Shown: positions 1-64,000 of the stretch, piece after piece | How positions within the stretch are numbered: the stretch's first letter is position 1 | Layout: each line of letters starts with the position of its first letter | NCBI GenBank assembly: GCA_026987115.1 | Contig: JALSNF010000036.1 | Coordinates: forward strand, 31,430 to 95,429 | Length of the DNA stretch: 64,000 bases | DNA from: Desulfurobacteriaceae bacterium | GTDB taxonomy: Bacteria; Aquificota; Aquificia; Desulfurobacteriales; Desulfurobacteriaceae | Direction of reading: 5' to 3' | Position numbers and translations under genes: made by a program | Notes under the pieces: model-generated | Told to the model about the DNA's origin: nothing | Database searches by the model: none | What the model saw: the letters and a program-made list of their open reading frames with translations, nothing else

Positions 1-375
1 TCCTTTGGATTTAAGTACGGAGTTCCTCAAAGTGCAGACAACGTTTTTGACGTAAGGTTCCTTCCAAACCCCCACTTTGTCCCAGAGCTCAAGAGTAAAA
101 CAGGGATGGACAAGGAAGTTATTGACTACATAATGAAGTTTAAAGAGTCAAAGGAAACTTTAGAAAAGATATTTGACCTAATTAAACTTACTCTTCCCTT
201 CTACGAAAAGGAGGGAAAGTCTTACATTACCTACGCAGTAGGCTGCACCGGAGGACAACACCGCTCAGTTGCATTTGTAGAGCTCCTTGCAGAGAAAACA
301 GCAAAGGAGTTCCCGGAATATCAGATATTCGTTGAACACAGGGAGCAGAAAGAGAGACGGAAATTATCAGGCTAA
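1..375 (+). CDS. rapZ: RNase adapter protein RapZ, C-terminal part (5' truncated by window edge)
   Basis: Frame 1 open from base 1: [26 protein letters not shown]...[17 protein letters not shown]...H, typical RapZ/YvcJ C-terminus. Confidence 0.93.
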
Positions 376-885
376 CTTCTGCTCCTTTTCTTCCGTTGTA
401 AAGAAGGCTACTGCAAGGACAATCCAACCTATCCAAGCAACGAGGGCACCGATAAGAATTATCGTAAGTACAGTTCCCCAAAAGAGGAGCTTTCCTCCCC
501 AGCTAAAAAGGTCATTACCGGTTAAGGAAGCCATTTCAACGAAAACCTTCTTCATAAAGCTGGAACCTACGATTGAAAGAACGTAAGAAACAAAAAAGGC
601 CAGGATTAAGAGAATACCGCTAACACTGCTACCGTTGTGCATAGCGCTTATTAAACTCCCTATTCCAAAAAGTAATGCAATAAGAGTGCCTACTATGTAA
701 ACTACTATACCCCTTACAAAATCTTTAAAGAGGACATCTGCTTTTAAGTATTCAGAGGCTTTCTTTACAGATGTGAGGATAAGAATAAAACCGACAAGGG
801 CAAAGACAAAGCCGATATAAGGAATAAAGCTTAAGGCTATAAAGATACTTCCAAGCCCCCCAAGTACTTTTACGCTACTATCCAC
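367..885 (-). CDS. DUF996-like integral membrane protein
   Basis: Hydrophobic multi-[44 protein letters not shown] resembles DUF996; convergent overlap with rapZ. Confidence 0.7.
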
Positions 886-918
886 CCTCTACCTCCTATC
901 CTAATATCTTTATATCTT

Positions 919-2514
919 CTATTCTTTATCTTCTAAACTCAATTTATACTTAAAAGCGTCTGCAAGTGCAAGCCAAGAGGCCTCAATTACGTTTGGGGAA
1001 ACTCCTACAGTCCCCCACTTCCTCCTACCGTCTGTTGATTCTATTAAAACTCTGGGAGAAGCTTGAGTGCCTGCAGTTTCGTTTAATATCCTAACTTTGT
1101 AGTCTGTAAGCTTCACCTCTTTAATTGAGGGGTAGAACTTCTCTAAAGCTTTCCTTAAAGCCTTATCTAAAGCCTCAACAGGGCCCCTTCCCTCTGCAGC
1201 GGTGTGCTCAAACCTCTCTTTAAAACCCTTTTTCCTCGCTATCTCTTCGGGTATTTCAACCTTAATAGTAGCCTCTGCGTAGGCTTCCTCGTCCTCAGAG
1301 CGTTTCTCGGTTAAAACCCTAAAACCTTTTAGCTCAAAGTATTTCTTTCCTTTACCTAAAGCTTCCCTTAAAAGGAGTTCAAAAGAAGCTTCAGCTCCCT
1401 CAAACTGGTAGCCTTGAGCTTCCAACTCTTTTATCCTCTTTAGAATTTCCCTTACCTCGGGAGCTCCCTTATCTAACTCTATTCCAAATTCTTTAGCTTT
1501 ACTAACTATGTTACTCCTTCCTGAAAGCTCAGAGACGACAATCTTCCTCTTGTTTCCAACAACTTCAGGTTTAACGTGCTCGTAAAGTTCTGAAGACTTC
1601 TCTACGGCAGAGACGTGAACTCCGGCCTTGTGGGCAAAGGCGTTCTCCCCAACGTAAGGAAGATTTAAAGGATGGGGACGGTTTGAAAGCTCAGAAACGA
1701 GCCTTGATACCTTATAGAGCTTCTTTAAGTTCTCTTTCGGTATAGATTCCACTTTCATTTTTAAAACCAAGTTGGGAATTATTGAACAAAGGTTTGCATT
1801 ACCGGTCCTCTCTCCAAGTCCGTTAATGGTCCCCTGAACCTGAACGGCTCCTTTCTTAACGGCAATTAAGGAGTTAACAACGGCCATGTCAGAGTCGTTG
1901 TGGGCGTGAATTCCTATAGGAGCTCCAACCTCCTTTAAAACGGCGTCTAAAATCTCTTCTACCTCGTACCAGAGGGTGCCTCCGTTAGTATCACACAAAA
2001 CCAAACAGTCTGCTCCGGCTTCTTGAGCTACCTTTAGAGTCTTTAAAGCGTACTCCGGGTTTGACTTATAACCGTCAAAAAAGTGCTCCGCGTCAAAAAA
2101 GACCTGGTCAAAATACTTTTTTAAGTAGGAAATAGTAGTGCCTATAAGCTCTAAGTTCTCATCTAAGCTTACGCCTAAGCCTTTAACGGCGTGAGCATCC
2201 CAAGACTTACCGAAAATAGTAACGGCAGGAACTTCGGTTTTCACAAGCTGTTGAATGTTAGGGTCCTCTTCTACTTTTACACCTTTCCTCTTCGTTGAAG
2301 AGAAAGCAACTATTTTTGAGTTCTTTAGAGAAAGCCCCTTTACAGCCTCAAAATAGGCAAGGTCTTTAGGGTTTGAGCCTGGCCAACCACCCTCTATGTA
2401 GTGAATGCCTAAATCGTCAAGGGCTAAAGTTATCCTTAGCTTATCCTCAAGGGAGAAAGAGACTCCCTTAGTCTGGGCTCCGTCCCTTAAGGTAGTATCG
2501 TAAATGTAAACCAT
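919..2514 (-). CDS. cimA: (R)-citramalate synthase (alpha-IPMS/HMGL family)
   Basis: [43 protein letters not shown]-terminal LeuA dimer-like domain; about 530 aa. Confidence 0.9.
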
Positions 2515-2532
2515 AGACCTACCTCTAAAAGG

Positions 2533-3777
2533 TTATACCTCAGAATTTATGGAGCTCCCCCTCTCTTTGTCCAAGTTAAAGGCTTCGTGAAGAACCCTAA
2601 CTGCAAGCTCTGTAAACTTTTCATCTACTATACAGGAAATCTTTATCTCTGAAGTTGAAATCATAATTATGTTTATCCCGTACTTTGCTAAAGTCTCAAA
2701 AACCCTACCTGCAACTCCAGCGTGGCTCCTCATCCCCAAACCAACAACGGAAACTTTTGCTATCTTATCGTCCCTTATTACCTCCTTGGCTCCAATCTCT
2801 TTGGCTATACTCTTAGTAATCTTCTCAGCTTTTGGAGCATCGTTTTTATCAACGGTAAAGGATATATCGGTAAAGCCGTCAACAGAAACGTTCTGGACAA
2901 TCATATCAACGGGGATGTTAGCTTCTGCCAAGGCGTCAAAGAGCTTTGCAGCAATTCCCGGCTTATCTGGAACTTTTACAACGGTTATCCTGGCCTCGTT
3001 CTTGTTGTGAGCAATACCCCTTACAACAACTCGCTCCATAGTCTCGTCTTCCTCCTTTATGAGGGTTCCTTCATCATGAGTAAAGGTACTCCTAACCCTT
3101 AACGGAACTCTGTACTTCATGGCAAACTCAACTGAACGAATTTGAAGGACTTTAGCTCCCAAAGAGGCAAGCTCAAGCATCTCTTCGTAAGAGAGAACGG
3201 GAATCCTCTTTGCCTCGGGAACTATCCTCGGGTCTGCCGTATAGACCCCGTCAACGTCAGTATAGATGTCGCACCTGTCGGCCTTTAAAGCAGCAGCAAG
3301 GGCTACGGCTGAAGTATCGGAACCTCCCCTACCTAAGGTCGTTATCTCCCCTTCCTCAGTTATACCTTGAAAGCCGGTTATTATTACTATCTTACCTTCC
3401 TTTAAGTGTCTTAAGATTCTGTTAACGTCTATCTCTAAAATCCTTGCCTTTGTAAAGGCCTTATCCGTTTTTATGCCCGCCTGCCATCCGGAAAGGGCTA
3501 CGGCTGGATGGCCTAGGTGGTTTAAGGTTATTGAAAGAAGCCCTGCAGATACCTGCTCTCCGGTAGAGACAACAAAGTCCATGTCCCTTTCGTTTGGCTC
3601 AGAGGTTATAGACTTTACAAGGTTTATTAGTCTGTCAGTCTCTCCAGCCATCGCCGATACAACAACAACAACCTCGTTTCCCCTCTCCTTTTCCTCTAAA
3701 ACCCTCTTTGCAACGTGCCTTATCCTCTCTATTGAACCCATAGAGGTACCGCCGAACTTCTGGACAATTAAAGCCAT
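2533..3777 (-). CDS. lysC: aspartate kinase with ACT domains
   Basis: [46 protein letters not shown]; two C-terminal ACT repeats. Confidence 0.96.
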
Positions 3778-3820
3778 TTAGTTTCCTCCAAAAGGGAGAG
3801 TTTGAGGGTTGAATTATAGG

Positions 3821-4837
3821 CTATTTTAAAACCTCAAGGGGATTTATGTTATAGGTTTTTCCGTTATAGACTTTCGTTATGTTAAAGTACAAGCCGCTCC
3901 TACCCCAAATACCGCTAACTCCGGCAGTGCCTATAACTTGTCCCCTTTTAACGACTTGATTTTCTTTAACAAATATTTTGTCTAAGTTGGCATATATGGT
4001 CTGGTAGCCCTGGGGATGTTGAATTATTATTAAGTTTCCGTAAGCCTTAAGCATATTAGGCTTTTTACCGGCAAACTTTACAATTCCAGTCTCGGCAGCT
4101 TTAACGGGAGCTCCAACTCTACTAAGTATAAATATCCCCGGATAGCCGTCCTGTCTTATGGTTGGGTCAACCCTTCCGTCTAAGGGGAACCTGAAAGATA
4201 TAGGCCTGTTAAGTTTTAAAACGTCCTTGTAGCCTACGAGTATCTTTAACCTCTGGCCTACCCTTAAAAGGTAAGGTCTCCTTAAGTGGTTTTCTCTGAT
4301 TATTACTCTCGGAGAGACCCTAAACTTTTTAGCTATTTTTAAAACAGAGTCTCCCCTTTTAACTCTATAATACTTGTATATTGGAACTTTCGTTAAACCA
4401 TTAGGGACAAAGAGAGGGGAATTTTCGGTTTTTGAAAAACGGGAAGGAGTTTTAAAACTTGAAATCAGCTTTGGAACTAAAAGCTTTTGGCCTACATAAA
4501 TGGTATTTCTCCTTAGGTGATTTAACCTTCTAAGCTCCCTTACGGTAGTCTTAAACCTCTTGGCTATTTTGGAAAGGCTGTCTCCCCTTTTTACCCTGTA
4601 GGTTGTGAGAGCTCTAGTGAAAGAGCGTTTAGATTTTGTTGGGATTAAAAGTCTCTGACCGACGAATATCCTACTTGAGGAAAGTCTGTTGACCCTCTTT
4701 ATCTCTTTTACCGTAGTTTTAAACTTTCTAGCTATTTTTACTAAACTATCCCCTCTTTTTACTTTATAGTAAAAGTTGGCAAAGGAATTACTTCCAAAGA
4801 GAAGCAAAAGGCTAATAAAGAATATAAAAGTCCTCAT
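3821..4837 (-). CDS. LysM (three repeats) plus M23-type peptidoglycan endopeptidase-like protein, secreted
   Basis: N-terminal signal peptide, three YxVKRGDSxxKIAxxF LysM repeats, C-terminal murein hydrolase activator-like fold. Confidence 0.88.
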   Translation of the reverse strand: MRTFIFFISLLLLFGSNSFANFYYKVKRGDSLVKIARKFKTTVKEIKRVNRLSSSRIFVGQRLLIPTKSKRSFTRALTTYRVKRGDSLSKIAKRFKTTVRELRRLNHLRRNTIYVGQKLLVPKLISSFKTPSRFSKTENSPLFVPNGLTKVPIYKYYRVKRGDSVLKIAKKFRVSPRVIIRENHLRRPYLLRVGQRLKILVGYKDVLKLNRPISFRFPLDGRVDPTIRQDGYPGIFILSRVGAPVKAAETGIVKFAGKKPNMLKAYGNLIIIQHPQGYQTIYANLDKIFVKENQVVKRGQVIGTAGVSGIWGRSGLYFNITKVYNGKTYNINPLEVLK

Positions 4838-5105
4838 ACTCTCCCCTTGGTTCCAAAAAGTGATAATCTACCTTTTCCACTTTGGCAAAGAAAGGTCCTT
4901 TTTGAAGCTCCTTTAAAAGGCTTAAAAGTTTCTCTTCTTCTCCTTCAGCGTAAAACTCCACCCTTCCATCAGGAAGGTTTTTAACGTAGCCTTTAAGGTC
5001 CAACTCTTTAGCTTTTCTCCTGGTAAAAGCCCTATAGCCTACTCCCTGAACTATTCCAGAAACAAACCCGTGAACAGCCTTTTTAGCCATATCCACTCTC
5101 TTCAA
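4812..5105 (-). CDS. acylphosphatase (start possibly at 5090)
   Basis: AVHGFVSGIVQGVGYRAFTRRKAKELDLKGYVKNLPDGRVEFYAEG. Confidence 0.93.
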   Translation of the reverse strand: MKRVDMAKKAVHGFVSGIVQGVGYRAFTRRKAKELDLKGYVKNLPDGRVEFYAEGEEEKLLSLLKELQKGPFFAKVEKVDYHFLEPRGEYEDFYILY

Positions 5106-5829
5106 GCTCTCTTAAAGTGTTATTAAAACCGAAATTAACAGTTTTCTCTATCTCTTTAAAAGAGAGGAAGCCTTCCCTAAACTTATGGTTTACAATAATA
5201 TCACAGTAAGGCAACCTCCTTTCTTGAGTTTCAACCAAGGAAGCACAAACGGTGCGTAAAGTAATCTCCCTTATTGAATCTAAGGAACTACCTTTATAAC
5301 TAAACAGAACTCTTGAACACACGTTAAGCTCTACCCCAAAAGCCTTTCCCATCTCTGCAGGAAGAGAGTTCCTGACTCCCCCGTCTATGTAAAACTCCCC
5401 ACCAACTTTCCAAGGGGAGAAAAGGGGAGGTATAGAGCAGGAAGCAGTTATAAGCTCTGCAGCAGGTCCGCTCCTTTTAAACTCACACTTTAAAGTCCGA
5501 AGGTTTACAACTGTAAGGCCAAAAGGGATTTTAAACTCTTCTATATCTTTATCCCCTAAAAGCTCCTTTAAGGCCCTGTAGAGCCCGTCAAGTTTAAAGA
5601 GAGCTCCCCTCAAGGAGGGGGAAGCCAACTTATACCAGCTATATTTTTTAGCTATTTCAAGTAGCTCATCTGGGGAGTAGCCTGCACAGTAAAGCCCACC
5701 TATAAGGGCTCCCGCACTTGCTCCGCAGACGAAAGAGGGAGGCAACCCTTTATACTCTAAAGCCTTAAGGAAACCAATATGGACAACTCCCTTAACAAAA
5801 CCCCCCGAGAGGGTCGCAGATACCTTCAT
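5083..5829 (-). CDS. patatin-like phospholipase family protein
   Basis: LSGGFVKGVVHIGFLKALE, GASAGALIGGLYCAG (GxSxG), YIDGGVRNSLP (DGG). Confidence 0.92.
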   Translation of the reverse strand: MKVSATLSGGFVKGVVHIGFLKALEYKGLPPSFVCGASAGALIGGLYCAGYSPDELLEIAKKYSWYKLASPSLRGALFKLDGLYRALKELLGDKDIEEFKIPFGLTVVNLRTLKCEFKRSGPAAELITASCSIPPLFSPWKVGGEFYIDGGVRNSLPAEMGKAFGVELNVCSRVLFSYKGSSLDSIREITLRTVCASLVETQERRLPYCDIIVNHKFREGFLSFKEIEKTVNFGFNNTLRELEESGYG

Positions 5830-6521
5830 TAGAACTCTAACTCGTCTCCAGGCTGGAGAATTTCCACCTTTACGCCCCGTGCCTGTGCAAGTCTCTTAAA
5901 GTCCTCAGGCTCCGCATCAATAATAGGCCAGGTTTTAAAGTGCATAGGTATTGCAATTTCAGGCTTTATCATCTCTGCGGCAATTGCAGCATCCCTAACG
6001 TCCATAGTAAAGTTGCCACCTATGGGTAGTAAAGCAACATAAACATCTTCGTACTTTCCAAGGAGCTCCATGTCGGCAATTAAGCCAGTATCTCCTGCGT
6101 GGTAAACGCTCTTTCCTTCAACCTCTATTAAAACTCCACAGGGATTACCAAGGGTAATTACCCTGTCTTCCTCTATTACCGAAGAGCCGTGAGCTGCGGG
6201 AACGAGTTTTACCCTTCCAAAGGGGAACTTATAGGAGCCTCCAATGTGCATAGCGTGGATGTTGTTAACTCCTTTTAAGTTGCAGTACTGACAGACCTCA
6301 AAAATGGAGACAATAGTTGCACCTGTTCTCTTTGCTATATCTATCGCATCTCCCAAGTGGTCTCCGTGAGCGTGGGTAACGAAAATGTAGTTAAGCTCAT
6401 TAAAGTCTTCAGGTTTAGCTATCTTCCAAGGATTACCGGTTAGAAATGGGTCTATAAGTGCCTTTATCCCTTCTCCTTCAAGGTAATATGTTGAATGACC
6501 TAAGTACCAAAGCTTTGCCAT
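5829..6521 (-). CDS. metal-dependent hydrolase, UPF0173/metallo-beta-lactamase fold
   Basis: YLGHSTYYLEGEGIKALIDPFLTGNP, THAHGDHLGDAIDIA, YHAGDTGL. Confidence 0.92.
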   Translation of the reverse strand: MAKLWYLGHSTYYLEGEGIKALIDPFLTGNPWKIAKPEDFNELNYIFVTHAHGDHLGDAIDIAKRTGATIVSIFEVCQYCNLKGVNNIHAMHIGGSYKFPFGRVKLVPAAHGSSVIEEDRVITLGNPCGVLIEVEGKSVYHAGDTGLIADMELLGKYEDVYVALLPIGGNFTMDVRDAAIAAEMIKPEIAIPMHFKTWPIIDAEPEDFKRLAQARGVKVEILQPGDELEF

Positions 6522-6531
6522 CTCTCCTCTC

Positions 6532-6885
6532 CTAAAGCTGTTTTATTAACTTGGGAATGAGAGACTTAACCTTAAATCTAACCCTACCGTAAAGGGGACT
6601 GTTTTTAGCAACGACTATTAAGTAGGTATCGTTTACCAGCTTATAGACGAAAAACTGGTAATTACGGGAAAAGAGTAGCATTTCTTTAAGCTCATCCTCC
6701 TCAACTGTCTCCTCAATGAACTCACAAAGGGCGTTTACAGGGTTAACGAGCTGAGTTGCAACCTCTTCTATGTCAATAGACAGGTCTTTCTCGTACTTAT
6801 AGACTATTATCCCCTCCTCATCTACGACAACCGCAGATTCCACCTCAGGGTTTTTCTCTACAAGCTCTTTTAAAAGCTCTTCCAT
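6532..6885 (-). CDS. Roadblock/LC7-like small protein (putative)
   Basis: VESAVVVDEEGIIVYKYEKDLSIDIEEVATQLVNP... consistent with Roadblock/LC7 fold. Confidence 0.55.
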   Translation of the reverse strand: MEELLKELVEKNPEVESAVVVDEEGIIVYKYEKDLSIDIEEVATQLVNPVNALCEFIEETVEEDELKEMLLFSRNYQFFVYKLVNDTYLIVVAKNSPLYGRVRFKVKSLIPKLIKQL

Positions 6886-6893
6886 TCCCCCTC

Positions 6894-7910
6894 CTATATT
6901 AGACCCTTTTCCACAAGGAGCTCAGCTATCTGAACAGCGTTTAAGGCAGCCCCTTTCCTAAGGTTGTCCCCAACTATCCACAGGTTAAGTCCGTTTTCTA
7001 TTGTATCATCTTCCCTTATCCTTCCAACAAGAACTTCATCCTTACCTGCCACATCAACGGGAGTAGGGTAAATTAGGTTTTTAAAGTCGTCAACAACTTT
7101 TACCCCCGGAGCTCCCTTTAAAACCTCCCTTGCCTCTTGAGCACTTATAGGTCTTTCAAACTCAATGTTAACTGCCTCACTATGACCTACAAAGACGGGA
7201 ACCCTAACGCAGGTTGGAGAAACCTTTATTGAGTCATCGTGCATTATCTTCTTAGTCTCGTTTACCATCTTAAGCTCTTCTCTGGTATAACCGCTCTCAA
7301 AGAACTTATCTATGTGGGGAACACAGTTAAAAGCTATCTGTTTAGGTATTTTCCTTGGTGGTGGAACCTCTCTACCTTCAAGAACCGCCCTTGTTTGCTC
7401 TCTTAACTCCTCAATAGCTTCAGCACCTGCACCGGAAACAGCTTGGTAAGTTGATACAACCACCCTCTTTATCTTAGCAACGTCGTGAAGGGGCTTTAAG
7501 ACAACGACCATTTGGATTGTTGAGCAGTTAGGATTGGCTATTATCCCCTTGTGCCACTCAACGTCCTCAGGGTTAACCTCTGGAACTACTAGAGGAACCT
7601 CCTTTTCCATCCTAAAGGCAGAGCTGTTGTCTATTACAACTGCCCCTCTCTTAACGGCTTCAGGGGCAAACTCTTTACTCCTGTCTCCTCCGGCAGAGAA
7701 TAGAGCTATGTCAACTCCTTCAAAACTTTCAGGGCGGAGCTCCTGAACAACGACCTCCTCACCTTTAAACTGCAACCTCTTACCTGCAGAACGCCTTGAA
7801 GCAAGAGCAACCAACTTCTTAACGGGGAAGTTCCTTTGCTCAAGAGTTTTTATCATCTCTCTTCCAACAGCTCCGGTAGCTCCTACAACAGCAACCACAT
7901 ACTCTTTCAT
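6894..7910 (-). CDS. asd: aspartate-semialdehyde dehydrogenase
   Basis: VAVVGATGAVGREMIKTLEQRNFPV, ANPNCSTIQMVVVLKPLHD, STYQAVSGAG. Confidence 0.97.
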   Translation of the reverse strand: MKEYVVAVVGATGAVGREMIKTLEQRNFPVKKLVALASRRSAGKRLQFKGEEVVVQELRPESFEGVDIALFSAGGDRSKEFAPEAVKRGAVVIDNSSAFRMEKEVPLVVPEVNPEDVEWHKGIIANPNCSTIQMVVVLKPLHDVAKIKRVVVSTYQAVSGAGAEAIEELREQTRAVLEGREVPPPRKIPKQIAFNCVPHIDKFFESGYTREELKMVNETKKIMHDDSIKVSPTCVRVPVFVGHSEAVNIEFERPISAQEAREVLKGAPGVKVVDDFKNLIYPTPVDVAGKDEVLVGRIREDDTIENGLNLWIVGDNLRKGAALNAVQIAELLVEKGLI

Positions 7911-7920
7911 AACTTACCCC

Positions 7921-9000
7921 TTAAAGACTTTTAACCTCTTCTGCTATTAAATCTCCCATCTCCTCGGTGGATACCAACTTACATCCTTCAGAGTAGATGT
8001 CCCTAGTCCTGTAGCCCTTTGAGAGAACCTTTCTAACTGCAGTATCTATAGCTTCCTCAACTTCAGGCATGTTAAAGGAATAGGTAAACATCATTCCAAC
8101 AGAGTTAATCGTAGCTATGGGGTTTGCAATGTTCTGACCTGCAATGTCAGGAGCAGAGCCGTGGATAGGCTCGTAAAGACCTATCTTACCTCCAATTGAG
8201 GCAGAAGGAAGCATACCCAGAGAGCCAGTTAACATTGCACAAGCGTCAGAGAGTATATCCCCAAACATATTTGTAGTAACTATAACGTCAAACTGTTTAG
8301 GCCACCTTATAATCTGCATTGCAGCGTTATCAACGTACATGTGGTTAAGCTCAACGTCCTCATATTCTTTATGCACCCTCTCAACAACTTCCCTCCACAA
8401 AACGGTAGCCTCAAGGACATTTGCCTTATCTACGCTTGTTAACTTCTTCCTCCTCTTCCTGGCAACCTCAAAGGCCACTTTAGCTATCCTTTCAACTTCG
8501 TGTTCATAATACCTTAAAGTGTTAATCCCGACCCTCTCTTCTCCGTCAACGAAAATACCTTTGGGAATTCCAAAGTAAATCCCGCTGGTTAACTCCCTGA
8601 CAACCATAATGTCAACGCCTTTAACGACCTCAGCCTTTAAGGTAGAGGCATCTACAAGCTCATCATAAAGCTTTGCAGGCCTTAAGTTTGCAAAGGCATT
8701 AAGGAGTTTCCTCATACCAAGGAGAGCTCTCTCAGGCCTAACTTCAAAGGGGAGGTTATCCCACTTAGGCCCCCCAACGGCCCCGAGTAAAACGGCGTCA
8801 GAAGATAGGATTACCTCTTTTGTCTCCTCAGGGAAGGGAACTCCCGTTTCGTCTATAGCTGCTCCACCTATTAAGGCGTAAGCGTAGTCAACTTTAAAGC
8901 CGAACTTTTCAGAAACGGCATCCATAACCTTAACAGCCTGCTTAACTATCTCAGGACCTATCCCGTCTCCAGGCAAAACGGCTACCTTAAACTCTTTCAC
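7921..9000 (-). CDS. leuB: 3-isopropylmalate dehydrogenase
   Basis: [55 protein letters not shown]. Confidence 0.97.
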
Positions 9001-9010
9001 AGCATCCCTC

Positions 9011-9514
9011 CTACTTTAACCCCAATTTCTGCTTTGCATACTCCATAAGACCGCCAGCATCAATAATCTTCCTTATATCACTGGGTATGGGAGTTGCTTT
9101 ATACTCTGTTCCCTTAGTAAGGTTTTTAATCACCCCAGTCTCCGGATTAACTTCCACTATGTCGCCCTCTTCTATCCCTTCCACAGCTTCGGGAGATTCA
9201 AAGATAGGAAGACCTATGTTTATGGCGTTTCTATAGAAAATCCTCGCAAACGACTTTGCAATAACGGCAGAAACGCCAGCAGCCTTAATTGCTATAGGAG
9301 CGTGCTCCCTTGAAGAGCCACAGCCAAAGTTCTTACCAGCAACTATAACATCTCCAGGCTTTACTTTTTCAGGGAACTTTGGGTCGGCATCTTCCATAAC
9401 GTGCTTTGCAAGCTCTTTAGGGTCGGAAGTGTTTAAATACCTGGCAGGAATTATCTCATCAGTGTTTATGTCGTCTCCAAACTTAAAAGCTCTTCCCTTT
9501 AAAACTCCTTCCAT
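9011..9514 (-). CDS. leuD: 3-isopropylmalate dehydratase small subunit
   Basis: [49 protein letters not shown]; start moved from the ORF-track start at 9574. Confidence 0.95.
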
Positions 9515-9630
9515 ACTATCCTCCAAGTCTTTTCTTTGGGGAAATTCTAACAAAAAGGCCGGAAGTTCCAACACTAAGGGATTTAGTGAACTTGATAAAA
9601 GGGAAGAGGGTGAAGTGAAGGGATAGGTAA

Positions 9631-9707
9631 TGGAGCGGGCGACGGGATTCGAACCCGCGACCCTCAGCTTGGAAGGCTGATGCTCTAGCCAGCTGAGCTA
9701 CGCCCGC
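9631..9707 (-). tRNA. tRNA-Gly(TCC)
   Basis: Reverse complement GCGGGCGTAGCTCAGCTGG...CTTCCAA...GCGGGTTCGAATCCCGTCGCCCGCTCCA; encoded CCA. Confidence 0.96.
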
Positions 9708-9711
9708 TTCT

Positions 9712-9788
9712 TGGTTGCGGGGGCGGGATTTGAACCCGCGACCTCCGGGTTATGAGCCCGGCGAGCTACCGGACTGCTCTACCCCGCG
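9712..9788 (-). tRNA. initiator tRNA-fMet(CAT)
   Basis: CGCGGGGTAGAGCAGTCCGG...CCGGGCTCATAACCCGG...GGGTTCAAATCCCGCCCCCGCAACCA; C1/A72 mismatch and three G:C pairs at base of anticodon stem. Confidence 0.95.
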
Positions 9789-9792
9789 CCAG

Positions 9793-9878
9793 TGGTGGAG
9801 GGGGCAGGATTCGAACCTGCGTAGGCGTAAGCCGGCGGATTTACAGTCCGCTGCCTTTGACCACTCGGCCACCCCTCC
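9793..9878 (-). tRNA. tRNA-Tyr(GTA)
   Basis: GGAGGGGTGGCCGAGTGG...GCGGACTGTAAATCCGC, long variable arm, GGTTCGAATCCTGCCCCCTCCACCA. Confidence 0.95.
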
Positions 9879-9883
9879 ACTGC

Positions 9884-9960
9884 TGGTGCCGGCTGAGGGA
9901 ATCGAACCCCCGACCTGGTGATTACAAGTCACCCGCTCTAGCCAGCTGAGCTAAGCCGGC
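9884..9960 (-). tRNA. tRNA-Thr(TGT)
   Basis: GCCGGCTTAGCTCAGCTGG...GTGACTTGTAATCAC...GGGGGTTCGATTCCCTCAGCCGGCACCA. Confidence 0.96.
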
Positions 9961-9978
9961 ACTCTCAAGTGGCAAGAG

Positions 9979-10008
9979 ATAATATAGGAAAGTTGGAGCT
10001 CCTGTCAA
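9979..10008 (-). promoter_or_regulatory. sigma70-type promoter of the Thr-Tyr-fMet-Gly tRNA cluster
   Basis: Minus strand TTGACA (10008-10003), -10 TATTAT (N18) or TATATT (N16), about 20 nt upstream of tRNA-Thr. Confidence 0.6.
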
Positions 10009-10073
10009 CCTTAAAACCTTAAAAGCTGAATTATGTTTACAATTTAATAAACAGCAATTTAAGGAGAATAAGG

Positions 10074-10736
10074 ATGATAGACCTTCACACCCATACATTT
10101 TTCAGCGACGGAGCACTGATACCCAGCGAGCTGGTTAGGAGAGCAGAGGCTTTAGGCTACAGGGCTATAGCTATAACTGACCACGTTGACTATTCAAACT
10201 ATTCCTTCGTTTTAGAAAGGCTTTACTCTACACTGGAAGTCTTAAACGAGAACACTTCAGTAATAGTAATACCGGGAGTTGAAATTACCCACGTTCCCCC
10301 TCTTAAAATACCTGAGCTAATACAAAAGTGTAGGGAAGAAGGGGCAAAGTTGGTGGTGGTTCACGGAGAAACAATTGTAGAGCCTGTTTCTCCCGGAACT
10401 AACGAGGCTGCTATAGAGGGAAAGGCCGACGTACTTGCACATCCAGGCCTCATATCTGAAAGGGAGGTTAAGCTTGCAAGGGAAAATAAAGTATTCCTTG
10501 AGATAACTACAAGGAGAGGGCACAGCATTACAAACGGCCACGTTGCAAAGTTGGCATTAGAGGTAGGAGCAAAACTGGTTATAAATACCGACGCCCACTC
10601 CCCAGGAGACTTAGTAAGCAGGAGCTTTGCACTTAAAGTGGGGCTGGGAGCAGGCCTTTCACTAAAGGAGGTTGAGGAGTGTTTTTCAAACAGCGAAGGG
10701 ATTGTTAAAAGGTTGACTGGAAAAGGAAAACTTTAG
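10074..10736 (+). CDS. histidinol phosphate phosphatase/PHP-domain metal-dependent phosphoesterase
   Basis: MIDLHTHTFFSDGALIPSELVRRAEALGYRAIAITDHVD; PHP motifs. Confidence 0.9.
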   Translation: MIDLHTHTFFSDGALIPSELVRRAEALGYRAIAITDHVDYSNYSFVLERLYSTLEVLNENTSVIVIPGVEITHVPPLKIPELIQKCREEGAKLVVVHGETIVEPVSPGTNEAAIEGKADVLAHPGLISEREVKLARENKVFLEITTRRGHSITNGHVAKLALEVGAKLVINTDAHSPGDLVSRSFALKVGLGAGLSLKEVEECFSNSEGIVKRLTGKGKL

Positions 10737-10749
10737 AAATTTACTATCT

Positions 10750-10844
10750 GGAGGCGGAAGGGGGCTGGTGTCCCCCCCGGACTTCAAATCCGGTGGCCCC
10801 GCTAGGAGCGGGGTGGTGGGTTCGATTCCCATCCGCCTCCGCCA
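10750..10844 (+). tRNA. selC: tRNA-Sec(TCA), selenocysteine tRNA
   Basis: 8-bp acceptor GGAGGCGG/CCGCCTCC, long D stem GGGGG/CCCCC, anticodon loop CGGACTTCAAATCCG, long variable arm CCCCGC-TAGGA-GCGGGG, GGGTTCGATTCCCA, GCCA 3' end. Confidence 0.96.
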
Positions 10845-12152
10845 CTAAATTAGGGCCTTTTCCAATATCTCATCTAACCTTTTTATCCCCTTTAAAACTC
10901 TTAAACCGTTCTTTTGAGCTTCTTTTTCCCTTAGTTCTTCAAGTTTTACGCTCCTAACTTCTCCCGTTAAACCCAGCTCCCCAAAGAGGACAAGGTCCTC
11001 AGCAACAGGCCTTCCGTAGTAGCTTGAAGCTATTGCAGCAGCAACTGGAAGGTCAACTGCAGGCTCGTCAATTTTTACTCCACCAACTACATTTACAAAG
11101 ACGTCAAAGTTCCTTAAAGGAATTCCTAATTCTTTCTCAAGTAGAGCCACTATTATTGAGAGTCTGTTTTGGCTTATTCCTTTAGCTCTCCTTTGAGGAG
11201 TTGTAAAAACTGCTCTGGTAACGAGGGCTTGAACTTCTAATAGAACCGGTCTGCTTCCCTCTATGCCGGCAAAAACAACGCTCCCCGGCTTACCTAAAGG
11301 CCTCTCTGAGAGGAAAAAGGCCGAAGGGTTGGGAACTTCTTTTAAGCCCTTCTCTGTCATCTCAAAAACGGCAAGCTCCCCGGTATTACCAAACCTGTTT
11401 TTTAGGCTCTTTAGTATTCGGAAGTTGTAGCCCCTGTCTCCTTCAAGTTGGTAAACTGCGTCAACTATGTGCTCTAGGACCTTAGGCCCAGCAATGCTGC
11501 CCTCTTTTGTAACGTGGCCAACGATAAAGGAAGTAATTCCCTTGTCTTTTGAGAGGTTCGTTATGAAGGCTGCACACTCTCTAACCTGAGAAACTGAACC
11601 TGCCGCCGATTCAAGGTAGGGAAGGTAGAGGGTTTGAATAGAGTCAAAAACTGCAAAGAGAGGGGAGAGCTCCCTTAAAGCCTTTTCCACTTCTTCAAGG
11701 TTGTTTTCAGAAAGTATGTACAGGTTATCTCCGTTTACTCCGAGCCTCTCTGCTCTCATTGCAACCTGCTTTGGGGATTCCTCAGCAGTTATGTAAAGGA
11801 CTTTATCTCTTTTAGAAAAGACACTGCAAACCTGAAGTAAAAGAGTTGACTTTCCGATACCAGGCTCACCTGAAATTAGGGAAACAGAGTCCTTTACGAG
11901 GCCGCCTCCAAAAACTCTATCAAGCTCGCCTATTCCAGTCTTTAAACGCTCCTCTTCTTCCCACTCTATACGGGTGATGGGTAATGGCTTTTTCTGGGAG
12001 CTCCTTACCCAACCCCTTCTCTCTTTCCCTTTCTTACTAACGGTCTCCTCTACAAAGGAACCCCAAGCACCACAGTTGGGGCACCTCCCGCTCCACTTGG
12101 GGCTAACGTATCCACACTCTTGGCAAGTAAACTGGGAGCTTTTCTTAGCCAA
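10845..12152 (-). CDS. radA: DNA repair protein RadA
   Basis: CQECGYVSPKWSGRCPNCGAWGSF zinc finger, GEPGIGKSTLLLQ, KNRFG motif (SLKNRFGNTGE), Lon-like C-terminus. Confidence 0.97.
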   Translation of the reverse strand: MAKKSSQFTCQECGYVSPKWSGRCPNCGAWGSFVEETVSKKGKERRGWVRSSQKKPLPITRIEWEEEERLKTGIGELDRVFGGGLVKDSVSLISGEPGIGKSTLLLQVCSVFSKRDKVLYITAEESPKQVAMRAERLGVNGDNLYILSENNLEEVEKALRELSPLFAVFDSIQTLYLPYLESAAGSVSQVRECAAFITNLSKDKGITSFIVGHVTKEGSIAGPKVLEHIVDAVYQLEGDRGYNFRILKSLKNRFGNTGELAVFEMTEKGLKEVPNPSAFFLSERPLGKPGSVVFAGIEGSRPVLLEVQALVTRAVFTTPQRRAKGISQNRLSIIVALLEKELGIPLRNFDVFVNVVGGVKIDEPAVDLPVAAAIASSYYGRPVAEDLVLFGELGLTGEVRSVKLEELREKEAQKNGLRVLKGIKRLDEILEKALI

Positions 12153-12185
12153 CCTTTAAACCAAATTAGATTTACAGCCTTAAAT

Positions 12186-14210
12186 TTAAGAAAAGAGAAG
12201 AGAAGCACCACGGTAAACTACAAAAGCGGTAATCCAAGCGGTAATCAACTCAATTACTACGAGAGCAGCTGGGTACTTCCAACTTCCACTCTCCTGCTTT
12301 ATGGCTGCAATGGTAGCAACGCAAGGGATGTAAAGTAGAGTAAAGACCATGTAGGCAATGGCACTTTCAGGAGTAAAGGTTTGAGAAAGGAGTTTTTCCA
12401 ACCCCTCTTCTCCAACGCCGTATAAAGTCCCTAAAGTTCCAACTACAACCTCTTTGGCCAGAGCTCCAAAAATAAGAGCAACTACAGGCTTCCAGTCATC
12501 TATTCCAAGGGGCTTAAAAATGGGAAGAAGGAGTTTTCCTAAATGGCCCACAAGGGAGTTTTCTCCGGCGTATTCAACTCCCGGAGGAAGGGAGGCCACA
12601 AGCCAAATTAGGAAAGAGACTACAAATATTACGCTTCCAGCCTTAAATATGAACTCCCTAACTTCTATCCAAGTTTGAGAAAGGACTATGTTAAAAGAGG
12701 GAAGCTTGTAGGGGGGGAGCTCTATAAAGAACTCACACTCTGAAGAAGTTTCCTTAAACTTTGAGATTAAGGTAGCAAACAGGAGAGCCATAAGTATGCC
12801 TAAGCCGTAAATAAACAGGAGAATTAAAGACTTGTGCTCTTTAAAGAAAGCACCTACGAAAATTGCATAAACGGTAAGCCTTGCGCTACAGGAAATCCAA
12901 GGAATTATGAGCATCGTAATGAGCCTTAAAGTGGAAGAACGCATAGCTCTCGTGGCGTAAACTGCCGGGACATTACATCCAAAACCTAAAATCATAGGTA
13001 TGACCGAAGCACCTGAAAGGCCGAAAAAGCGCATAAAGTTGTCCCATAAAGCAGCTGCCCTTGCCATGTAGCCTATATCTTCAAGGATGGACATTAAAAG
13101 GTAAAGAATTGCGAGAATGGGGAGGAAAACCATAACGGCTCCTACTCCTGCAAGGAGGCCGTCGTTTATTAAAGAGAGGAGGAAAGGAGGAGCTCCGCTT
13201 AAAGCCTTTTCAAAGAAAGAAGGAAGGAGATTACTAAAAAACTTGTCTATAAGGTCGCTCAAAGGAGCGCTTAAATCAAAGGTAATCTTAAAGACTCCCC
13301 ACATTACAAGGAAGAAAACAGGTATTCCTGTTATAGGATTCGTTACGAACTTATCTATCCTATCGCTTAAGGTGTAAAGAGGGAGCTCTACTGAGCTTTT
13401 TACAGCATTAGTTGCTATCTTGGAGGCTAAAAAGAACCTCTCTCTTGCAACAAACGAAGGAAGGTCACAGTTAAACCTCTCTTTAACCTCCTCCTCTATC
13501 CTGTTAACTTCTCTCTCAACCTCTTCCCAGTTTTTAAACTTCTTCCTTAAGTAATCTTGAACTTCTGGGTCCCTTTCCAAGAGCTTAATTGAGAACCACC
13601 TTAAATTGAAGGGAAAGCTACTCGGGAGCTCCCTTTTCAACTTCATCTCAATTAAAGAAACTGCGTTTTCAAGGAAGTCTGAATAAAGGGGAACAAAACC
13701 CTTAGGCTTAAGGTCTCCAGTTGCAACTTGCAAGATTAACTCAGAGAGCTCCTCAAGGCCAGTCCTCCTTACCGCTGAAACTTCTACAACAGGAAGGTTT
13801 AACGACCTTTCAAGCTCTTTTTTATTAACTGAGAAACCCAAGTTCTGAAGCTCGTCAACTTTATTAAGGACAACTATCGGCCTTAAACCCATCTCAAGGA
13901 GCTCTAGGGTAAGGTAGAGGTTCCTTGCAAGGAGAGTCACGTCTAAAACGTTAACTGCAACATCGTAATCACCGTTTAAGAGAAAACTCCTGGCAACCCT
14001 CTCTTCAAGGGTATACGAAGTCAAGCTGTAAATTCCCGGAAGGTCTATAAGCTCTATCTCAAAACCCCTAAAGTTATACCTTCCCGTCTTTTTCTGAACG
14101 GTAACTCCCGGCCAGTTTCCCACCTTCTCGTTGGTTCCTGCAAGAGCGTTCATAATAGCAGTCTTACCTACATTTGGATTTCCAACGAGGGCTACCTTAA
14201 CTTCCTTCAT
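12186..14210 (-). CDS. feoB: ferrous iron transport protein B
   Basis: VALVGNPNVGKTAIMNALAG, GVTVQKKTG, DLPGIYSL; C-terminal Gate-type TM domains. Confidence 0.97.
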   Translation of the reverse strand: MKEVKVALVGNPNVGKTAIMNALAGTNEKVGNWPGVTVQKKTGRYNFRGFEIELIDLPGIYSLTSYTLEERVARSFLLNGDYDVAVNVLDVTLLARNLYLTLELLEMGLRPIVVLNKVDELQNLGFSVNKKELERSLNLPVVEVSAVRRTGLEELSELILQVATGDLKPKGFVPLYSDFLENAVSLIEMKLKRELPSSFPFNLRWFSIKLLERDPEVQDYLRKKFKNWEEVEREVNRIEEEVKERFNCDLPSFVARERFFLASKIATNAVKSSVELPLYTLSDRIDKFVTNPITGIPVFFLVMWGVFKITFDLSAPLSDLIDKFFSNLLPSFFEKALSGAPPFLLSLINDGLLAGVGAVMVFLPILAILYLLMSILEDIGYMARAAALWDNFMRFFGLSGASVIPMILGFGCNVPAVYATRAMRSSTLRLITMLIIPWISCSARLTVYAIFVGAFFKEHKSLILLFIYGLGILMALLFATLISKFKETSSECEFFIELPPYKLPSFNIVLSQTWIEVREFIFKAGSVIFVVSFLIWLVASLPPGVEYAGENSLVGHLGKLLLPIFKPLGIDDWKPVVALIFGALAKEVVVGTLGTLYGVGEEGLEKLLSQTFTPESAIAYMVFTLLYIPCVATIAAIKQESGSWKYPAALVVIELITAWITAFVVYRGASLLFS

Positions 14211-14425
14211 ACCTTTTCAACCTCCACCTTCTTTGCCATACCTTGACCTATGGCTATCCTGCTACCTGCAACCTCAACTATTACCGGTCCGGGAGGAGCT
14301 TTAATCACCTTTACCTCAGCTCCCGGGTAAAGGCCTATTGAAGAGAGTCTATTCCTAACGCCGAGCCCCCCATAAATGGCAACTATTTTAACTTTATCTC
14401 CCTCTCTAACCTCAAAAAGGGTCAT
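14207..14425 (-). CDS. feoA: ferrous iron transport protein A
   Basis: 72-aa FeoA SH3-like protein; ATGA overlap with feoB. Confidence 0.9.
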   Translation of the reverse strand: MTLFEVREGDKVKIVAIYGGLGVRNRLSSIGLYPGAEVKVIKAPPGPVIVEVAGSRIAIGQGMAKKVEVEKV

Positions 14426-14446
14426 TTTTACCTCCTTATAAGTTAG

Positions 14447-14475
14447 ATAATATTAACATTCTTAAGTAAGTGCAA
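14447..14475 (-). promoter_or_regulatory. feoAB promoter (TTGCAC-N17-TATTAT) overlapping a weak Fur-like AT-rich box
   Basis: Read on minus strand upstream of feoA; GATAATATTAACATTCTTA at 14446-14464 partly matches a Fur box. Confidence 0.5.
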
Positions 14476-14521
14476 CTTCCGAGCAATTATATAATTTACA
14501 AAAAAACAAGGAGGATAAAGA

Positions 14522-15046
14522 ATGGACGTAAAGAAGATACCCCCGGGGAAGAACCCTCCCGAGGACATTTACGCAGTAATAGAGATACCTCAAGGCTCAA
14601 ACGTTAAGTACGAAGTTGACAAGGAGAGCGGAGCGGTCTTCGTTGACAGGTTCTTATTTACCCCGATGTTCTACCCAGCAAACTACGGTTTTGTTCCAAA
14701 CACCCTAGCAGATGACGGAGACCCCATAGACGTGCTCGTAATCTCAAGACAACCTGTAGTTCCAGGAAGCGTTGTAAGGTGCAGACCTGTTGGGGTTTTG
14801 GTTATGGAAGACGAAAGTGGTAAGGACGAGAAGATAGTGGCAGTTCCAGTTGACAAGTTGGACCTTACCTTTAGCAAAGTAAAGGAGATAGATGACCTAC
14901 CAGAAGCAACGCTAAACGAGATTAAACACTTCTTTGAGCACTACAAAGACCTTGAACCTGGTAAGTGGGTAAAGGTTAAAGAGTTTAAGGGGAGCTCTGA
15001 AGCAAAAGAGATGATTAAAAAAGCAATAGAGAACTTTAAAGGTTAA
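14522..15046 (+). CDS. ppa: inorganic pyrophosphatase
   Basis: [52 protein letters not shown]. Confidence 0.97.
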
Positions 15047-15053
15047 CCTTCTT

Positions 15054-15075
15054 CCCCCTTTCGGGGGCTTTTCTT
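15054..15075 (+). terminator. intrinsic terminator-like hairpin after ppa
   Basis: CCCCC-TTTC-GGGGG followed by CTTTTCTT. Confidence 0.6.
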
Positions 15076-15128
15076 ACCCTACTATCACATCTATATTTAA
15101 ATCCCAAAACTCCTTTAGAGGTATTCTT

Positions 15129-16928
15129 ATGCCTTCTCAAGAGCTAATTAGGAACTTCTGCATAATTGCCCACATAGACCACGGGAAGTCAACTTTAGCT
15201 GACAGGCTCCTTGAGTTTACAGGAACGGTCTCAAAGAGGGAACTTAAAGAGCAAATGCTTGACACTTTAGAGCTTGAAAGAGAAAGGGGTATAACAATAA
15301 AGCTGAACGCCGTAAGAATGAAGTATAAGGCGGAAGACGGCAAAACCTACACTATGCACTTAATTGACACTCCCGGCCACGTTGACTTTACCTACGAGGT
15401 ATCAAGGAGCCTCTCTGCCTGTGAGGGAGCTCTCTTAGTAATTGACGCAACCCAAGGAATAGAAGCCCAGACGATAGCAAACTTCTTCCTTGCCCTTGAC
15501 GCCGGACTGGAGATAATCCCAGTTATCAACAAAATAGACCTCCCAAGTGCAAACCCTGAATGGGTAAAAGAGCAGATAGAGGAAGTTCTGGGGCTTGACC
15601 CGGAAGAGGCGATTTTAGCCTCTGCAAAAGAGGGAATCGGGATAAAGGAAATCCTTGAAGCTATAGTAAGGAAAGTTCCTCCTCCCTCAGGGGACGCTAA
15701 CAAACCCCTAAAGGCACTCATCTTTGACTCTTACTACGATAACTACAAGGGGGTAATACCCTTTGTAAGGGTATTTGACGGAAAGATAAGGCCGGGAATG
15801 AAGATAAAGCTAATGTCAAACGAAAAAGAGTTTGAAGTAGTAGAAGTTGGGACTCAGAACCCAAATATGGTTAAACTTGAGGAGCTCTCGGCAGGGGAAG
15901 TTGGCTGGATAGCAGCAAACATAAAGAACATAGAAGATACACAAGTAGGAGACACGATAACAGACGCCGAAAACCCGACAGAAGAGCCCTGTCCAGGATT
16001 TAGACCTGCAAAGCCTATGGTATTTGCAGGACTTTACCCCGTTGACTCTGACGACTACGAGAATCTAAAAGAGGCACTGGAAAAGCTTAAGTTGAACGAC
16101 GCTGCTCTCTTCTTTGAGCCGGAAACTTCAGCAGCTCTTGGCTTTGGCTTTAGGTGCGGTTTTCTAGGGCTCCTTCACATGGAAGTAATTAAAGAGAGGC
16201 TTGAAAGGGAGTTTGGATTAAACCTTATAGCAACGGCTCCCAGCGTGGTTTATAAGGCCTACCTTAAAGACGGAACGGTAAAGGAGGTTCAAAACCCTGC
16301 CCAGATGCCCCCTCCAGAGAAGATAGAGAGGATAGAGGAGCCTTACATAACTGCTTCAATAATAACTCCTTCAGAGTACGTAGGACCGATTATGCAGCTG
16401 TGCCAAGACAGAAGGGGAATACAAACAGGGTTTACCTACATTGACACAAATAGGGTGGAGCTCCGCTACGACATGCCCCTTTCCGAAATCCTCTTTGACT
16501 TCTTTGACAAGCTAAAGAGCGTCTCCCGAGGGTATGCCTCCTTTGACTACGAGTTTGCAGGCTATAAACCTTCAGAGCTGGTAAAGCTTGACATACTGAT
16601 AAACGGAAAGCCCGTTGACGCCCTTTCGGTAATAGTTCACAAAGATAAAGCTTACCAAAGGGGAAGACAGCTAGTTGACAAGTTAAAGGAGATAATCCCT
16701 AGGCAGCTATTTGAAGTAGCAATTCAGGCTGCCATAGGCAATAAAATAATTGCCCGCTCAAACGTTAAGGCTTTAAGGAAGGACGTTCTGGCAAAGTGCT
16801 ACGGGGGAGACGTTACGAGGAAGAAGAAACTCCTTGAAAAACAAAAGGAAGGGAAGAAGAGAATGAAGATGTTAGGGAAAGTTGAAGTTCCCCAAGAGGC
16901 ATTCCTTGCAGTTCTGAAGGTTGATTAA
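15129..16928 (+). CDS. lepA: elongation factor 4 (LepA)
   Basis: [44 protein letters not shown], LepA C-terminus. Confidence 0.98.
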
Positions 16929-16929
16929 A

Positions 16930-16943
16930 GGGGCAAAAGCCCC
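16930..16943. terminator. short hairpin between convergent lepA and hpf
   Basis: GGGGC-AAAA-GCCCC; bidirectional position between convergent genes. Confidence 0.45.
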
Positions 16944-16946
16944 TTA

Positions 16947-17510
16947 CTACTTGCAGGAAGGCATCTCCATTAAGCCAACGTTCCCGTCCTTCCTCCTGTA
17001 AACAACAGCTGCGTTTCCAGTTTCAACGTTGCAGAAGAGAACAAAGTCTCTCTTTGAGCCAAGGAGTTTTAAGACTGCATCCTCTACAGAGATGGGCTTG
17101 TAGAGCTCCGGCTCTACCTCAATAATCTCTATCGGCTTTTCAACGACCTCCTCTTCAACCAAAGTTATCTGCCTTTTTGCCCTTTGGGCCTCGTGTTTGC
17201 CTGCAGTCTTAACCTTATCCTTTAACCTCCTAAGCTGTTTCTCTGCAGCGTCAACAACGTAGTCAACGGCAGTGTAAAGGTCGTCAGTCTCCTTTTTTAT
17301 CCTCAAGGTGTGGTCAAAGACATTGTAAATTACGATTTCAACGCTTGAGCGGTGCTTCTCTTTTCTAACGATAACGTCTGCGAAGACCTCCCTCCTTTCA
17401 TCGTCTCCCAAGTACTTCTCAAGCCTCTTAAACTTCTCCTCAAGGGTGTTCTTAATTGCCCCCGTTAAGTCAATACCGTGTCCAATAAGGTTTAGCCTTA
17501 GCTGTGCCAT
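16947..17510 (-). CDS. hpf: ribosome hibernation promoting factor, long form
   Basis: LNLIGHGIDLTGAIKNTLEEKFKRLEKYL...; long C-terminal dimerisation domain. Confidence 0.93.
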   Translation of the reverse strand: MAQLRLNLIGHGIDLTGAIKNTLEEKFKRLEKYLGDDERREVFADVIVRKEKHRSSVEIVIYNVFDHTLRIKKETDDLYTAVDYVVDAAEKQLRRLKDKVKTAGKHEAQRAKRQITLVEEEVVEKPIEIIEVEPELYKPISVEDAVLKLLGSKRDFVLFCNVETGNAAVVYRRKDGNVGLMEMPSCK

Positions 17511-17571
17511 CCCTTCCTCCTTTTTCTTTTCTATCTTACTTTAAAATTAAAGCGTTAAAGAAGGAGTGTCT

Positions 17572-18561
17572 ATGAGAGAAAAGGTAGCTTACTTACTCTT
17601 TTCAGGAGGGTTAGACAGCATAATTGCTGCAGAACTCTTAAAGAAACTTGGTTTTAAAGTGGTAGGAGTCCACGTTAAGTCCCCTTTTTTTGGAAAGGAG
17701 GAGGGAGAGTTAAAGGAGCTGGCAGAAAAGTTAGGAATTGAACTTAAGATAGTTAAAACAAAGGAAGACTACTTAGAGCTCCTAAAGTCCCCAAAGTACG
17801 GGTATGGGAAGAACGTAAATCCCTGTATAGACTGTAAAGCTTACATGTTAAGGAAAGTAAAAGAGTTAGCACCTAAAGGTTCAGTCATAGCAACTGGGGA
17901 GGTTTTAGGTCAAAGACCGATGTCTCAACACCTTCAAGCTTTCAACGCAATAGAGAAACTCTCAGGATTAAAAGGAAAAGTCCTTAGACCCCTTTCAGGG
18001 AAGCTCCTTCCTACGACGGAATATGAAAAGGAAGGCTTAGTTGAAAAAGAAAAACTCCTTGACTTAAAGGGACGCTCAAGGAGGAGATATCCAGAGCTCT
18101 TAAAGAAATTGAAGATAGACCTTGACAAACTTCCAACTCCCGCCGGAGGATGCCTTTTAACTGACCCCTCTTTTAGCAAGAAGGTTAAAGACCTAATTAA
18201 GCACAACGAGCTTACCCTTGAAAACTCAGAGCTCCTTAAAGTGGGACGCCACTTTAGACTGGGAAAGTGTAAGCTGGTTGTTGGGAAAAACAAAAAGGAG
18301 AATGAGGAGCTCCTTAAGTTCGCAAATGAAAAGGACTTCATTTTAAAAGTTGAAACAGCACCGTCTCCTGTAGGCCTTTTAAGGTGCAAGGAAGAGCCTA
18401 AGAACGAAGAAATAGAAAAGGCGGCGGGAATCGTAGCAAGGTACTCTGACGCAAAAGGAGAACCTCAAGTTCCCGTTTCCCTTTACAAAGGTGGTAAACT
18501 AGTTAAAGAGGTAAAGGTAAAGCCGATTTTTGAAACAAAGAGCTACTTGATAACTTCTTAG
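17572..18561 (+). CDS. PP-loop (MnmA/ThiI-like) sulfurtransferase-family protein
   Basis: YLLFSGGLDSIIAAELLKKLG PP-loop; NPCIDCKAYMLRK; ATGEVLGQRPMSQH; alternative GTG start at 17566. Confidence 0.7.
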   Translation: MREKVAYLLFSGGLDSIIAAELLKKLGFKVVGVHVKSPFFGKEEGELKELAEKLGIELKIVKTKEDYLELLKSPKYGYGKNVNPCIDCKAYMLRKVKELAPKGSVIATGEVLGQRPMSQHLQAFNAIEKLSGLKGKVLRPLSGKLLPTTEYEKEGLVEKEKLLDLKGRSRRRYPELLKKLKIDLDKLPTPAGGCLLTDPSFSKKVKDLIKHNELTLENSELLKVGRHFRLGKCKLVVGKNKKENEELLKFANEKDFILKVETAPSPVGLLRCKEEPKNEEIEKAAGIVARYSDAKGEPQVPVSLYKGGKLVKEVKVKPIFETKSYLITS

Positions 18562-18570
18562 GAGGAGGAG

Positions 18571-19041
18571 ATGCCCCTTTTTAAAAAGGTCCTTTACTCA
18601 ACAGACTTTTCACCTTTGGCAGAGGTTGCCCTTGAATATGTAAAGAAGCTAAAGGAAGCCGGCGAAGAAGAGGTGGTTGTAGTTCACGTAGTTGACGACC
18701 TATCGGTAGAGCTCCCAGAGGGAACAGACCTAATTAAGGAAAAGGAAGTTTACAAAATCCTCCCTGAAGTTGACCAAGAGTACCTATTAGACCTCGTAGA
18801 GAGGTTAAACTCCATTAAAGAGCTCCTTGAAAAGGAGAACTTAAAAGTTAAAACTTACCTAAAATACGGGAACATACCTAAACAGATAGTCTCTGTTGCC
18901 GATGAGGAGAAGGTAAACCTAATAGTTATGGGAGCACACGGTAAGGGGCTCTTAACGGAGCTCCTTTTAGGAAGCGTCTCAACCGACGTTATAAGGGAAG
19001 CTAAATGCCCGGTACTAATTGTTAAGAGGAGGGAGGAGTAA
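18571..19041 (+). CDS. universal stress protein (UspA family)
   Basis: KVLYSTDFSPLAEVALEYVKKL...VMGAHGKGLLTELLLGSVSTDVIREAKCPVLIVK. Confidence 0.93.
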   Translation: MPLFKKVLYSTDFSPLAEVALEYVKKLKEAGEEEVVVVHVVDDLSVELPEGTDLIKEKEVYKILPEVDQEYLLDLVERLNSIKELLEKENLKVKTYLKYGNIPKQIVSVADEEKVNLIVMGAHGKGLLTELLLGSVSTDVIREAKCPVLIVKRREE

Positions 19042-19517
19042 TGCTCTTTGAGAAAGTCCTTTACCCCTTTGACGGGAAAAAGGCAAGTTTAGAAGTAAAG
19101 CCCTATGTTCTAAAGCTAAAAGAGGCCGGATGCAAAGAAGTTCACCTACTTTACGTTTTAGTGCCTTCAGAGTGGGGAATTTTAGCCAAAGAAGAGTATG
19201 ACTGTATAGAAAAGATAGAAGCTCTAAAGGCAGCCATTGAAGAGGGATTTGTAGATGCCCTTTTAAGGATGTTTAAGAAAATGGAGGAAGTAGCCTCTGA
19301 ATTTGAGAAGGAGGGAGTTAAAACAAAAGTAGTTATGATACCCGGAGAGCTTGACGAGGTAATTTCAGAATACGCTAAGAAAAACGACGTGAAACTCGTA
19401 GCTTTAGGGATAACCTCAGAATCCCTTTCCTTTTTCAGGGTAGGGAAGGTTCTAGATATTATAAAGGCCTTAGATAGACCTATATTAATAGTAAAGTCTC
19501 CAGAGGAAGAAGGTTAA
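19041..19517 (+). CDS. universal stress protein-like, second tandem copy
   Basis: MLFEKVLYPFDGKKASLEVKPYVLKLKEAG...; overlaps upstream USP by 1 nt; G-2x-G-9x-G motif degenerate. Confidence 0.8.
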   Translation: MLFEKVLYPFDGKKASLEVKPYVLKLKEAGCKEVHLLYVLVPSEWGILAKEEYDCIEKIEALKAAIEEGFVDALLRMFKKMEEVASEFEKEGVKTKVVMIPGELDEVISEYAKKNDVKLVALGITSESLSFFRVGKVLDIIKALDRPILIVKSPEEEG

Positions 19518-20866
19518 GCTCCAAGCTCTTCCACTATGGCCTCTTTGTAGGCCTTTACCATAAAATCTATCTCCTTCTCGCTTATTGCAAGAGGGGGCAT
19601 TATCACGAGGACGGGCCCAAGGGGTCTGGTAAATACCCCTTTCTCTATAATCCTCCTTGAAACCCTCCTTCCAACGTCATCTTTCCAGGAAAAGCCTTCC
19701 TTGCTCCTTTTATCCTTAACAAGTTCTACTCCAACCATAAAGCCTTTTCCTCTAATATCCCCAACATGGTTTAAGTCTGAAAGTTCCTCTTTTAAAGTCT
19801 TCCAGAGATAGTCTATTTTAGGCTCTAAGCTCTCAGGCCATCCCTTCTTCTCAAAGAGCTCAATGTTCTTTAAAGCAACGGCACATCCAAGCTGGTTTCC
19901 AGTAAAGGTGTGGCCGTGGAAAAAGGTCTTTCCGCTTCCGTAATCCCCTCCCCAGAAAGCCCCGTAAACTTCATCGGTAGCAAGAGTTATCGCCAAGGGC
20001 ATGTAGCCTGCAGTTAAGCCCTTTGATATAGCCATAATGTCGGGAACAACTCCTTCGTGTTCACAAGCAAACATCCGTCCGGTCTTTCCAAAACCTGTGG
20101 CAACTTCATCAAGTATTAACAAAACTCCATACTCACTGCAGAGCTCCCTAACCCCTTTTAAGAAACCTTCAGGGTGAGTTATCATACCGGCAGCTGCTTG
20201 AACTAAAGGCTCCATAACAACAGCTGCTATCTCGTCAGCGTGGCGTTCAAGGAGCTCCCTTAACTTAGAAAGGCTAAACTCTTTACACTCCTCTTTACTC
20301 CCAGGAAACCTGTAAGGGTGAGGGGAGGGAATTTTAAAGGTCTCAAACATAAGCTCCCTAAACATTGAGTGAAAGAGCTCTATACCCCCTATACTCACAG
20401 AACCTATGGTGTCTCCGTGGTAGGCCTCTTCAAGCTTAACGAACTTGGTCTTCTTTCCCTTCCCTTTAAGCTGCCAGTACTGGTAGGCCATTTTAAGGGC
20501 GGCCTCCATAGCCGTTGAGCCGTCATCTGTATAAAAAACGTGCTTTAAACCCTTAGGAGCTATTTCAACGACTTTCTTTGCAAGCAAAATTGAAGGCTCG
20601 TTGGCAAGGCCTAAAAGGGTTGAATGGGCAATCTTCTCAAGCTGAGAAACTATAGCTTCGTTTAGCTCCTTTACGTTGTGGCCGTGAACATTGCACCAAA
20701 TAGAAGAAACTGCATCAAGGTACTTTTTACCGTCTATGTCAAAAAGCCAGCACCCTTCCCCCCTCTCTATCACTATGGGCTCACTTTTTACGTATTCGGC
20801 CATCTGGGTAAAGGGATGCCAAACGAATTCCTTATCCCACTTTTTAAGGAGTTCCTTCACCTTCAC
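19514..20866 (-). CDS. bioA: adenosylmethionine-8-amino-7-oxononanoate aminotransferase
   Basis: DKEFVWHPFTQMAEY, YHGDTIGSVSIGG, LLILDEVATGFGKTGRMFACEHEGVVPDIMAISKGLTAGYMPLA. Confidence 0.95.
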   Translation of the reverse strand: MKVKELLKKWDKEFVWHPFTQMAEYVKSEPIVIERGEGCWLFDIDGKKYLDAVSSIWCNVHGHNVKELNEAIVSQLEKIAHSTLLGLANEPSILLAKKVVEIAPKGLKHVFYTDDGSTAMEAALKMAYQYWQLKGKGKKTKFVKLEEAYHGDTIGSVSIGGIELFHSMFRELMFETFKIPSPHPYRFPGSKEECKEFSLSKLRELLERHADEIAAVVMEPLVQAAAGMITHPEGFLKGVRELCSEYGVLLILDEVATGFGKTGRMFACEHEGVVPDIMAISKGLTAGYMPLAITLATDEVYGAFWGGDYGSGKTFFHGHTFTGNQLGCAVALKNIELFEKKGWPESLEPKIDYLWKTLKEELSDLNHVGDIRGKGFMVGVELVKDKRSKEGFSWKDDVGRRVSRRIIEKGVFTRPLGPVLVIMPPLAISEKEIDFMVKAYKEAIVEELGA

Positions 20867-22589
20867 ACTCCTTTAAAACTTCAATCTCAACCCTACGGTT
20901 CTTAGCCCTGTTCTCCTCAGTATTATTTGGGTAAAGAGGCCTTGACTCTCCGTAGCCTACAATTTCAACCTTTTCCTTAGGAATTCCCTTAGAAATTAAG
21001 TAGTTCGCAACAGCACTAGCTCTCTTAAGGGAGAGTTGGTAATTATACTTTTTTGAACCAACATTATCGGTATGTCCTGAAACTATAATCTTCTTATAGC
21101 TCATACCTTTCAAGTACTCCACTACTTGGTCTAAAACAGAGTAGGCATTTGGCTTTAGGCTATAACTGTTAAATTCAAAAAGGAGTTTTGAGCCAACTCT
21201 TAAATTAACTCTACACTTACTCTCACTCACCTTAACAGGTAAAAAGTTTTGGATGTTAAAAGGCTCTTTGTGGCCACTCCTAACTAAACTTAGAACGAGA
21301 GCTATCTCATATCTAGGGCCTTGAAAATATTGAACTTCTAAATTATGGAAACCCTCAGTAAGCTTTACCGTACCGCACTTTTCAGTGGGAGGATGTATTC
21401 CGTCATTATTTATTATCAGGTTCCCGTCTATAAAAAGTTTAGCCCCGTCATCGCTCAAAAGACAGAAAGTGTAATCTCTACCTTTTGGAAAATAGGCTTT
21501 TCCTTTATAGTCTATGGCAAACCACTCGTACCTGTCTGTTATACCCGGGAAACCCTCTTTAAAGCTCCTTGGAGGTATGTTTAGTTCATAAGTATATATC
21601 TTCCCTACGGGCGTAAGGGTTTTAAAGTCGGGAAGAGAAGAGGTACCTTTAGGCAGAAAGTAAACATTTCCTGTAAAGCTAAAGGGTTTTACTTGAGAGC
21701 TCCCAAAAACACCTTGGAAATTAGAAAATTTAGTTATACAACCTTTTAATCCTCTTATCCTCTGGTCAGTTTCTCCGTTAAGGGATGCTGTAAAAATAGC
21801 AGTGTACATAGGAGCAGGAAGAGGATAGTTAAACTCGTACTTAAAGGCCTTCTCTTGAGAGGAAGCGTTTTTAAAACTTAAGTCTATAACCTTATAAGTT
21901 TGCCAACGGTTATCTTTGATTTCTATTTGAGCACCTACATTACCGGAACAGGAGAGTTTCAGTTTGCCGGAAAATAGAATCCCGCTTTTACTTTTCAAGG
22001 CTTTAAAGCTCTCAATTTGCAAGCATCTATTTGGAAGAGGTCCTTTGTCCCCTCGGTAAAACAGGAACTCCCCGTCGTTATAGGCCATGTCAAAACCTGC
22101 AGCATCTTCAAAAGAGAACCTGTAAACTCCATTGCCACCTTTCACTTTAAAGAAATTCCCATTATCAGAACCGATAGGACCATACCAACTACCATTCCAG
22201 TAAGTTTTCTCTATAAACCTAACTCTATCTCCTCTTTTTAAGCCTTTAATCTCTATGGGGGCAAAAGCCAACTTTCTTAAAGGTCCAACAAACTCACCTA
22301 AGAACTTTGGTTCTCCATCATTAACTTGGTAATAGAGCCTAGTACAGCCAGAAGCGTTAAAGTAAAGCATTTTAAAGTACCAAGGTTTTGAATCATCGTT
22401 AATAATTACTGTTCCATTAACTTTGTGATTGTCTTTTAAAGCACCTATACTTCCCTTAGCCTTCTCTAAAACTCCTTTTGCCTTCTCCACTTGGTTTTGA
22501 ATTTGATTAAGTTGGTCAAGAAATCCTCCAAAAGAATTAAAAGGAAAAGCCGTCAACGCAATAAAAAGGAAAGCAAAACGAGAATTCAT
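20844..22589 (-). CDS. PA14-domain plus OmpA C-terminal domain outer-membrane/peptidoglycan-associated protein
   Basis: Signal peptide; PA14-like YTFCLLSDDGAKLFIDGNLIINNDGIHPPTEKCGTVKLTEGFHNLEVQYFQG; OmpA-like KKIIVSGHTDNVGSKKYNYQLSLKRASAVANYLISKGI...NRRVEIEV. Confidence 0.85.
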   Translation of the reverse strand: MNSRFAFLFIALTAFPFNSFGGFLDQLNQIQNQVEKAKGVLEKAKGSIGALKDNHKVNGTVIINDDSKPWYFKMLYFNASGCTRLYYQVNDGEPKFLGEFVGPLRKLAFAPIEIKGLKRGDRVRFIEKTYWNGSWYGPIGSDNGNFFKVKGGNGVYRFSFEDAAGFDMAYNDGEFLFYRGDKGPLPNRCLQIESFKALKSKSGILFSGKLKLSCSGNVGAQIEIKDNRWQTYKVIDLSFKNASSQEKAFKYEFNYPLPAPMYTAIFTASLNGETDQRIRGLKGCITKFSNFQGVFGSSQVKPFSFTGNVYFLPKGTSSLPDFKTLTPVGKIYTYELNIPPRSFKEGFPGITDRYEWFAIDYKGKAYFPKGRDYTFCLLSDDGAKLFIDGNLIINNDGIHPPTEKCGTVKLTEGFHNLEVQYFQGPRYEIALVLSLVRSGHKEPFNIQNFLPVKVSESKCRVNLRVGSKLLFEFNSYSLKPNAYSVLDQVVEYLKGMSYKKIIVSGHTDNVGSKKYNYQLSLKRASAVANYLISKGIPKEKVEIVGYGESRPLYPNNTEENRAKNRRVEIEVLKECEGEGTP

Positions 22590-22678
22590 CCCCCTACCCC
22601 TCCCTAATAAGAGTTCATTACTTATTTTATTCCCTAATTTAAGAGCTTTCTACAAAGAGAAAGAGAGGGAAAGCCCCC

Positions 22679-23308
22679 CTACTTTACTCTCTGGAGGGCC
22701 TGCTCTCCTATCTTGACGCCTTCTTTAAAGGCATTCTTGTTTAAGTCTATAAACCTTGAAGGAACGCTTTTTTCTATAGCTCTTAGGAAGGAGTCTTCAG
22801 ATATGAGAGGTTTCCCGTCAAATTGGAGTTTTGTGGCAACTTGGAATACTCCAAGGGCAACTATGTTCATAACTTGCCTTCTTCCTAGAACTTCAGCAGC
22901 GGTTCTTGCAATGGGAGCTGAAACTATCCTGTACATATTGCAGTCTAAGTCGCACTTAACGAGGTCTTCGTCAACTATTACGAGAGCTCCCGGCTTTACG
23001 TTTACGAGAACATCTGCATCTGCTTCGCTACACTCAGGGTCAAGCCTAACGGGCTTTCCTTTGACCATGTCATCGTAAGCTTCTTGAGATTGAATTACTA
23101 CTGCGTCAAGCTCGGTCGTCTTAGGGAAGTCTATCTGTCTATCAGAGATTACAACGTCTCCCATTGAAACTCCACTTCTCATAGCAGCGCCGTAGGTTGC
23201 AGTTTGGGTTGCCCAAAGTCCCTCTTCAGCAGCAGCTGTTGCAAGGACAACCGCAGCAAGTATTGAACCTTGACCCGCCGAGCCTATAACCCTAACCTCA
23301 TACCTCAT
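22679..23308 (-). CDS. korC: 2-oxoglutarate (2-oxoacid):ferredoxin oxidoreductase gamma subunit
   Basis: VRVIGSAGQGSILAAVVLATAAAEEGLWATQTATYGAAMRSG. Confidence 0.88.
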   Translation of the reverse strand: MRYEVRVIGSAGQGSILAAVVLATAAAEEGLWATQTATYGAAMRSGVSMGDVVISDRQIDFPKTTELDAVVIQSQEAYDDMVKGKPVRLDPECSEADADVLVNVKPGALVIVDEDLVKCDLDCNMYRIVSAPIARTAAEVLGRRQVMNIVALGVFQVATKLQFDGKPLISEDSFLRAIEKSVPSRFIDLNKNAFKEGVKIGEQALQRVK

Positions 23309-24162
23309 TTTTCACCCCCAGAAAGAGCCTTTACTTTGCTCCAGTAAACTTCCGTGTACTCCGGCCTTGAATCGTCGTGATAGAGAAGGCCCCTTGGTAT
23401 TTTCCCTGCCCTTTTCTCTTCTGGCAATTTTTCCCAAGCTTTAACTGGAAGTGTGTTCTCTTTAAACCAGAAGTACATCTCCTCAAAGCTCATTCTGTTT
23501 TTCCTACCGTAAACGATAGTACATGGGGAAAGGACTTCTATTAGGGAAAAACCTTTGTGTTTAATTCCGTCCTTTATAAGCTTTTTAAGCTCCATTGCGT
23601 GGTACGCAGTTCCCCTAGCAACGTAAGTAGCCCCAGCAGCAATTGCAAGTTTCGCTATGTCAAACTGGGGCTCGTAGTTCCCGTAAGGGGTTGTAGTTGC
23701 GTAAGCCCCTTCAGGAGTGGTAGGTGAAACTTGACCTCCGGTCATACCGTATATCCAGTTGTTTATTAAGATAACGGTTAGGTCTATGTTCCTGCGGGCA
23801 GCGTGGATAAAGTGGTTTCCACCTATGGCAAGGGCGTCTCCGTCTCCTGTAAAGAGTATCGTAGTTAATTCTGGCCTTGCAAGCTTTAAGCCAGTTGCAA
23901 AGGCAGGTGCCCTTCCGTGGGTAGTGTGGAGGGTAAAGCCGTCAAAATAGCCGGGAGTTCTGGAAGAGCAGCCTATACCTGACACCATAGCAACTTGGTC
24001 ATTTGAAATCCCTAGCTCGTCTAGTGCCATACAGGTAGCTCTAAAAGCCTGTCCAATTCCGCAACCTGGGCACCAAATAGTAGGCATCTTGTTAAGGCGT
24101 AGGTATTTAAAGTAAGGCTTTTTCTCAACTATTTTCTCCATGGGTAGGTTGGGAGCTCCCAT
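23305..24162 (-). CDS. korB: 2-oxoglutarate (2-oxoacid):ferredoxin oxidoreductase beta subunit
   Basis: MPTIWCPGCGIGQAFRA, SGIGCSSRTPGYFDG, GDGDALAIGGNHFIHAARRN. Confidence 0.9.
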   Translation of the reverse strand: MGAPNLPMEKIVEKKPYFKYLRLNKMPTIWCPGCGIGQAFRATCMALDELGISNDQVAMVSGIGCSSRTPGYFDGFTLHTTHGRAPAFATGLKLARPELTTILFTGDGDALAIGGNHFIHAARRNIDLTVILINNWIYGMTGGQVSPTTPEGAYATTTPYGNYEPQFDIAKLAIAAGATYVARGTAYHAMELKKLIKDGIKHKGFSLIEVLSPCTIVYGRKNRMSFEEMYFWFKENTLPVKAWEKLPEEKRAGKIPRGLLYHDDSRPEYTEVYWSKVKALSGGEK

Positions 24163-25313
24163 TACTTACCTCCTTTAACGATTTCCTCTATCTTCGCCAA
24201 GATTTCGTGGGGATAGATAATCTTTCCGTTGGCCCTGTTAAGCCTGTAAACCGGAGCTTCTCCTTTAGCACACCTTTCAACTTCTAAAACGTACTGTCCC
24301 ATGTTTAGCTCAGGAACGAGTATTGCTTTAACGCTCTTTGCAAGCTCATAAAGGGTCTCTTCGGGAGAAGGCCAGATTGTTATGACCCTTAAAAGTCCGG
24401 CCTTAATTCCCTTTTCCCTTGCAAGGTCAACTGCAGTCTTGGCAGCCCTTGCAGTAGTTCCAAAGGCAACTATTGCAACTTCAGCGTCGTCAAGTTTATA
24501 AGCCTCGTTCCTTTCAAGCTCCTTCTGGCGGCTCTTTACTTTGTTTATGAGCCTCTCTATCAACTCTTGGCACATTTCAGGGTCCGTTGTTGGGAAACCG
24601 GTATAGTCGTGGTGAAGTCCCGTTGCGTGTCCCCTATACCCGGGAGTCCCGTAAGGAGCTATTGCAGGAACTCCGTCTTCTTCCGGTTTGTAGGGAAGGT
24701 ACTCTTCAGGAGGAACCTTAGGCATTTTCCTGTCCCATATCTCAACTTTTCCCTCTTCAAACTGCTCCATGTCAACGGTTTCCCTCATGTGCCCTAGAAC
24801 CTCGTCTAAAAGCAGGACAACGGGAGTCCTTAACCTTTCAGCCCAGTTAAAAGCCCTTATGGTCTCTTCCATTATCTCTTGAACGTTTCCAGGGTAGAAA
24901 ACCGGAATCATCTTATCGCCGTGGGTTCCCCAAAGGGACTGCATTATCTCCTGCTGGCCAACTTGAGTGGGAAGACCTGTTGACGGACCTCCCCTTTGAA
25001 CGTTTACAACGACGCAGGGAGCCTCTACCATAAAGGCGTAGCCCAAGTTTTCCTGCTTTAGTGAGAAGCCGGGACCAGATGTTGCAGTCATAGCCTTTAA
25101 GCCAGCGAAGGAACCCCCTACAGTTGCTCCCATTGCAGCAATTTCATCCTCCATCTGGATAAAAACTCCTCCCTTTTTGGGAAGGAGCTCTGCCATCTTC
25201 TCTGCAATTTCAGAAGAGGGGGTAATTGGATAACCTGCGTAAAACCTACAGCCGGCTAAAACTGCAGCTTCGGCACAGGCGTGGTTTCCATACTTAAGCT
25301 CAAGCTTAGCCAT
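24162..25313 (-). CDS. korA: 2-oxoglutarate (2-oxoacid):ferredoxin oxidoreductase alpha subunit
   Basis: GCRFYAGYPITPSSEIAEKMAELLP, ATSGPGFSLKQENLGYA. Confidence 0.9.
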   Translation of the reverse strand: MAKLELKYGNHACAEAAVLAGCRFYAGYPITPSSEIAEKMAELLPKKGGVFIQMEDEIAAMGATVGGSFAGLKAMTATSGPGFSLKQENLGYAFMVEAPCVVVNVQRGGPSTGLPTQVGQQEIMQSLWGTHGDKMIPVFYPGNVQEIMEETIRAFNWAERLRTPVVLLLDEVLGHMRETVDMEQFEEGKVEIWDRKMPKVPPEEYLPYKPEEDGVPAIAPYGTPGYRGHATGLHHDYTGFPTTDPEMCQELIERLINKVKSRQKELERNEAYKLDDAEVAIVAFGTTARAAKTAVDLAREKGIKAGLLRVITIWPSPEETLYELAKSVKAILVPELNMGQYVLEVERCAKGEAPVYRLNRANGKIIYPHEILAKIEEIVKGGK

Positions 25314-25323
25314 CTTCTCCTCC

Positions 25324-25554
25324 CTAAGCGCTTGCTATTTCTTCGTACTCCTCAGGAGTAAAAACGTAAATGCAGAAATCAGGACAAATCATCTCACACT
25401 GCTTACAGCCTATACACTTTTCAGGATAAGCTACAGTCATAATTGCCTTTACCTTATCAAGCTTTAAAACTTGAGTAGGGCAGACTGCCGCACAGATGTT
25501 GCAGCCTTTGCACCAGTCCTCCTTTACTACGACTACGCCTTTTGCTGCCATCAC
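25324..25554 (-). CDS. korD: 4Fe-4S ferredoxin-type delta subunit of the kor complex
   Basis: CKGCNICAAVCPTQVL and CIGCKQCEMICPDFC, immediately upstream of korA. Confidence 0.88.
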   Translation of the reverse strand: MMAAKGVVVVKEDWCKGCNICAAVCPTQVLKLDKVKAIMTVAYPEKCIGCKQCEMICPDFCIYVFTPEEYEEIASA

Positions 25555-25571
25555 TTCCTCCTTAAGTTTCT

Positions 25572-26474
25572 TTAAAGGAGACCTCTTTCCTTAAGAGCTC
25601 TCTCCATAACCTCTCCTATCTCTGCAGGAGTGTTGCAAACATAAGCACCTGCTTCTCTTAGAGCCTCCATTTTACTTTTTGCGTCTCCCTTACCGCCGGA
25701 GATTATCGCACCGGCATGTCCCATACGCCTTCCAGGGGGAGCGGTCACGCCGGCTATGTAAGCTACAACCGGCTTTTTAACATTTTCTTTAATGTACTCT
25801 GCAGCTTCTTCTTCCATAGTTCCGCCTATCTCTCCTATTAAGACTATTGCGTCGGTTTCAGGGTCGTTGTTAAACATCTCTACCGCTTCCTTGTGGGTAG
25901 TCCCGGGAACAGGGTCTCCTCCTATACCTATAACTGTTGACTGGCCTATCCCCCTTGCAGTTAACTGGTAAGCAGCTTCGTAAGTTAAAGTTCCAGAGCG
26001 GGAAACTATTCCAACCCTTCCCTTTTTAAAGATGTGGCCCGGCATTATCCCCATCTTACACTCTTCAGGAGTTATAACTCCCGGACAGTTGGGCCCTACA
26101 TACCTTACTCCGGTTCCTTCAAGGGCTCTTTTAACCTTTACCATATCATTAACAGGTATCCCTTCTGTAATACACACTATAACCTTTATCCCGGCATCAG
26201 CTGCTTCCATTATTGCGTCGGCGGCAAAAGGAGGAGGAACGAATATCAAAGAGGCATTAGCTCCAGTCTCTTTTACCGCTTCCTCAACGGTGTTGAAAAC
26301 GGGCACGCTGTACTTTCCCTCTTCATCACTCCAGACAAGGCCACCTTTGCCGGGAGTCACTCCCGCAACTATCTGGGTTCCGTAGTCTAAACACTGTTTA
26401 GCGTGGAAAGAGCCTTCCCTTCCAGTTAAACCTTGGACTACAACTTTAGTGTTTCTATCTATTAAAACGCTCAT
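25572..26474 (-). CDS. sucD: succinate-CoA ligase alpha subunit
   Basis: [54 protein letters not shown]. Confidence 0.96.
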
Positions 26475-26488
26475 TTTCGCCTCCCCTT

Positions 26489-27661
26489 TTAGATTTCTCC
26501 TCTTGCTGCTTTTACTGCTTTTTGTGCTCCGTCTGCCATATCTTTTGCAGGAATTATGTTAAGGCCGCTCTCTTCAAGCATTTTCCTTCCAATTTCAACG
26601 TTGGTCCCCTCAAGTCTTACTATTAAAGGCCTGTCAAGCTCAACCTGTTTAGCCGCTTCTATTATCCCCCCTGCAATCCTGTCGCACCTTACTATTCCGC
26701 CAAATATGTTTACGAAAATTGCCTTTACCTTCGGGTCAGAAAGGAGCAGTTTAAAGGCCGCCGCAACTCTCTCAACAGTTGCAGTTCCCCCAACGTCAAG
26801 GAAGTTTGCAGGCTCTCCTCCGTAGAACTTAATCGTGTCCATAGTAGCCATTGCAAGGCCGGCTCCGTTAACCATACAACCTATGTTCCCGTCAAGTTTT
26901 ACGTAGTTTAAGTCCCACTTCTTGGCTTCAAGCTCAAGAGGGTCTATCTGGGTAGTATCTTCAAGCTCTTGAACTTTCGGGTGGCGGTATAGGGCGTTGT
27001 CGTCAAAGTCTATTTTCGCGTCAAGACAGATGAAGTTGTCTTCTTTGGTTTTAACTAAAGGGTTTATCTCAATTAAAGAGGCGTCAAGCTCAAAGTACAT
27101 CTTTGAAAGGGTGTTTAATATCTTTACAAACTGGTTTACAAGTTTCCTGTCTGTAAGTCCTATCTTGAAAGCGATTTTTCTTGCTTGGTAGGGTAGGAGC
27201 TCCCCCATAGCCGGGTCAACGTGCTCCTTTATTATCAGTTCCGGGTTAGTTTTGGCTATCTCTTCAATCTCCATTCCCCCTGCAGCAGAGACCATAAAGA
27301 CTGGACGGGAAGTTTCCCTATCAAGGGTTAAACCTACATAAAACTCCTTGTCTATGTTTACTCCTTCCTCAATTAAAACGCAGTTTATAGGAAGACCTTC
27401 AGGGTTTTGATAGGTTTTAAGCCTGCTCCCTATCATCTGAGCGGCTATCTTGGCAGCCTCTTCAGGGCTCTTTGCCAGCTTAACTCCACCTGCTTTTCCC
27501 CTTCCTCCTGCGTGAACTTGAGCCTTTACTACAACAACAGGAGTTCCAAGTTCTTTAGCGGCCCTTTCCGCTTCGTGGGCGTTGTGAACTACAATTCCCC
27601 TTGGAATTGGAAGTCCGTAATCCTTAAAGATTTCCTTTGCTTGATACTCGTGTATTTTCAT
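26489..27661 (-). CDS. sucC: succinate-CoA ligase beta subunit (ADP/GDP-forming)
   Basis: [41 protein letters not shown]; start moved from 27700. Confidence 0.96.
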
Positions 27662-27716
27662 TTCCTCTCCTCCGCTTGAGGTTGATAAACATTTTAACAA
27701 ACTTTTTACAGAATTT

Positions 27717-29798
27717 TTACAAAAAGGATAAAGAGTCCGAATTACTCAAGGTCTTTAATTTTTCTTTCAGAGACTCCAAACTCTCCAAGTTGTCAAAAAC
27801 TTCCACTTCAATTTTTACTCTTATTTCAGCTTCAAGGCCCCGTAAGCTATTTACGAGCTCTTTTAAACGGTAGGGGGGAAGGAAAAGGAGGAAGAGACTA
27901 TTGGAATACTTTACTAGAACAGAATCTGGGAACTCCTTCACTAAGAAGTTTACGAACTTTACGATAAAGGTCTTTTCCTCCTCAAGATTGTGAACTTTAA
28001 TAACTGCACAGGAGAGCTCCCTTAGTCTATCCTTTGCAACTTTAAAGGCCAAATCCAAGGCGTTCTTATTGAAAACTCCAGTTAAAGGATCTCTAAAGAG
28101 GTAGTCAAAGAACCTTTCTTTAACCTCGTCTATTACCCAACTTGAAAGTGGGTCTTCAGGTTGAGGAGGTTCTTCCTTGAGGAAGACATCTGCAGCGGTT
28201 TTGACGATTAAAGGGTCGTAAGCTTTACCTGAAAGTTCTAGGAGCTCTTTAACAGCCTCTTCTTTACTCTTTACGCTTCCGTATATCTTTTTTCTCATCA
28301 TAGTTTCAAAAGCCTCTGCAACCGCAACTATCCTTGCCAAAAGGGGAATCCCATTATCCTTAAGGCCTTCTGGATAACCTTTCCCGTCCCACCTTTCGTG
28401 ATGGTACTTTATGCACTTTAAAACCTCTTCGGAAATCCCAACATCCTTAAAAAGCTCGTACCCTAAAAGGGGGTGGAACTCTACCAAGTCATATTCCCTT
28501 TCAGTTAGCTTAGAAGGTTTTGCAAGAATGTTATCTGGAATTCCCACTTTACCTACATCGTGAAGGAGGCCTCCTAAGTAAGCGTTCTCTATTTCTTCCT
28601 GGGTAAGCCCCATCTCTTGGGCTATCCTTTTACAGTAGTAAGCAACCCTCTCAGAATGCCCTTCAGAGTAAGGCTCCCTTATTTCCAATCCCCTAACGAA
28701 ATTCCTTAAAACCAACTTAAGGAACTCTGCCTCTTCCTTTAACCTTCCTTTTAACTCTTTTATAAGTGAGCCAATTTCAACGGCAGTAGCTATTGACCTG
28801 GCAATGCTTCTTATAAAGAGCTTATCTTCCTCTTTAAGCCCTGAATTTCTCTTTTTAAAAAAGAGACAATAACCTTTAACTTGGGAAAAAGAGATAAGGG
28901 GAACGCCGTAAGCGTACTCATACTTTAACTTACCCTTTAAAAGGGAACCTTTCTTCTTAACCTCTACCTCCTTACCCACTTCAAGGAGGTACTCTTCAAT
29001 GTTATCTAAGTCGTCAGAGTTCTTTAAGAACTCTCTCTCTTCGTACCTGGTTATGCACTTAACCAGGACAAATCCCCCCTTTTCTTTAATTCCTACTAAT
29101 ACCCCGTCAAATCCGGTAAATCTTAAAAGCTTTTTCATAAGAAAGGTAAAGTTCTCTCCTATACCTTCTTCCACGGTTAAGAGGCTCACGAAGGAGGACA
29201 TAAGCTCTGCCTTCTCGTCCCTTTCCTTTATACTCCTTATCATTCTGTTAATGCTCTCTCTTATCCTGCCAAACTCGTCGCTACCGAAAAGGGGGAGCTC
29301 TTTAAGGGAACCTTCACTTACAGAGTTAACGTCTCTGACGATTTCTTTTAAAGGCTTAAAGTAGAGCTTGTTTACGGCAAAGAGGTAGGAAAGCAAAGTG
29401 AGTCCGGTTAAAAGGAGGGTTAAAAAGGCAATCTTAGTCGCAAGTAATAAGGCTTTTCCCTCTATTAAAGAGCGGTTTAAGGTTATAAGAACATGAACTT
29501 TCCCGTCAGGAAATATTAGCGTCTTTTCCACTTGAAAGGCGGATTTGGGAGCTCCTTTCTCAACTTTAACCTTAAGAATGTAAGGTGCCTTCTCTAATAT
29601 ATTTTCTAACTCTTCAATTTTCCTCTTTGAACCGTAAAGAGCTGCTCCCGTTTCAATGTAGTTAAGGGCGTTTTCACGGCTGAACTCTAAAATGGAATTC
29701 CTTGATAAGTTGTAGGCTATAAAATAGCTCCCTATTCCCACTACGAGGCTTACTACGAAAGTCAGGATTAAAAGTAAGTAGTATTTACTTAACTTCAT
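27717..29798 (-). CDS. membrane-bound HAMP-like/HD-GYP signalling protein with degenerate C-terminal GGDEF-like domain
   Basis: Two TM segments; [13 protein letters not shown] and [14 protein letters not shown] (HD-GYP); [18 protein letters not shown] resembles GGDEF-domain start but GGDEF is replaced by [11 protein letters not shown]. Confidence 0.85.
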
Positions 29799-30288
29799 CT
29801 CTTCCTTCGCAAGCCAAGAATTTAAAAGCTCTAAGCTCTCTCTTTCCAGTTAGGTAATACACAACTGCAGGGTCTTTTAAGAGCTCTACGCCGTAGTTCC
29901 AACCTTTTACAAGCTTTATTAAAGGGGTAGGCTCTTTAAGGAGCTCCCTTTTAACAACGAGAAAGTATCTTTTATCTCCCTTTAGAGCAACTAAACAGAG
30001 AGGAACCCAATTGCTGGTTATCTTTTTCAGCCTGTTAACGGTTTTACCGTCTGCTATAACGGCTTTAAAGCGAGGGAAGTTTAAAAACCTTATAACATCG
30101 CCGTTAGAAGACTCTTGACCAACTTTTAAATCTTCTTTAAGGAAATAACCAAAGAAAGCGCTAGCCTTTAGGGGCAGGAGAAGCGGTTTCTCCTGAGAAA
30201 GTAGGTCTATAGAATCATCCCTATTGGTACAGCCTAAAAGGAGAGAAAAGAAAAGAAGAACAGCAATAAATAGTGAATCTGCCCTCAT
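29785..30288 (-). CDS. putative lipoprotein, possible small solute-binding-like sensor partner of the HD-GYP protein
   Basis: Lipobox LLLGC near N-terminus; overlaps HD-GYP CDS start by 14 nt. Confidence 0.6.
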   Translation of the reverse strand: MRADSLFIAVLLFFSLLLGCTNRDDSIDLLSQEKPLLLPLKASAFFGYFLKEDLKVGQESSNGDVIRFLNFPRFKAVIADGKTVNRLKKITSNWVPLCLVALKGDKRYFLVVKRELLKEPTPLIKLVKGWNYGVELLKDPAVVYYLTGKRELRAFKFLACEGRDEVK

Positions 30289-30308
30289 ATCAGGATTATT
30301 TTACACTT

Positions 30309-31541
30309 TTAACTGTCAGGAAGGGCTCTAACCAAGAGGTCTGCTATGTGAAGGGATTTAACTTTAGAGTCTATCCTTTCTAAACCTTCTGCAATGTTCA
30401 TAACGCAACCGGGACACTCTGTTAAGACGAAATCTGCTCTTGTCTTGTCTATGTTCCTTGCCTTTTTCAACTGTATTTCCCTTGAAATCTGAGGGTGAGA
30501 GAGTTTAAAGGAGCCTCCCATGCCACAGCAGTTGTCTGCCTCTTCTAGGGGAACAAACTCTGCATTTTTTAGGACTTTAAGGACATCAAGGGGATAGTTT
30601 CTCGGGATTTTCTGACCCCTAACTATGTGGCAAGGGTGGTGCCAGGTTAACTTTAGCTTTTCTGGGAGCTCCCACTTCCCAATCTCCTCTATGTTCTCAA
30701 AGAGAACCTCTATTAGCTCCCTTACCTTAAAAGGGAGCTCTTTATACTCCTTCTTTAAAACGTGGCCGCAGGTTGCACAGGCAGTAATCACGAAATCTGC
30801 CTCTTGACGGCTCAAACCCTTTAAGTTCTTATTCTTCATCTTTTCAAAGCTCTTTAAATCACCTGAGAAGAAGGCTGGAGCTCCGCAACAGTACTGCTCT
30901 TTAGGAACCAAAACAGAGTACCCAAGAGCGTTTAAAACTTTAACTACGCTCTCGGCAGTTTCAGAGTAGAAGTTGTTAAACATACACCCCGTAAAAAAGA
31001 GGACTTTAGCCCTCTCCTTCCCTTTAGCCGGGAAAAACCTATCCTCGTAGTTAAAAGGTCTTGCCTTTATCTCGGGGAGGAGGACCTTGCCCAACTTTGG
31101 AACTTTAAAGGGTAAGAGTCTGTTGTAGGGGCTTTTTGAAGACTTAGTGAAAAACCTACTTAAGGGAGCCGTTAACTTTCCTACGGTTTCAAGTAGTTTC
31201 CTGTTTGAAAAGAGCTTTATTGCAGCCCTCTTTTCAGGGCTTATACCCACCTTTTCAGCAGCAAGGGCCCTTGCAGAGATTATTATCTTCTCGTAGTCAA
31301 CCATAACAGGGCAGATTTCCTCACACCTTAAGCAGGTAGTGCACAGGTTAAAGAAGTCTGCAATCTCTTTGTTTACCTCTACCTTCCCTTTGTTTATCAT
31401 GTCTGCAAGGAAAATCTTTCCCCTTGCAACTGACGGCTCCTCTTTGGTTATGTTAAATACAGGACAAACTTGCCTACAGGAACCGCACCTTACGCACTTT
31501 TCTAAGAGCTCCTGTGAAATCCCTAAAACTCTATCTGCCAT
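30309..31541 (-). CDS. (Fe-S)-binding protein with CCG domains (GlcF/HdrB-like)
   Basis: CVRCGSCRQVCPVFN, CTTCLRCEEICPV, two CCG motifs (CCGAPAFFSGD, CCGMGGSFKLSHP). Confidence 0.88.
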   Translation of the reverse strand: MADRVLGISQELLEKCVRCGSCRQVCPVFNITKEEPSVARGKIFLADMINKGKVEVNKEIADFFNLCTTCLRCEEICPVMVDYEKIIISARALAAEKVGISPEKRAAIKLFSNRKLLETVGKLTAPLSRFFTKSSKSPYNRLLPFKVPKLGKVLLPEIKARPFNYEDRFFPAKGKERAKVLFFTGCMFNNFYSETAESVVKVLNALGYSVLVPKEQYCCGAPAFFSGDLKSFEKMKNKNLKGLSRQEADFVITACATCGHVLKKEYKELPFKVRELIEVLFENIEEIGKWELPEKLKLTWHHPCHIVRGQKIPRNYPLDVLKVLKNAEFVPLEEADNCCGMGGSFKLSHPQISREIQLKKARNIDKTRADFVLTECPGCVMNIAEGLERIDSKVKSLHIADLLVRALPDS

Positions 31542-31622
31542 TTAAAGTTCTCCAAAAAAGAGGTGGAAGTTTAAAATTACTAACCTGAAAGATAATTGGC
31601 AAGAGTTTCCAGTTGAAAATTC

Positions 31623-32390
31623 TTATAAAATAACCTCATCTGCCTTAAAAATAGGACCTTCCACGCAACACCTTTTGTACCCGTAAACAGTCTCAACGGT
31701 GCAACCTAAACAGGCTCCAACTCCGCAGGCCATTCTCCTATCTAAAGAGAGGTAGCACTCTACGGAAAGCTCCTCGGCAATTTCCTTAACGGCCTTGAGC
31801 ATAGGAGTAGGACCGCAGGCAATCCAAGTCCAGTCTTTATAAAGGCTTAAGTCTTGAGTGATAAGTCCCTTTTTCCCAAAGGAGCCGTCTTCCGTGTAGA
31901 TAACAGAGTCAATAGAGTACTTCTCAATAAAGGAGAGGGCAGAGAGGCTCTCCCTGTTTCTCTCTCCGTAAAGTATTAAAACCTCTTTTCCCTTTTCCTT
32001 AAAGAGCTTGGCTCCCAGAAACACCCCTCCAATCCCTATCCCTCCGGCTATAAACAGGTACCTACTTCCCTTTTCAGGAATAGAGCTCCCAAGGGGCATT
32101 AGAATTTCCACTTCCTCTTTGGGAGTTAATCTTGTTAAGAGCTCCGTTCCCCTGCCGTAAACCCTATAGAGAAAGGAAACGCTATCCCCTTCAAGGTCAA
32201 AAATCCCTAAAGGCCTCCTTAAAAGGGGGTCAAACTGAAGGGAAGGGCGAACTTGAACCATACCAAACTGTCCAGGCTTAACTTTTAAAATGAGCTCTTT
32301 GTCCACCTTAACCTTAAGGAGGTAGTCCCTCCCGTTAAGGGAACGGTTTTCCAAAACCTTAAAGGCCATTACTCTCCTCTTTTGGGACAC
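31623..32390 (-). CDS. pyrK: dihydroorotate dehydrogenase electron transfer subunit (PyrK-like); start may be 32369
   Basis: FAD/NAD reductase fold, AGGIGIGGVFLGAKLFKEKG, MACGVGACLGCTVET...CCVEGPIF [2Fe-2S] motif. Confidence 0.85.
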   Translation of the reverse strand: MSQKRRVMAFKVLENRSLNGRDYLLKVKVDKELILKVKPGQFGMVQVRPSLQFDPLLRRPLGIFDLEGDSVSFLYRVYGRGTELLTRLTPKEEVEILMPLGSSIPEKGSRYLFIAGGIGIGGVFLGAKLFKEKGKEVLILYGERNRESLSALSFIEKYSIDSVIYTEDGSFGKKGLITQDLSLYKDWTWIACGPTPMLKAVKEIAEELSVECYLSLDRRMACGVGACLGCTVETVYGYKRCCVEGPIFKADEVIL

Positions 32391-32578
32391 ACTTTCCCTT
32401 CAAGGATTTCAAAGAGGGCTATAACGGTTTTCTTGTGCTCTTCCCCCTTTTCGTCCTTTCCAAAAGTGTAAGGGTCAGCAGAGTAAAGGTGTCTTGCCCT
32501 CTTAGCCGCAACGTGGACAGTTTCGTAGTAGTTCCCCACTTTCTTAACTACGGGCTCTAAAGGTATCCTCTTACTCAC
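32369..32578 (-). CDS. rpoZ: RNA polymerase omega subunit
   Basis: Small ORF between gmk and pyrK; NYYETVHVAAKRARHLYSADPYTFGKDEKGEEHKKTVIALFEILEGK. Confidence 0.85.
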   Translation of the reverse strand: MSKRIPLEPVVKKVGNYYETVHVAAKRARHLYSADPYTFGKDEKGEEHKKTVIALFEILEGKVCPKRGE

Positions 32579-33224
32579 CTTCTCCTCCTTTTAAGAGTTT
32601 TAAGAGCTCCTTGTCGCTAATAAAAACTTCTGCCTGTTTTAAGAACCTATCCTTTTTGCACTTTTCAGCAGTAATGATAGACTTTAGCTTAAAGTAGGCA
32701 ACTTCCAGCTCGTCGTTTACCACTATGTAGTCGTAGAACCTCGCTCTCTTTATCTCTTCTTTTGCAAATTTTAACCTCTTCTCTATTACCTCTTCAGGGT
32801 CGGTTCCCCTCTTCCTTAACCGATTTTCAAGTTCTTTAAAGGAAGGAGGGAGAATAAATATTAAAACCGCTTCTGGGAACCTTTCCTTAACCTGAAGAGC
32901 TCCTTGGGTGTCTATGTCAAGGATTACGTCTTTCCCTTCCTTTAAGGCTTTTAGAACTTGGCTTTTTGAAGTTCCGTAGTAGTTGCCGTAAACTTTGGCC
33001 CACTCTAAAAAGTCCCCTTCTCTTATCCTCCTTTCAAACTCTTCCTTACTTACAAACCAGTAGTCTTTACCGTTTACCTCTCCCTTTCTCGGCTTCCTCG
33101 TGGTAAAAGAGACAGAGAAGACGGCGTTGTTGAACTCTTTTAGCAGCATGTGGCACAAAGTAGTCTTTCCCGTTCCAGAAGGGGCAGAGATTACTATAAG
33201 GAGTCCCTCTTCCCTACTCAACAT
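32571..33224 (-). CDS. gmk: guanylate kinase
   Basis: LLIVISAPSGTGKTTLCHMLLKEF, SVSFTTRKPRKGEVNGKDYWFVSKEEF. Confidence 0.97.
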   Translation of the reverse strand: MLSREEGLLIVISAPSGTGKTTLCHMLLKEFNNAVFSVSFTTRKPRKGEVNGKDYWFVSKEEFERRIREGDFLEWAKVYGNYYGTSKSQVLKALKEGKDVILDIDTQGALQVKERFPEAVLIFILPPSFKELENRLRKRGTDPEEVIEKRLKFAKEEIKRARFYDYIVVNDELEVAYFKLKSIITAEKCKKDRFLKQAEVFISDKELLKLLKGGEGE

Positions 33225-34095
33225 TTTGAACCTGCTCCTTTATCTTGGCAACTTCTCCCTTTATCTTTACTACAAGGTCGGTTATGTTAACTTCCTTTAA
33301 CTTGTTTCCCAGAGTGTTTATCTCCCTGTGCATTTCTTGACAGAGGAAGTCTAGGCTCTTTCCTACAGGCTCACTTTCTATCTCCATAAGCTCTTTAAAC
33401 CTATTTAAGTGAGCCCAAAGCCTTGAAAGCTCTTCAGACACATCTTGTTTAGCTGCAAGAATTGCCACTTCAAGTTCAACTCTTTTTGTAAACTCTTGCT
33501 CTACCTCAAGGGAAGACAGGAGCTCCCTTGCCCTCTCCCTTAACCTGTTAAAAAGGAGCTTTTTCACCTTTAAAGCATCCTTCTCTATCTCCTTTAGGTA
33601 TCTTTCAATCTCTTTAAGCCTCTGGGCAAAAAACAGTTTAAGCTTTTCTCCCTCGCTCTTTCTTGCCTCGTCAAGGTTTAAAAGGGCCTCTTTAAGGGCA
33701 GAAAGGAGAGCTCCCTTAAACTCCTCCCCTTCCGGCTCCTCCCTAACGAAAATTTCCGGCACGCTAAGTAAGTCTCTACCGCTTAAAGATATCTCCTTTC
33801 CAGAGAGGGAAGAAATCCTCTTTAAAGCTTTAATAAGCTCTAAAGCTTCCCCGTAGTTTACCCTGTAAGGAACCTTAAAGGAAGGAGAAAAGCGGTAGCT
33901 AACCGAAACTTCCAAGTCTCCCCTCTTTACGACTTTTTCAATCTCCCTTTTCACTTCGTTTATAAGGGAATAGAAAATCTTCGGAAGGCCGTACCTTATC
34001 CTTAAAGACTTTCCGTTAACGCTCTTTAGCTCAACAACCACTCTTATATTTTCGTTTTCAAATTCTCCCCTTCCGTAGCCTGTCATACTCTTCAT
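33214..34095 (-). CDS. YicC family endoribonuclease-like protein
   Basis: MKSMTGYGRGEFENENIRVVVELKSVNGKSLRIRYGLP...GKSLDFLCQEMHREINTLGNK. Confidence 0.95.
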   Translation of the reverse strand: MKSMTGYGRGEFENENIRVVVELKSVNGKSLRIRYGLPKIFYSLINEVKREIEKVVKRGDLEVSVSYRFSPSFKVPYRVNYGEALELIKALKRISSLSGKEISLSGRDLLSVPEIFVREEPEGEEFKGALLSALKEALLNLDEARKSEGEKLKLFFAQRLKEIERYLKEIEKDALKVKKLLFNRLRERARELLSSLEVEQEFTKRVELEVAILAAKQDVSEELSRLWAHLNRFKELMEIESEPVGKSLDFLCQEMHREINTLGNKLKEVNITDLVVKIKGEVAKIKEQVQNVE

Positions 34096-35417
34096 TAAGA
34101 ACCTCTAAAGTAGTTTGGGTTAACCTTTATGGTAGCCCTTTGCCTCAGGAGGTTTACAAGGTTCAAGTAGTCGCTTTTCCTTTTAGCGTTTATAACAAGC
34201 TTTTTAAGCTTCTCCTCTTTATCCTTATCAATCTCCTTAGCCTCAAGGGAGGTCTCAGGCTCAAAAACTCCATATCCCTTTAAAAGGGGCACAACCAACC
34301 TGTTCCCGGTTTTTACTTTCAAAAAGAGCTCTTCAACTTTCTTTAGGTCTAAAGGCTTAAAGGTGTTTACAAAATCTTCTATGCTTAAGCTCTGGGTCTC
34401 TTTCGGGAGCTCTCCTTTATAACTTTGAGCAAGCTTTGCAGCAAGCTGGAGGGCTTTTTCCTCCTTAAGACGCTTTTCAATTTCAGAACTTACCTGACTT
34501 AAAGGCTTGTATTTAAAACTGAACGCTTTAAAGGCCAGTTCTATTTCACTATCGGTAGTCTTAAAGAGGAACTTTTTATCTTTTAGCTCACTTAAAAGAG
34601 ATTTATCCTCTAAAACTTCCGGTTTAAGTTTTAGTAGTTCCTGAAACTTTCCTTCTTTTGCGAGTTTGTAAGCTTTTTCTGCCTCTTCTTCCCCTCTTTT
34701 GTCCTTTTTAAACTTTAAAACGTAGGCAGCTTCTCCCTTTTCCTCTTTAAACATCTCTTTATTTTTGGCGTAAAACTCCTCTACCTCAGCAGGGGAAACG
34801 CTAACTTTATTTATAAGCTCATCTACATTAAAGAGCTTATATTTAAACTTCCTCTTCCCAAAGAGCTTTTTGTAGAGCTCTGTAAGCTCAAACTTAGTTA
34901 AAGAGGGAGCGTTGTTTACAACGCTTAAAACTTTCTGAATTAAAAGGTCTTCTCTCACCGTTTTTTCAAAGATTGAGGGAGTAAGGTGGTTCGCCTTTAA
35001 AAACTCTTCGTAGAGCTTTAAGGAGAACTTACCTTTTTCTTGAAACAGGGGTACGCTTTCAATGTATTTGGCAACTGCCCAGTCGCTAACCTTAAGTCCC
35101 TCTTTCCTTGCAAGTTGAAGCAAAAGGTGCCTAGTTATCAGGTTGTTAAGGGCAATGGCCTTTATCTCCCTGTCCTTTACAAACTTCCTGAAGTTCTCTC
35201 CAAACTGGGACCTTAAGAGCTCTTCTACCCGCTGGTACTCTCTGTTAAATTCTGTAAGGGAAATACCCTCTCCGTTAACCGTTGCAACTTCACTTGCCGA
35301 AGGGCCAGAAAAGCTACCTTTCCCCCAAACGAAGAAAATCGTTCCAATAAAAGAGGCAGCAACTATCCACAAGGGTAAGCTGAAAGCACGAAGGTTGTTC
35401 CTTATTTTAGAGAGCAT
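34095..35417 (-). CDS. SurA/PpiD-like periplasmic chaperone (SurA N-terminal domain), membrane-anchored
   Basis: MLSKIRNNLRAFSLPLWIVAASFIGTIFFVWGKG, VATVNGEGISLTEFNREYQRVEELLRSQFG; start moved from 35480. Confidence 0.8.
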   Translation of the reverse strand: MLSKIRNNLRAFSLPLWIVAASFIGTIFFVWGKGSFSGPSASEVATVNGEGISLTEFNREYQRVEELLRSQFGENFRKFVKDREIKAIALNNLITRHLLLQLARKEGLKVSDWAVAKYIESVPLFQEKGKFSLKLYEEFLKANHLTPSIFEKTVREDLLIQKVLSVVNNAPSLTKFELTELYKKLFGKRKFKYKLFNVDELINKVSVSPAEVEEFYAKNKEMFKEEKGEAAYVLKFKKDKRGEEEAEKAYKLAKEGKFQELLKLKPEVLEDKSLLSELKDKKFLFKTTDSEIELAFKAFSFKYKPLSQVSSEIEKRLKEEKALQLAAKLAQSYKGELPKETQSLSIEDFVNTFKPLDLKKVEELFLKVKTGNRLVVPLLKGYGVFEPETSLEAKEIDKDKEEKLKKLVINAKRKSDYLNLVNLLRQRATIKVNPNYFRGS

Positions 35418-35500
35418 TTTCCCTCCAGTTGAAAATCGGTTGAGCTGATTTATACTTAAAATCAAGGTAATTCTCAACATAGGATTTTAGAGGTTTTTAA

Positions 35501-36733
35501 GTGAAAGAGAGAACAGAGGAAAGGAAAATCCTAAAAAAAGCGGAAGACCTAATAAAGGCAAAGGACTTTAACGGAGCTATAAGGGAGCTCTCAAAGTATC
35601 CACTAAAGAGCGTTGAATACTACCTCCTTTTAGCTCAAGCCTACGAAGGAGCGGGAAATCTGGAGAAGGCCGAGAGTTTCTTTGAGAAGGCAAGGTTTCT
35701 AGAAACAGAGATAAGGTCTAAAGAGCTCTTACAGAGAGGGATTAACCTTGCTCTTATGAGGAACTTTAAGGCGGCAGAGAGGGAGCTCTTATCTTCCTTA
35801 AAGTTAAACCCCTTTGACAAAGAAGTTTACTTAGAGCTGTACAAACTCTACAAGAAGACAAACAACTTTCGGAAGATGGTTAAGACCCTTGAAGAACTCA
35901 TAACTTTAGAGCCTTACTTCCTCTTTCCTTACCTTGAGCTGGGACGCCACTACCTACTAAGGAAAAGGTATAAAAAGGCAGAAGAGATATTAAAAGAGGG
36001 AATTTCAAGGATTGAGTCTGCAGAGCTCCACTTTGAGCTGGGGAAGGTTTACTCTGAGCAGGGCAGAAACGAAGAGGCAAAGGAAGAGCTTAAAAGGGCC
36101 TGCAGACTTGACTTTAAGAACATTGACTACAGGCAAAAGCTTACTGAAGTACTGGTTAACGCTCAAGAATACGAAGAGGCCTTGGATGTAGTCCTTGGGA
36201 CCTTAAACCTATACCCTGAAGCGGTTTACGTTCTCCAAAGTGCCGCTGCACTCTACGACCTTCTTGGAAACCAAGAGCTTGCAGAATACTACTACAGAAA
36301 GGCCGTTGCCGTATCAGAAGGTTTCGTAAAGGAGGACGCTCAAAAGCTCTTTTCAGAGTTCCTAATAGAGAAGGGAAGGTACGACCAAGCAGAGGAAGTT
36401 CTGTGGGAGCTCCTTAAAGAATCTGACAATGTATGGATACTGATAGACGCCTTTTCTGAACTTGCAACTATACTCATAGAGCAGGAAAGGCTTAAAGACA
36501 TAATAGAGGCTGGGAAGATAGTTCTTAGTAATCCGGAACTTTCAGAGGAGGAGTTTGTTGAAGTAGGAGAGATAGTTGCAGACGCCCTTTTTGAGGAAAA
36601 GAGGTTTAAAGAGGCAGGGGAGCTCTATAAAGATATATTAAAAGTCTGTAAAAGCGGGAAAGTAGGTAAAAGAATAGCCAAAAAGCTAAAGGAAACAGAG
36701 GAAATAGAAGAGCTTAATAAAATGCTCCTTTAA
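35501..36733 (+). CDS. tetratricopeptide repeat protein
   Basis: Multiple TPR-like repeats (e.g. YYLLLAQAYEGAGNLEKAESFFEKA, LHFELGKVYSEQGRNEEAKEELKRA); no signal peptide. Confidence 0.88.
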   Translation: MKERTEERKILKKAEDLIKAKDFNGAIRELSKYPLKSVEYYLLLAQAYEGAGNLEKAESFFEKARFLETEIRSKELLQRGINLALMRNFKAAERELLSSLKLNPFDKEVYLELYKLYKKTNNFRKMVKTLEELITLEPYFLFPYLELGRHYLLRKRYKKAEEILKEGISRIESAELHFELGKVYSEQGRNEEAKEELKRACRLDFKNIDYRQKLTEVLVNAQEYEEALDVVLGTLNLYPEAVYVLQSAAALYDLLGNQELAEYYYRKAVAVSEGFVKEDAQKLFSEFLIEKGRYDQAEEVLWELLKESDNVWILIDAFSELATILIEQERLKDIIEAGKIVLSNPELSEEEFVEVGEIVADALFEEKRFKEAGELYKDILKVCKSGKVGKRIAKKLKETEEIEELNKMLL

Positions 36734-36770
36734 TAGCACGGCCTATTTTCTCGTTTAAAGAAAGTTTACC

Positions 36771-37856
36771 TTAAAGTTCTAGGAGCACACGCTCTACCTC
36801 CCGCTTTAACTTATCAATTCCCCAACCTTTAGTAGCAGAAGTAAAAACAACAGGGGCAGGTTCAGGAAGCAAACCGGCCACTCTCTCGTAAAGCTCTTTA
36901 AGTTCTTCCTCTTTTCCTACAACTTTATCTGCCTTATTTCCTACGTATATCTTTGGCTTTTCCCAACTCTTTAGCTTCTTTAAAGTTCTATAGACAGAAT
37001 CAATTTCCTCTTGCAGTTTAGGAGAGGAAACGTCAAAGACTATAAGGAGTAGGTCGGCCTCTTTAACTTCACTTAAAGTGGCTCTAAAAGAGGCAATAAG
37101 CTCGTGGGGAAGGTCTCTTATAAAGCCTACAGTATCTGAAACGAGGACCTTTTCTCCACCTAAGTAAAGGGAACCTGTCTTAACGTCTAAAGTTGCAAAG
37201 GGCATGTCCTTAACGAAAACTTCTTTTTTAGTTAGCGTCCTAACAAGCGTTGACTTCCCCACGTTGGTATATCCAACAACTGCCACTGTTTTAAAGCCCT
37301 TCTTCTTCCTCCCTTTCCTTAAAAGCTCCCCCCTCTTTAAGACCTCCTCTAGCTCCTTCCTTAGCTTATAAATCCTCCTCCTTATCCTCCTTGCCTCAAC
37401 TTCACTTTTGGTCTCACCCGGCCCTCTGGTCCCTACGCCACCTCCCAGCCTTGAGAGCTCCCTACCGAAACCCTTAAGGTGGGAAAGGAGGTAGTAATTC
37501 TTTGCAAGCTCAACCTGAAGTTTAGCTTCCTTAGTCCTTGCCCTTCGGGAGAAAATCTCAAGGATTACTTCGGTTCTGTCTATAACCGGGATTCCTACCA
37601 GTTCCTCAATGTTCCTCTTCTGAGAGTAGGTTAAAGGATGATAGGAAACGATTAAAGTTGCCTCCCTACCTTTTAGCTCCTCAAGCTTCCCCTTACCTAT
37701 GTAGGTAGAGGTAGAAAAGGCCCTCCTTTTCTGGACGACCTCACCTACAACTTCGCCTCCCAAGGCTTTTATAAGGCCCTTTAATTCCTCAAGGTCTATC
37801 TCCTCTTTAGGTCTTTTTACTGCAATTATTAAAACCTTCTCCTTCTCAAGCTCCAT
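36771..37856 (-). CDS. hflX: GTPase HflX
   Basis: GGGVGTRGPGETKSEVEARRIRRRI, VAVVGYTNVGKSTLVRTLT, DTVGFIRDLPHELIASFRATLSEV. Confidence 0.96.
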   Translation of the reverse strand: MELEKEKVLIIAVKRPKEEIDLEELKGLIKALGGEVVGEVVQKRRAFSTSTYIGKGKLEELKGREATLIVSYHPLTYSQKRNIEELVGIPVIDRTEVILEIFSRRARTKEAKLQVELAKNYYLLSHLKGFGRELSRLGGGVGTRGPGETKSEVEARRIRRRIYKLRKELEEVLKRGELLRKGRKKKGFKTVAVVGYTNVGKSTLVRTLTKKEVFVKDMPFATLDVKTGSLYLGGEKVLVSDTVGFIRDLPHELIASFRATLSEVKEADLLLIVFDVSSPKLQEEIDSVYRTLKKLKSWEKPKIYVGNKADKVVGKEEELKELYERVAGLLPEPAPVVFTSATKGWGIDKLKREVERVLLEL

Positions 37857-37866
37857 CTTCTCCCCG

Positions 37867-37895
37867 TTGTGAAGTTTTTACAATTTGTTTACAAT
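37867..37895 (+). promoter_or_regulatory. putative sigma70-type promoter of ybaB-recR (TTGTGA-N17-TACAAT)
   Basis: Located between divergent hflX and ybaB; -10 overlaps inverted repeat CAATTTTA-N9-TAAAATTG (37892-37916). Confidence 0.45.
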
Positions 37896-37925
37896 TTTAA
37901 ATACCTTGTAAAATTGGAGGAAAAA

Positions 37926-38240
37926 ATGTTTAGAGGTGGTAATATAAACCAGCTTATGAAAGTAGCAAAGCAGTTGCAACAACAGGCGTTAAAACTCAAA
38001 GAGGAGATTGAGAACAGGGAGTTTACGGGGACGGCAGGGGGAGGAGCAGTAAAAGTAGTTGCAAAAGGGTCAGGGGAAATAGTCTCAATTGAAATAGCCC
38101 CTGAGCTTTTAAAACCTGAAGAGAAAGAGATGCTTCAAGACCTTATAGCTTTAGCGGCAAACCAGGCGATTAAAGAAGGAAGGGAGCTCCTTACAAAAGA
38201 GATGGAGAAGATAACGGGAGGCTTAGGAGGAATCTTTTGA
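37926..38240 (+). CDS. ybaB: YbaB/EbfC family nucleoid-associated protein
   Basis: MFRGGNINQLMKVAKQLQQQALKLKEEIENREFTGTAGGGAVKVVAKGSGEIVSIEIAPELL; start moved from 37869. Confidence 0.95.
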   Translation: MFRGGNINQLMKVAKQLQQQALKLKEEIENREFTGTAGGGAVKVVAKGSGEIVSIEIAPELLKPEEKEMLQDLIALAANQAIKEGRELLTKEMEKITGGLGGIF

Positions 38241-38842
38241 TTTACCCTGAAAACCTTGAAATTCTAATAGAGTTCCTCTCAGAGGTTCCGGGTATAAGCG
38301 AAAGGGCCGCCGAAAGGGCAGTCCTTCAGCTGTCTAAACTTCCCCAAGAAAGGAGAAGGATTGTCGTAAACGCTTTAAAAGAGCTTGAAGAGCTAAAACC
38401 TTGCAAAGAGTGTGGACTTCCGTCAAAAGAGGAGCTCTGCTACGTGTGCACAGACCCAGAAAGGGATAGGAAGACAGTCTTGGTAGTAGAACAGCCGAGA
38501 GACGCAGTATCAATTGAGAAACTGGGAGAATACAAGGGACTCTACCACGTTTTAGGAGGCGTAATATCTCCGCTGGAAGACATTTCCCCGGAAGACCTTA
38601 ACATAGAAAACCTCTTTAAAAGGATAAGAAAAAGGAGCATAGAGAAGGTCATAATAGCCGTAAACCCCACCGTAGAAGGTGAAGCAACGGCAAAGTTCCT
38701 TACAGACAGGCTAACAAAGCTGGGAGTTAAGGTCTATAGGATAGGATACGGAATACCTTACGGAGGAACCATAGACTCTTCAGACGAACTAACACTAAGG
38801 AAAGCCCTTGAAGACATGAAACTTATATCTGGAGGAGAGTAA
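38237..38842 (+). CDS. recR: recombination mediator protein RecR
   Basis: PGISERAAERAVLQL, CKECGLPSKEELCYVCTDPERD zinc motif, TOPRIM; TTG start overlapping ybaB stop. Confidence 0.96.
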   Translation: MIYPENLEILIEFLSEVPGISERAAERAVLQLSKLPQERRRIVVNALKELEELKPCKECGLPSKEELCYVCTDPERDRKTVLVVEQPRDAVSIEKLGEYKGLYHVLGGVISPLEDISPEDLNIENLFKRIRKRSIEKVIIAVNPTVEGEATAKFLTDRLTKLGVKVYRIGYGIPYGGTIDSSDELTLRKALEDMKLISGGE

Positions 38843-39408
38843 TGATAGAAATAAGGTGGCACGCCCGAGGAGGTCAGGGAGCCGTAACGGCTTCAAAGAT
38901 TTTAGCCTCTTCAGTAATTAGAGAAGGGAAATACGCCCAGAGCAACCCAGATTACGGAGCGGAGCGTTCAGGAGCTCCCTTAAGAACCTACAACAGAGTC
39001 TCTGAAAAGCCAATAACCCTCCACTGCATGGTCTTAAACCCTGACATAGTTGTAGTAGTTGACCCAACCCTCCTTAAAACTGTTCCCTTCTTAGAGGGAA
39101 CAGACGAAAACGCAATCCTTGTGATAAATACAAACAAAACCCCCGCTGAGGTCAGAGAGAAGTACAAAATAGAGGGAAGGAAGATATACACAGTTGACGC
39201 AACCAAAATAGCGATGGAAGAGCTTAAAAGACCCCTTATGAACGTTCCAATGCTGGGAGCTCTGGTAAAAGTTCTAGGAGACATAGTTAAAATAGAGACA
39301 GTAGAAGAAGACCTTAAGAAAACCTTTGGGAAGAAGCTATCAGAGAATGCCCTAAACGCAAACATAAGGGCACTACACAGAGCCTACAAGGAGGTAACGG
39401 CAGAATGA
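38842..39408 (+). CDS. porC: pyruvate:ferredoxin oxidoreductase gamma subunit
   Basis: MIEIRWHARGGQGAVTASKILASSVIREGKYAQSNPDYGAERSGAPL. Confidence 0.93.
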   Translation: MIEIRWHARGGQGAVTASKILASSVIREGKYAQSNPDYGAERSGAPLRTYNRVSEKPITLHCMVLNPDIVVVVDPTLLKTVPFLEGTDENAILVINTNKTPAEVREKYKIEGRKIYTVDATKIAMEELKRPLMNVPMLGALVKVLGDIVKIETVEEDLKKTFGKKLSENALNANIRALHRAYKEVTAE

Positions 39409-39701
39409 TGGGGAAAAGCTGGAAAGAGATGCCAATAGGTGCAGTAATACCTGAACCAGGCTCAAGCGAAAAGTACAACACGGGAGAGTGGAGAGCTTGG
39501 AGGCCGGTTTTTGAGGCCCAAAAGTGCGTCAACTGCATGCTCTGCTGGGTATTCTGTCCAGACTCCTGCATCTTGGTAAAAGAAGAGAAAATGGTGGGAA
39601 TTGACTACGAGCACTGCAAAGGGTGCGGGATATGTGCCCACGAGTGTCCAACGAAGGCACTTGAGATGAAACCAGAATACCTGTTCCGCGAGGAGGACTA
39701 A
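39405..39701 (+). CDS. porD: pyruvate:ferredoxin oxidoreductase delta subunit (2x[4Fe-4S])
   Basis: CVNCMLCWVFCPDSCI and CKGCGICAHECPTKAL. Confidence 0.93.
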   Translation: MMGKSWKEMPIGAVIPEPGSSEKYNTGEWRAWRPVFEAQKCVNCMLCWVFCPDSCILVKEEKMVGIDYEHCKGCGICAHECPTKALEMKPEYLFREED

Positions 39702-39703
39702 CC

Positions 39704-40912
39704 ATGAGGCCTGAACTGATAAAAGAGATAACATACGTTCCCTACTCAGGGAACATGGCCGCAGCAGAGGCAATGAGGCAGATAAACCCTGACGTTGTAG
39801 CTGCATACCCAATAACCCCTCAAACGGAGCTCATGCAGTTCTTTGCAGACTTTGTAGCCAACGGCCTTGTTGACACAGAGTACATCCCAGTTGAAAGTGA
39901 GCACTCTGCAATGTCTGCGTGCGTTGGAGCTGCAGCTTCAGGTGCAAGAGCCATGACGGCAACCGCAGGGCCGGGACTTGCCTACATGTGGGAAGTTTTA
40001 GGAATAGCCTCTGGAATGAGACTTCCCATAGTTATGACGGTAGTTAACAGAGCCCTTTCTGCTCCCATAAACATCCACGGAGACCAGTCAGACGCAATGG
40101 GAGCAAGGGACCAAGGTTGGATAATGCTTTTCTCAGAAAACGCCGAAGAGCAATACGACAACCTAATTCAGGCCTTTAAAATCGCAGAGGACGAAAGGAC
40201 AAGGCTTCCGGTAATGGTAGGAATGGACGGCTTTGTCATATCCCACTCAATAGAAAGAGTGAGGCTCCTTCCAGATAAAGCAGTAGAAGAGTTTATCGGA
40301 GAGACCAAAGTAATGTATCCCCTTTTAGATGTTGAAAACCCGGTTACCCACGGCCCAGTAGCAATGACAGACTCTTACATGGAGTTTAAAAGACAGCAGA
40401 GAGAAGCGATGATGGAGGCCTACAAAGTAATTAGGGAAGTAGGCCAACAGTTTGAAGAGGCTTTTGGAAAGAAGTACGAGCACATAGAGACATACAAAAT
40501 AGACGACGCAGACTACGTGCTGATAATCATAGGGTCAACGGCCGGAACTGCAAAGTTCGTAATAGACAAGTTAAGGGAAGAAAAGGGCATAAAGGTAGGA
40601 CTAATAAAAATCAGGACCTACAGACCTTTCCCCTACTACGACGTTATGGACGCCCTTGAAAGCTCAAACTGTAAAGCAGTAGGTGTTTTTGACAGGGCAG
40701 AAACCTTCGGAGCGGTAGGAGGCCCCCTTTACAGCGACGTAGCTACCGCAATGCACCTGAGGGGAAAACTTTACCCAATAGTGAGCTTCATATACGGCTT
40801 AGGAGGAAGAGATACAAACGTGCACCACATTGAAGAGGCAATAGACAAGGTTATGCAAAAAGCCGCAGGGAAAGAAGTTCCACTAATTAACTACCTTAAC
40901 CTTAAAGAGTAA
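39704..40912 (+). CDS. porA: pyruvate:ferredoxin oxidoreductase alpha subunit
   Basis: SGNMAAAEAMRQINPDVVAAYPITPQTELMQFFADF, ATAGPGLAYMWEVLGIASGMRLPIVM. Confidence 0.95.
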   Translation: MRPELIKEITYVPYSGNMAAAEAMRQINPDVVAAYPITPQTELMQFFADFVANGLVDTEYIPVESEHSAMSACVGAAASGARAMTATAGPGLAYMWEVLGIASGMRLPIVMTVVNRALSAPINIHGDQSDAMGARDQGWIMLFSENAEEQYDNLIQAFKIAEDERTRLPVMVGMDGFVISHSIERVRLLPDKAVEEFIGETKVMYPLLDVENPVTHGPVAMTDSYMEFKRQQREAMMEAYKVIREVGQQFEEAFGKKYEHIETYKIDDADYVLIIIGSTAGTAKFVIDKLREEKGIKVGLIKIRTYRPFPYYDVMDALESSNCKAVGVFDRAETFGAVGGPLYSDVATAMHLRGKLYPIVSFIYGLGGRDTNVHHIEEAIDKVMQKAAGKEVPLINYLNLKE

Positions 40913-40924
40913 TGGAGGAAAAAG

Positions 40925-41905
40925 ATGGCTCAGACTCAAACTTCAGCTATAAAACTGCCGCCCCTTAAAAAGCTTACCAACTACCCAGAAAAGCTTGCAC
41001 CGGGCCACAGGCTCTGTGCAGGGTGCGGAGCTTCAATAATAATCCGCCAAATGTACATGGTTGCAAACGCTCTAGGCTACGAGCTAATCTGGGCAAACGC
41101 AACAGGATGCGTAGAGGTTTGTACAACCGTTTACCCTTACACCTCTTGGAAGTCCCCATGGATTCACAACGCTTTTGAAAACGCAGCTGCAACAATTTCC
41201 GGAGTTGAAGCAGCCTACAAAGCCCTAAAGAAAAAGGGGAAACTCCCAACAGACAAGAAAGTTAAGTTTGTAGCCCTTGGAGGAGACGGAGGAACCGCAG
41301 ACATAGGATTTCAGTCCCTATCAGGGGCTTTAGAAAGGGGACACGACTTTATCTACGTGTGCTACGACAACGAAGCTTACATGAACACAGGAATTCAACG
41401 CTCTTCAGCAACTCCAAAATACGCAAACACCACAACTCAACCTGTAGGTTCAGAGAGCTTAGGAAAACCTCAACACAAAAAGTGGCTACCTGAAGTTGCA
41501 GCTGCCCACGGCATTCCCTACGTGGCTCAAGTCTCGCCTTCACACTGGAAAGACCTTATGGAGAAGTTTAAAAAGGCACTCTTAACGGAAGGACCCTCTT
41601 TTATCAACGCCTTTACCGTCTGCCCGAGGGGATGGAGAACGAAAGAGGAAGAGGGAATGTTAGTTGCAAGGCTTGCGGTAGAAACCAACTACTGGCCCCT
41701 CTTTGAGGTTGAAAACGGAAAGTGGAGAATAACTTACAGACCTAGAAATCCTAAACCCTTAGAAGAGTACCTTAAGATACAAGGAAGGTTCAAACATTTG
41801 TTTAAACCGGAAAATAAGGGTAAAATTGAAGAACTTCAGCAAGAAGTTAACAGGCATTGGGATTGGCTTAACAAGATGGAAGAACTAACCAATAGGGAAG
41901 AGTGA
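40925..41905 (+). CDS. porB: pyruvate:ferredoxin oxidoreductase beta subunit
   Basis: LAPGHRLCAGCGASIIIRQM, ANATGCVEVCTTVYPYTSWKSPWIH, GGDGGTADIGFQSLSGALERGHDFIYVCYDNEAYMNTG. Confidence 0.96.
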   Translation: MAQTQTSAIKLPPLKKLTNYPEKLAPGHRLCAGCGASIIIRQMYMVANALGYELIWANATGCVEVCTTVYPYTSWKSPWIHNAFENAAATISGVEAAYKALKKKGKLPTDKKVKFVALGGDGGTADIGFQSLSGALERGHDFIYVCYDNEAYMNTGIQRSSATPKYANTTTQPVGSESLGKPQHKKWLPEVAAAHGIPYVAQVSPSHWKDLMEKFKKALLTEGPSFINAFTVCPRGWRTKEEEGMLVARLAVETNYWPLFEVENGKWRITYRPRNPKPLEEYLKIQGRFKHLFKPENKGKIEELQQEVNRHWDWLNKMEELTNREE

Positions 41906-42378
41906 TGCTTAGCTTAAAGCCAGAAGAGGATAGAAAGCTCAGGGACTACTTAACAAAGCTCTGTAATGAGAGTAAGTCAAAGATAGTTTTACTTATTGAT
42001 AAGGCAGGACAATTAATAAGCCGGAGCGAGTCTCCGGCCTTTTCTTCAGATGACATTACCTTTGCCTCTTTAACTGCAGGAAACGTTGCTGCATCAGAAG
42101 CTCTATCAAAACTCCTTGGAGATAAGTCCCTTAACCACATGTTTACTGAAACTGAAGACGAAGGTATATATATGGTCCTCGTTAACGGCAAGTACATTTT
42201 AGTTTCAATATTTGACAAGAAACTTTCAAATTTAGGAATAGTTAGGGTAAAGATTAAGAAGTATTACAGAGAGATTGAGAACACATTAAAGAGCATAGAA
42301 AAGAGAATACAGGAGGAGAGCTCCATCTCTCAGGAGATAGACTTAGACGACCTAGACATTGACACCCTCTTTGAATAG
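41905..42378 (+). CDS. Roadblock/LC7 domain protein (MglB-like)
   Basis: KSKIVLLIDKAGQLISRSESPAFSSDDITFASLTAGNVAASEALSKLLGDKS; directly upstream of MglA-like GTPase. Confidence 0.82.
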   Translation: MLSLKPEEDRKLRDYLTKLCNESKSKIVLLIDKAGQLISRSESPAFSSDDITFASLTAGNVAASEALSKLLGDKSLNHMFTETEDEGIYMVLVNGKYILVSIFDKKLSNLGIVRVKIKKYYREIENTLKSIEKRIQEESSISQEIDLDDLDIDTLFE

Positions 42379-42386
42379 GGGAGAAA

Positions 42387-42968
42387 ATGCCGTTTATAAA
42401 CTTTGCTACGAAAGAGATAAACTGTAAGATTGTCTATTACGGGCCTGGCCTTTCAGGCAAAACCACAAACATAAAGTGGATTTACGACCACGTAAAGCCG
42501 GAAAATAAGGGCGAAATGATAACGCTAGCCACGGAAACTGAAAGGACCCTTTTCTTTGACTTTGTTCCCATAGAAGTCTCAAACGTTAAGGGCTTTAAAG
42601 TAAGGTTCCACCTTTACACTACCCCAGGGCAGATAATTTACCAAGCAAGTAGAAAGCTTATTTTAAAAGGAGTTGACGGTATAGTTTTCGTTGCAGACTC
42701 ACAGGAAGAGAGGCACGACGCAAACCTAGACACTTTAGACGACATGATAGAAAACCTTAAGGACTACAACTTAAAAATAGAGGATGTACCTTTAGTGTTT
42801 CAGTACAACAAGAGAGACCTTCCAAATGCCCTTCCAGTTGACGTGTTAAGGAAAGACCTTAACAGGTGGAACAGGCCTGACTTTGAGGCAATTGCAACAA
42901 AAGGAGTAGGAGTTCTTGAGACATTTAAGGAAATATCCAGACAGGTTATAAAAAGCCTTAAAAAGTAA
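42387..42968 (+). CDS. MglA-like small Ras-family GTPase
   Basis: CKIVYYGPGLSGKTTNIKWIYDHV, YTTPGQIIYQASRKLILKGVDGIVFVADSQ, FQYNKRDLP. Confidence 0.92.
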   Translation: MPFINFATKEINCKIVYYGPGLSGKTTNIKWIYDHVKPENKGEMITLATETERTLFFDFVPIEVSNVKGFKVRFHLYTTPGQIIYQASRKLILKGVDGIVFVADSQEERHDANLDTLDDMIENLKDYNLKIEDVPLVFQYNKRDLPNALPVDVLRKDLNRWNRPDFEAIATKGVGVLETFKEISRQVIKSLKK

Positions 42969-42969
42969 A

Positions 42970-43889
42970 ATGGAAGTCCTTGAAGTCCTTAAAAGCCCAG
43001 TAAAAGAATTTTACGGTTTCCTCTTTAGCTCTTACGAAGTTAAACTAAAGAAATTTGGAAACTTCATTGAAACCTGCGCCATACTAAACGCAAAAAGTGG
43101 AAAGTGCCCCTCTGACTGTAAGTTCTGTGCCCAGTCTATAAAGTTTAAGACAAACGCTCCTCAATACCCTTTATTGGAAGATAAGGAACTTAAAAGAAGG
43201 GCTTTTTCAGCGTTTGACTTGGGGATAAACAGGTTCAGTTTCGTAGTAAGCGGTATCTCATTGGAAAAAGGGGAGATAAAGAGACTGGGAAGGGTTATTG
43301 AGGAGATAAAGTCCCAAAGGAGCTCTGCCCTAATCTGCGCCTCTTTAGGACAACTTAAGAAAGAAGAGCTTAAGTTCTTAAAAGAGTGCGGACTTGACAG
43401 GTATCACCACAACCTTGAAACCTCGCGGGAGTTTTACCCTAAAATATCCAAAGTTCAAAAGTGGGAAGACAGGTTTAAAACTGTCCTTAACGCAAAAGAA
43501 GTAGGCCTTTCAACCTGCTGTGGAGGGCTTTTTGGGCTTGGGGAAAGAGAAGAAGACATAGTCTCATTAATCAAGAGCTTAAAAGAACTTGAGGTTGACT
43601 CTGTTCCGGTAAACTTCCTGCACCCTATAAAGGGAACTCCCCTTGAAAAGGCAAACTACCTAACTCCTTTAAAGTGCCTAAAAATCCTGGTAGCCCTTAG
43701 GTTGTCCCTCCCTGAAACTCAAATAAGAATTTGTGGAGGGAGGGAGTACAACTTAAAGGAGCTCCAACCTTTAGCCCTCCTCCCTTCAGACTCCTTAATG
43801 GTGGGAAACTACCTGACCACAAAGGGAAGAAACCTTAAGGACGACTACGAGATGATAAAAGACTTAGGGTTTGAAAGCTCTTTAAGGCC

Positions 43890-43893
<4 letters not shown>
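42970..43893 (+). CDS. bioB: biotin synthase (radical SAM)
   Basis: CAILNAKSGKCPSDCKFCAQSIKFKTNAPQYPLL; CGLDRYHHNLETSREFYPKI; TCCGGLFGLGEREEDI. Confidence 0.95.
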
Positions 43894-44707
<814 letters not shown>

Positions 44708-44728
44708 AGGGGGAATTGTTTGGATGGA

Positions 44729-44806
44729 TGGTCGGGGCAGCCCGATTTGAACGGGCGACCTCGTGCTCCCAAGGCACGCGCTCTAACCAAGCTGAGCTAT
44801 GCCCCG
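44729..44806 (-). tRNA. tRNA-Pro(TGG)
   Basis: CGGGGCATAGCTCAGCTTGGTTAGAGCGCGTGCCTTGGGAGCACGAGGTCGCCCGTTCAAATCGGGCTGCCCCGACCA. Confidence 0.95.
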
Positions 44807-44820
44807 AACCGTTGGAAGAA

Positions 44821-44849
44821 AATTTAGGAACAAAACTAACACTTGGCAA
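44821..44849 (-). promoter_or_regulatory. putative promoter of tRNA-Pro/tRNA-Arg (TTGCCA-N17-TAAATT)
   Basis: Read on minus strand, 14 nt upstream of tRNA-Pro. Confidence 0.5.
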
Positions 44850-44866
44850 GTAGAGAGGAGGAGAGG

Positions 44867-45529
44867 TTGAAGGTAAAAGAGAGGATAAGAGAGTGGCTGG
44901 AGGAAGTAAAGAAGAAGGGAAAAGATGTTGAGGTTATGAGCTTTTTCCAGGAGCTCCCCGTCAAAACGAAGGCAAAGGTAATAGACTTTAACGAAAAGTT
45001 CGTCCAGTGGGAGGCTTCTCCAAAACTATGCTTGGCAGTTCAAGATTGCGGTAAGCTCTACCCTGTTTTCTTTGACAAACAATACAGCCAAAATAGAACA
45101 CTAGAGGGAAATATGGTTTACTGTGGGAAAGACTTTATAGAAACGACTTTCCCTCTTCCCTCTAACGACCCTAAGCTTCAAAGGAAATCTGTAAGAATCA
45201 CTACTTCCCCTAACATCCCCATAGAAGTTAGGGTTATAAGTAAGGGAAAAACCACTCTTTTTCCTGTAAGAGACATATCGGAAAACGGCATAGGCATAAT
45301 AGCTCCCAAAGAGCTCTTTAAATACGGAGATAAGTTGAAGTTTTTAATATTAACTTTGGAGAAAAGAGTAGAGGCTGAAGGAACGGTTGTATCTTTAGAG
45401 CCCTATGAAGATAAGGAAAAGGTAGGCGTAAAGCTTGAACTAAAAGAGAGGGAAAAGGAAACTTTAAGAAAATACATATCTATGAGACAACGGGAAATCT
45501 TAAGTAAAATAAGGGAAATTGCAGGATGA
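44867..45529 (+). CDS. PilZ domain protein (putative c-di-GMP effector, YcgR-like)
   Basis: LQRKSVRITTSPNIPIEVRVISKGKTTLFPVRDISENGIGIIAP; TTG start at 44867 preceded by GAGGAGAGG (ORF-track start 44843 lies in the tRNA promoter). Confidence 0.82.
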   Translation: MKVKERIREWLEEVKKKGKDVEVMSFFQELPVKTKAKVIDFNEKFVQWEASPKLCLAVQDCGKLYPVFFDKQYSQNRTLEGNMVYCGKDFIETTFPLPSNDPKLQRKSVRITTSPNIPIEVRVISKGKTTLFPVRDISENGIGIIAPKELFKYGDKLKFLILTLEKRVEAEGTVVSLEPYEDKEKVGVKLELKEREKETLRKYISMRQREILSKIREIAG

Positions 45530-45855
45530 GTAAAGCTAAAACATCCCTTTTAAGACTAAAAAACATACTAGAAAAGGAAAGGGAGCTCCTCCTTAAGTTC
45601 CCTTTGGGAGAACCTAAAGAGTTTTTGGAGCTCCAAGAGGAAAAAAGAGAAGTTTTAAGTAAGCTCTCACATTTTGAGGAAAAGGACTTTAAAGACCTCA
45701 AGGAGTTGGTTAAGGAGGTAAAGGAGCTAAACGAAGAAGTAAGAGCCCTCCTTACGAACAACTACTCCTTTATAAGAGAGCTCCTTGAGGAGCTCTTTCC
45801 CAAAACTACCTATACAGGTAAAGAAGGGAGCTCTGCCTTTAACTTTAAGGCTTAA
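45526..45855 (+). CDS. flgN: FlgN-like flagellar chaperone
   Basis: Small helical ORF directly upstream of flgK; KTSLLRLKNILEKERELLLKFPLGEPKEFLELQEEKREVLSKL. Confidence 0.75.
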   Translation: MSKAKTSLLRLKNILEKERELLLKFPLGEPKEFLELQEEKREVLSKLSHFEEKDFKDLKELVKEVKELNEEVRALLTNNYSFIRELLEELFPKTTYTGKEGSSAFNFKA

Positions 45856-45879
45856 AAACTTCCCTCCTACTTCCGATAA
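45853..45879 (+). promoter_or_regulatory. sigma28/FliA-type promoter for flgK-flgL (TAAA-N15-TCCGATAA)
   Basis: Consensus TAAA-N15-GCCGATAA; one mismatch in -10; -35 contains flgN stop codon; 33 nt upstream of flgK ATG. Confidence 0.75.
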
Positions 45880-45911
45880 TTTTATACAAAGTTAAAGGGA
45901 GAGGTTGATAA

Positions 45912-47258
45912 ATGTCTATATTCGGAGCTCTCTCTGTTGCCGGTCAGGCTCTACTTTCGGCAAGGAACGCTATAACCTCAACAACCAAGAACATAGACAA
46001 TGCCTACACAGAGGGCTACACTAGAGAAGAGCCTATATTTGCCGACGTTCCAGGAGGAGGAGTAAAGGTTGAAGAGTTAAGGAGGCTTTTTGATAGAGCC
46101 CTCTTTACCCAGAGGATAAAGGCACTGAGCGAAAATAAAGGCTACTCAGAAAAGTACTCAATACTTTCCCAAATAGAGTCTGTCTTTAACGACATAGAAG
46201 GAAGCGGTTTTTCAAAGGAGATAAACCAGTTTTTCTCAAGTCTAAACGACATAGCTTTAAAGCCCGACGACATAGCGGCAAGGGAGAATTTCCTTTCGGC
46301 GGCTCAAACGCTAGTTGGAAGGATAAGGCAGAGCTATCAAGCTTTAAATGACATAGAAAACACCTACGCAGACAAACTAAGGGAAAGCGTAGCAAAACTA
46401 AACAACCTCTTAAAAGAGCTTGCAGACGTTAACCGCTCCCTTCCCCTTTATAAAAACTCCTTATCGTACAACCAGTATTTAGATAAAAGGGACAAGTTAA
46501 TTGAGGAAATCTCCTCCTTAATAGAGGCAAAGGTAGTAATTCACGAAGATAACACGGTTGACCTCTTTACTGCTAAAGGGTTTCCCCTAGTCCTTAAAGG
46601 GAGGGACTTTCCACTCTCTTTAGAGTTTAAGGAAAACAAGATAGAGGTTAAAACCCAAGGAGCTGACATTTCAGGAAATCTTTTTAGGGGAAGTGTAGGA
46701 GGGATTTTAAGGGGGATAGAAGAAGTTAGGGAGTTTAAGAGTAAACTAAATACTTTTACTTCCGTTTTTGCCCAGAAGGTAAACCAGCAACAGCAGGAAG
46801 GGTACGACCTTTACGGAAACAGCGGAGAGCCCCTCTTCTCATCTGACAACTCTCAACCTATTGACGCTTCAAACATAGTGCTGGCAATTAGCGACCCCAA
46901 AAAAGTAGCAGCCGCAGCCTCTCCTACAAACCTTAACTCTGACAATGAAAACATAAAGAAACTAATAGAGCTCGGAGACAAAAAAATACCTGAGCTTGGG
47001 GACTTAAGCTTTTCCGAGTACTACGCAAGCCAGATAACGGCACTTATAGGAAGCAAAGTCTCAACTGTTAAAAATCTATTTGACAACAGTACTTTCAGAC
47101 TCAACTCAATTACGGAAAAGTTAAAAGAGATTTCGGGAGTAAACATTGACGAGGAACTACTAAAGCTAACTAAGTTCCAAAGGTCTTACGAGGCAGCAGC
47201 CAAAGTGGTAAGCGTTTCAGACGAGCTCCTTCAAACTATACTTAACATGGTGGGGTAG
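45912..47258 (+). CDS. flgK: flagellar hook-associated protein 1
   Basis: LSVAGQALLSARNAITSTTKNIDNAYTEGYTREEPIF, C-terminal KFQRSYEAAAKVVSVSDELLQTILNMVG. Confidence 0.93.
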   Translation: MSIFGALSVAGQALLSARNAITSTTKNIDNAYTEGYTREEPIFADVPGGGVKVEELRRLFDRALFTQRIKALSENKGYSEKYSILSQIESVFNDIEGSGFSKEINQFFSSLNDIALKPDDIAARENFLSAAQTLVGRIRQSYQALNDIENTYADKLRESVAKLNNLLKELADVNRSLPLYKNSLSYNQYLDKRDKLIEEISSLIEAKVVIHEDNTVDLFTAKGFPLVLKGRDFPLSLEFKENKIEVKTQGADISGNLFRGSVGGILRGIEEVREFKSKLNTFTSVFAQKVNQQQQEGYDLYGNSGEPLFSSDNSQPIDASNIVLAISDPKKVAAAASPTNLNSDNENIKKLIELGDKKIPELGDLSFSEYYASQITALIGSKVSTVKNLFDNSTFRLNSITEKLKEISGVNIDEELLKLTKFQRSYEAAAKVVSVSDELLQTILNMVG

Positions 47259-47261
47259 GCC

Positions 47262-48200
47262 GTGAGGGTGTCAAGCGACGTTATTTATTCAATACTCCTT
47301 AGGTACGACAACCAGAGAAACAAAAAGATAGAGAGGGCTACCTTGGAGCTCTCCTCCGGAAAGTCAATCTTAAAGCCCTCAGACAACCCCATAGACTTTG
47401 CCCGCTCTTTAAGGCTAAACAGACTCTCTGAAAAACTGGAAAGGTTTAACAGGAACATTAGCGTTGCCTCATCTTATTTAGACTCTGCAGAGAGCTTTTT
47501 AAACTCTGCAGTTAACACCCTTGAAGACGCAAGGGTTAAGTTTATACAGCTCTTAAACATAGGAGCTCTCACAAAGGAAGACGCTAAAACGCTGGCAGAC
47601 TACTTTAAAAGTATTAGGAACTATGTCCTCCAGCTTGGAAACGAAAAAGAGGGAGACTCTTACCTCTTTGGAGGAGTCAAGACCCAAGCTCCTCCTTTCC
47701 TCCCTGACGGAACTTACCAAGGGTCAACACAGGAAACTACGGTTCCCGTAGCTCCCGGAGTTGAGACAAACACAAACTTTAACGGAGAGGAGTACTTTGC
47801 AGTAAACCAAGCTTCAGGGAAAGTCCTTGCAGTTGAGGTTCTAGACAGGGTAATTGAGATTGTAAACTCAGGAGACCTTAACAGACTTCAAACAGACAAG
47901 ATAACGGTCAACCTCGGAGGCGGAAACAAGGAAGTTAGCCTCCTTGAAGCTTACGACATGGCCCTTTCAAAAATGAGCCAGTACCGCTCAATACTTGGAA
48001 CTAAACAAAAGGTGCTAAAAGACCTAGAAACCCAGAACGAGTCAATTAACCTAAAGCTGAAAGACCTTAACTCAAAGCTCACAGACGCTGACTACCCAAA
48101 AGCAATTTCAGAGCTTGAAAAGGCAAAAACCGCCTATCAAGCACTACTTGCTGCAATATCCCAAGTTCAAGGACTATCGCTACTAAACTTTCTAAAGTAA
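47262..48200 (+). CDS. flgL: flagellar hook-associated protein 3
   Basis: MRVSSDVIYSILLRYDNQRNKKIERATLELSSGKSILKPSDNPIDFARSLRLN... Confidence 0.92.
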   Translation: MRVSSDVIYSILLRYDNQRNKKIERATLELSSGKSILKPSDNPIDFARSLRLNRLSEKLERFNRNISVASSYLDSAESFLNSAVNTLEDARVKFIQLLNIGALTKEDAKTLADYFKSIRNYVLQLGNEKEGDSYLFGGVKTQAPPFLPDGTYQGSTQETTVPVAPGVETNTNFNGEEYFAVNQASGKVLAVEVLDRVIEIVNSGDLNRLQTDKITVNLGGGNKEVSLLEAYDMALSKMSQYRSILGTKQKVLKDLETQNESINLKLKDLNSKLTDADYPKAISELEKAKTAYQALLAAISQVQGLSLLNFLK

Positions 48201-49388
48201 AACTTCAGGGGGGACAACTGCGTAGGTCTTTGAAACTTTTCTAGAGAGGGCTTTAATTGCGTCGGTGGGGGCAACGTTTGAGAGCTCTTCAATCCTTTGT
48301 CCAACTTTTACCTTTATCACATCTTTCCCGTTGGGAGAGTAATAAGAGTAGGCAACCTTTGAAGGCTCTACCACTTCAAAGTAGTAGTCAGGGTCAAAAC
48401 CCAGTTTTTCCACTCTCTCTTTAAGCTCTAACAGCTCACTTGCTGAGGCTTCAACTGCCTTAAACAGAGCCCTTTTCGTAAATCTTTCGGCTAAATCCTG
48501 CAAAACCTTATCCTTAGAGTTCTTTAAAAGGTAAATTGACGAAATTAAACTCCCGTCTGTTAAGTTGAAGAAGTCCTCCTCTCTTTCCTCTTTTAAGGCC
48601 TTCTTCAAGTTTTCGTCTATTTCAAGGTTTACCCCTTCCTTTAAGAGCTCCTTAATCCTCTTAACAATCTTCTGCAAAAGAACTTGAGCCGATATGTTCC
48701 CCCTGTGAAAGTAAACGGCCCAATACATCTGGTAGCGAGACATTACGTAAGACTCTAAAGAGTTGAAACCTTTAAAGTTCCAGACTAGCTCGTCTCCTTC
48801 TAAAAGGGCTGAAACTAAAATCCTGTTAACCTCAACCTTGCCAAAGGAAACTCCCGTAAAGAAGGAGTCCCTACTTAAGTAATCAAGCCTATCGCAGTCA
48901 AGCTGACTTGAGACGAGCTGGTAGGCGTAAGGTTTCTCGTGTCTTTTCTCTATTACCTTAACGGCGTCCTTTAAAAGCTCCTTGGGAAGCCCTACCTCAT
49001 CCCCTACCCTCTTAAGGGCCCAAACGGTTAAACTCTCGTGATTTCTGTTTATTACCTTTCCCTCAAGGGCGTGGGAAAAGGGGGAGTGGCCCAAGTCGTG
49101 GGCAAGGGCAGCAAGTTTAACTGCCAATTCAACTTCTTCGCTAATTTTAAAACCGTTAAGTTTAAGGTAGCTAAAAGCCTTGTCGGCTAACCACATTACG
49201 CCGAGGGAGTGTTGAAAGCGGGTATGCTCGGCTCCCGGGTAAACCAAGTAGCAAGGGCCCAACTGCCTTATGTACCTGAGCCTTTGAAGGTAAGGGTGGG
49301 AAACTACCCGGTCCAGGTAAGAGCCTTTTTCAAGCCTAACAAACTCTCCATAGACCGGGTCCATAAAGAGCTTAAATCTACTCATCAA
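48192..49388 (-). CDS. HD-superfamily (dNTPase-like) phosphohydrolase
   Basis: HPYLQRLRYIRQLGPCYLVYPGAEHTRFQHSLGVMWLA, ALAHDLGHSPFSHALEG, SQLDCDRLDYLSRDS. Confidence 0.92.
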   Translation of the reverse strand: MMSRFKLFMDPVYGEFVRLEKGSYLDRVVSHPYLQRLRYIRQLGPCYLVYPGAEHTRFQHSLGVMWLADKAFSYLKLNGFKISEEVELAVKLAALAHDLGHSPFSHALEGKVINRNHESLTVWALKRVGDEVGLPKELLKDAVKVIEKRHEKPYAYQLVSSQLDCDRLDYLSRDSFFTGVSFGKVEVNRILVSALLEGDELVWNFKGFNSLESYVMSRYQMYWAVYFHRGNISAQVLLQKIVKRIKELLKEGVNLEIDENLKKALKEEREEDFFNLTDGSLISSIYLLKNSKDKVLQDLAERFTKRALFKAVEASASELLELKERVEKLGFDPDYYFEVVEPSKVAYSYYSPNGKDVIKVKVGQRIEELSNVAPTDAIKALSRKVSKTYAVVPPEVLL

Positions 49389-49797
49389 CTTGGCACTCTT
49401 TACATATTCCGTAGCACATTAAAGTGCAAGTTAGGGAATCTCCCAACTCCTTAACCTCTTCGGGAGTCGGGGGAACGTAGTCTAAGTCAACAATCTTTCC
49501 ACAGTTTACGCAGACAAAGTGGCTGTGGGGCTCAACTTTGGCGTCGTACCTAATTTTGTCCTTTAAGGTAGGAACTCTCTTTACGAGCCCCGCTTTCTCA
49601 AGGCTTGCAAGGGTCCTATAAACTGTAGTGAGGGAAATGCCCTCTATCTTATCTTTTAGCCTCTCATAGAGCTCCTCGGCACAAGGGTGGTCGGAGCTCT
49701 GGGCTATCTCCTTGTAAACGGCCACCCTTTGAGGGGTAATTTTTAGGCCGGAAGACTTAATCTTCTCTTTAAACTCTTCCAACTTGGTCTTTAACAT
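49378..49797 (-). CDS. Fur/PerR family metalloregulator
   Basis: GLKITPQRVAVYKEIAQSSDHPCAEELYERL, ISLTTVYRTLASLEKAGLV, HSHFVCVNCGKIVDLD, CYGICKEC. Confidence 0.93.
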   Translation of the reverse strand: MLKTKLEEFKEKIKSSGLKITPQRVAVYKEIAQSSDHPCAEELYERLKDKIEGISLTTVYRTLASLEKAGLVKRVPTLKDKIRYDAKVEPHSHFVCVNCGKIVDLDYVPPTPEEVKELGDSLTCTLMCYGICKECQVDE

Positions 49798-49832
49798 TCG
49801 CCTAATCTCCTTAATATGAAAATAAATTGCAA

Positions 49833-49846
49833 CTTATAAATATAAG
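49833..49846. promoter_or_regulatory. inverted repeat CTTATA-N2-TATAAG upstream of the Fur/PerR gene, candidate operator
   Basis: Perfect 6-nt arms in the only gap between fmt stop and regulator start. Confidence 0.45.
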
Positions 49847-49847
49847 C

Positions 49848-50783
49848 CTAATTCCCGAAACTGTCCCCGACCCTTACCCTGTAGCCCCTCACAAACTCTT
49901 CTCCGCTAATCTCTTTTTTCCCTTCGGGCTTTAGCCTCTCTATTAAGAGAGCTCCCTCCCCCGTTGCAACCTTTAGCCCTCCCTTCACTTCTATAACCTC
50001 TCCCGGCTCTCCCTCGCCTTCAACGGGACGAACCTTTAAGAGCTTAATCCCTTTTCCTTTAAAGGAGGTAAAGGCACAAGGCCAAGGGTAGAAGGCCCTT
50101 ACTTTGTTAAATATCTCCCTGCTACCCTCCTGCCAGTTTACCCTTCCCATCTCCTTTTTTATCTGGGGGCAGTAAGTTGCCCTCCCTTCGTCTTGAGGAA
50201 CAGGCTCTATTTCCCCCAAAACGAACCTTGGAATGGTTTCTACTAAGAGCTCTGCCCCTAAATTGGCAAGCTTGTCGTGGAGGGTTTTAGCGTTATCTTC
50301 CTCTTCAATTTTTACCTTCTTCTGAGAGAGGATAGGTCCCGCGTCAAGCTCTGGAATTACCTTCATTATGGTTATGCCTGTCTCCTTCTCCCCGTTAAGT
50401 ATCGCCCACTGAATCGGTGAAGCTCCTCTATACTTTGGGAGGAGAGAGGCGTGAACGTTGATGGTTCCGTACTTTGGAAGGTCTAAAAGCCACTCTGGGA
50501 GGATTTTACCGTAGGCAGCAACAACTATAAGGTCAGGCTTTATTCCTTCTAAAATCCCCTTAAGCTCCCAGTTCTCCTTAACTTTCTCAGGTTGATAGAC
50601 TCTCAATCCAAGCTCTTGAGCTAAAACCTTTACAGGAGGAGGCCTCAACCTCTTCCCTCTACCTGCAGGCTTGTCAGGCTGAGTTATTACTAAAGGAACT
50701 TCATACCCTTCTCTTTTAAGGGCCTTTAAAGAAGGAACGGCAAAGTCGGGAGTTCCCATAAAGACAACCTTTAAACTACCCAC
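49848..50783 (-). CDS. fmt: methionyl-tRNA formyltransferase
   Basis: KVVFMGTPDFAVPSLKAL, PDKPAGRGKRLRPPPVK, INVHASLLPKYRGASPIQWAILNGEKETGITIM. Confidence 0.97.
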   Translation of the reverse strand: MGSLKVVFMGTPDFAVPSLKALKREGYEVPLVITQPDKPAGRGKRLRPPPVKVLAQELGLRVYQPEKVKENWELKGILEGIKPDLIVVAAYGKILPEWLLDLPKYGTINVHASLLPKYRGASPIQWAILNGEKETGITIMKVIPELDAGPILSQKKVKIEEEDNAKTLHDKLANLGAELLVETIPRFVLGEIEPVPQDEGRATYCPQIKKEMGRVNWQEGSREIFNKVRAFYPWPCAFTSFKGKGIKLLKVRPVEGEGEPGEVIEVKGGLKVATGEGALLIERLKPEGKKEISGEEFVRGYRVRVGDSFGN

Positions 50784-51381
50784 CTATTACCTCCGTCAAC
50801 CTCCTTACGGGGAAGGCACCTTCCCTTATTACTTTTAGGCCGTCTATTAAAGAAACTATCGTTGAAGGCTCGCCAAAGCTTTTTCCCTCTACGCACAAGG
50901 GAACCTTACCGTTAAAGTAGTCCCTGCACTCTTTACAGTTTCGGGCAGGCTTTTTCCCGGAAGGGTTTGCGCTGGGAGCAAAGAGGGGATGGGAGAGCTC
51001 TATAACTTTAAGGAGAAAGTCGTCCTTGGGAATTCTTATCCCTAAGTTGTCCCTGCGGAAAATCTCCCTAAAAGGGGAATCTTTTTTAAGGGGAAGTACT
51101 AAAGTTAGGGGAGCAGGGTAGAGCTCCTTTAGCTTTTCAAAGAGCTCTTTTTCTACCTCTACGCCGTACCTAACCGCCTCTTCAAGGCTATTAAAGAGAA
51201 CCACTAACGGCTTTGAGAGCTCCCTTCCCTTTATTCTGTAAACTCTCTCTACCGCCTCCTTTATTAGAGAGCTCCCAACTAGTCCGTATAGGGTATCTGT
51301 AGGGAGGCAAACCAGCTCTCCTTTCTTTATAACTTCTGAAACTAAAGGAGCACTTGAGAGCTCCTTTTTAACCACCCTCAT
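50776..51381 (-). CDS. L-threonylcarbamoyladenylate synthase (Sua5/YciO/YrdC)
   Basis: GELVCLPTDTLYGLVGSSL, KGRELSKPLVVLF, PLTLVLPLK, FAPSANPSG. Confidence 0.94.
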   Translation of the reverse strand: MRVVKKELSSAPLVSEVIKKGELVCLPTDTLYGLVGSSLIKEAVERVYRIKGRELSKPLVVLFNSLEEAVRYGVEVEKELFEKLKELYPAPLTLVLPLKKDSPFREIFRRDNLGIRIPKDDFLLKVIELSHPLFAPSANPSGKKPARNCKECRDYFNGKVPLCVEGKSFGEPSTIVSLIDGLKVIREGAFPVRRLTEVIGG

Positions 51382-52267
51382 CCTTCTCCCTAATCTCTAA
51401 AAGGTGCTTGTTGTAAAGGAAGATAAGCTCTCCCTTATTGCACCTTAGCTCCCTTGCAACAGGATTACACTTTGCCTTAAGGATAAAGAAGATGTCTTTT
51501 TCGTAAACCTCGTCCAGCGTCTCAAAGTTTGCTTGGCCCTTTGATATAACGAAAAAGGCCTTGTCCCAAGCTTCTTTAAAGGCCTTAGGAGCTCCCTTTA
51601 GGTCTATCCCTATAACGTCGCTTCCAGAGTCAACGATGTCATCTACAACCTCGTCAATCTTAACCTTTAAGGCATCTTCCAAGGTTGCGTCGTTTAAGAC
51701 GGGAGCTCCCCTTACCGCAAGGACAACTTTAAGCCCCCTCTCCTTAAGCTCCCTTATAAGGAACTTGTCAAAGACAATCTCTCCTGCGTTGTCTGCAAGG
51801 TACAAAACGCTCTTTCCGGAGACCAAAAACCTCTCAAAAATAGCCTCGTCGTAATAGGCAAAGGGAGTTTTAAAGAAGTCTTTGATTTCCCTCTCAAGGT
51901 CAAAGGAAGTTGGAACTGCAAAGTCTATAACGTTCCCGAGGGCGGCAAGCTTAACGGCCACGGCAAGCCTGTTTTCCGCCTTTAAGTAAAACTCTTCATA
52001 AAGTATAGGCTCAAGCTTTAAAGCTATTGAGTTGTACTTATCTTTTAGGTTTTTAAAAGGGTCTTCTACCTTACTTTCCTTCTTAAATATCCTGTGAACA
52101 AAGGTTGCGTTGTAGCCTGGGGAAAGTTCAGGCTTAAGGTCCTTATACAAGAACTTGGCAACCTTTCTCTCTATGCTTATGGTATCCTCACGGCTTAGTC
52201 CGGCAACTTTCGCAGTTTTGACTATCTGATTTAAAAAGCAAGGCAAACACTCTGGATAAACTCTCAT
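51368..52267 (-). CDS. DUF89/ARMT1-like damage-control phosphatase
   Basis: ECLPCFLNQIVKTAKVAGL; VLYLADNAGEIVFDKFLIREL; ISKGQANFETL. Confidence 0.9.
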   Translation of the reverse strand: MRVYPECLPCFLNQIVKTAKVAGLSREDTISIERKVAKFLYKDLKPELSPGYNATFVHRIFKKESKVEDPFKNLKDKYNSIALKLEPILYEEFYLKAENRLAVAVKLAALGNVIDFAVPTSFDLEREIKDFFKTPFAYYDEAIFERFLVSGKSVLYLADNAGEIVFDKFLIRELKERGLKVVLAVRGAPVLNDATLEDALKVKIDEVVDDIVDSGSDVIGIDLKGAPKAFKEAWDKAFFVISKGQANFETLDEVYEKDIFFILKAKCNPVARELRCNKGELIFLYNKHLLEIREKDEGG

Positions 52268-52268
52268 A

Positions 52269-52736
52269 CTATCCCTCTAAAACCCTCTTTTTCATCTCTT
52301 CTCTATAAGCTTTGAGCTTTTCCCTTAACTCTGGGTACTTTATGGCCATTATCTCAACTGCAAGAACTGCAGCGTTTTTCGCCCCTGCCTTTCCTATAGT
52401 AACAGTTGCAACTGGAACACCTCCCGGCATCTGAACTATTGAAAGTAAAGAGTCAATACCCTTTAAAGGTGAAGCGTCAAGTGGAACCCCTATAACGGGA
52501 AGGGTAGTTTTAGCGGCTATTACTCCTCCAAGGTGGGCAGCGTAGCCAGCTGCGGCTATTATAACTTCATACTCCTCTTCTGCCCCCTCACAGAACTTTA
52601 TCACCTCGTCAATTGTCCTGTGGGCAGAAAGGACTTTAACCTCGTAAGGAACCCCAAATTCCTCTAAAGTCTTTACGCAACTTTCCATTACCGGAAGGTC
52701 AGACTTACTTCCCATTACCACTGCAACCTTTTTCAC
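52269..52736 (-). CDS. purE: 5-(carboxyamino)imidazole ribonucleotide mutase
   Basis: VAVVMGSKSDLPVMESCVKTLEEFGVPYEVKVLSAHRT, AAAGYAAHLGGVIAAKTTLPVIGVP. Confidence 0.97.
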   Translation of the reverse strand: MKKVAVVMGSKSDLPVMESCVKTLEEFGVPYEVKVLSAHRTIDEVIKFCEGAEEEYEVIIAAAGYAAHLGGVIAAKTTLPVIGVPLDASPLKGIDSLLSIVQMPGGVPVATVTIGKAGAKNAAVLAVEIMAIKYPELREKLKAYREEMKKRVLEG

Positions 52737-53613
52737 CTTTAGCCTCCACTTTTACAGGTTTTGAGAGGTTTCCTGCCTTATCTACTGCGTAGATAAAAAC
52801 CCCTTTAGGGCGTTTACTGAAGGTATAGTATATCCCTTTCACGGAAAACCTCTCTTTTCCGGAAACTATTAAGTAGCCAACAACGTCCTTTGAAGGGGAC
52901 GGTTCCCACACGAGGAGGCAAGTTTTACAGCAAATAAGTAATGGGTTTTCTGGAGGAAGGGGAGGAACCCTATCTGCAGGGGTTAACTTTATAGGAGGAG
53001 AAACCTTCCCTTTTAAACTGCCACTACTAAACCTTAAATAGTAGGTGTACTCCTTTCCGTTTTTAACATCCTTGTCAACAAAGAGACTAGTTCCATTTAA
53101 AACCGTAAAGGGAGTCGTAAACGGCGGTTTCTGATTTTTAAAAACTTCAACTTGATATCCTTCGTAGGGCTTTAAAAGGAGTTTTACAAAGCCGTCCCCG
53201 GCAACGGCTTTTTCTATTTGAGGAACTCTTTCAATAGGCTCTTTTCCTACAATGCACCTTGGCTCTGAAGGCTTACTCTTTCTTCCACTGTAAATGGAAA
53301 CTACTTGATAGCACCTCTTTTCTCTTAAACCTATAGGCAAGTCTTTAAAGTAGTTTTCCTTGGTCTTTACCTTTCTCTTTCCAAAATTTATCAAAATCAG
53401 ATAGCTTACTTTATTTGGTTCAGAAAGTTTCCTGCCGTCGCTAAAGGTCTTTGTTTTCTCCCACCATAGAAGTGGAGCCGTGTAGTCTTGAACAAGGCCC
53501 TTTACCTTTGGAGTTTGAGGGACTTTAGAGTAAGGGGGTTTTGGAGGAGCTCTGTGGCCACAAGTAGTAAATGAGAAAAGGAGAGGAAAGGTGAGGAAGA
53601 TTAACTTTTTCAA
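52705..53613 (-). CDS. putative lipoprotein with fibronectin type III-like domains
   Basis: N-terminal signal with FTTCGHRAPPKPPYSK; repeated FN3-like strands; 32-nt overlap with purE start. Confidence 0.65.
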   Translation of the reverse strand: MKKLIFLTFPLLFSFTTCGHRAPPKPPYSKVPQTPKVKGLVQDYTAPLLWWEKTKTFSDGRKLSEPNKVSYLILINFGKRKVKTKENYFKDLPIGLREKRCYQVVSIYSGRKSKPSEPRCIVGKEPIERVPQIEKAVAGDGFVKLLLKPYEGYQVEVFKNQKPPFTTPFTVLNGTSLFVDKDVKNGKEYTYYLRFSSGSLKGKVSPPIKLTPADRVPPLPPENPLLICCKTCLLVWEPSPSKDVVGYLIVSGKERFSVKGIYYTFSKRPKGVFIYAVDKAGNLSKPVKVEAKGEKGCSGNGK

Positions 53614-53683
53614 ATTACAACCTCCTTTTTAGCCATTACAGTTGTTATAATTTTCTCAAATTCCCCTTCAAGGAGGTTTTACC

Positions 53684-54256
53684 GTGCCTTCAATAGACGT
53701 AAACCAGATTTCTAAAGGAATGAAGCTAGAGATTGACGGAGCTCCCTACGAGATAGTTGACTACCAACACGTAAAACCCGGTAAAGGCCAAGCCTTTGCG
53801 AGAATTAAACTAAAAAACCTTAAAACGGGAAACGTAGTTGAGAAAACCTACAAGGTAGGAGAAAAGCTACAGCTTGCAGACTTTGAAGAGAGGGAAATGG
53901 AATACCTCTACAACGACGGAGAGTTTTACTACTTTATGGACACGAAAACCTACGAACAGGTAGGAGTTCCGGCTACCTCTTTAGGAGAAAAGGCAAAGTT
54001 CTTAAAAGAAAATACGGAAGTAGTAGTTCAGTTTTACAAGGGAGAAGCTATTTCCGTAAAACTCCCAAAAAGCATAGTTTTACAAGTTGTTGACACAGAG
54101 CCCGGCTTTAAAGGGGATACGGTCAGCAACGTTACAAAGCCTGCAACCCTTGAAACAGGAGCGGTCATCCAGGTTCCAATGTTCATAAATCCGGGAGACA
54201 CGGTAAGAGTGAACCCTGAAACGGGAGAGTACATAGAGAGGGTTAACGCAAAGTAG
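53684..54256 (+). CDS. efp: elongation factor P
   Basis: DVNQISKGMKLEIDGAPYEIVDYQHVKPGKGQAFARIKLKNLKTGNVVEKTYK. Confidence 0.98.
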   Translation: MPSIDVNQISKGMKLEIDGAPYEIVDYQHVKPGKGQAFARIKLKNLKTGNVVEKTYKVGEKLQLADFEEREMEYLYNDGEFYYFMDTKTYEQVGVPATSLGEKAKFLKENTEVVVQFYKGEAISVKLPKSIVLQVVDTEPGFKGDTVSNVTKPATLETGAVIQVPMFINPGDTVRVNPETGEYIERVNAK

Positions 54257-54265
54257 GAGGGAATT

Positions 54266-54688
54266 TTGATAGAAAAGATAAAAGAGCTCTTAAAAAGCCT
54301 TGAAAATACCTCTATTGAAGAGGTAGAACTTGAGGCCGAAGGCTTTAAGCTAAGGGCAAAGTTCAAAAGGGAAGGAGAGCTCCCTAAAGCTCCACTACAA
54401 CCTAGTAAGGAAGTTAAAGAGGAAGGAAGAGAAGAAGAAAAGGAAAACTACTTTGTAGTAGAATCTCCTATGGTTGGCACTTTTTACAGAGCTCCCGCTC
54501 CCGGAGCTGAACCCTTCGTTAAAGAGGGAGACTACGTTGAAAAGGGACAAACCCTGTGTATAATTGAGGCCCTCAAAGTTATGAACGAGATAGAGTCTGA
54601 AGTCTCAGGAATCGTAAAGAAAATCCTCGTTGAAAACGGCCAACCTGTTGAGTACGGACAGCCCCTTTTCTACATAGAACCGAGGTAA
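54266..54688 (+). CDS. accB: acetyl-CoA carboxylase biotin carboxyl carrier protein
   Basis: [46 protein letters not shown] (biotinylation EALKVMN; alanine-leucine variant of EAMKMMN). Confidence 0.96.
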
Positions 54689-54692
54689 TTAA

Positions 54693-56051
54693 ATGTTTAA
54701 AAAGCTCTTAATAGCAAACAGGGGAGAGATAGCGGTAAGGATAATTAGGACCTGCAAGGAGCTAGGCATATCTACCGTTGCCGTGTATTCAAAAGCAGAC
54801 AAAAACTCCCTTCACGTTTACCTGGCAGACGAGGCAGTGTGCGTAGGAGGCCCCCTTCCCCAAGAGAGCTACCTAAACATCCCTGCAATAATAGCAGCGG
54901 CAGAGCTAACCGGAGCAGACGCCATTCACCCTGGATACGGCTTTCTCTCTGAAAACCCGGGTTTTGCCGAAATATGCAAAGCTTGCGGTATAGAGTTTGT
55001 AGGACCTTCGCCGGAAACTATGGTTCTAATGGGAGACAAGGCAAAAGCAAGGGAAGTGGCCGTTAAAGCGGGAGTGCCGGTAGTTCCCGGAAGTGGATTA
55101 ATAAAAAATGCTAAAGAGGCCTTGGAGTTTGCAAGAAAAGTAGGATTTCCCGTCCTCGTAAAGGCTGCCCACGGAGGCGGCGGAAGGGGAATGAGGCTAA
55201 TAGAGAGGGAAGAAGAAGCCGAAACTTTAATAGTAACCGCAATGGCAGAAGCAGAAGCTGCCTTTGGAAGCGGAGAGGTCTATATAGAGAAATACTTAAT
55301 AGAGCCCAGACACGTAGAAGTTCAGATAATCGCAGACAAGCACGGAAACGTCTTCACCCTCGGAGAAAGGGAGTGCTCACTTCAAAGGAGACATCAGAAA
55401 ATAGTTGAAGAGTCTCCGTCTCCTTTCGTTGACGAAACTTTAAGGGAAGAACTATATAAAGCAGCTAAGAAAATTGCCGAATATATAGGATATGTAGGAG
55501 CCGGAACGGTAGAATTTCTAATAGATAAAGATAAGAACTTCTACTTTATAGAGATGAACACGCGAATTCAAGTTGAACACCCCATAACCGAAATGGTCTT
55601 TAACAAAGACCTCATAGCAATGCAAATAGCCGTAGCCGCGGGAGAGGAAGTTGACTTAAGTCAAACAAGCCCTAAAGGCCACGCTATAGAATTTAGGATA
55701 AACTGTGAAGATTACGAAAAGGACTTTAGGCCTTCTCCCGGCAGAATAAGAAAACTCTTAATTCCGGGAGGTTTTGGAGTTAGAGTTGATACCTACATTT
55801 ACGAAGGTTATGAAGTTCCCGTTTACTACGATTCCCTTTTGGGAAAACTTATAGTATGGGGAGAAAACAGGAAAGAGGCAATAAAGAGAGGAAAGAGAGC
55901 CTTAAGCGAGTTTATAATTGAGGGAGAGTTAAAAACTCTAATACCCTTTCACGAGAAGATACTTGAAAGCGAGGAGTTCTTAAAGGGAAATTACAACACT
56001 AAAAGCTTGGAAGAGGCTATACTACCTAGGATATTAAAAGCCTCCTCTTAA
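54693..56051 (+). CDS. accC: acetyl-CoA carboxylase biotin carboxylase subunit
   Basis: MFKKLLIANRGEIAVRIIRTCKELGISTVAVYSKADKNSLHV, HGGGGRGMRLI. Confidence 0.97.
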   Translation: MFKKLLIANRGEIAVRIIRTCKELGISTVAVYSKADKNSLHVYLADEAVCVGGPLPQESYLNIPAIIAAAELTGADAIHPGYGFLSENPGFAEICKACGIEFVGPSPETMVLMGDKAKAREVAVKAGVPVVPGSGLIKNAKEALEFARKVGFPVLVKAAHGGGGRGMRLIEREEEAETLIVTAMAEAEAAFGSGEVYIEKYLIEPRHVEVQIIADKHGNVFTLGERECSLQRRHQKIVEESPSPFVDETLREELYKAAKKIAEYIGYVGAGTVEFLIDKDKNFYFIEMNTRIQVEHPITEMVFNKDLIAMQIAVAAGEEVDLSQTSPKGHAIEFRINCEDYEKDFRPSPGRIRKLLIPGGFGVRVDTYIYEGYEVPVYYDSLLGKLIVWGENRKEAIKRGKRALSEFIIEGELKTLIPFHEKILESEEFLKGNYNTKSLEEAILPRILKASS

Positions 56052-56071
56052 TGTTCTTTGGAGGAAAGGAA

Positions 56072-56533
56072 ATGGCTAATTCAAAGTCGGAGAAGTTAAA
56101 AACTTGGCTTAAAGAATACTTAAAGGAATTCGGAGAGTACAGTGGAACTGTTGAGGAGCTCTCAAACCTTGCAAACGCCTCTCCCTACCTTATAAAGAAA
56201 GTCTTGTCTGAGCTTGAAGAAGAGGGGTTTTTAAAGGCAGAAGTAAAAAGGGGAAAGGGCCTAGTAGTGGAGCTCCTTAAAAAAGAAGAGAGCAAAAAGG
56301 AAGAAAAAGAAGCTAAGGAAAAAGAGGGAAAGGCCAAGAAAGAGAAGAAAAAATCTCTTCAAGACCAAGTTCTTACCTCCCTTTTAGGCAAAGAGGTAGT
56401 AGTCTTCTTAATAAGCGGAACGAGGCTTGAAGGGACCTTGCTTGACTTTGACAACTTCACGCTGTCCTTAACAGCTCCCAAGGGGAAGTCATTAGTCTAT
56501 AAACACGCAGTAGCCACAATTCTTTACGAGTAG
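56072..56533 (+). CDS. predicted winged-helix-like N-terminus plus charged linker plus C-terminal Hfq-like Sm domain (copy 1)
   Basis: C-term SLQDQVLTSLLGKEVVVFLISGTRLEGTLLDFDNFTLSLTAPKGKSLVYKHAVATILYE aligns by eye with Hfq (SLQDPFLNALR...[25 protein letters not shown]...VYKHAISTVV); ATG at 56072 preceded by GGAGGAAAGG. Confidence 0.82.
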   Translation: MANSKSEKLKTWLKEYLKEFGEYSGTVEELSNLANASPYLIKKVLSELEEEGFLKAEVKRGKGLVVELLKKEESKKEEKEAKEKEGKAKKEKKKSLQDQVLTSLLGKEVVVFLISGTRLEGTLLDFDNFTLSLTAPKGKSLVYKHAVATILYE

Positions 56534-56538
56534 AGAAG

Positions 56539-57033
56539 ATGAAAAGGTATAAGACCCTGGAAGAAGCCCAAATAGAGCTCATAGAACTCTTAGAAGAGGT
56601 AGGAGAATACAGGGGAACCCTTGAAGAGCTGGCAAGGGAGCTCTCGGTTCGCCCGGAAAACGTTAGACCCCTCCTTCAACTACTAAAGTCTTCAGGGGAC
56701 ATAGTTTACGAAGAAACCGACGAATACTTTATAGTTAAACCGGCAACTTCAGTTAGCTTTATACCTCCCACTTTAACGCCTCAACAGGAAAAGGAGATAA
56801 AGGAGAAGGTAAAGGAAGGGTATAAAGTGGTTGCCTGTTCAACTTTAGGAGGGGTTCAAAGTAGAGAGCTACGCAAAATGCTTGGAAAGAGGATAACAAT
56901 TTACTTTAGAAACGGGAGCAAACTTGAAGCAAAACTAAAAGGTTTTGACAGGTTCTGCTTAAAACTGAGAAACTACATGGGAAACATACTTGCCTACAAG
57001 CACGCAGTGTCAACGATTATCTACAAAGAGTAA
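56539..57033 (+). CDS. predicted winged-helix-like N-terminus plus C-terminal Hfq-like Sm domain (copy 2, tandem paralogue)
   Basis: C-term SRELRKMLGKRITIYFRNGSKLEAKLKGFDRFCLKLRNYMGNILAYKHAVSTIIYKE; N-term EVGEYRGTLEELARELSVRPENVRPLLQLLKSSGDIVYEETDEYFIV parallels copy 1. Confidence 0.8.
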   Translation: MKRYKTLEEAQIELIELLEEVGEYRGTLEELARELSVRPENVRPLLQLLKSSGDIVYEETDEYFIVKPATSVSFIPPTLTPQQEKEIKEKVKEGYKVVACSTLGGVQSRELRKMLGKRITIYFRNGSKLEAKLKGFDRFCLKLRNYMGNILAYKHAVSTIIYKE

Positions 57034-57083
57034 GTTCCCTTCCACTTTAAGGTTCACCCTTATTCGGCCACTAAGGAGGAGTT

Positions 57084-59189
57084 TTGGAAAGCATTTTAAA
57101 GGGACTAAACCAGAGGCAGAAAGAGGCAGTTATCTACTTTGACTCTCCCCTTTTAGTCCTTGCAGGTGCAGGCTCAGGCAAGACCAGGGTAATTACCTAC
57201 AAAATCCTGTACATGATAGAGAAACTAAAGTTTGAACCAGAGAGGATTTTAGCTATAACCTTCACAAACAAGGCAGCCAAAGAGATGAAAGAGAGGGTTG
57301 AGTCTCTGCTAGGCAAGTCTTGTCCTGTTTGGGTTTCAACTTTTCACTCTTTCTGTTTAAGGGTTCTCCGCTCTTACGGAGACAAAGTAGGAGTTAAAAG
57401 GGACTTTTTAGTAATTGACGAAGAGGACAGGAGAGCTCTCCTAAAGAGCGTAGTTAAAGAGCTTAACCTTGACCAGGAGCTCTACTCCCCCCAGAAGTTA
57501 GTCCCTATAATAAGCGGCATAAAAAACGGCTCAATATCAACCGATTCTTTAATTTCAGATTACGATAAACTCCACGCCGTTTACGAACTTTACGCAAGAA
57601 AGCTCAAAGAGACAAATTCCCTTGACTTTGACGACTTACTCCTTTTCGGAAAAGAGCTCCTTAAAAATACCCAAATAGGGGAAAAGCTATCAGACTACTT
57701 TAGATATCTACTAATTGACGAATACCAAGACACAAACAAAGTTCAGTATGAAATAGCAAAGGCGTTAACTATAAAAAAGGGAAACATATGTGCCGTAGGA
57801 GACGAAGACCAGTGCATCTACACTTGGAGAGGAGCAAACATAGAAAACATCCTCTCCTTTGAAAAAGACTTTAAAGGAGCCAAAGTAATAAAGCTTGAAA
57901 AGAACTATAGGTGCACCAAAACTATACTCCTTGCGGCAAACGCCGTCATATCAAACAACACTTTTAGGAAAGGCAAGGAGCTCTACACAGAAAACCCAAA
58001 AGGGGAGCCTATAAGGCTCTACAAGGCACAGAACGAAATTGACGAAGCCCTCTTTATCGCAAAAACAATTAAACACCTCCTAAAAAAGGGACATAGGTTT
58101 AAAGATTTTGCAGTCTTTTACAGGACAAACTCCCTGTCAAGAGTACTGGAAGAGGCACTAAGGAGAGAAGGAATACCCTACCAAATTGTAGGTGGATTAA
58201 AGTTCTACGAAAGGAAAGAGGTAAAAGACATAATAGCCTACTTAAGGTTAATCCTGTTAGAAAAGGACGAAATCTCCCTACTTAGAGTACTAAATGTTCC
58301 GAAAAGAGGATTGGGAGAGAAGAGCCAGTTCCTACTAAAGGAGGCCTTAAAGGCCTCTAATGACACAATATCGGCACTTTTAGAGCTTAAAAACCACTTA
58401 AAACAGGAAAGGCAAAAAAAGGGAGTTGAATCTCTAATTGAGCTTTTAAAAGAGCTTAAAAGGAAGTGTGAAACCTTACCTCCTTACGACCTAATCTCTT
58501 ACCTAGTTAAAAAGTTAGACTATGAGTCCTATTTAAGGGAAGAGTTCCCTGAAAGCTGGGAGCAGAGACTTGAAAACGTAAGAGAGCTTGGAAACTCAAT
58601 TGAGGAGTTTGCAGAGAGAAACCGCTTAAAGGGAAAAGAAGCCTACATTGAATTCCTAAACGACCTATCTCTATCTTCAGACCAAGACCAGATGGAAGAG
58701 GGAGATAAGGTCTCTCTAATGACAGTTCACGCATCTAAAGGACTTGAGTTTCCCGTAGTCTTCGTTTCAGCCCTTGAAGAGGGGATATTCCCACACGTTC
58801 GCTCTTCAAACTCAAGCACAGAAGTAGAAGAGGAAAGGAGGCTCTTTTACGTTGCAATAACGAGAGCTAAAGAACTGCTAATTCTCTCCCACTCCAAAGA
58901 GAGAAGACTCTTTGGAAATAGAAAGCCTACAACGCCCTCAAGGTTCTTATCAGAGATTCCGGAAAACCTCGTTAAAGAGGTTAAAAAGAGAGCTCCTAAA
59001 AAGGCCGTAGTTAAAGATGAAACTAAACAGGAAGAGTTTAAAAGGCCAAAGCTAGTTTACCACGAAAAGTTTGGAAAGGGAGTAGTAAAGAGAGTAGAAG
59101 GAAGGGGAGAGAGTGCAAAAATTACGGCTCTTTTTGTAAACTACGGTGAAAAGACGGTGATAATGAAGTTCTTGAAAATCCTTTCTTAA
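57084..59189 (+). CDS. UvrD/PcrA-type ATP-dependent DNA helicase
   Basis: GLNQRQKEAVIYFDSPLLVLAGAGSGKTRVITYKI, LLIDEYQDTNKVQYEI, GDEDQCIYTWRGANIENI, MTVHASKGLEFPVVF. Confidence 0.96.
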   Translation: MESILKGLNQRQKEAVIYFDSPLLVLAGAGSGKTRVITYKILYMIEKLKFEPERILAITFTNKAAKEMKERVESLLGKSCPVWVSTFHSFCLRVLRSYGDKVGVKRDFLVIDEEDRRALLKSVVKELNLDQELYSPQKLVPIISGIKNGSISTDSLISDYDKLHAVYELYARKLKETNSLDFDDLLLFGKELLKNTQIGEKLSDYFRYLLIDEYQDTNKVQYEIAKALTIKKGNICAVGDEDQCIYTWRGANIENILSFEKDFKGAKVIKLEKNYRCTKTILLAANAVISNNTFRKGKELYTENPKGEPIRLYKAQNEIDEALFIAKTIKHLLKKGHRFKDFAVFYRTNSLSRVLEEALRREGIPYQIVGGLKFYERKEVKDIIAYLRLILLEKDEISLLRVLNVPKRGLGEKSQFLLKEALKASNDTISALLELKNHLKQERQKKGVESLIELLKELKRKCETLPPYDLISYLVKKLDYESYLREEFPESWEQRLENVRELGNSIEEFAERNRLKGKEAYIEFLNDLSLSSDQDQMEEGDKVSLMTVHASKGLEFPVVFVSALEEGIFPHVRSSNSSTEVEEERRLFYVAITRAKELLILSHSKERRLFGNRKPTTPSRFLSEIPENLVKEVKKRAPKKAVVKDETKQEEFKRPKLVYHEKFGKGVVKRVEGRGESAKITALFVNYGEKTVIMKFLKILS

Positions 59190-59200
59190 AGGAGGAAGTC

Positions 59201-60352
59201 TTGAAGCCAATAAAGAGGAGGCTGTTAACTCCCGGACCTACAATGGTTCCAGAGAGAGTCTTAGAAGCCCTTTCAAGGCCTACCCTTTACCACCGCTCCC
59301 CTGAATTTAAAGAGGTCTTCCTGCAAACAAGGGAGCTCTTAAAAGAGGTAATGGGGGTTAAAGGGGAAGTCTTAATACTTACAAGTTCTGGGACAGGCGC
59401 TATGGAGGCTGCCGTCTCAAACCTCTTTAACCCTGGAGACAGCGCGGTAGTTGTAGTAGGAGGGAAGTTTGGCCAAAGGTGGGAAGAGCTGTGTAGGACT
59501 TTTAAAGTAAACCCAATAGTTATAAACGTTGAATGGGGCAAAAGCGTAAACCCCGAAGAGGTTAAAAGAGCAGTTGAGGAAAACAAAGGAGTAAAGGGAG
59601 TTCTGGTTCAAATATGCGAAACCTCAACGGGAACAGTTCACGACGTAAAAGCCATAGGAGAGGCAGTTAAAGAACTTGACGATGTTTTACTAATAGCAGA
59701 CGGCATCACAGCCTACGGAGTTTACAACATACCAAGTGATGAGTGGGGGATAGACGTTGCGATAACGGGCTCCCAGAAGGCTTTAATGACTCCTCCCGGC
59801 CTTGCAGTAATCACTTTAAACCATAAGGCTCTAAAGAGACTAGAGGAAGTAAAGGAGAGAGCTTACTACTTTAACCTTAAAAAAGAGGTGAAACAGCAAC
59901 AAAAAGGACAAACAGCCTACACTACAGCCACAAACTTGGTAGTTGCCCTTAACGAAGCCTTAAAGATGATAGTTGAAGAGGGAATAGAGGAAGTTGCAAA
60001 GAGGCACAGCCTTTTAGCAGAAGCAACAAGGGAAGGAATTAAAGCCATAGGACTCAAGCTCTTTTCTGAGAAACCTGCAAACGGAGTTACTGCAATCCTA
60101 TCCCCTAAAGGGATTGACGGACAAGAGGTTGTAAAAGTAGCACGCCAAGAGTTTGGAATAACTATAGCTGGAGGTCAGGAGCACTTAAAAGGGAAGATAT
60201 TTAGACTCTCCCACATGGGATACGTTGACCAGTTTGACGTTTTAACGGCCCTTGAGGTGGTGGAGCTCTCCCTTTACAAACTGGGATATAGGGAATTTAA
60301 ACTGGGAGACAGCGTTAGAGCAGCTATGGAAGTATTCTTAAAAGGAGGTTAA
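59201..60352 (+). CDS. alanine-glyoxylate/serine-pyruvate aminotransferase family protein
   Basis: RRLLTPGPTMVPERVLEALSRPTLYHRSPEF, TSSGTGAMEAAVSNL, ITGSQKALMTPPGLAVI. Confidence 0.93.
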   Translation: MKPIKRRLLTPGPTMVPERVLEALSRPTLYHRSPEFKEVFLQTRELLKEVMGVKGEVLILTSSGTGAMEAAVSNLFNPGDSAVVVVGGKFGQRWEELCRTFKVNPIVINVEWGKSVNPEEVKRAVEENKGVKGVLVQICETSTGTVHDVKAIGEAVKELDDVLLIADGITAYGVYNIPSDEWGIDVAITGSQKALMTPPGLAVITLNHKALKRLEEVKERAYYFNLKKEVKQQQKGQTAYTTATNLVVALNEALKMIVEEGIEEVAKRHSLLAEATREGIKAIGLKLFSEKPANGVTAILSPKGIDGQEVVKVARQEFGITIAGGQEHLKGKIFRLSHMGYVDQFDVLTALEVVELSLYKLGYREFKLGDSVRAAMEVFLKGG

Positions 60353-60353
60353 G

Positions 60354-60935
60354 TTGGAGTCTGTAAAAATCTCACAGCTTCCTAAAGAAAAGGTAAGCAA
60401 GCTAATTTTTAACCTTATAGCTCCAAGGCCCGTAGCTTGGATTTCAACGGTTTCAAAAGAGGGAGTGGTCAACCTTGCTCCCTTTTCCTTCTTTAACGCA
60501 ATAACTACAAAACCTCCCCTCCTAATGGTCTCAGTGGGAAAGAGGAAAGACGGCTCTTTAAAAGACACCTCAAGGAACATAAAAGAGACAGGGGAATTCG
60601 TTGTAAACCTCGTTAGTAGGGAGCTCTTAGAAAAAATGCACCTTTCAGGTAAAGATTACCCCCCTCAAGTTAGCGAAGCCAAAGAGCTAAACTTAGAACT
60701 TGAACCATCACTTATAGTTAAGCCCCCACGGGTAAAGGCCTCTCCCGCATCACTAGAATGCCTGTTAAGGGAAACTTTTCAACTTGGCTCAACCCCTATG
60801 GACGTGTTTATAGGAGAGGTGGTTGCCGTAAAGTACGAACCTTACCTCCTATCGTCCCAGAAAGGACTTGTAGGGAGGCTTGGAGGAAAACGCTACTGCG
60901 TGGTTGACTGTGAAGTTGACCTCTCGGGAATTTAA
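60354..60935 (+). CDS. flavin reductase family (FMN-binding split-barrel) protein
   Basis: IAPRPVAWISTVSKEGVVNLAPFSFFNAITTKPPLLMVSVGKRKDGSLKDTSRNI. Confidence 0.92.
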   Translation: MESVKISQLPKEKVSKLIFNLIAPRPVAWISTVSKEGVVNLAPFSFFNAITTKPPLLMVSVGKRKDGSLKDTSRNIKETGEFVVNLVSRELLEKMHLSGKDYPPQVSEAKELNLELEPSLIVKPPRVKASPASLECLLRETFQLGSTPMDVFIGEVVAVKYEPYLLSSQKGLVGRLGGKRYCVVDCEVDLSGI

Positions 60936-60940
60936 AAGAA

Positions 60941-60959
60941 CGGGCACAAGGCCCGCTTT
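60941..60959 (+). terminator. weak hairpin CGGGC-ACAAG-GCCCG-CTTT after flavin reductase CDS
   Basis: 5-bp stem followed by short T run between convergent genes. Confidence 0.35.
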
Positions 60960-61038
60960 GACTATAAAGGCTTCTTGTTTTTGTTCTAATTTCGGCCAAT
61001 TAAATAATTAATCACTACCAACTTTACTGTCAACCTGT

Positions 61039-62526
61039 CTAAAATCCCCAGCTCCAAGGGTTAGGCTTTTTTAAGGGAGTAGGAATTCCAAGCTTATCCC
61101 AAATCTCATCAACTCTCCTTTTTATTCTTTCGTCCATCTCTATGTCTGGGGGCCAATCTCTGGTAAAGCCTTCGCTTTTCCACTTCCTCGTTGCGTCAAC
61201 CCCCATTTTACTGCCGTAAAAAGGAATGGGAGAAGTGTGGTCAAGGGCGTCAACGGGTCCTTCGCTAAAGAAAACGTCCCTTTTAGGGTCAACGTTATTT
61301 CCCCACCTCCAGATAACCTCCCCTATGTCGTGAACGTTCACGTCCTTGTCAAAAATTACTATGTTCTTGGTAAAGCTCATCTGTCCCATTCCCCAAAGGG
61401 CAGATATAACTTTCCTTGCGTGGCCCGGATACCTTTTATCAATAGAAATAAAGGCGAAGTTGTGGAAAACCCCTTCTATAGGCAAGTTCATATCAACTAT
61501 CTCTGGAAGTTGGGTTCTTAAAAGAGGGAGGAATATCCTTTCAGTTGCCTTACCCAAATAACAGTCCTCCATAGGGGGTTTGCCTACTATCGTGGCCGGG
61601 TATATTGGCTCTTTTCTCCTGGTAATACAAGTAATGTGGAAAACAGGGTAAAAGTCTGGCAGAGAGTAATAGCCTGTGTGGTCTCCAAAGGGCCCTTCAA
61701 ACCTAAACTCGTTGGTCTCAACATAGCCCTCTAAAACAATCTCAGCGTTAGCGGGAACTTCAAGGTCAACGGTCTCACACTTAACCATTTCAACAGGCTT
61801 TCCCCTTAAAAAACCTGCAAAGACCATCTCGTCAACATCTTCAGGCAAAGGAGCAGTTGCAGAGTAGATTACCGCCGGGTCTGAACCTATAGCAACTGCA
61901 ACTGGAAACTTCTTTATCCCCATCTTTCTTGCCTTTAAAAAGTGCTTTGCACCTACCTTGTGCCAGTGCCAGTGCATCCCCGTAGTGTTCTTGTTATAGA
62001 CGTGAAGCCTGTACATCCCGCAGTTTCTCTCTCCGGTTTCAGGGTCTTTAGTAAAAACAAGGGGTAAGGTTATAAACCTCCCTCCATCTTTAGGCCAGCA
62101 AAAGAGTATGGGGAACTTTGAAAGGTCAGGCTCTTTCTCAATAACCTCTTTACAGGGAGCTCTCTTTTTAGGGACTTCCTTTGGGAAAATATCGGCTATC
62201 TTCTTAAGCTCAACGAGTTTCTTAACCTTATCTATAAAGCCCGAAGGCTTTTCAGGTTTTAAAAGCTTTGCAGCTTTCCTGCCGATGTTGTCAGGCTCGT
62301 CTTCTAGGGCCATCTTCAACCTTTTGTAGGTTCCAAAAAGGTTTATCGCTACCGGAATAGTTCCTCCGTCAACCTTTCTAAAAAGGAGAGCGGGGCCTCC
62401 AGCCTTTACTGCCCTATCTGCAATCTCGGTTATCTCAAGGTAAGAGCTAACGGGCAGTTCTACTTCTAGGAGCTCCCCTTCTTCCTTAAGTTTCTTTAAA
62501 AAATCTCTTAAATCTTTGTAAGCCAT
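61039..62526 (-). CDS. UbiD family decarboxylase
   Basis: MAYKDLRDFLKKLKEEGELLEVELPVSSYLEITEIADR, EGPFGDHTGYYS, ITRRKEPIYPATIVGKPPMED; start moved from 62562. Confidence 0.95.
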   Translation of the reverse strand: MAYKDLRDFLKKLKEEGELLEVELPVSSYLEITEIADRAVKAGGPALLFRKVDGGTIPVAINLFGTYKRLKMALEDEPDNIGRKAAKLLKPEKPSGFIDKVKKLVELKKIADIFPKEVPKKRAPCKEVIEKEPDLSKFPILFCWPKDGGRFITLPLVFTKDPETGERNCGMYRLHVYNKNTTGMHWHWHKVGAKHFLKARKMGIKKFPVAVAIGSDPAVIYSATAPLPEDVDEMVFAGFLRGKPVEMVKCETVDLEVPANAEIVLEGYVETNEFRFEGPFGDHTGYYSLPDFYPVFHITCITRRKEPIYPATIVGKPPMEDCYLGKATERIFLPLLRTQLPEIVDMNLPIEGVFHNFAFISIDKRYPGHARKVISALWGMGQMSFTKNIVIFDKDVNVHDIGEVIWRWGNNVDPKRDVFFSEGPVDALDHTSPIPFYGSKMGVDATRKWKSEGFTRDWPPDIEMDERIKRRVDEIWDKLGIPTPLKKPNPWSWGF

Positions 62527-62578
62527 AGCTTCTCCTTTCCAATTTTTGTAGAATTCTACCACCTCTTGGAGGGTAGAG

Positions 62579-63358
62579 ATGGTTAAGCTAAAGGAAATAA
62601 AGGATTACCTTGAAAACCTGGTTCCCCTAAGAGACCAGGATAGCTGGGACAACAGCGGAATTCAGGTAGGAGACATTGAAAGCCCGATAAAAAAAGTCGG
62701 CTTTGCACTTTCAGTTAGCCTACCTGTCATTGAAGAGGCCAAAAAACAGAAAGTAAACCTGATAATAACCCACCACCCTATAACAATTTCAGGGATAAAA
62801 AGGTTTACCCCCGACGAATACCCTTCACTCCTAGTTCTAAAGCTCGTAAAGGAAAACATCGCCGTTTACTCACTCCACACAAACCTTGACGTTTCACCCT
62901 TTGGACCTACCGCTCTAATAGGAAAAGAGATTTCTATGAAGGACACAAAACCCATAGTAGAAAATCCCCCATACGGCCTCATAGGGAAAGTTGAAGAAAT
63001 AAGTCAAGAGGAACTACTTACTAAACTTCTAAAGTTTCTGCCTACAGACTCTTTCAGGCTGATAAACTACAAACCTAAACAAAGAGTATTGAAAGTAGCT
63101 GTTTGCTCCGGAAGCGGTGCCTCATTTATTGACATTGTTGCAAAAGAAGCAGACCTTTTTATAACCGGAGACGTTAAATATCACGACGCCCTAAAAGCAC
63201 AGGACTTAAACCTTACAGTTTTTGACCTTGGACACTTTGGAACAGAAAGGTTATTTTACCTTCAGATTAAAAGACTCCTAGAGGAAAACTTCCCCTCTTT
63301 GGACTTCTGCGTATTAGAAGAGAAATCCCCCTTTGAGGTAGTTAACTATGCTAAATGA
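62579..63358 (+). CDS. Nif3-like dinuclear metal center hexameric protein
   Basis: DSWDNSGIQVGD, LIITHHPI, VYSLHTNLDVSPFG, GDVKYHDALKAQDL, DLGHFGTER. Confidence 0.94.
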   Translation: MVKLKEIKDYLENLVPLRDQDSWDNSGIQVGDIESPIKKVGFALSVSLPVIEEAKKQKVNLIITHHPITISGIKRFTPDEYPSLLVLKLVKENIAVYSLHTNLDVSPFGPTALIGKEISMKDTKPIVENPPYGLIGKVEEISQEELLTKLLKFLPTDSFRLINYKPKQRVLKVAVCSGSGASFIDIVAKEADLFITGDVKYHDALKAQDLNLTVFDLGHFGTERLFYLQIKRLLEENFPSLDFCVLEEKSPFEVVNYAK

Positions 63359-64000
63359 AAAACTACTTAAATTACAAGAGCTTGAGATAGAATTTTTAAG
63401 GTTAAGGAGTAAAGAGAAGGAGCTCTCTTTAGAAGAAAAGAATCTTAAAAGCAAGCTTGAAAAGCTTGAAAGGGACTTAAAAGCAGCGTTAAACAAGCTA
63501 AAAGACAAAGAAAAGGAATTAAGGGAACTACTAAACTACCTAGACTACAAAAAGCTCAGAATAGAAGAGCTTAAGACTAAAAAAGAAAACGCCAAAAGCA
63601 GAGAAGAGTATAAGAAGATACTAAGAGCTATAGCCAAAAACGAAGACGAGATAATAAAAACAAAACAGAAAGTAGCAGCTATTGAAGCAGAAGTAGAAGC
63701 CTTAAAGGAGGCTTACCTAAAAGTAAAAAACCAAACTTCACCGAAAATGGAAGAGATAAAACAACAAATAAATGAGATTGAGAAAGACATATCCTTAATA
63801 CAAGAAAAGAAAGAAAAACTACTAAGTGAGATAGAAAAACTGAAATCCCAGCTTCCAAGAGAAGAAATTGAAAAGTTTGAGGAGCTAAAGAACAAATTTA
63901 ACGGCCTCGTCTTTGCCGACATATCCTCGGGAGCCTGCGAAGGCTGTGGAATAACTTACTCTCCAGCAGAGTTTAAAGAGCTCCTTAAAAACCTAAAACC
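63348..64000 (+). CDS. coiled-coil protein with C4-type zinc ribbon (CT398-like), 3' truncated by window edge
   Basis: ORF open to window end from ATG 63348 (MLNEKLLKLQELEIEFLRLRSKEK...SSGACEGCGITYSPAEFKELLKNLK); overlaps Nif3 stop by 11 nt. Confidence 0.85.
   Translation, partial: MLNEKLLKLQELEIEFLRLRSKEKELSLEEKNLKSKLEKLERDLKAALNKLKDKEKELRELLNYLDYKKLRIEELKTKKENAKSREEYKKILRAIAKNEDEIIKTKQKVAAIEAEVEALKEAYLKVKNQTSPKMEEIKQQINEIEKDISLIQEKKEKLLSEIEKLKSQLPREEIEKFEELKNKFNGLVFADISSGACEGCGITYSPAEFKELLKNLK

Follow-up and report, generated by a model that had tools for sequence, protein, structure and literature searches.

A selenocysteine tRNA gene in a Desulfurobacteriaceae genome and the candidate targets of its UGA decoding

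The selC locus and its neighbours

The window (the whole 64-kb stretch of DNA analysed here), from a thermophilic member of the Desulfurobacteriaceae, carries at 10750..10844, on the + strand, a selenocysteine tRNA gene, selC, with anticodon UCA. It is 95 nt long including the encoded CCA, and was identified by ARAGORN, by Rfam family RF01852 and by covariation. A gene for a PHP-domain protein, classed as histidinol phosphate phosphatase domain-containing (NF004981; NCBIfam score of 320 bits against a cut-off of 117, with a Pfam PHP match), lies upstream at 10074..10736 (+), separated from selC by 13 nt. On the other side, a convergent radA/sms-like open reading frame (10845..12152, −; name read from sequence) has its stop codon directly abutting the tRNA 3′ end, while a Gly-Met-Tyr-Thr tRNA cluster (9631..9960, −; ARAGORN) is divergent from the PHP–selC pair. 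Given the 13 nt gap, selC would likely be transcribed from this pair and then processed. Near selC, pattern scans returned neither a terminator nor, on the + strand, anything resembling a promoter; we count this as weak evidence.

A part for the neighbouring phosphatase in selenocysteine metabolism could be proposed from the fact that, of 19 other family loci, 11 have the PHP gene adjoining selC. However, it was not found adjacent at the other eight (at one of which, L027, the contig extends just 515 bases upstream), and among the 80 nearest PHP homologues in genome contigs, 75 lack a tRNA-Sec in the flanking sequence retrieved. On these locus counts and homologue flanks we reject a functional link, and such a role seems to us very improbable. 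The tRNA-Sec stands right behind only the five closest homologues, which come from Desulfurobacteriaceae and Thermovibrio MAGs (four at 81–82% and one at 73% identity), and the PHP–selC order is therefore one of family synteny. By these nearest named matches, the window's genome would itself belong to the Desulfurobacteriaceae. As for radA, it lies directly behind selC at 7 of the 19 other loci, and at locus L031 it matches further off. We read the PHP–selC–radA order, common to part of the family, as synteny and not as function.

Elsewhere in the window, two separate gene clusters of the 2-oxoacid:ferredoxin oxidoreductase type (22679–25313 and 38842–41905) and succinyl-CoA synthetase-like genes (25572–27700) were named from their sequences. 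Together they would fit, as expected, an organism with a reductive TCA cycle.

Identity and fold of the tRNA

ARAGORN reports tRNA-SeC(tca) at 10750–10844 (+), exactly the coordinates noted earlier. The Rfam model RF01852 matches 10750–10840 over its full length (1–91) with 81.4 bits (E = 3.1e-15), against a gathering cut-off of 47 bits. The earlier note had described the hallmarks of a bacterial tRNA-Sec at this place and had named a failure of covariance-model scoring as what would speak against them; the scoring was run, the gene lies above the cut-off, and the hallmarks are borne out by ARAGORN, by the score and by covariation in the family. A discriminator G (G73), the encoded CCA, the UCA anticodon and a long variable arm are all found in selC, as are an 8-bp acceptor, a 5-bp T stem and a 6-bp D stem with a 4-nt loop.

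These features also bear on whether a long-variable-arm tRNA-Ser or tRNA-Leu has been misread as tRNA-Sec. Other tRNAs do match the Rfam model in the family genome search, but weakly, up to about 45 bits. The score of selC, its anticodon complementary to UGA, its D stem and loop, and its 13-bp acceptor/T stack refute a tRNA-Ser or tRNA-Leu identity, which we give practically no chance.

The cloverleaf is supported by the family alignment, which comprises 16 distinct tRNA-Sec sequences drawn on the bacterial 8+5 structure with a 6-bp D stem. All 496 of 496 cells over its 31 pairs are paired (100%), every pair of the 13-bp acceptor/T stack (8+5) is formed, and eight pairs show changes on both sides. 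None of 500 shuffles scored as high, and slid versions of the cloverleaf fell to 47–63% paired. The fold energy of the single sequence lies 3.3 sd below that of shuffles (z = −3.3). Its minimum-energy fold is 9+4, with A9 paired to U83; in the bacterial 8+5 drawing, U83 pairs with G67 instead. Since A9, G67 and U83 are all invariant in the family alignment, the two are equally compatible by sequence. The fold established for bacterial tRNA-Sec is 8+5, with a 13-bp acceptor/T stack (PMC5330540).

Known bacterial tRNA-Sec, such as that of Thermovibrio ammonificans and Desulfurobacterium thermolithotrophum, likewise has the UCA anticodon, the 8-bp acceptor and the 5-bp T stem, and the likeness extends to the 6-bp D stem with its 4-nt loop, the long variable arm, the G discriminator and the encoded CCA. 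We see no notable difference from it; among genera of the family, the variable arm differs, as do a few pairs in the helices. We conclude, with a probability of about 97%, that selC is an intact, ordinary bacterial selenocysteine tRNA gene.

Decoding machinery and UGA targets

In bacteria, SerRS charges tRNA-Sec with serine, SelA converts it to Sec-tRNA using the selenophosphate made by SelD, and SelB delivers the Sec-tRNA to UGA codons that have a bSECIS hairpin behind them. The earlier note had held that the tRNA implies UGA recoding through SelA, SelB and SelD, that none of the three is encoded in the window, and that their absence from the genome would count against the proposal. Profile searches of the window's genome (G000, 91.5% complete) found all three on other contigs and above their curated cut-offs: SelB on C28 (440.8 bits against 242), SelA on C45 (620.2 against 268) and SelD on C26 (364.1 against 125), the last with one internal TGA. 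UGA recoding by this route is thus supported, with selD as one target. The product of selC would be an ordinary tRNA-Sec working by the established route; from the genes, we infer its expression, processing and charging, and the actual insertion of selenocysteine.

With the TGA read as U, the N-terminus of SelD is MSRKFKLTQTVRASGUGAKLSP, and the in-frame UGA falls in the motif RASGUGAK, at the known catalytic position of SelD. The TGA is present in 21 of 21 full-length SelD matches in the family; the 22nd match is a fragment of the C-terminal part only. A hairpin, AGCCC-GGUC-GGGCU, begins 12 nt after the UGA, and its loop is presumably similar to that of the E. coli fdhF element, likewise GGUC. 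All 13 aligned sequences preserve the stem, with a double change in one of its five pairs, a thin covariation; this being coding sequence with few changes, the conservation would amount to modest evidence. The in-frame UGA and the bSECIS-like hairpin together support the reading that selD itself would be a selenoprotein gene.

These results weigh on the possibility that selC is a relic, decayed or without function, or that it suppresses UGA with a different amino acid. Such a reading might draw on the single selenoprotein found in the genome and on a formate dehydrogenase that has Cys, but every helix of the tRNA is intact and covaries in the family, selA, selB and selD are all intact, and selD needs UGA decoding for its own synthesis. 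We consider a relic or suppressor extremely improbable.

To sample the selenoproteome, family searches covered molybdopterin oxidoreductases (including formate dehydrogenase), [NiFe] hydrogenases and SelD. Formate dehydrogenase, hydrogenase and HesB-like proteins had been guessed earlier as targets, a guess that for the most part does not hold for this genome, in which formate dehydrogenase and the [NiFe] hydrogenases carry Cys. A formate dehydrogenase-like gene on the window's contig but outside the window (C36:15543-17555, L160; best family TIGR01591, though below cut-off) reads ...NCARICHAPS..., with TGC for Cys. At the same site, two relatives (G009 and G015) have ...HCARLUHAPT..., in which U is encoded by a TGA that is followed by a GGUC hairpin. 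In two further relatives (G020 and G006), a longer gene resembling formate dehydrogenase contains a TGA; no counterpart was found in the window's genome, though this may be incomplete. Cys motifs, and no stops, are seen in the [NiFe] hydrogenases found in the genome. Of the molybdopterin proteins outside the window, a formate dehydrogenase-like one (L035) has Cys, a NapA-like fragment (L037) ends at the contig end, and two more (L036 and L038) have open frames with no TGA. Among the molybdopterin oxidoreductases, formate dehydrogenase included, and the [NiFe] hydrogenases, no selenoprotein was found to add to SelD.

A read-through scan of the 64-kb window gave no convincing UGA-interrupted gene, in agreement with the earlier finding of no clear selenoprotein there. 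No entry came from the strict version. A looser one picked up the selD control but missed the two formate dehydrogenase controls taken from other genera, a sign of limited sensitivity. Its entries were mostly short frames overlapping annotated genes, and a candidate at 23314 (−) with a long downstream frame was rejected, as it only leads to the ATG (23308) of the gene that follows. At 30309–31541 (−), the window also encodes a GlpC/HdrD-like CCG-domain iron–sulphur protein in a frame without UGA; Sec members of this family exist elsewhere.

The window's genome also encodes MnmH, the selenouridine synthase. SelD is the one output shown; it would also supply MnmH, and further selenoproteins may exist. 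SelD as the single selenoprotein in YbbB-containing species was described in 2006 (PMC1794560), and every component of that Sec-decoding trait, with Sec-SelD and MnmH/YbbB, is also found here. It is a tentative suggestion, and in our judgement rather an unlikely one, that the whole Sec machinery of this lineage is kept for SelD alone, Sec-SelD serving its own synthesis and the selenouridine modification of tRNA, with formate dehydrogenase in its Cys form.

Distribution in the family

Across the family genome set (n = 22, the window's own included), tRNA-Sec was found above cut-off in 20 genomes, and selA and selD in 21 each. The two genomes with no tRNA-Sec above cut-off, G021 (99% complete) and G006, have yet kept selA and a UGA-containing selD. 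Because the close PHP neighbour gene is missing from both as well, we read the missing selC as probably due to a shared assembly gap, and not as a sign of some other mechanism.

A tRNA-Sec was reported for both T. ammonificans and D. thermolithotrophum in 2014 (PMC4227106), and for the former again in 2017 (PMC5441870). A tRNA-Sec in the Desulfurobacteriaceae is thus already known, a textbook case and not a discovery, and the presence of the Sec-decoding trait throughout the family, confirmed here, carries little weight as such. Every full-length selD contains a UGA, and formate dehydrogenase is of the Cys form in some genomes and of the Sec form in others; this adds a small datum on what keeps the trait alive.
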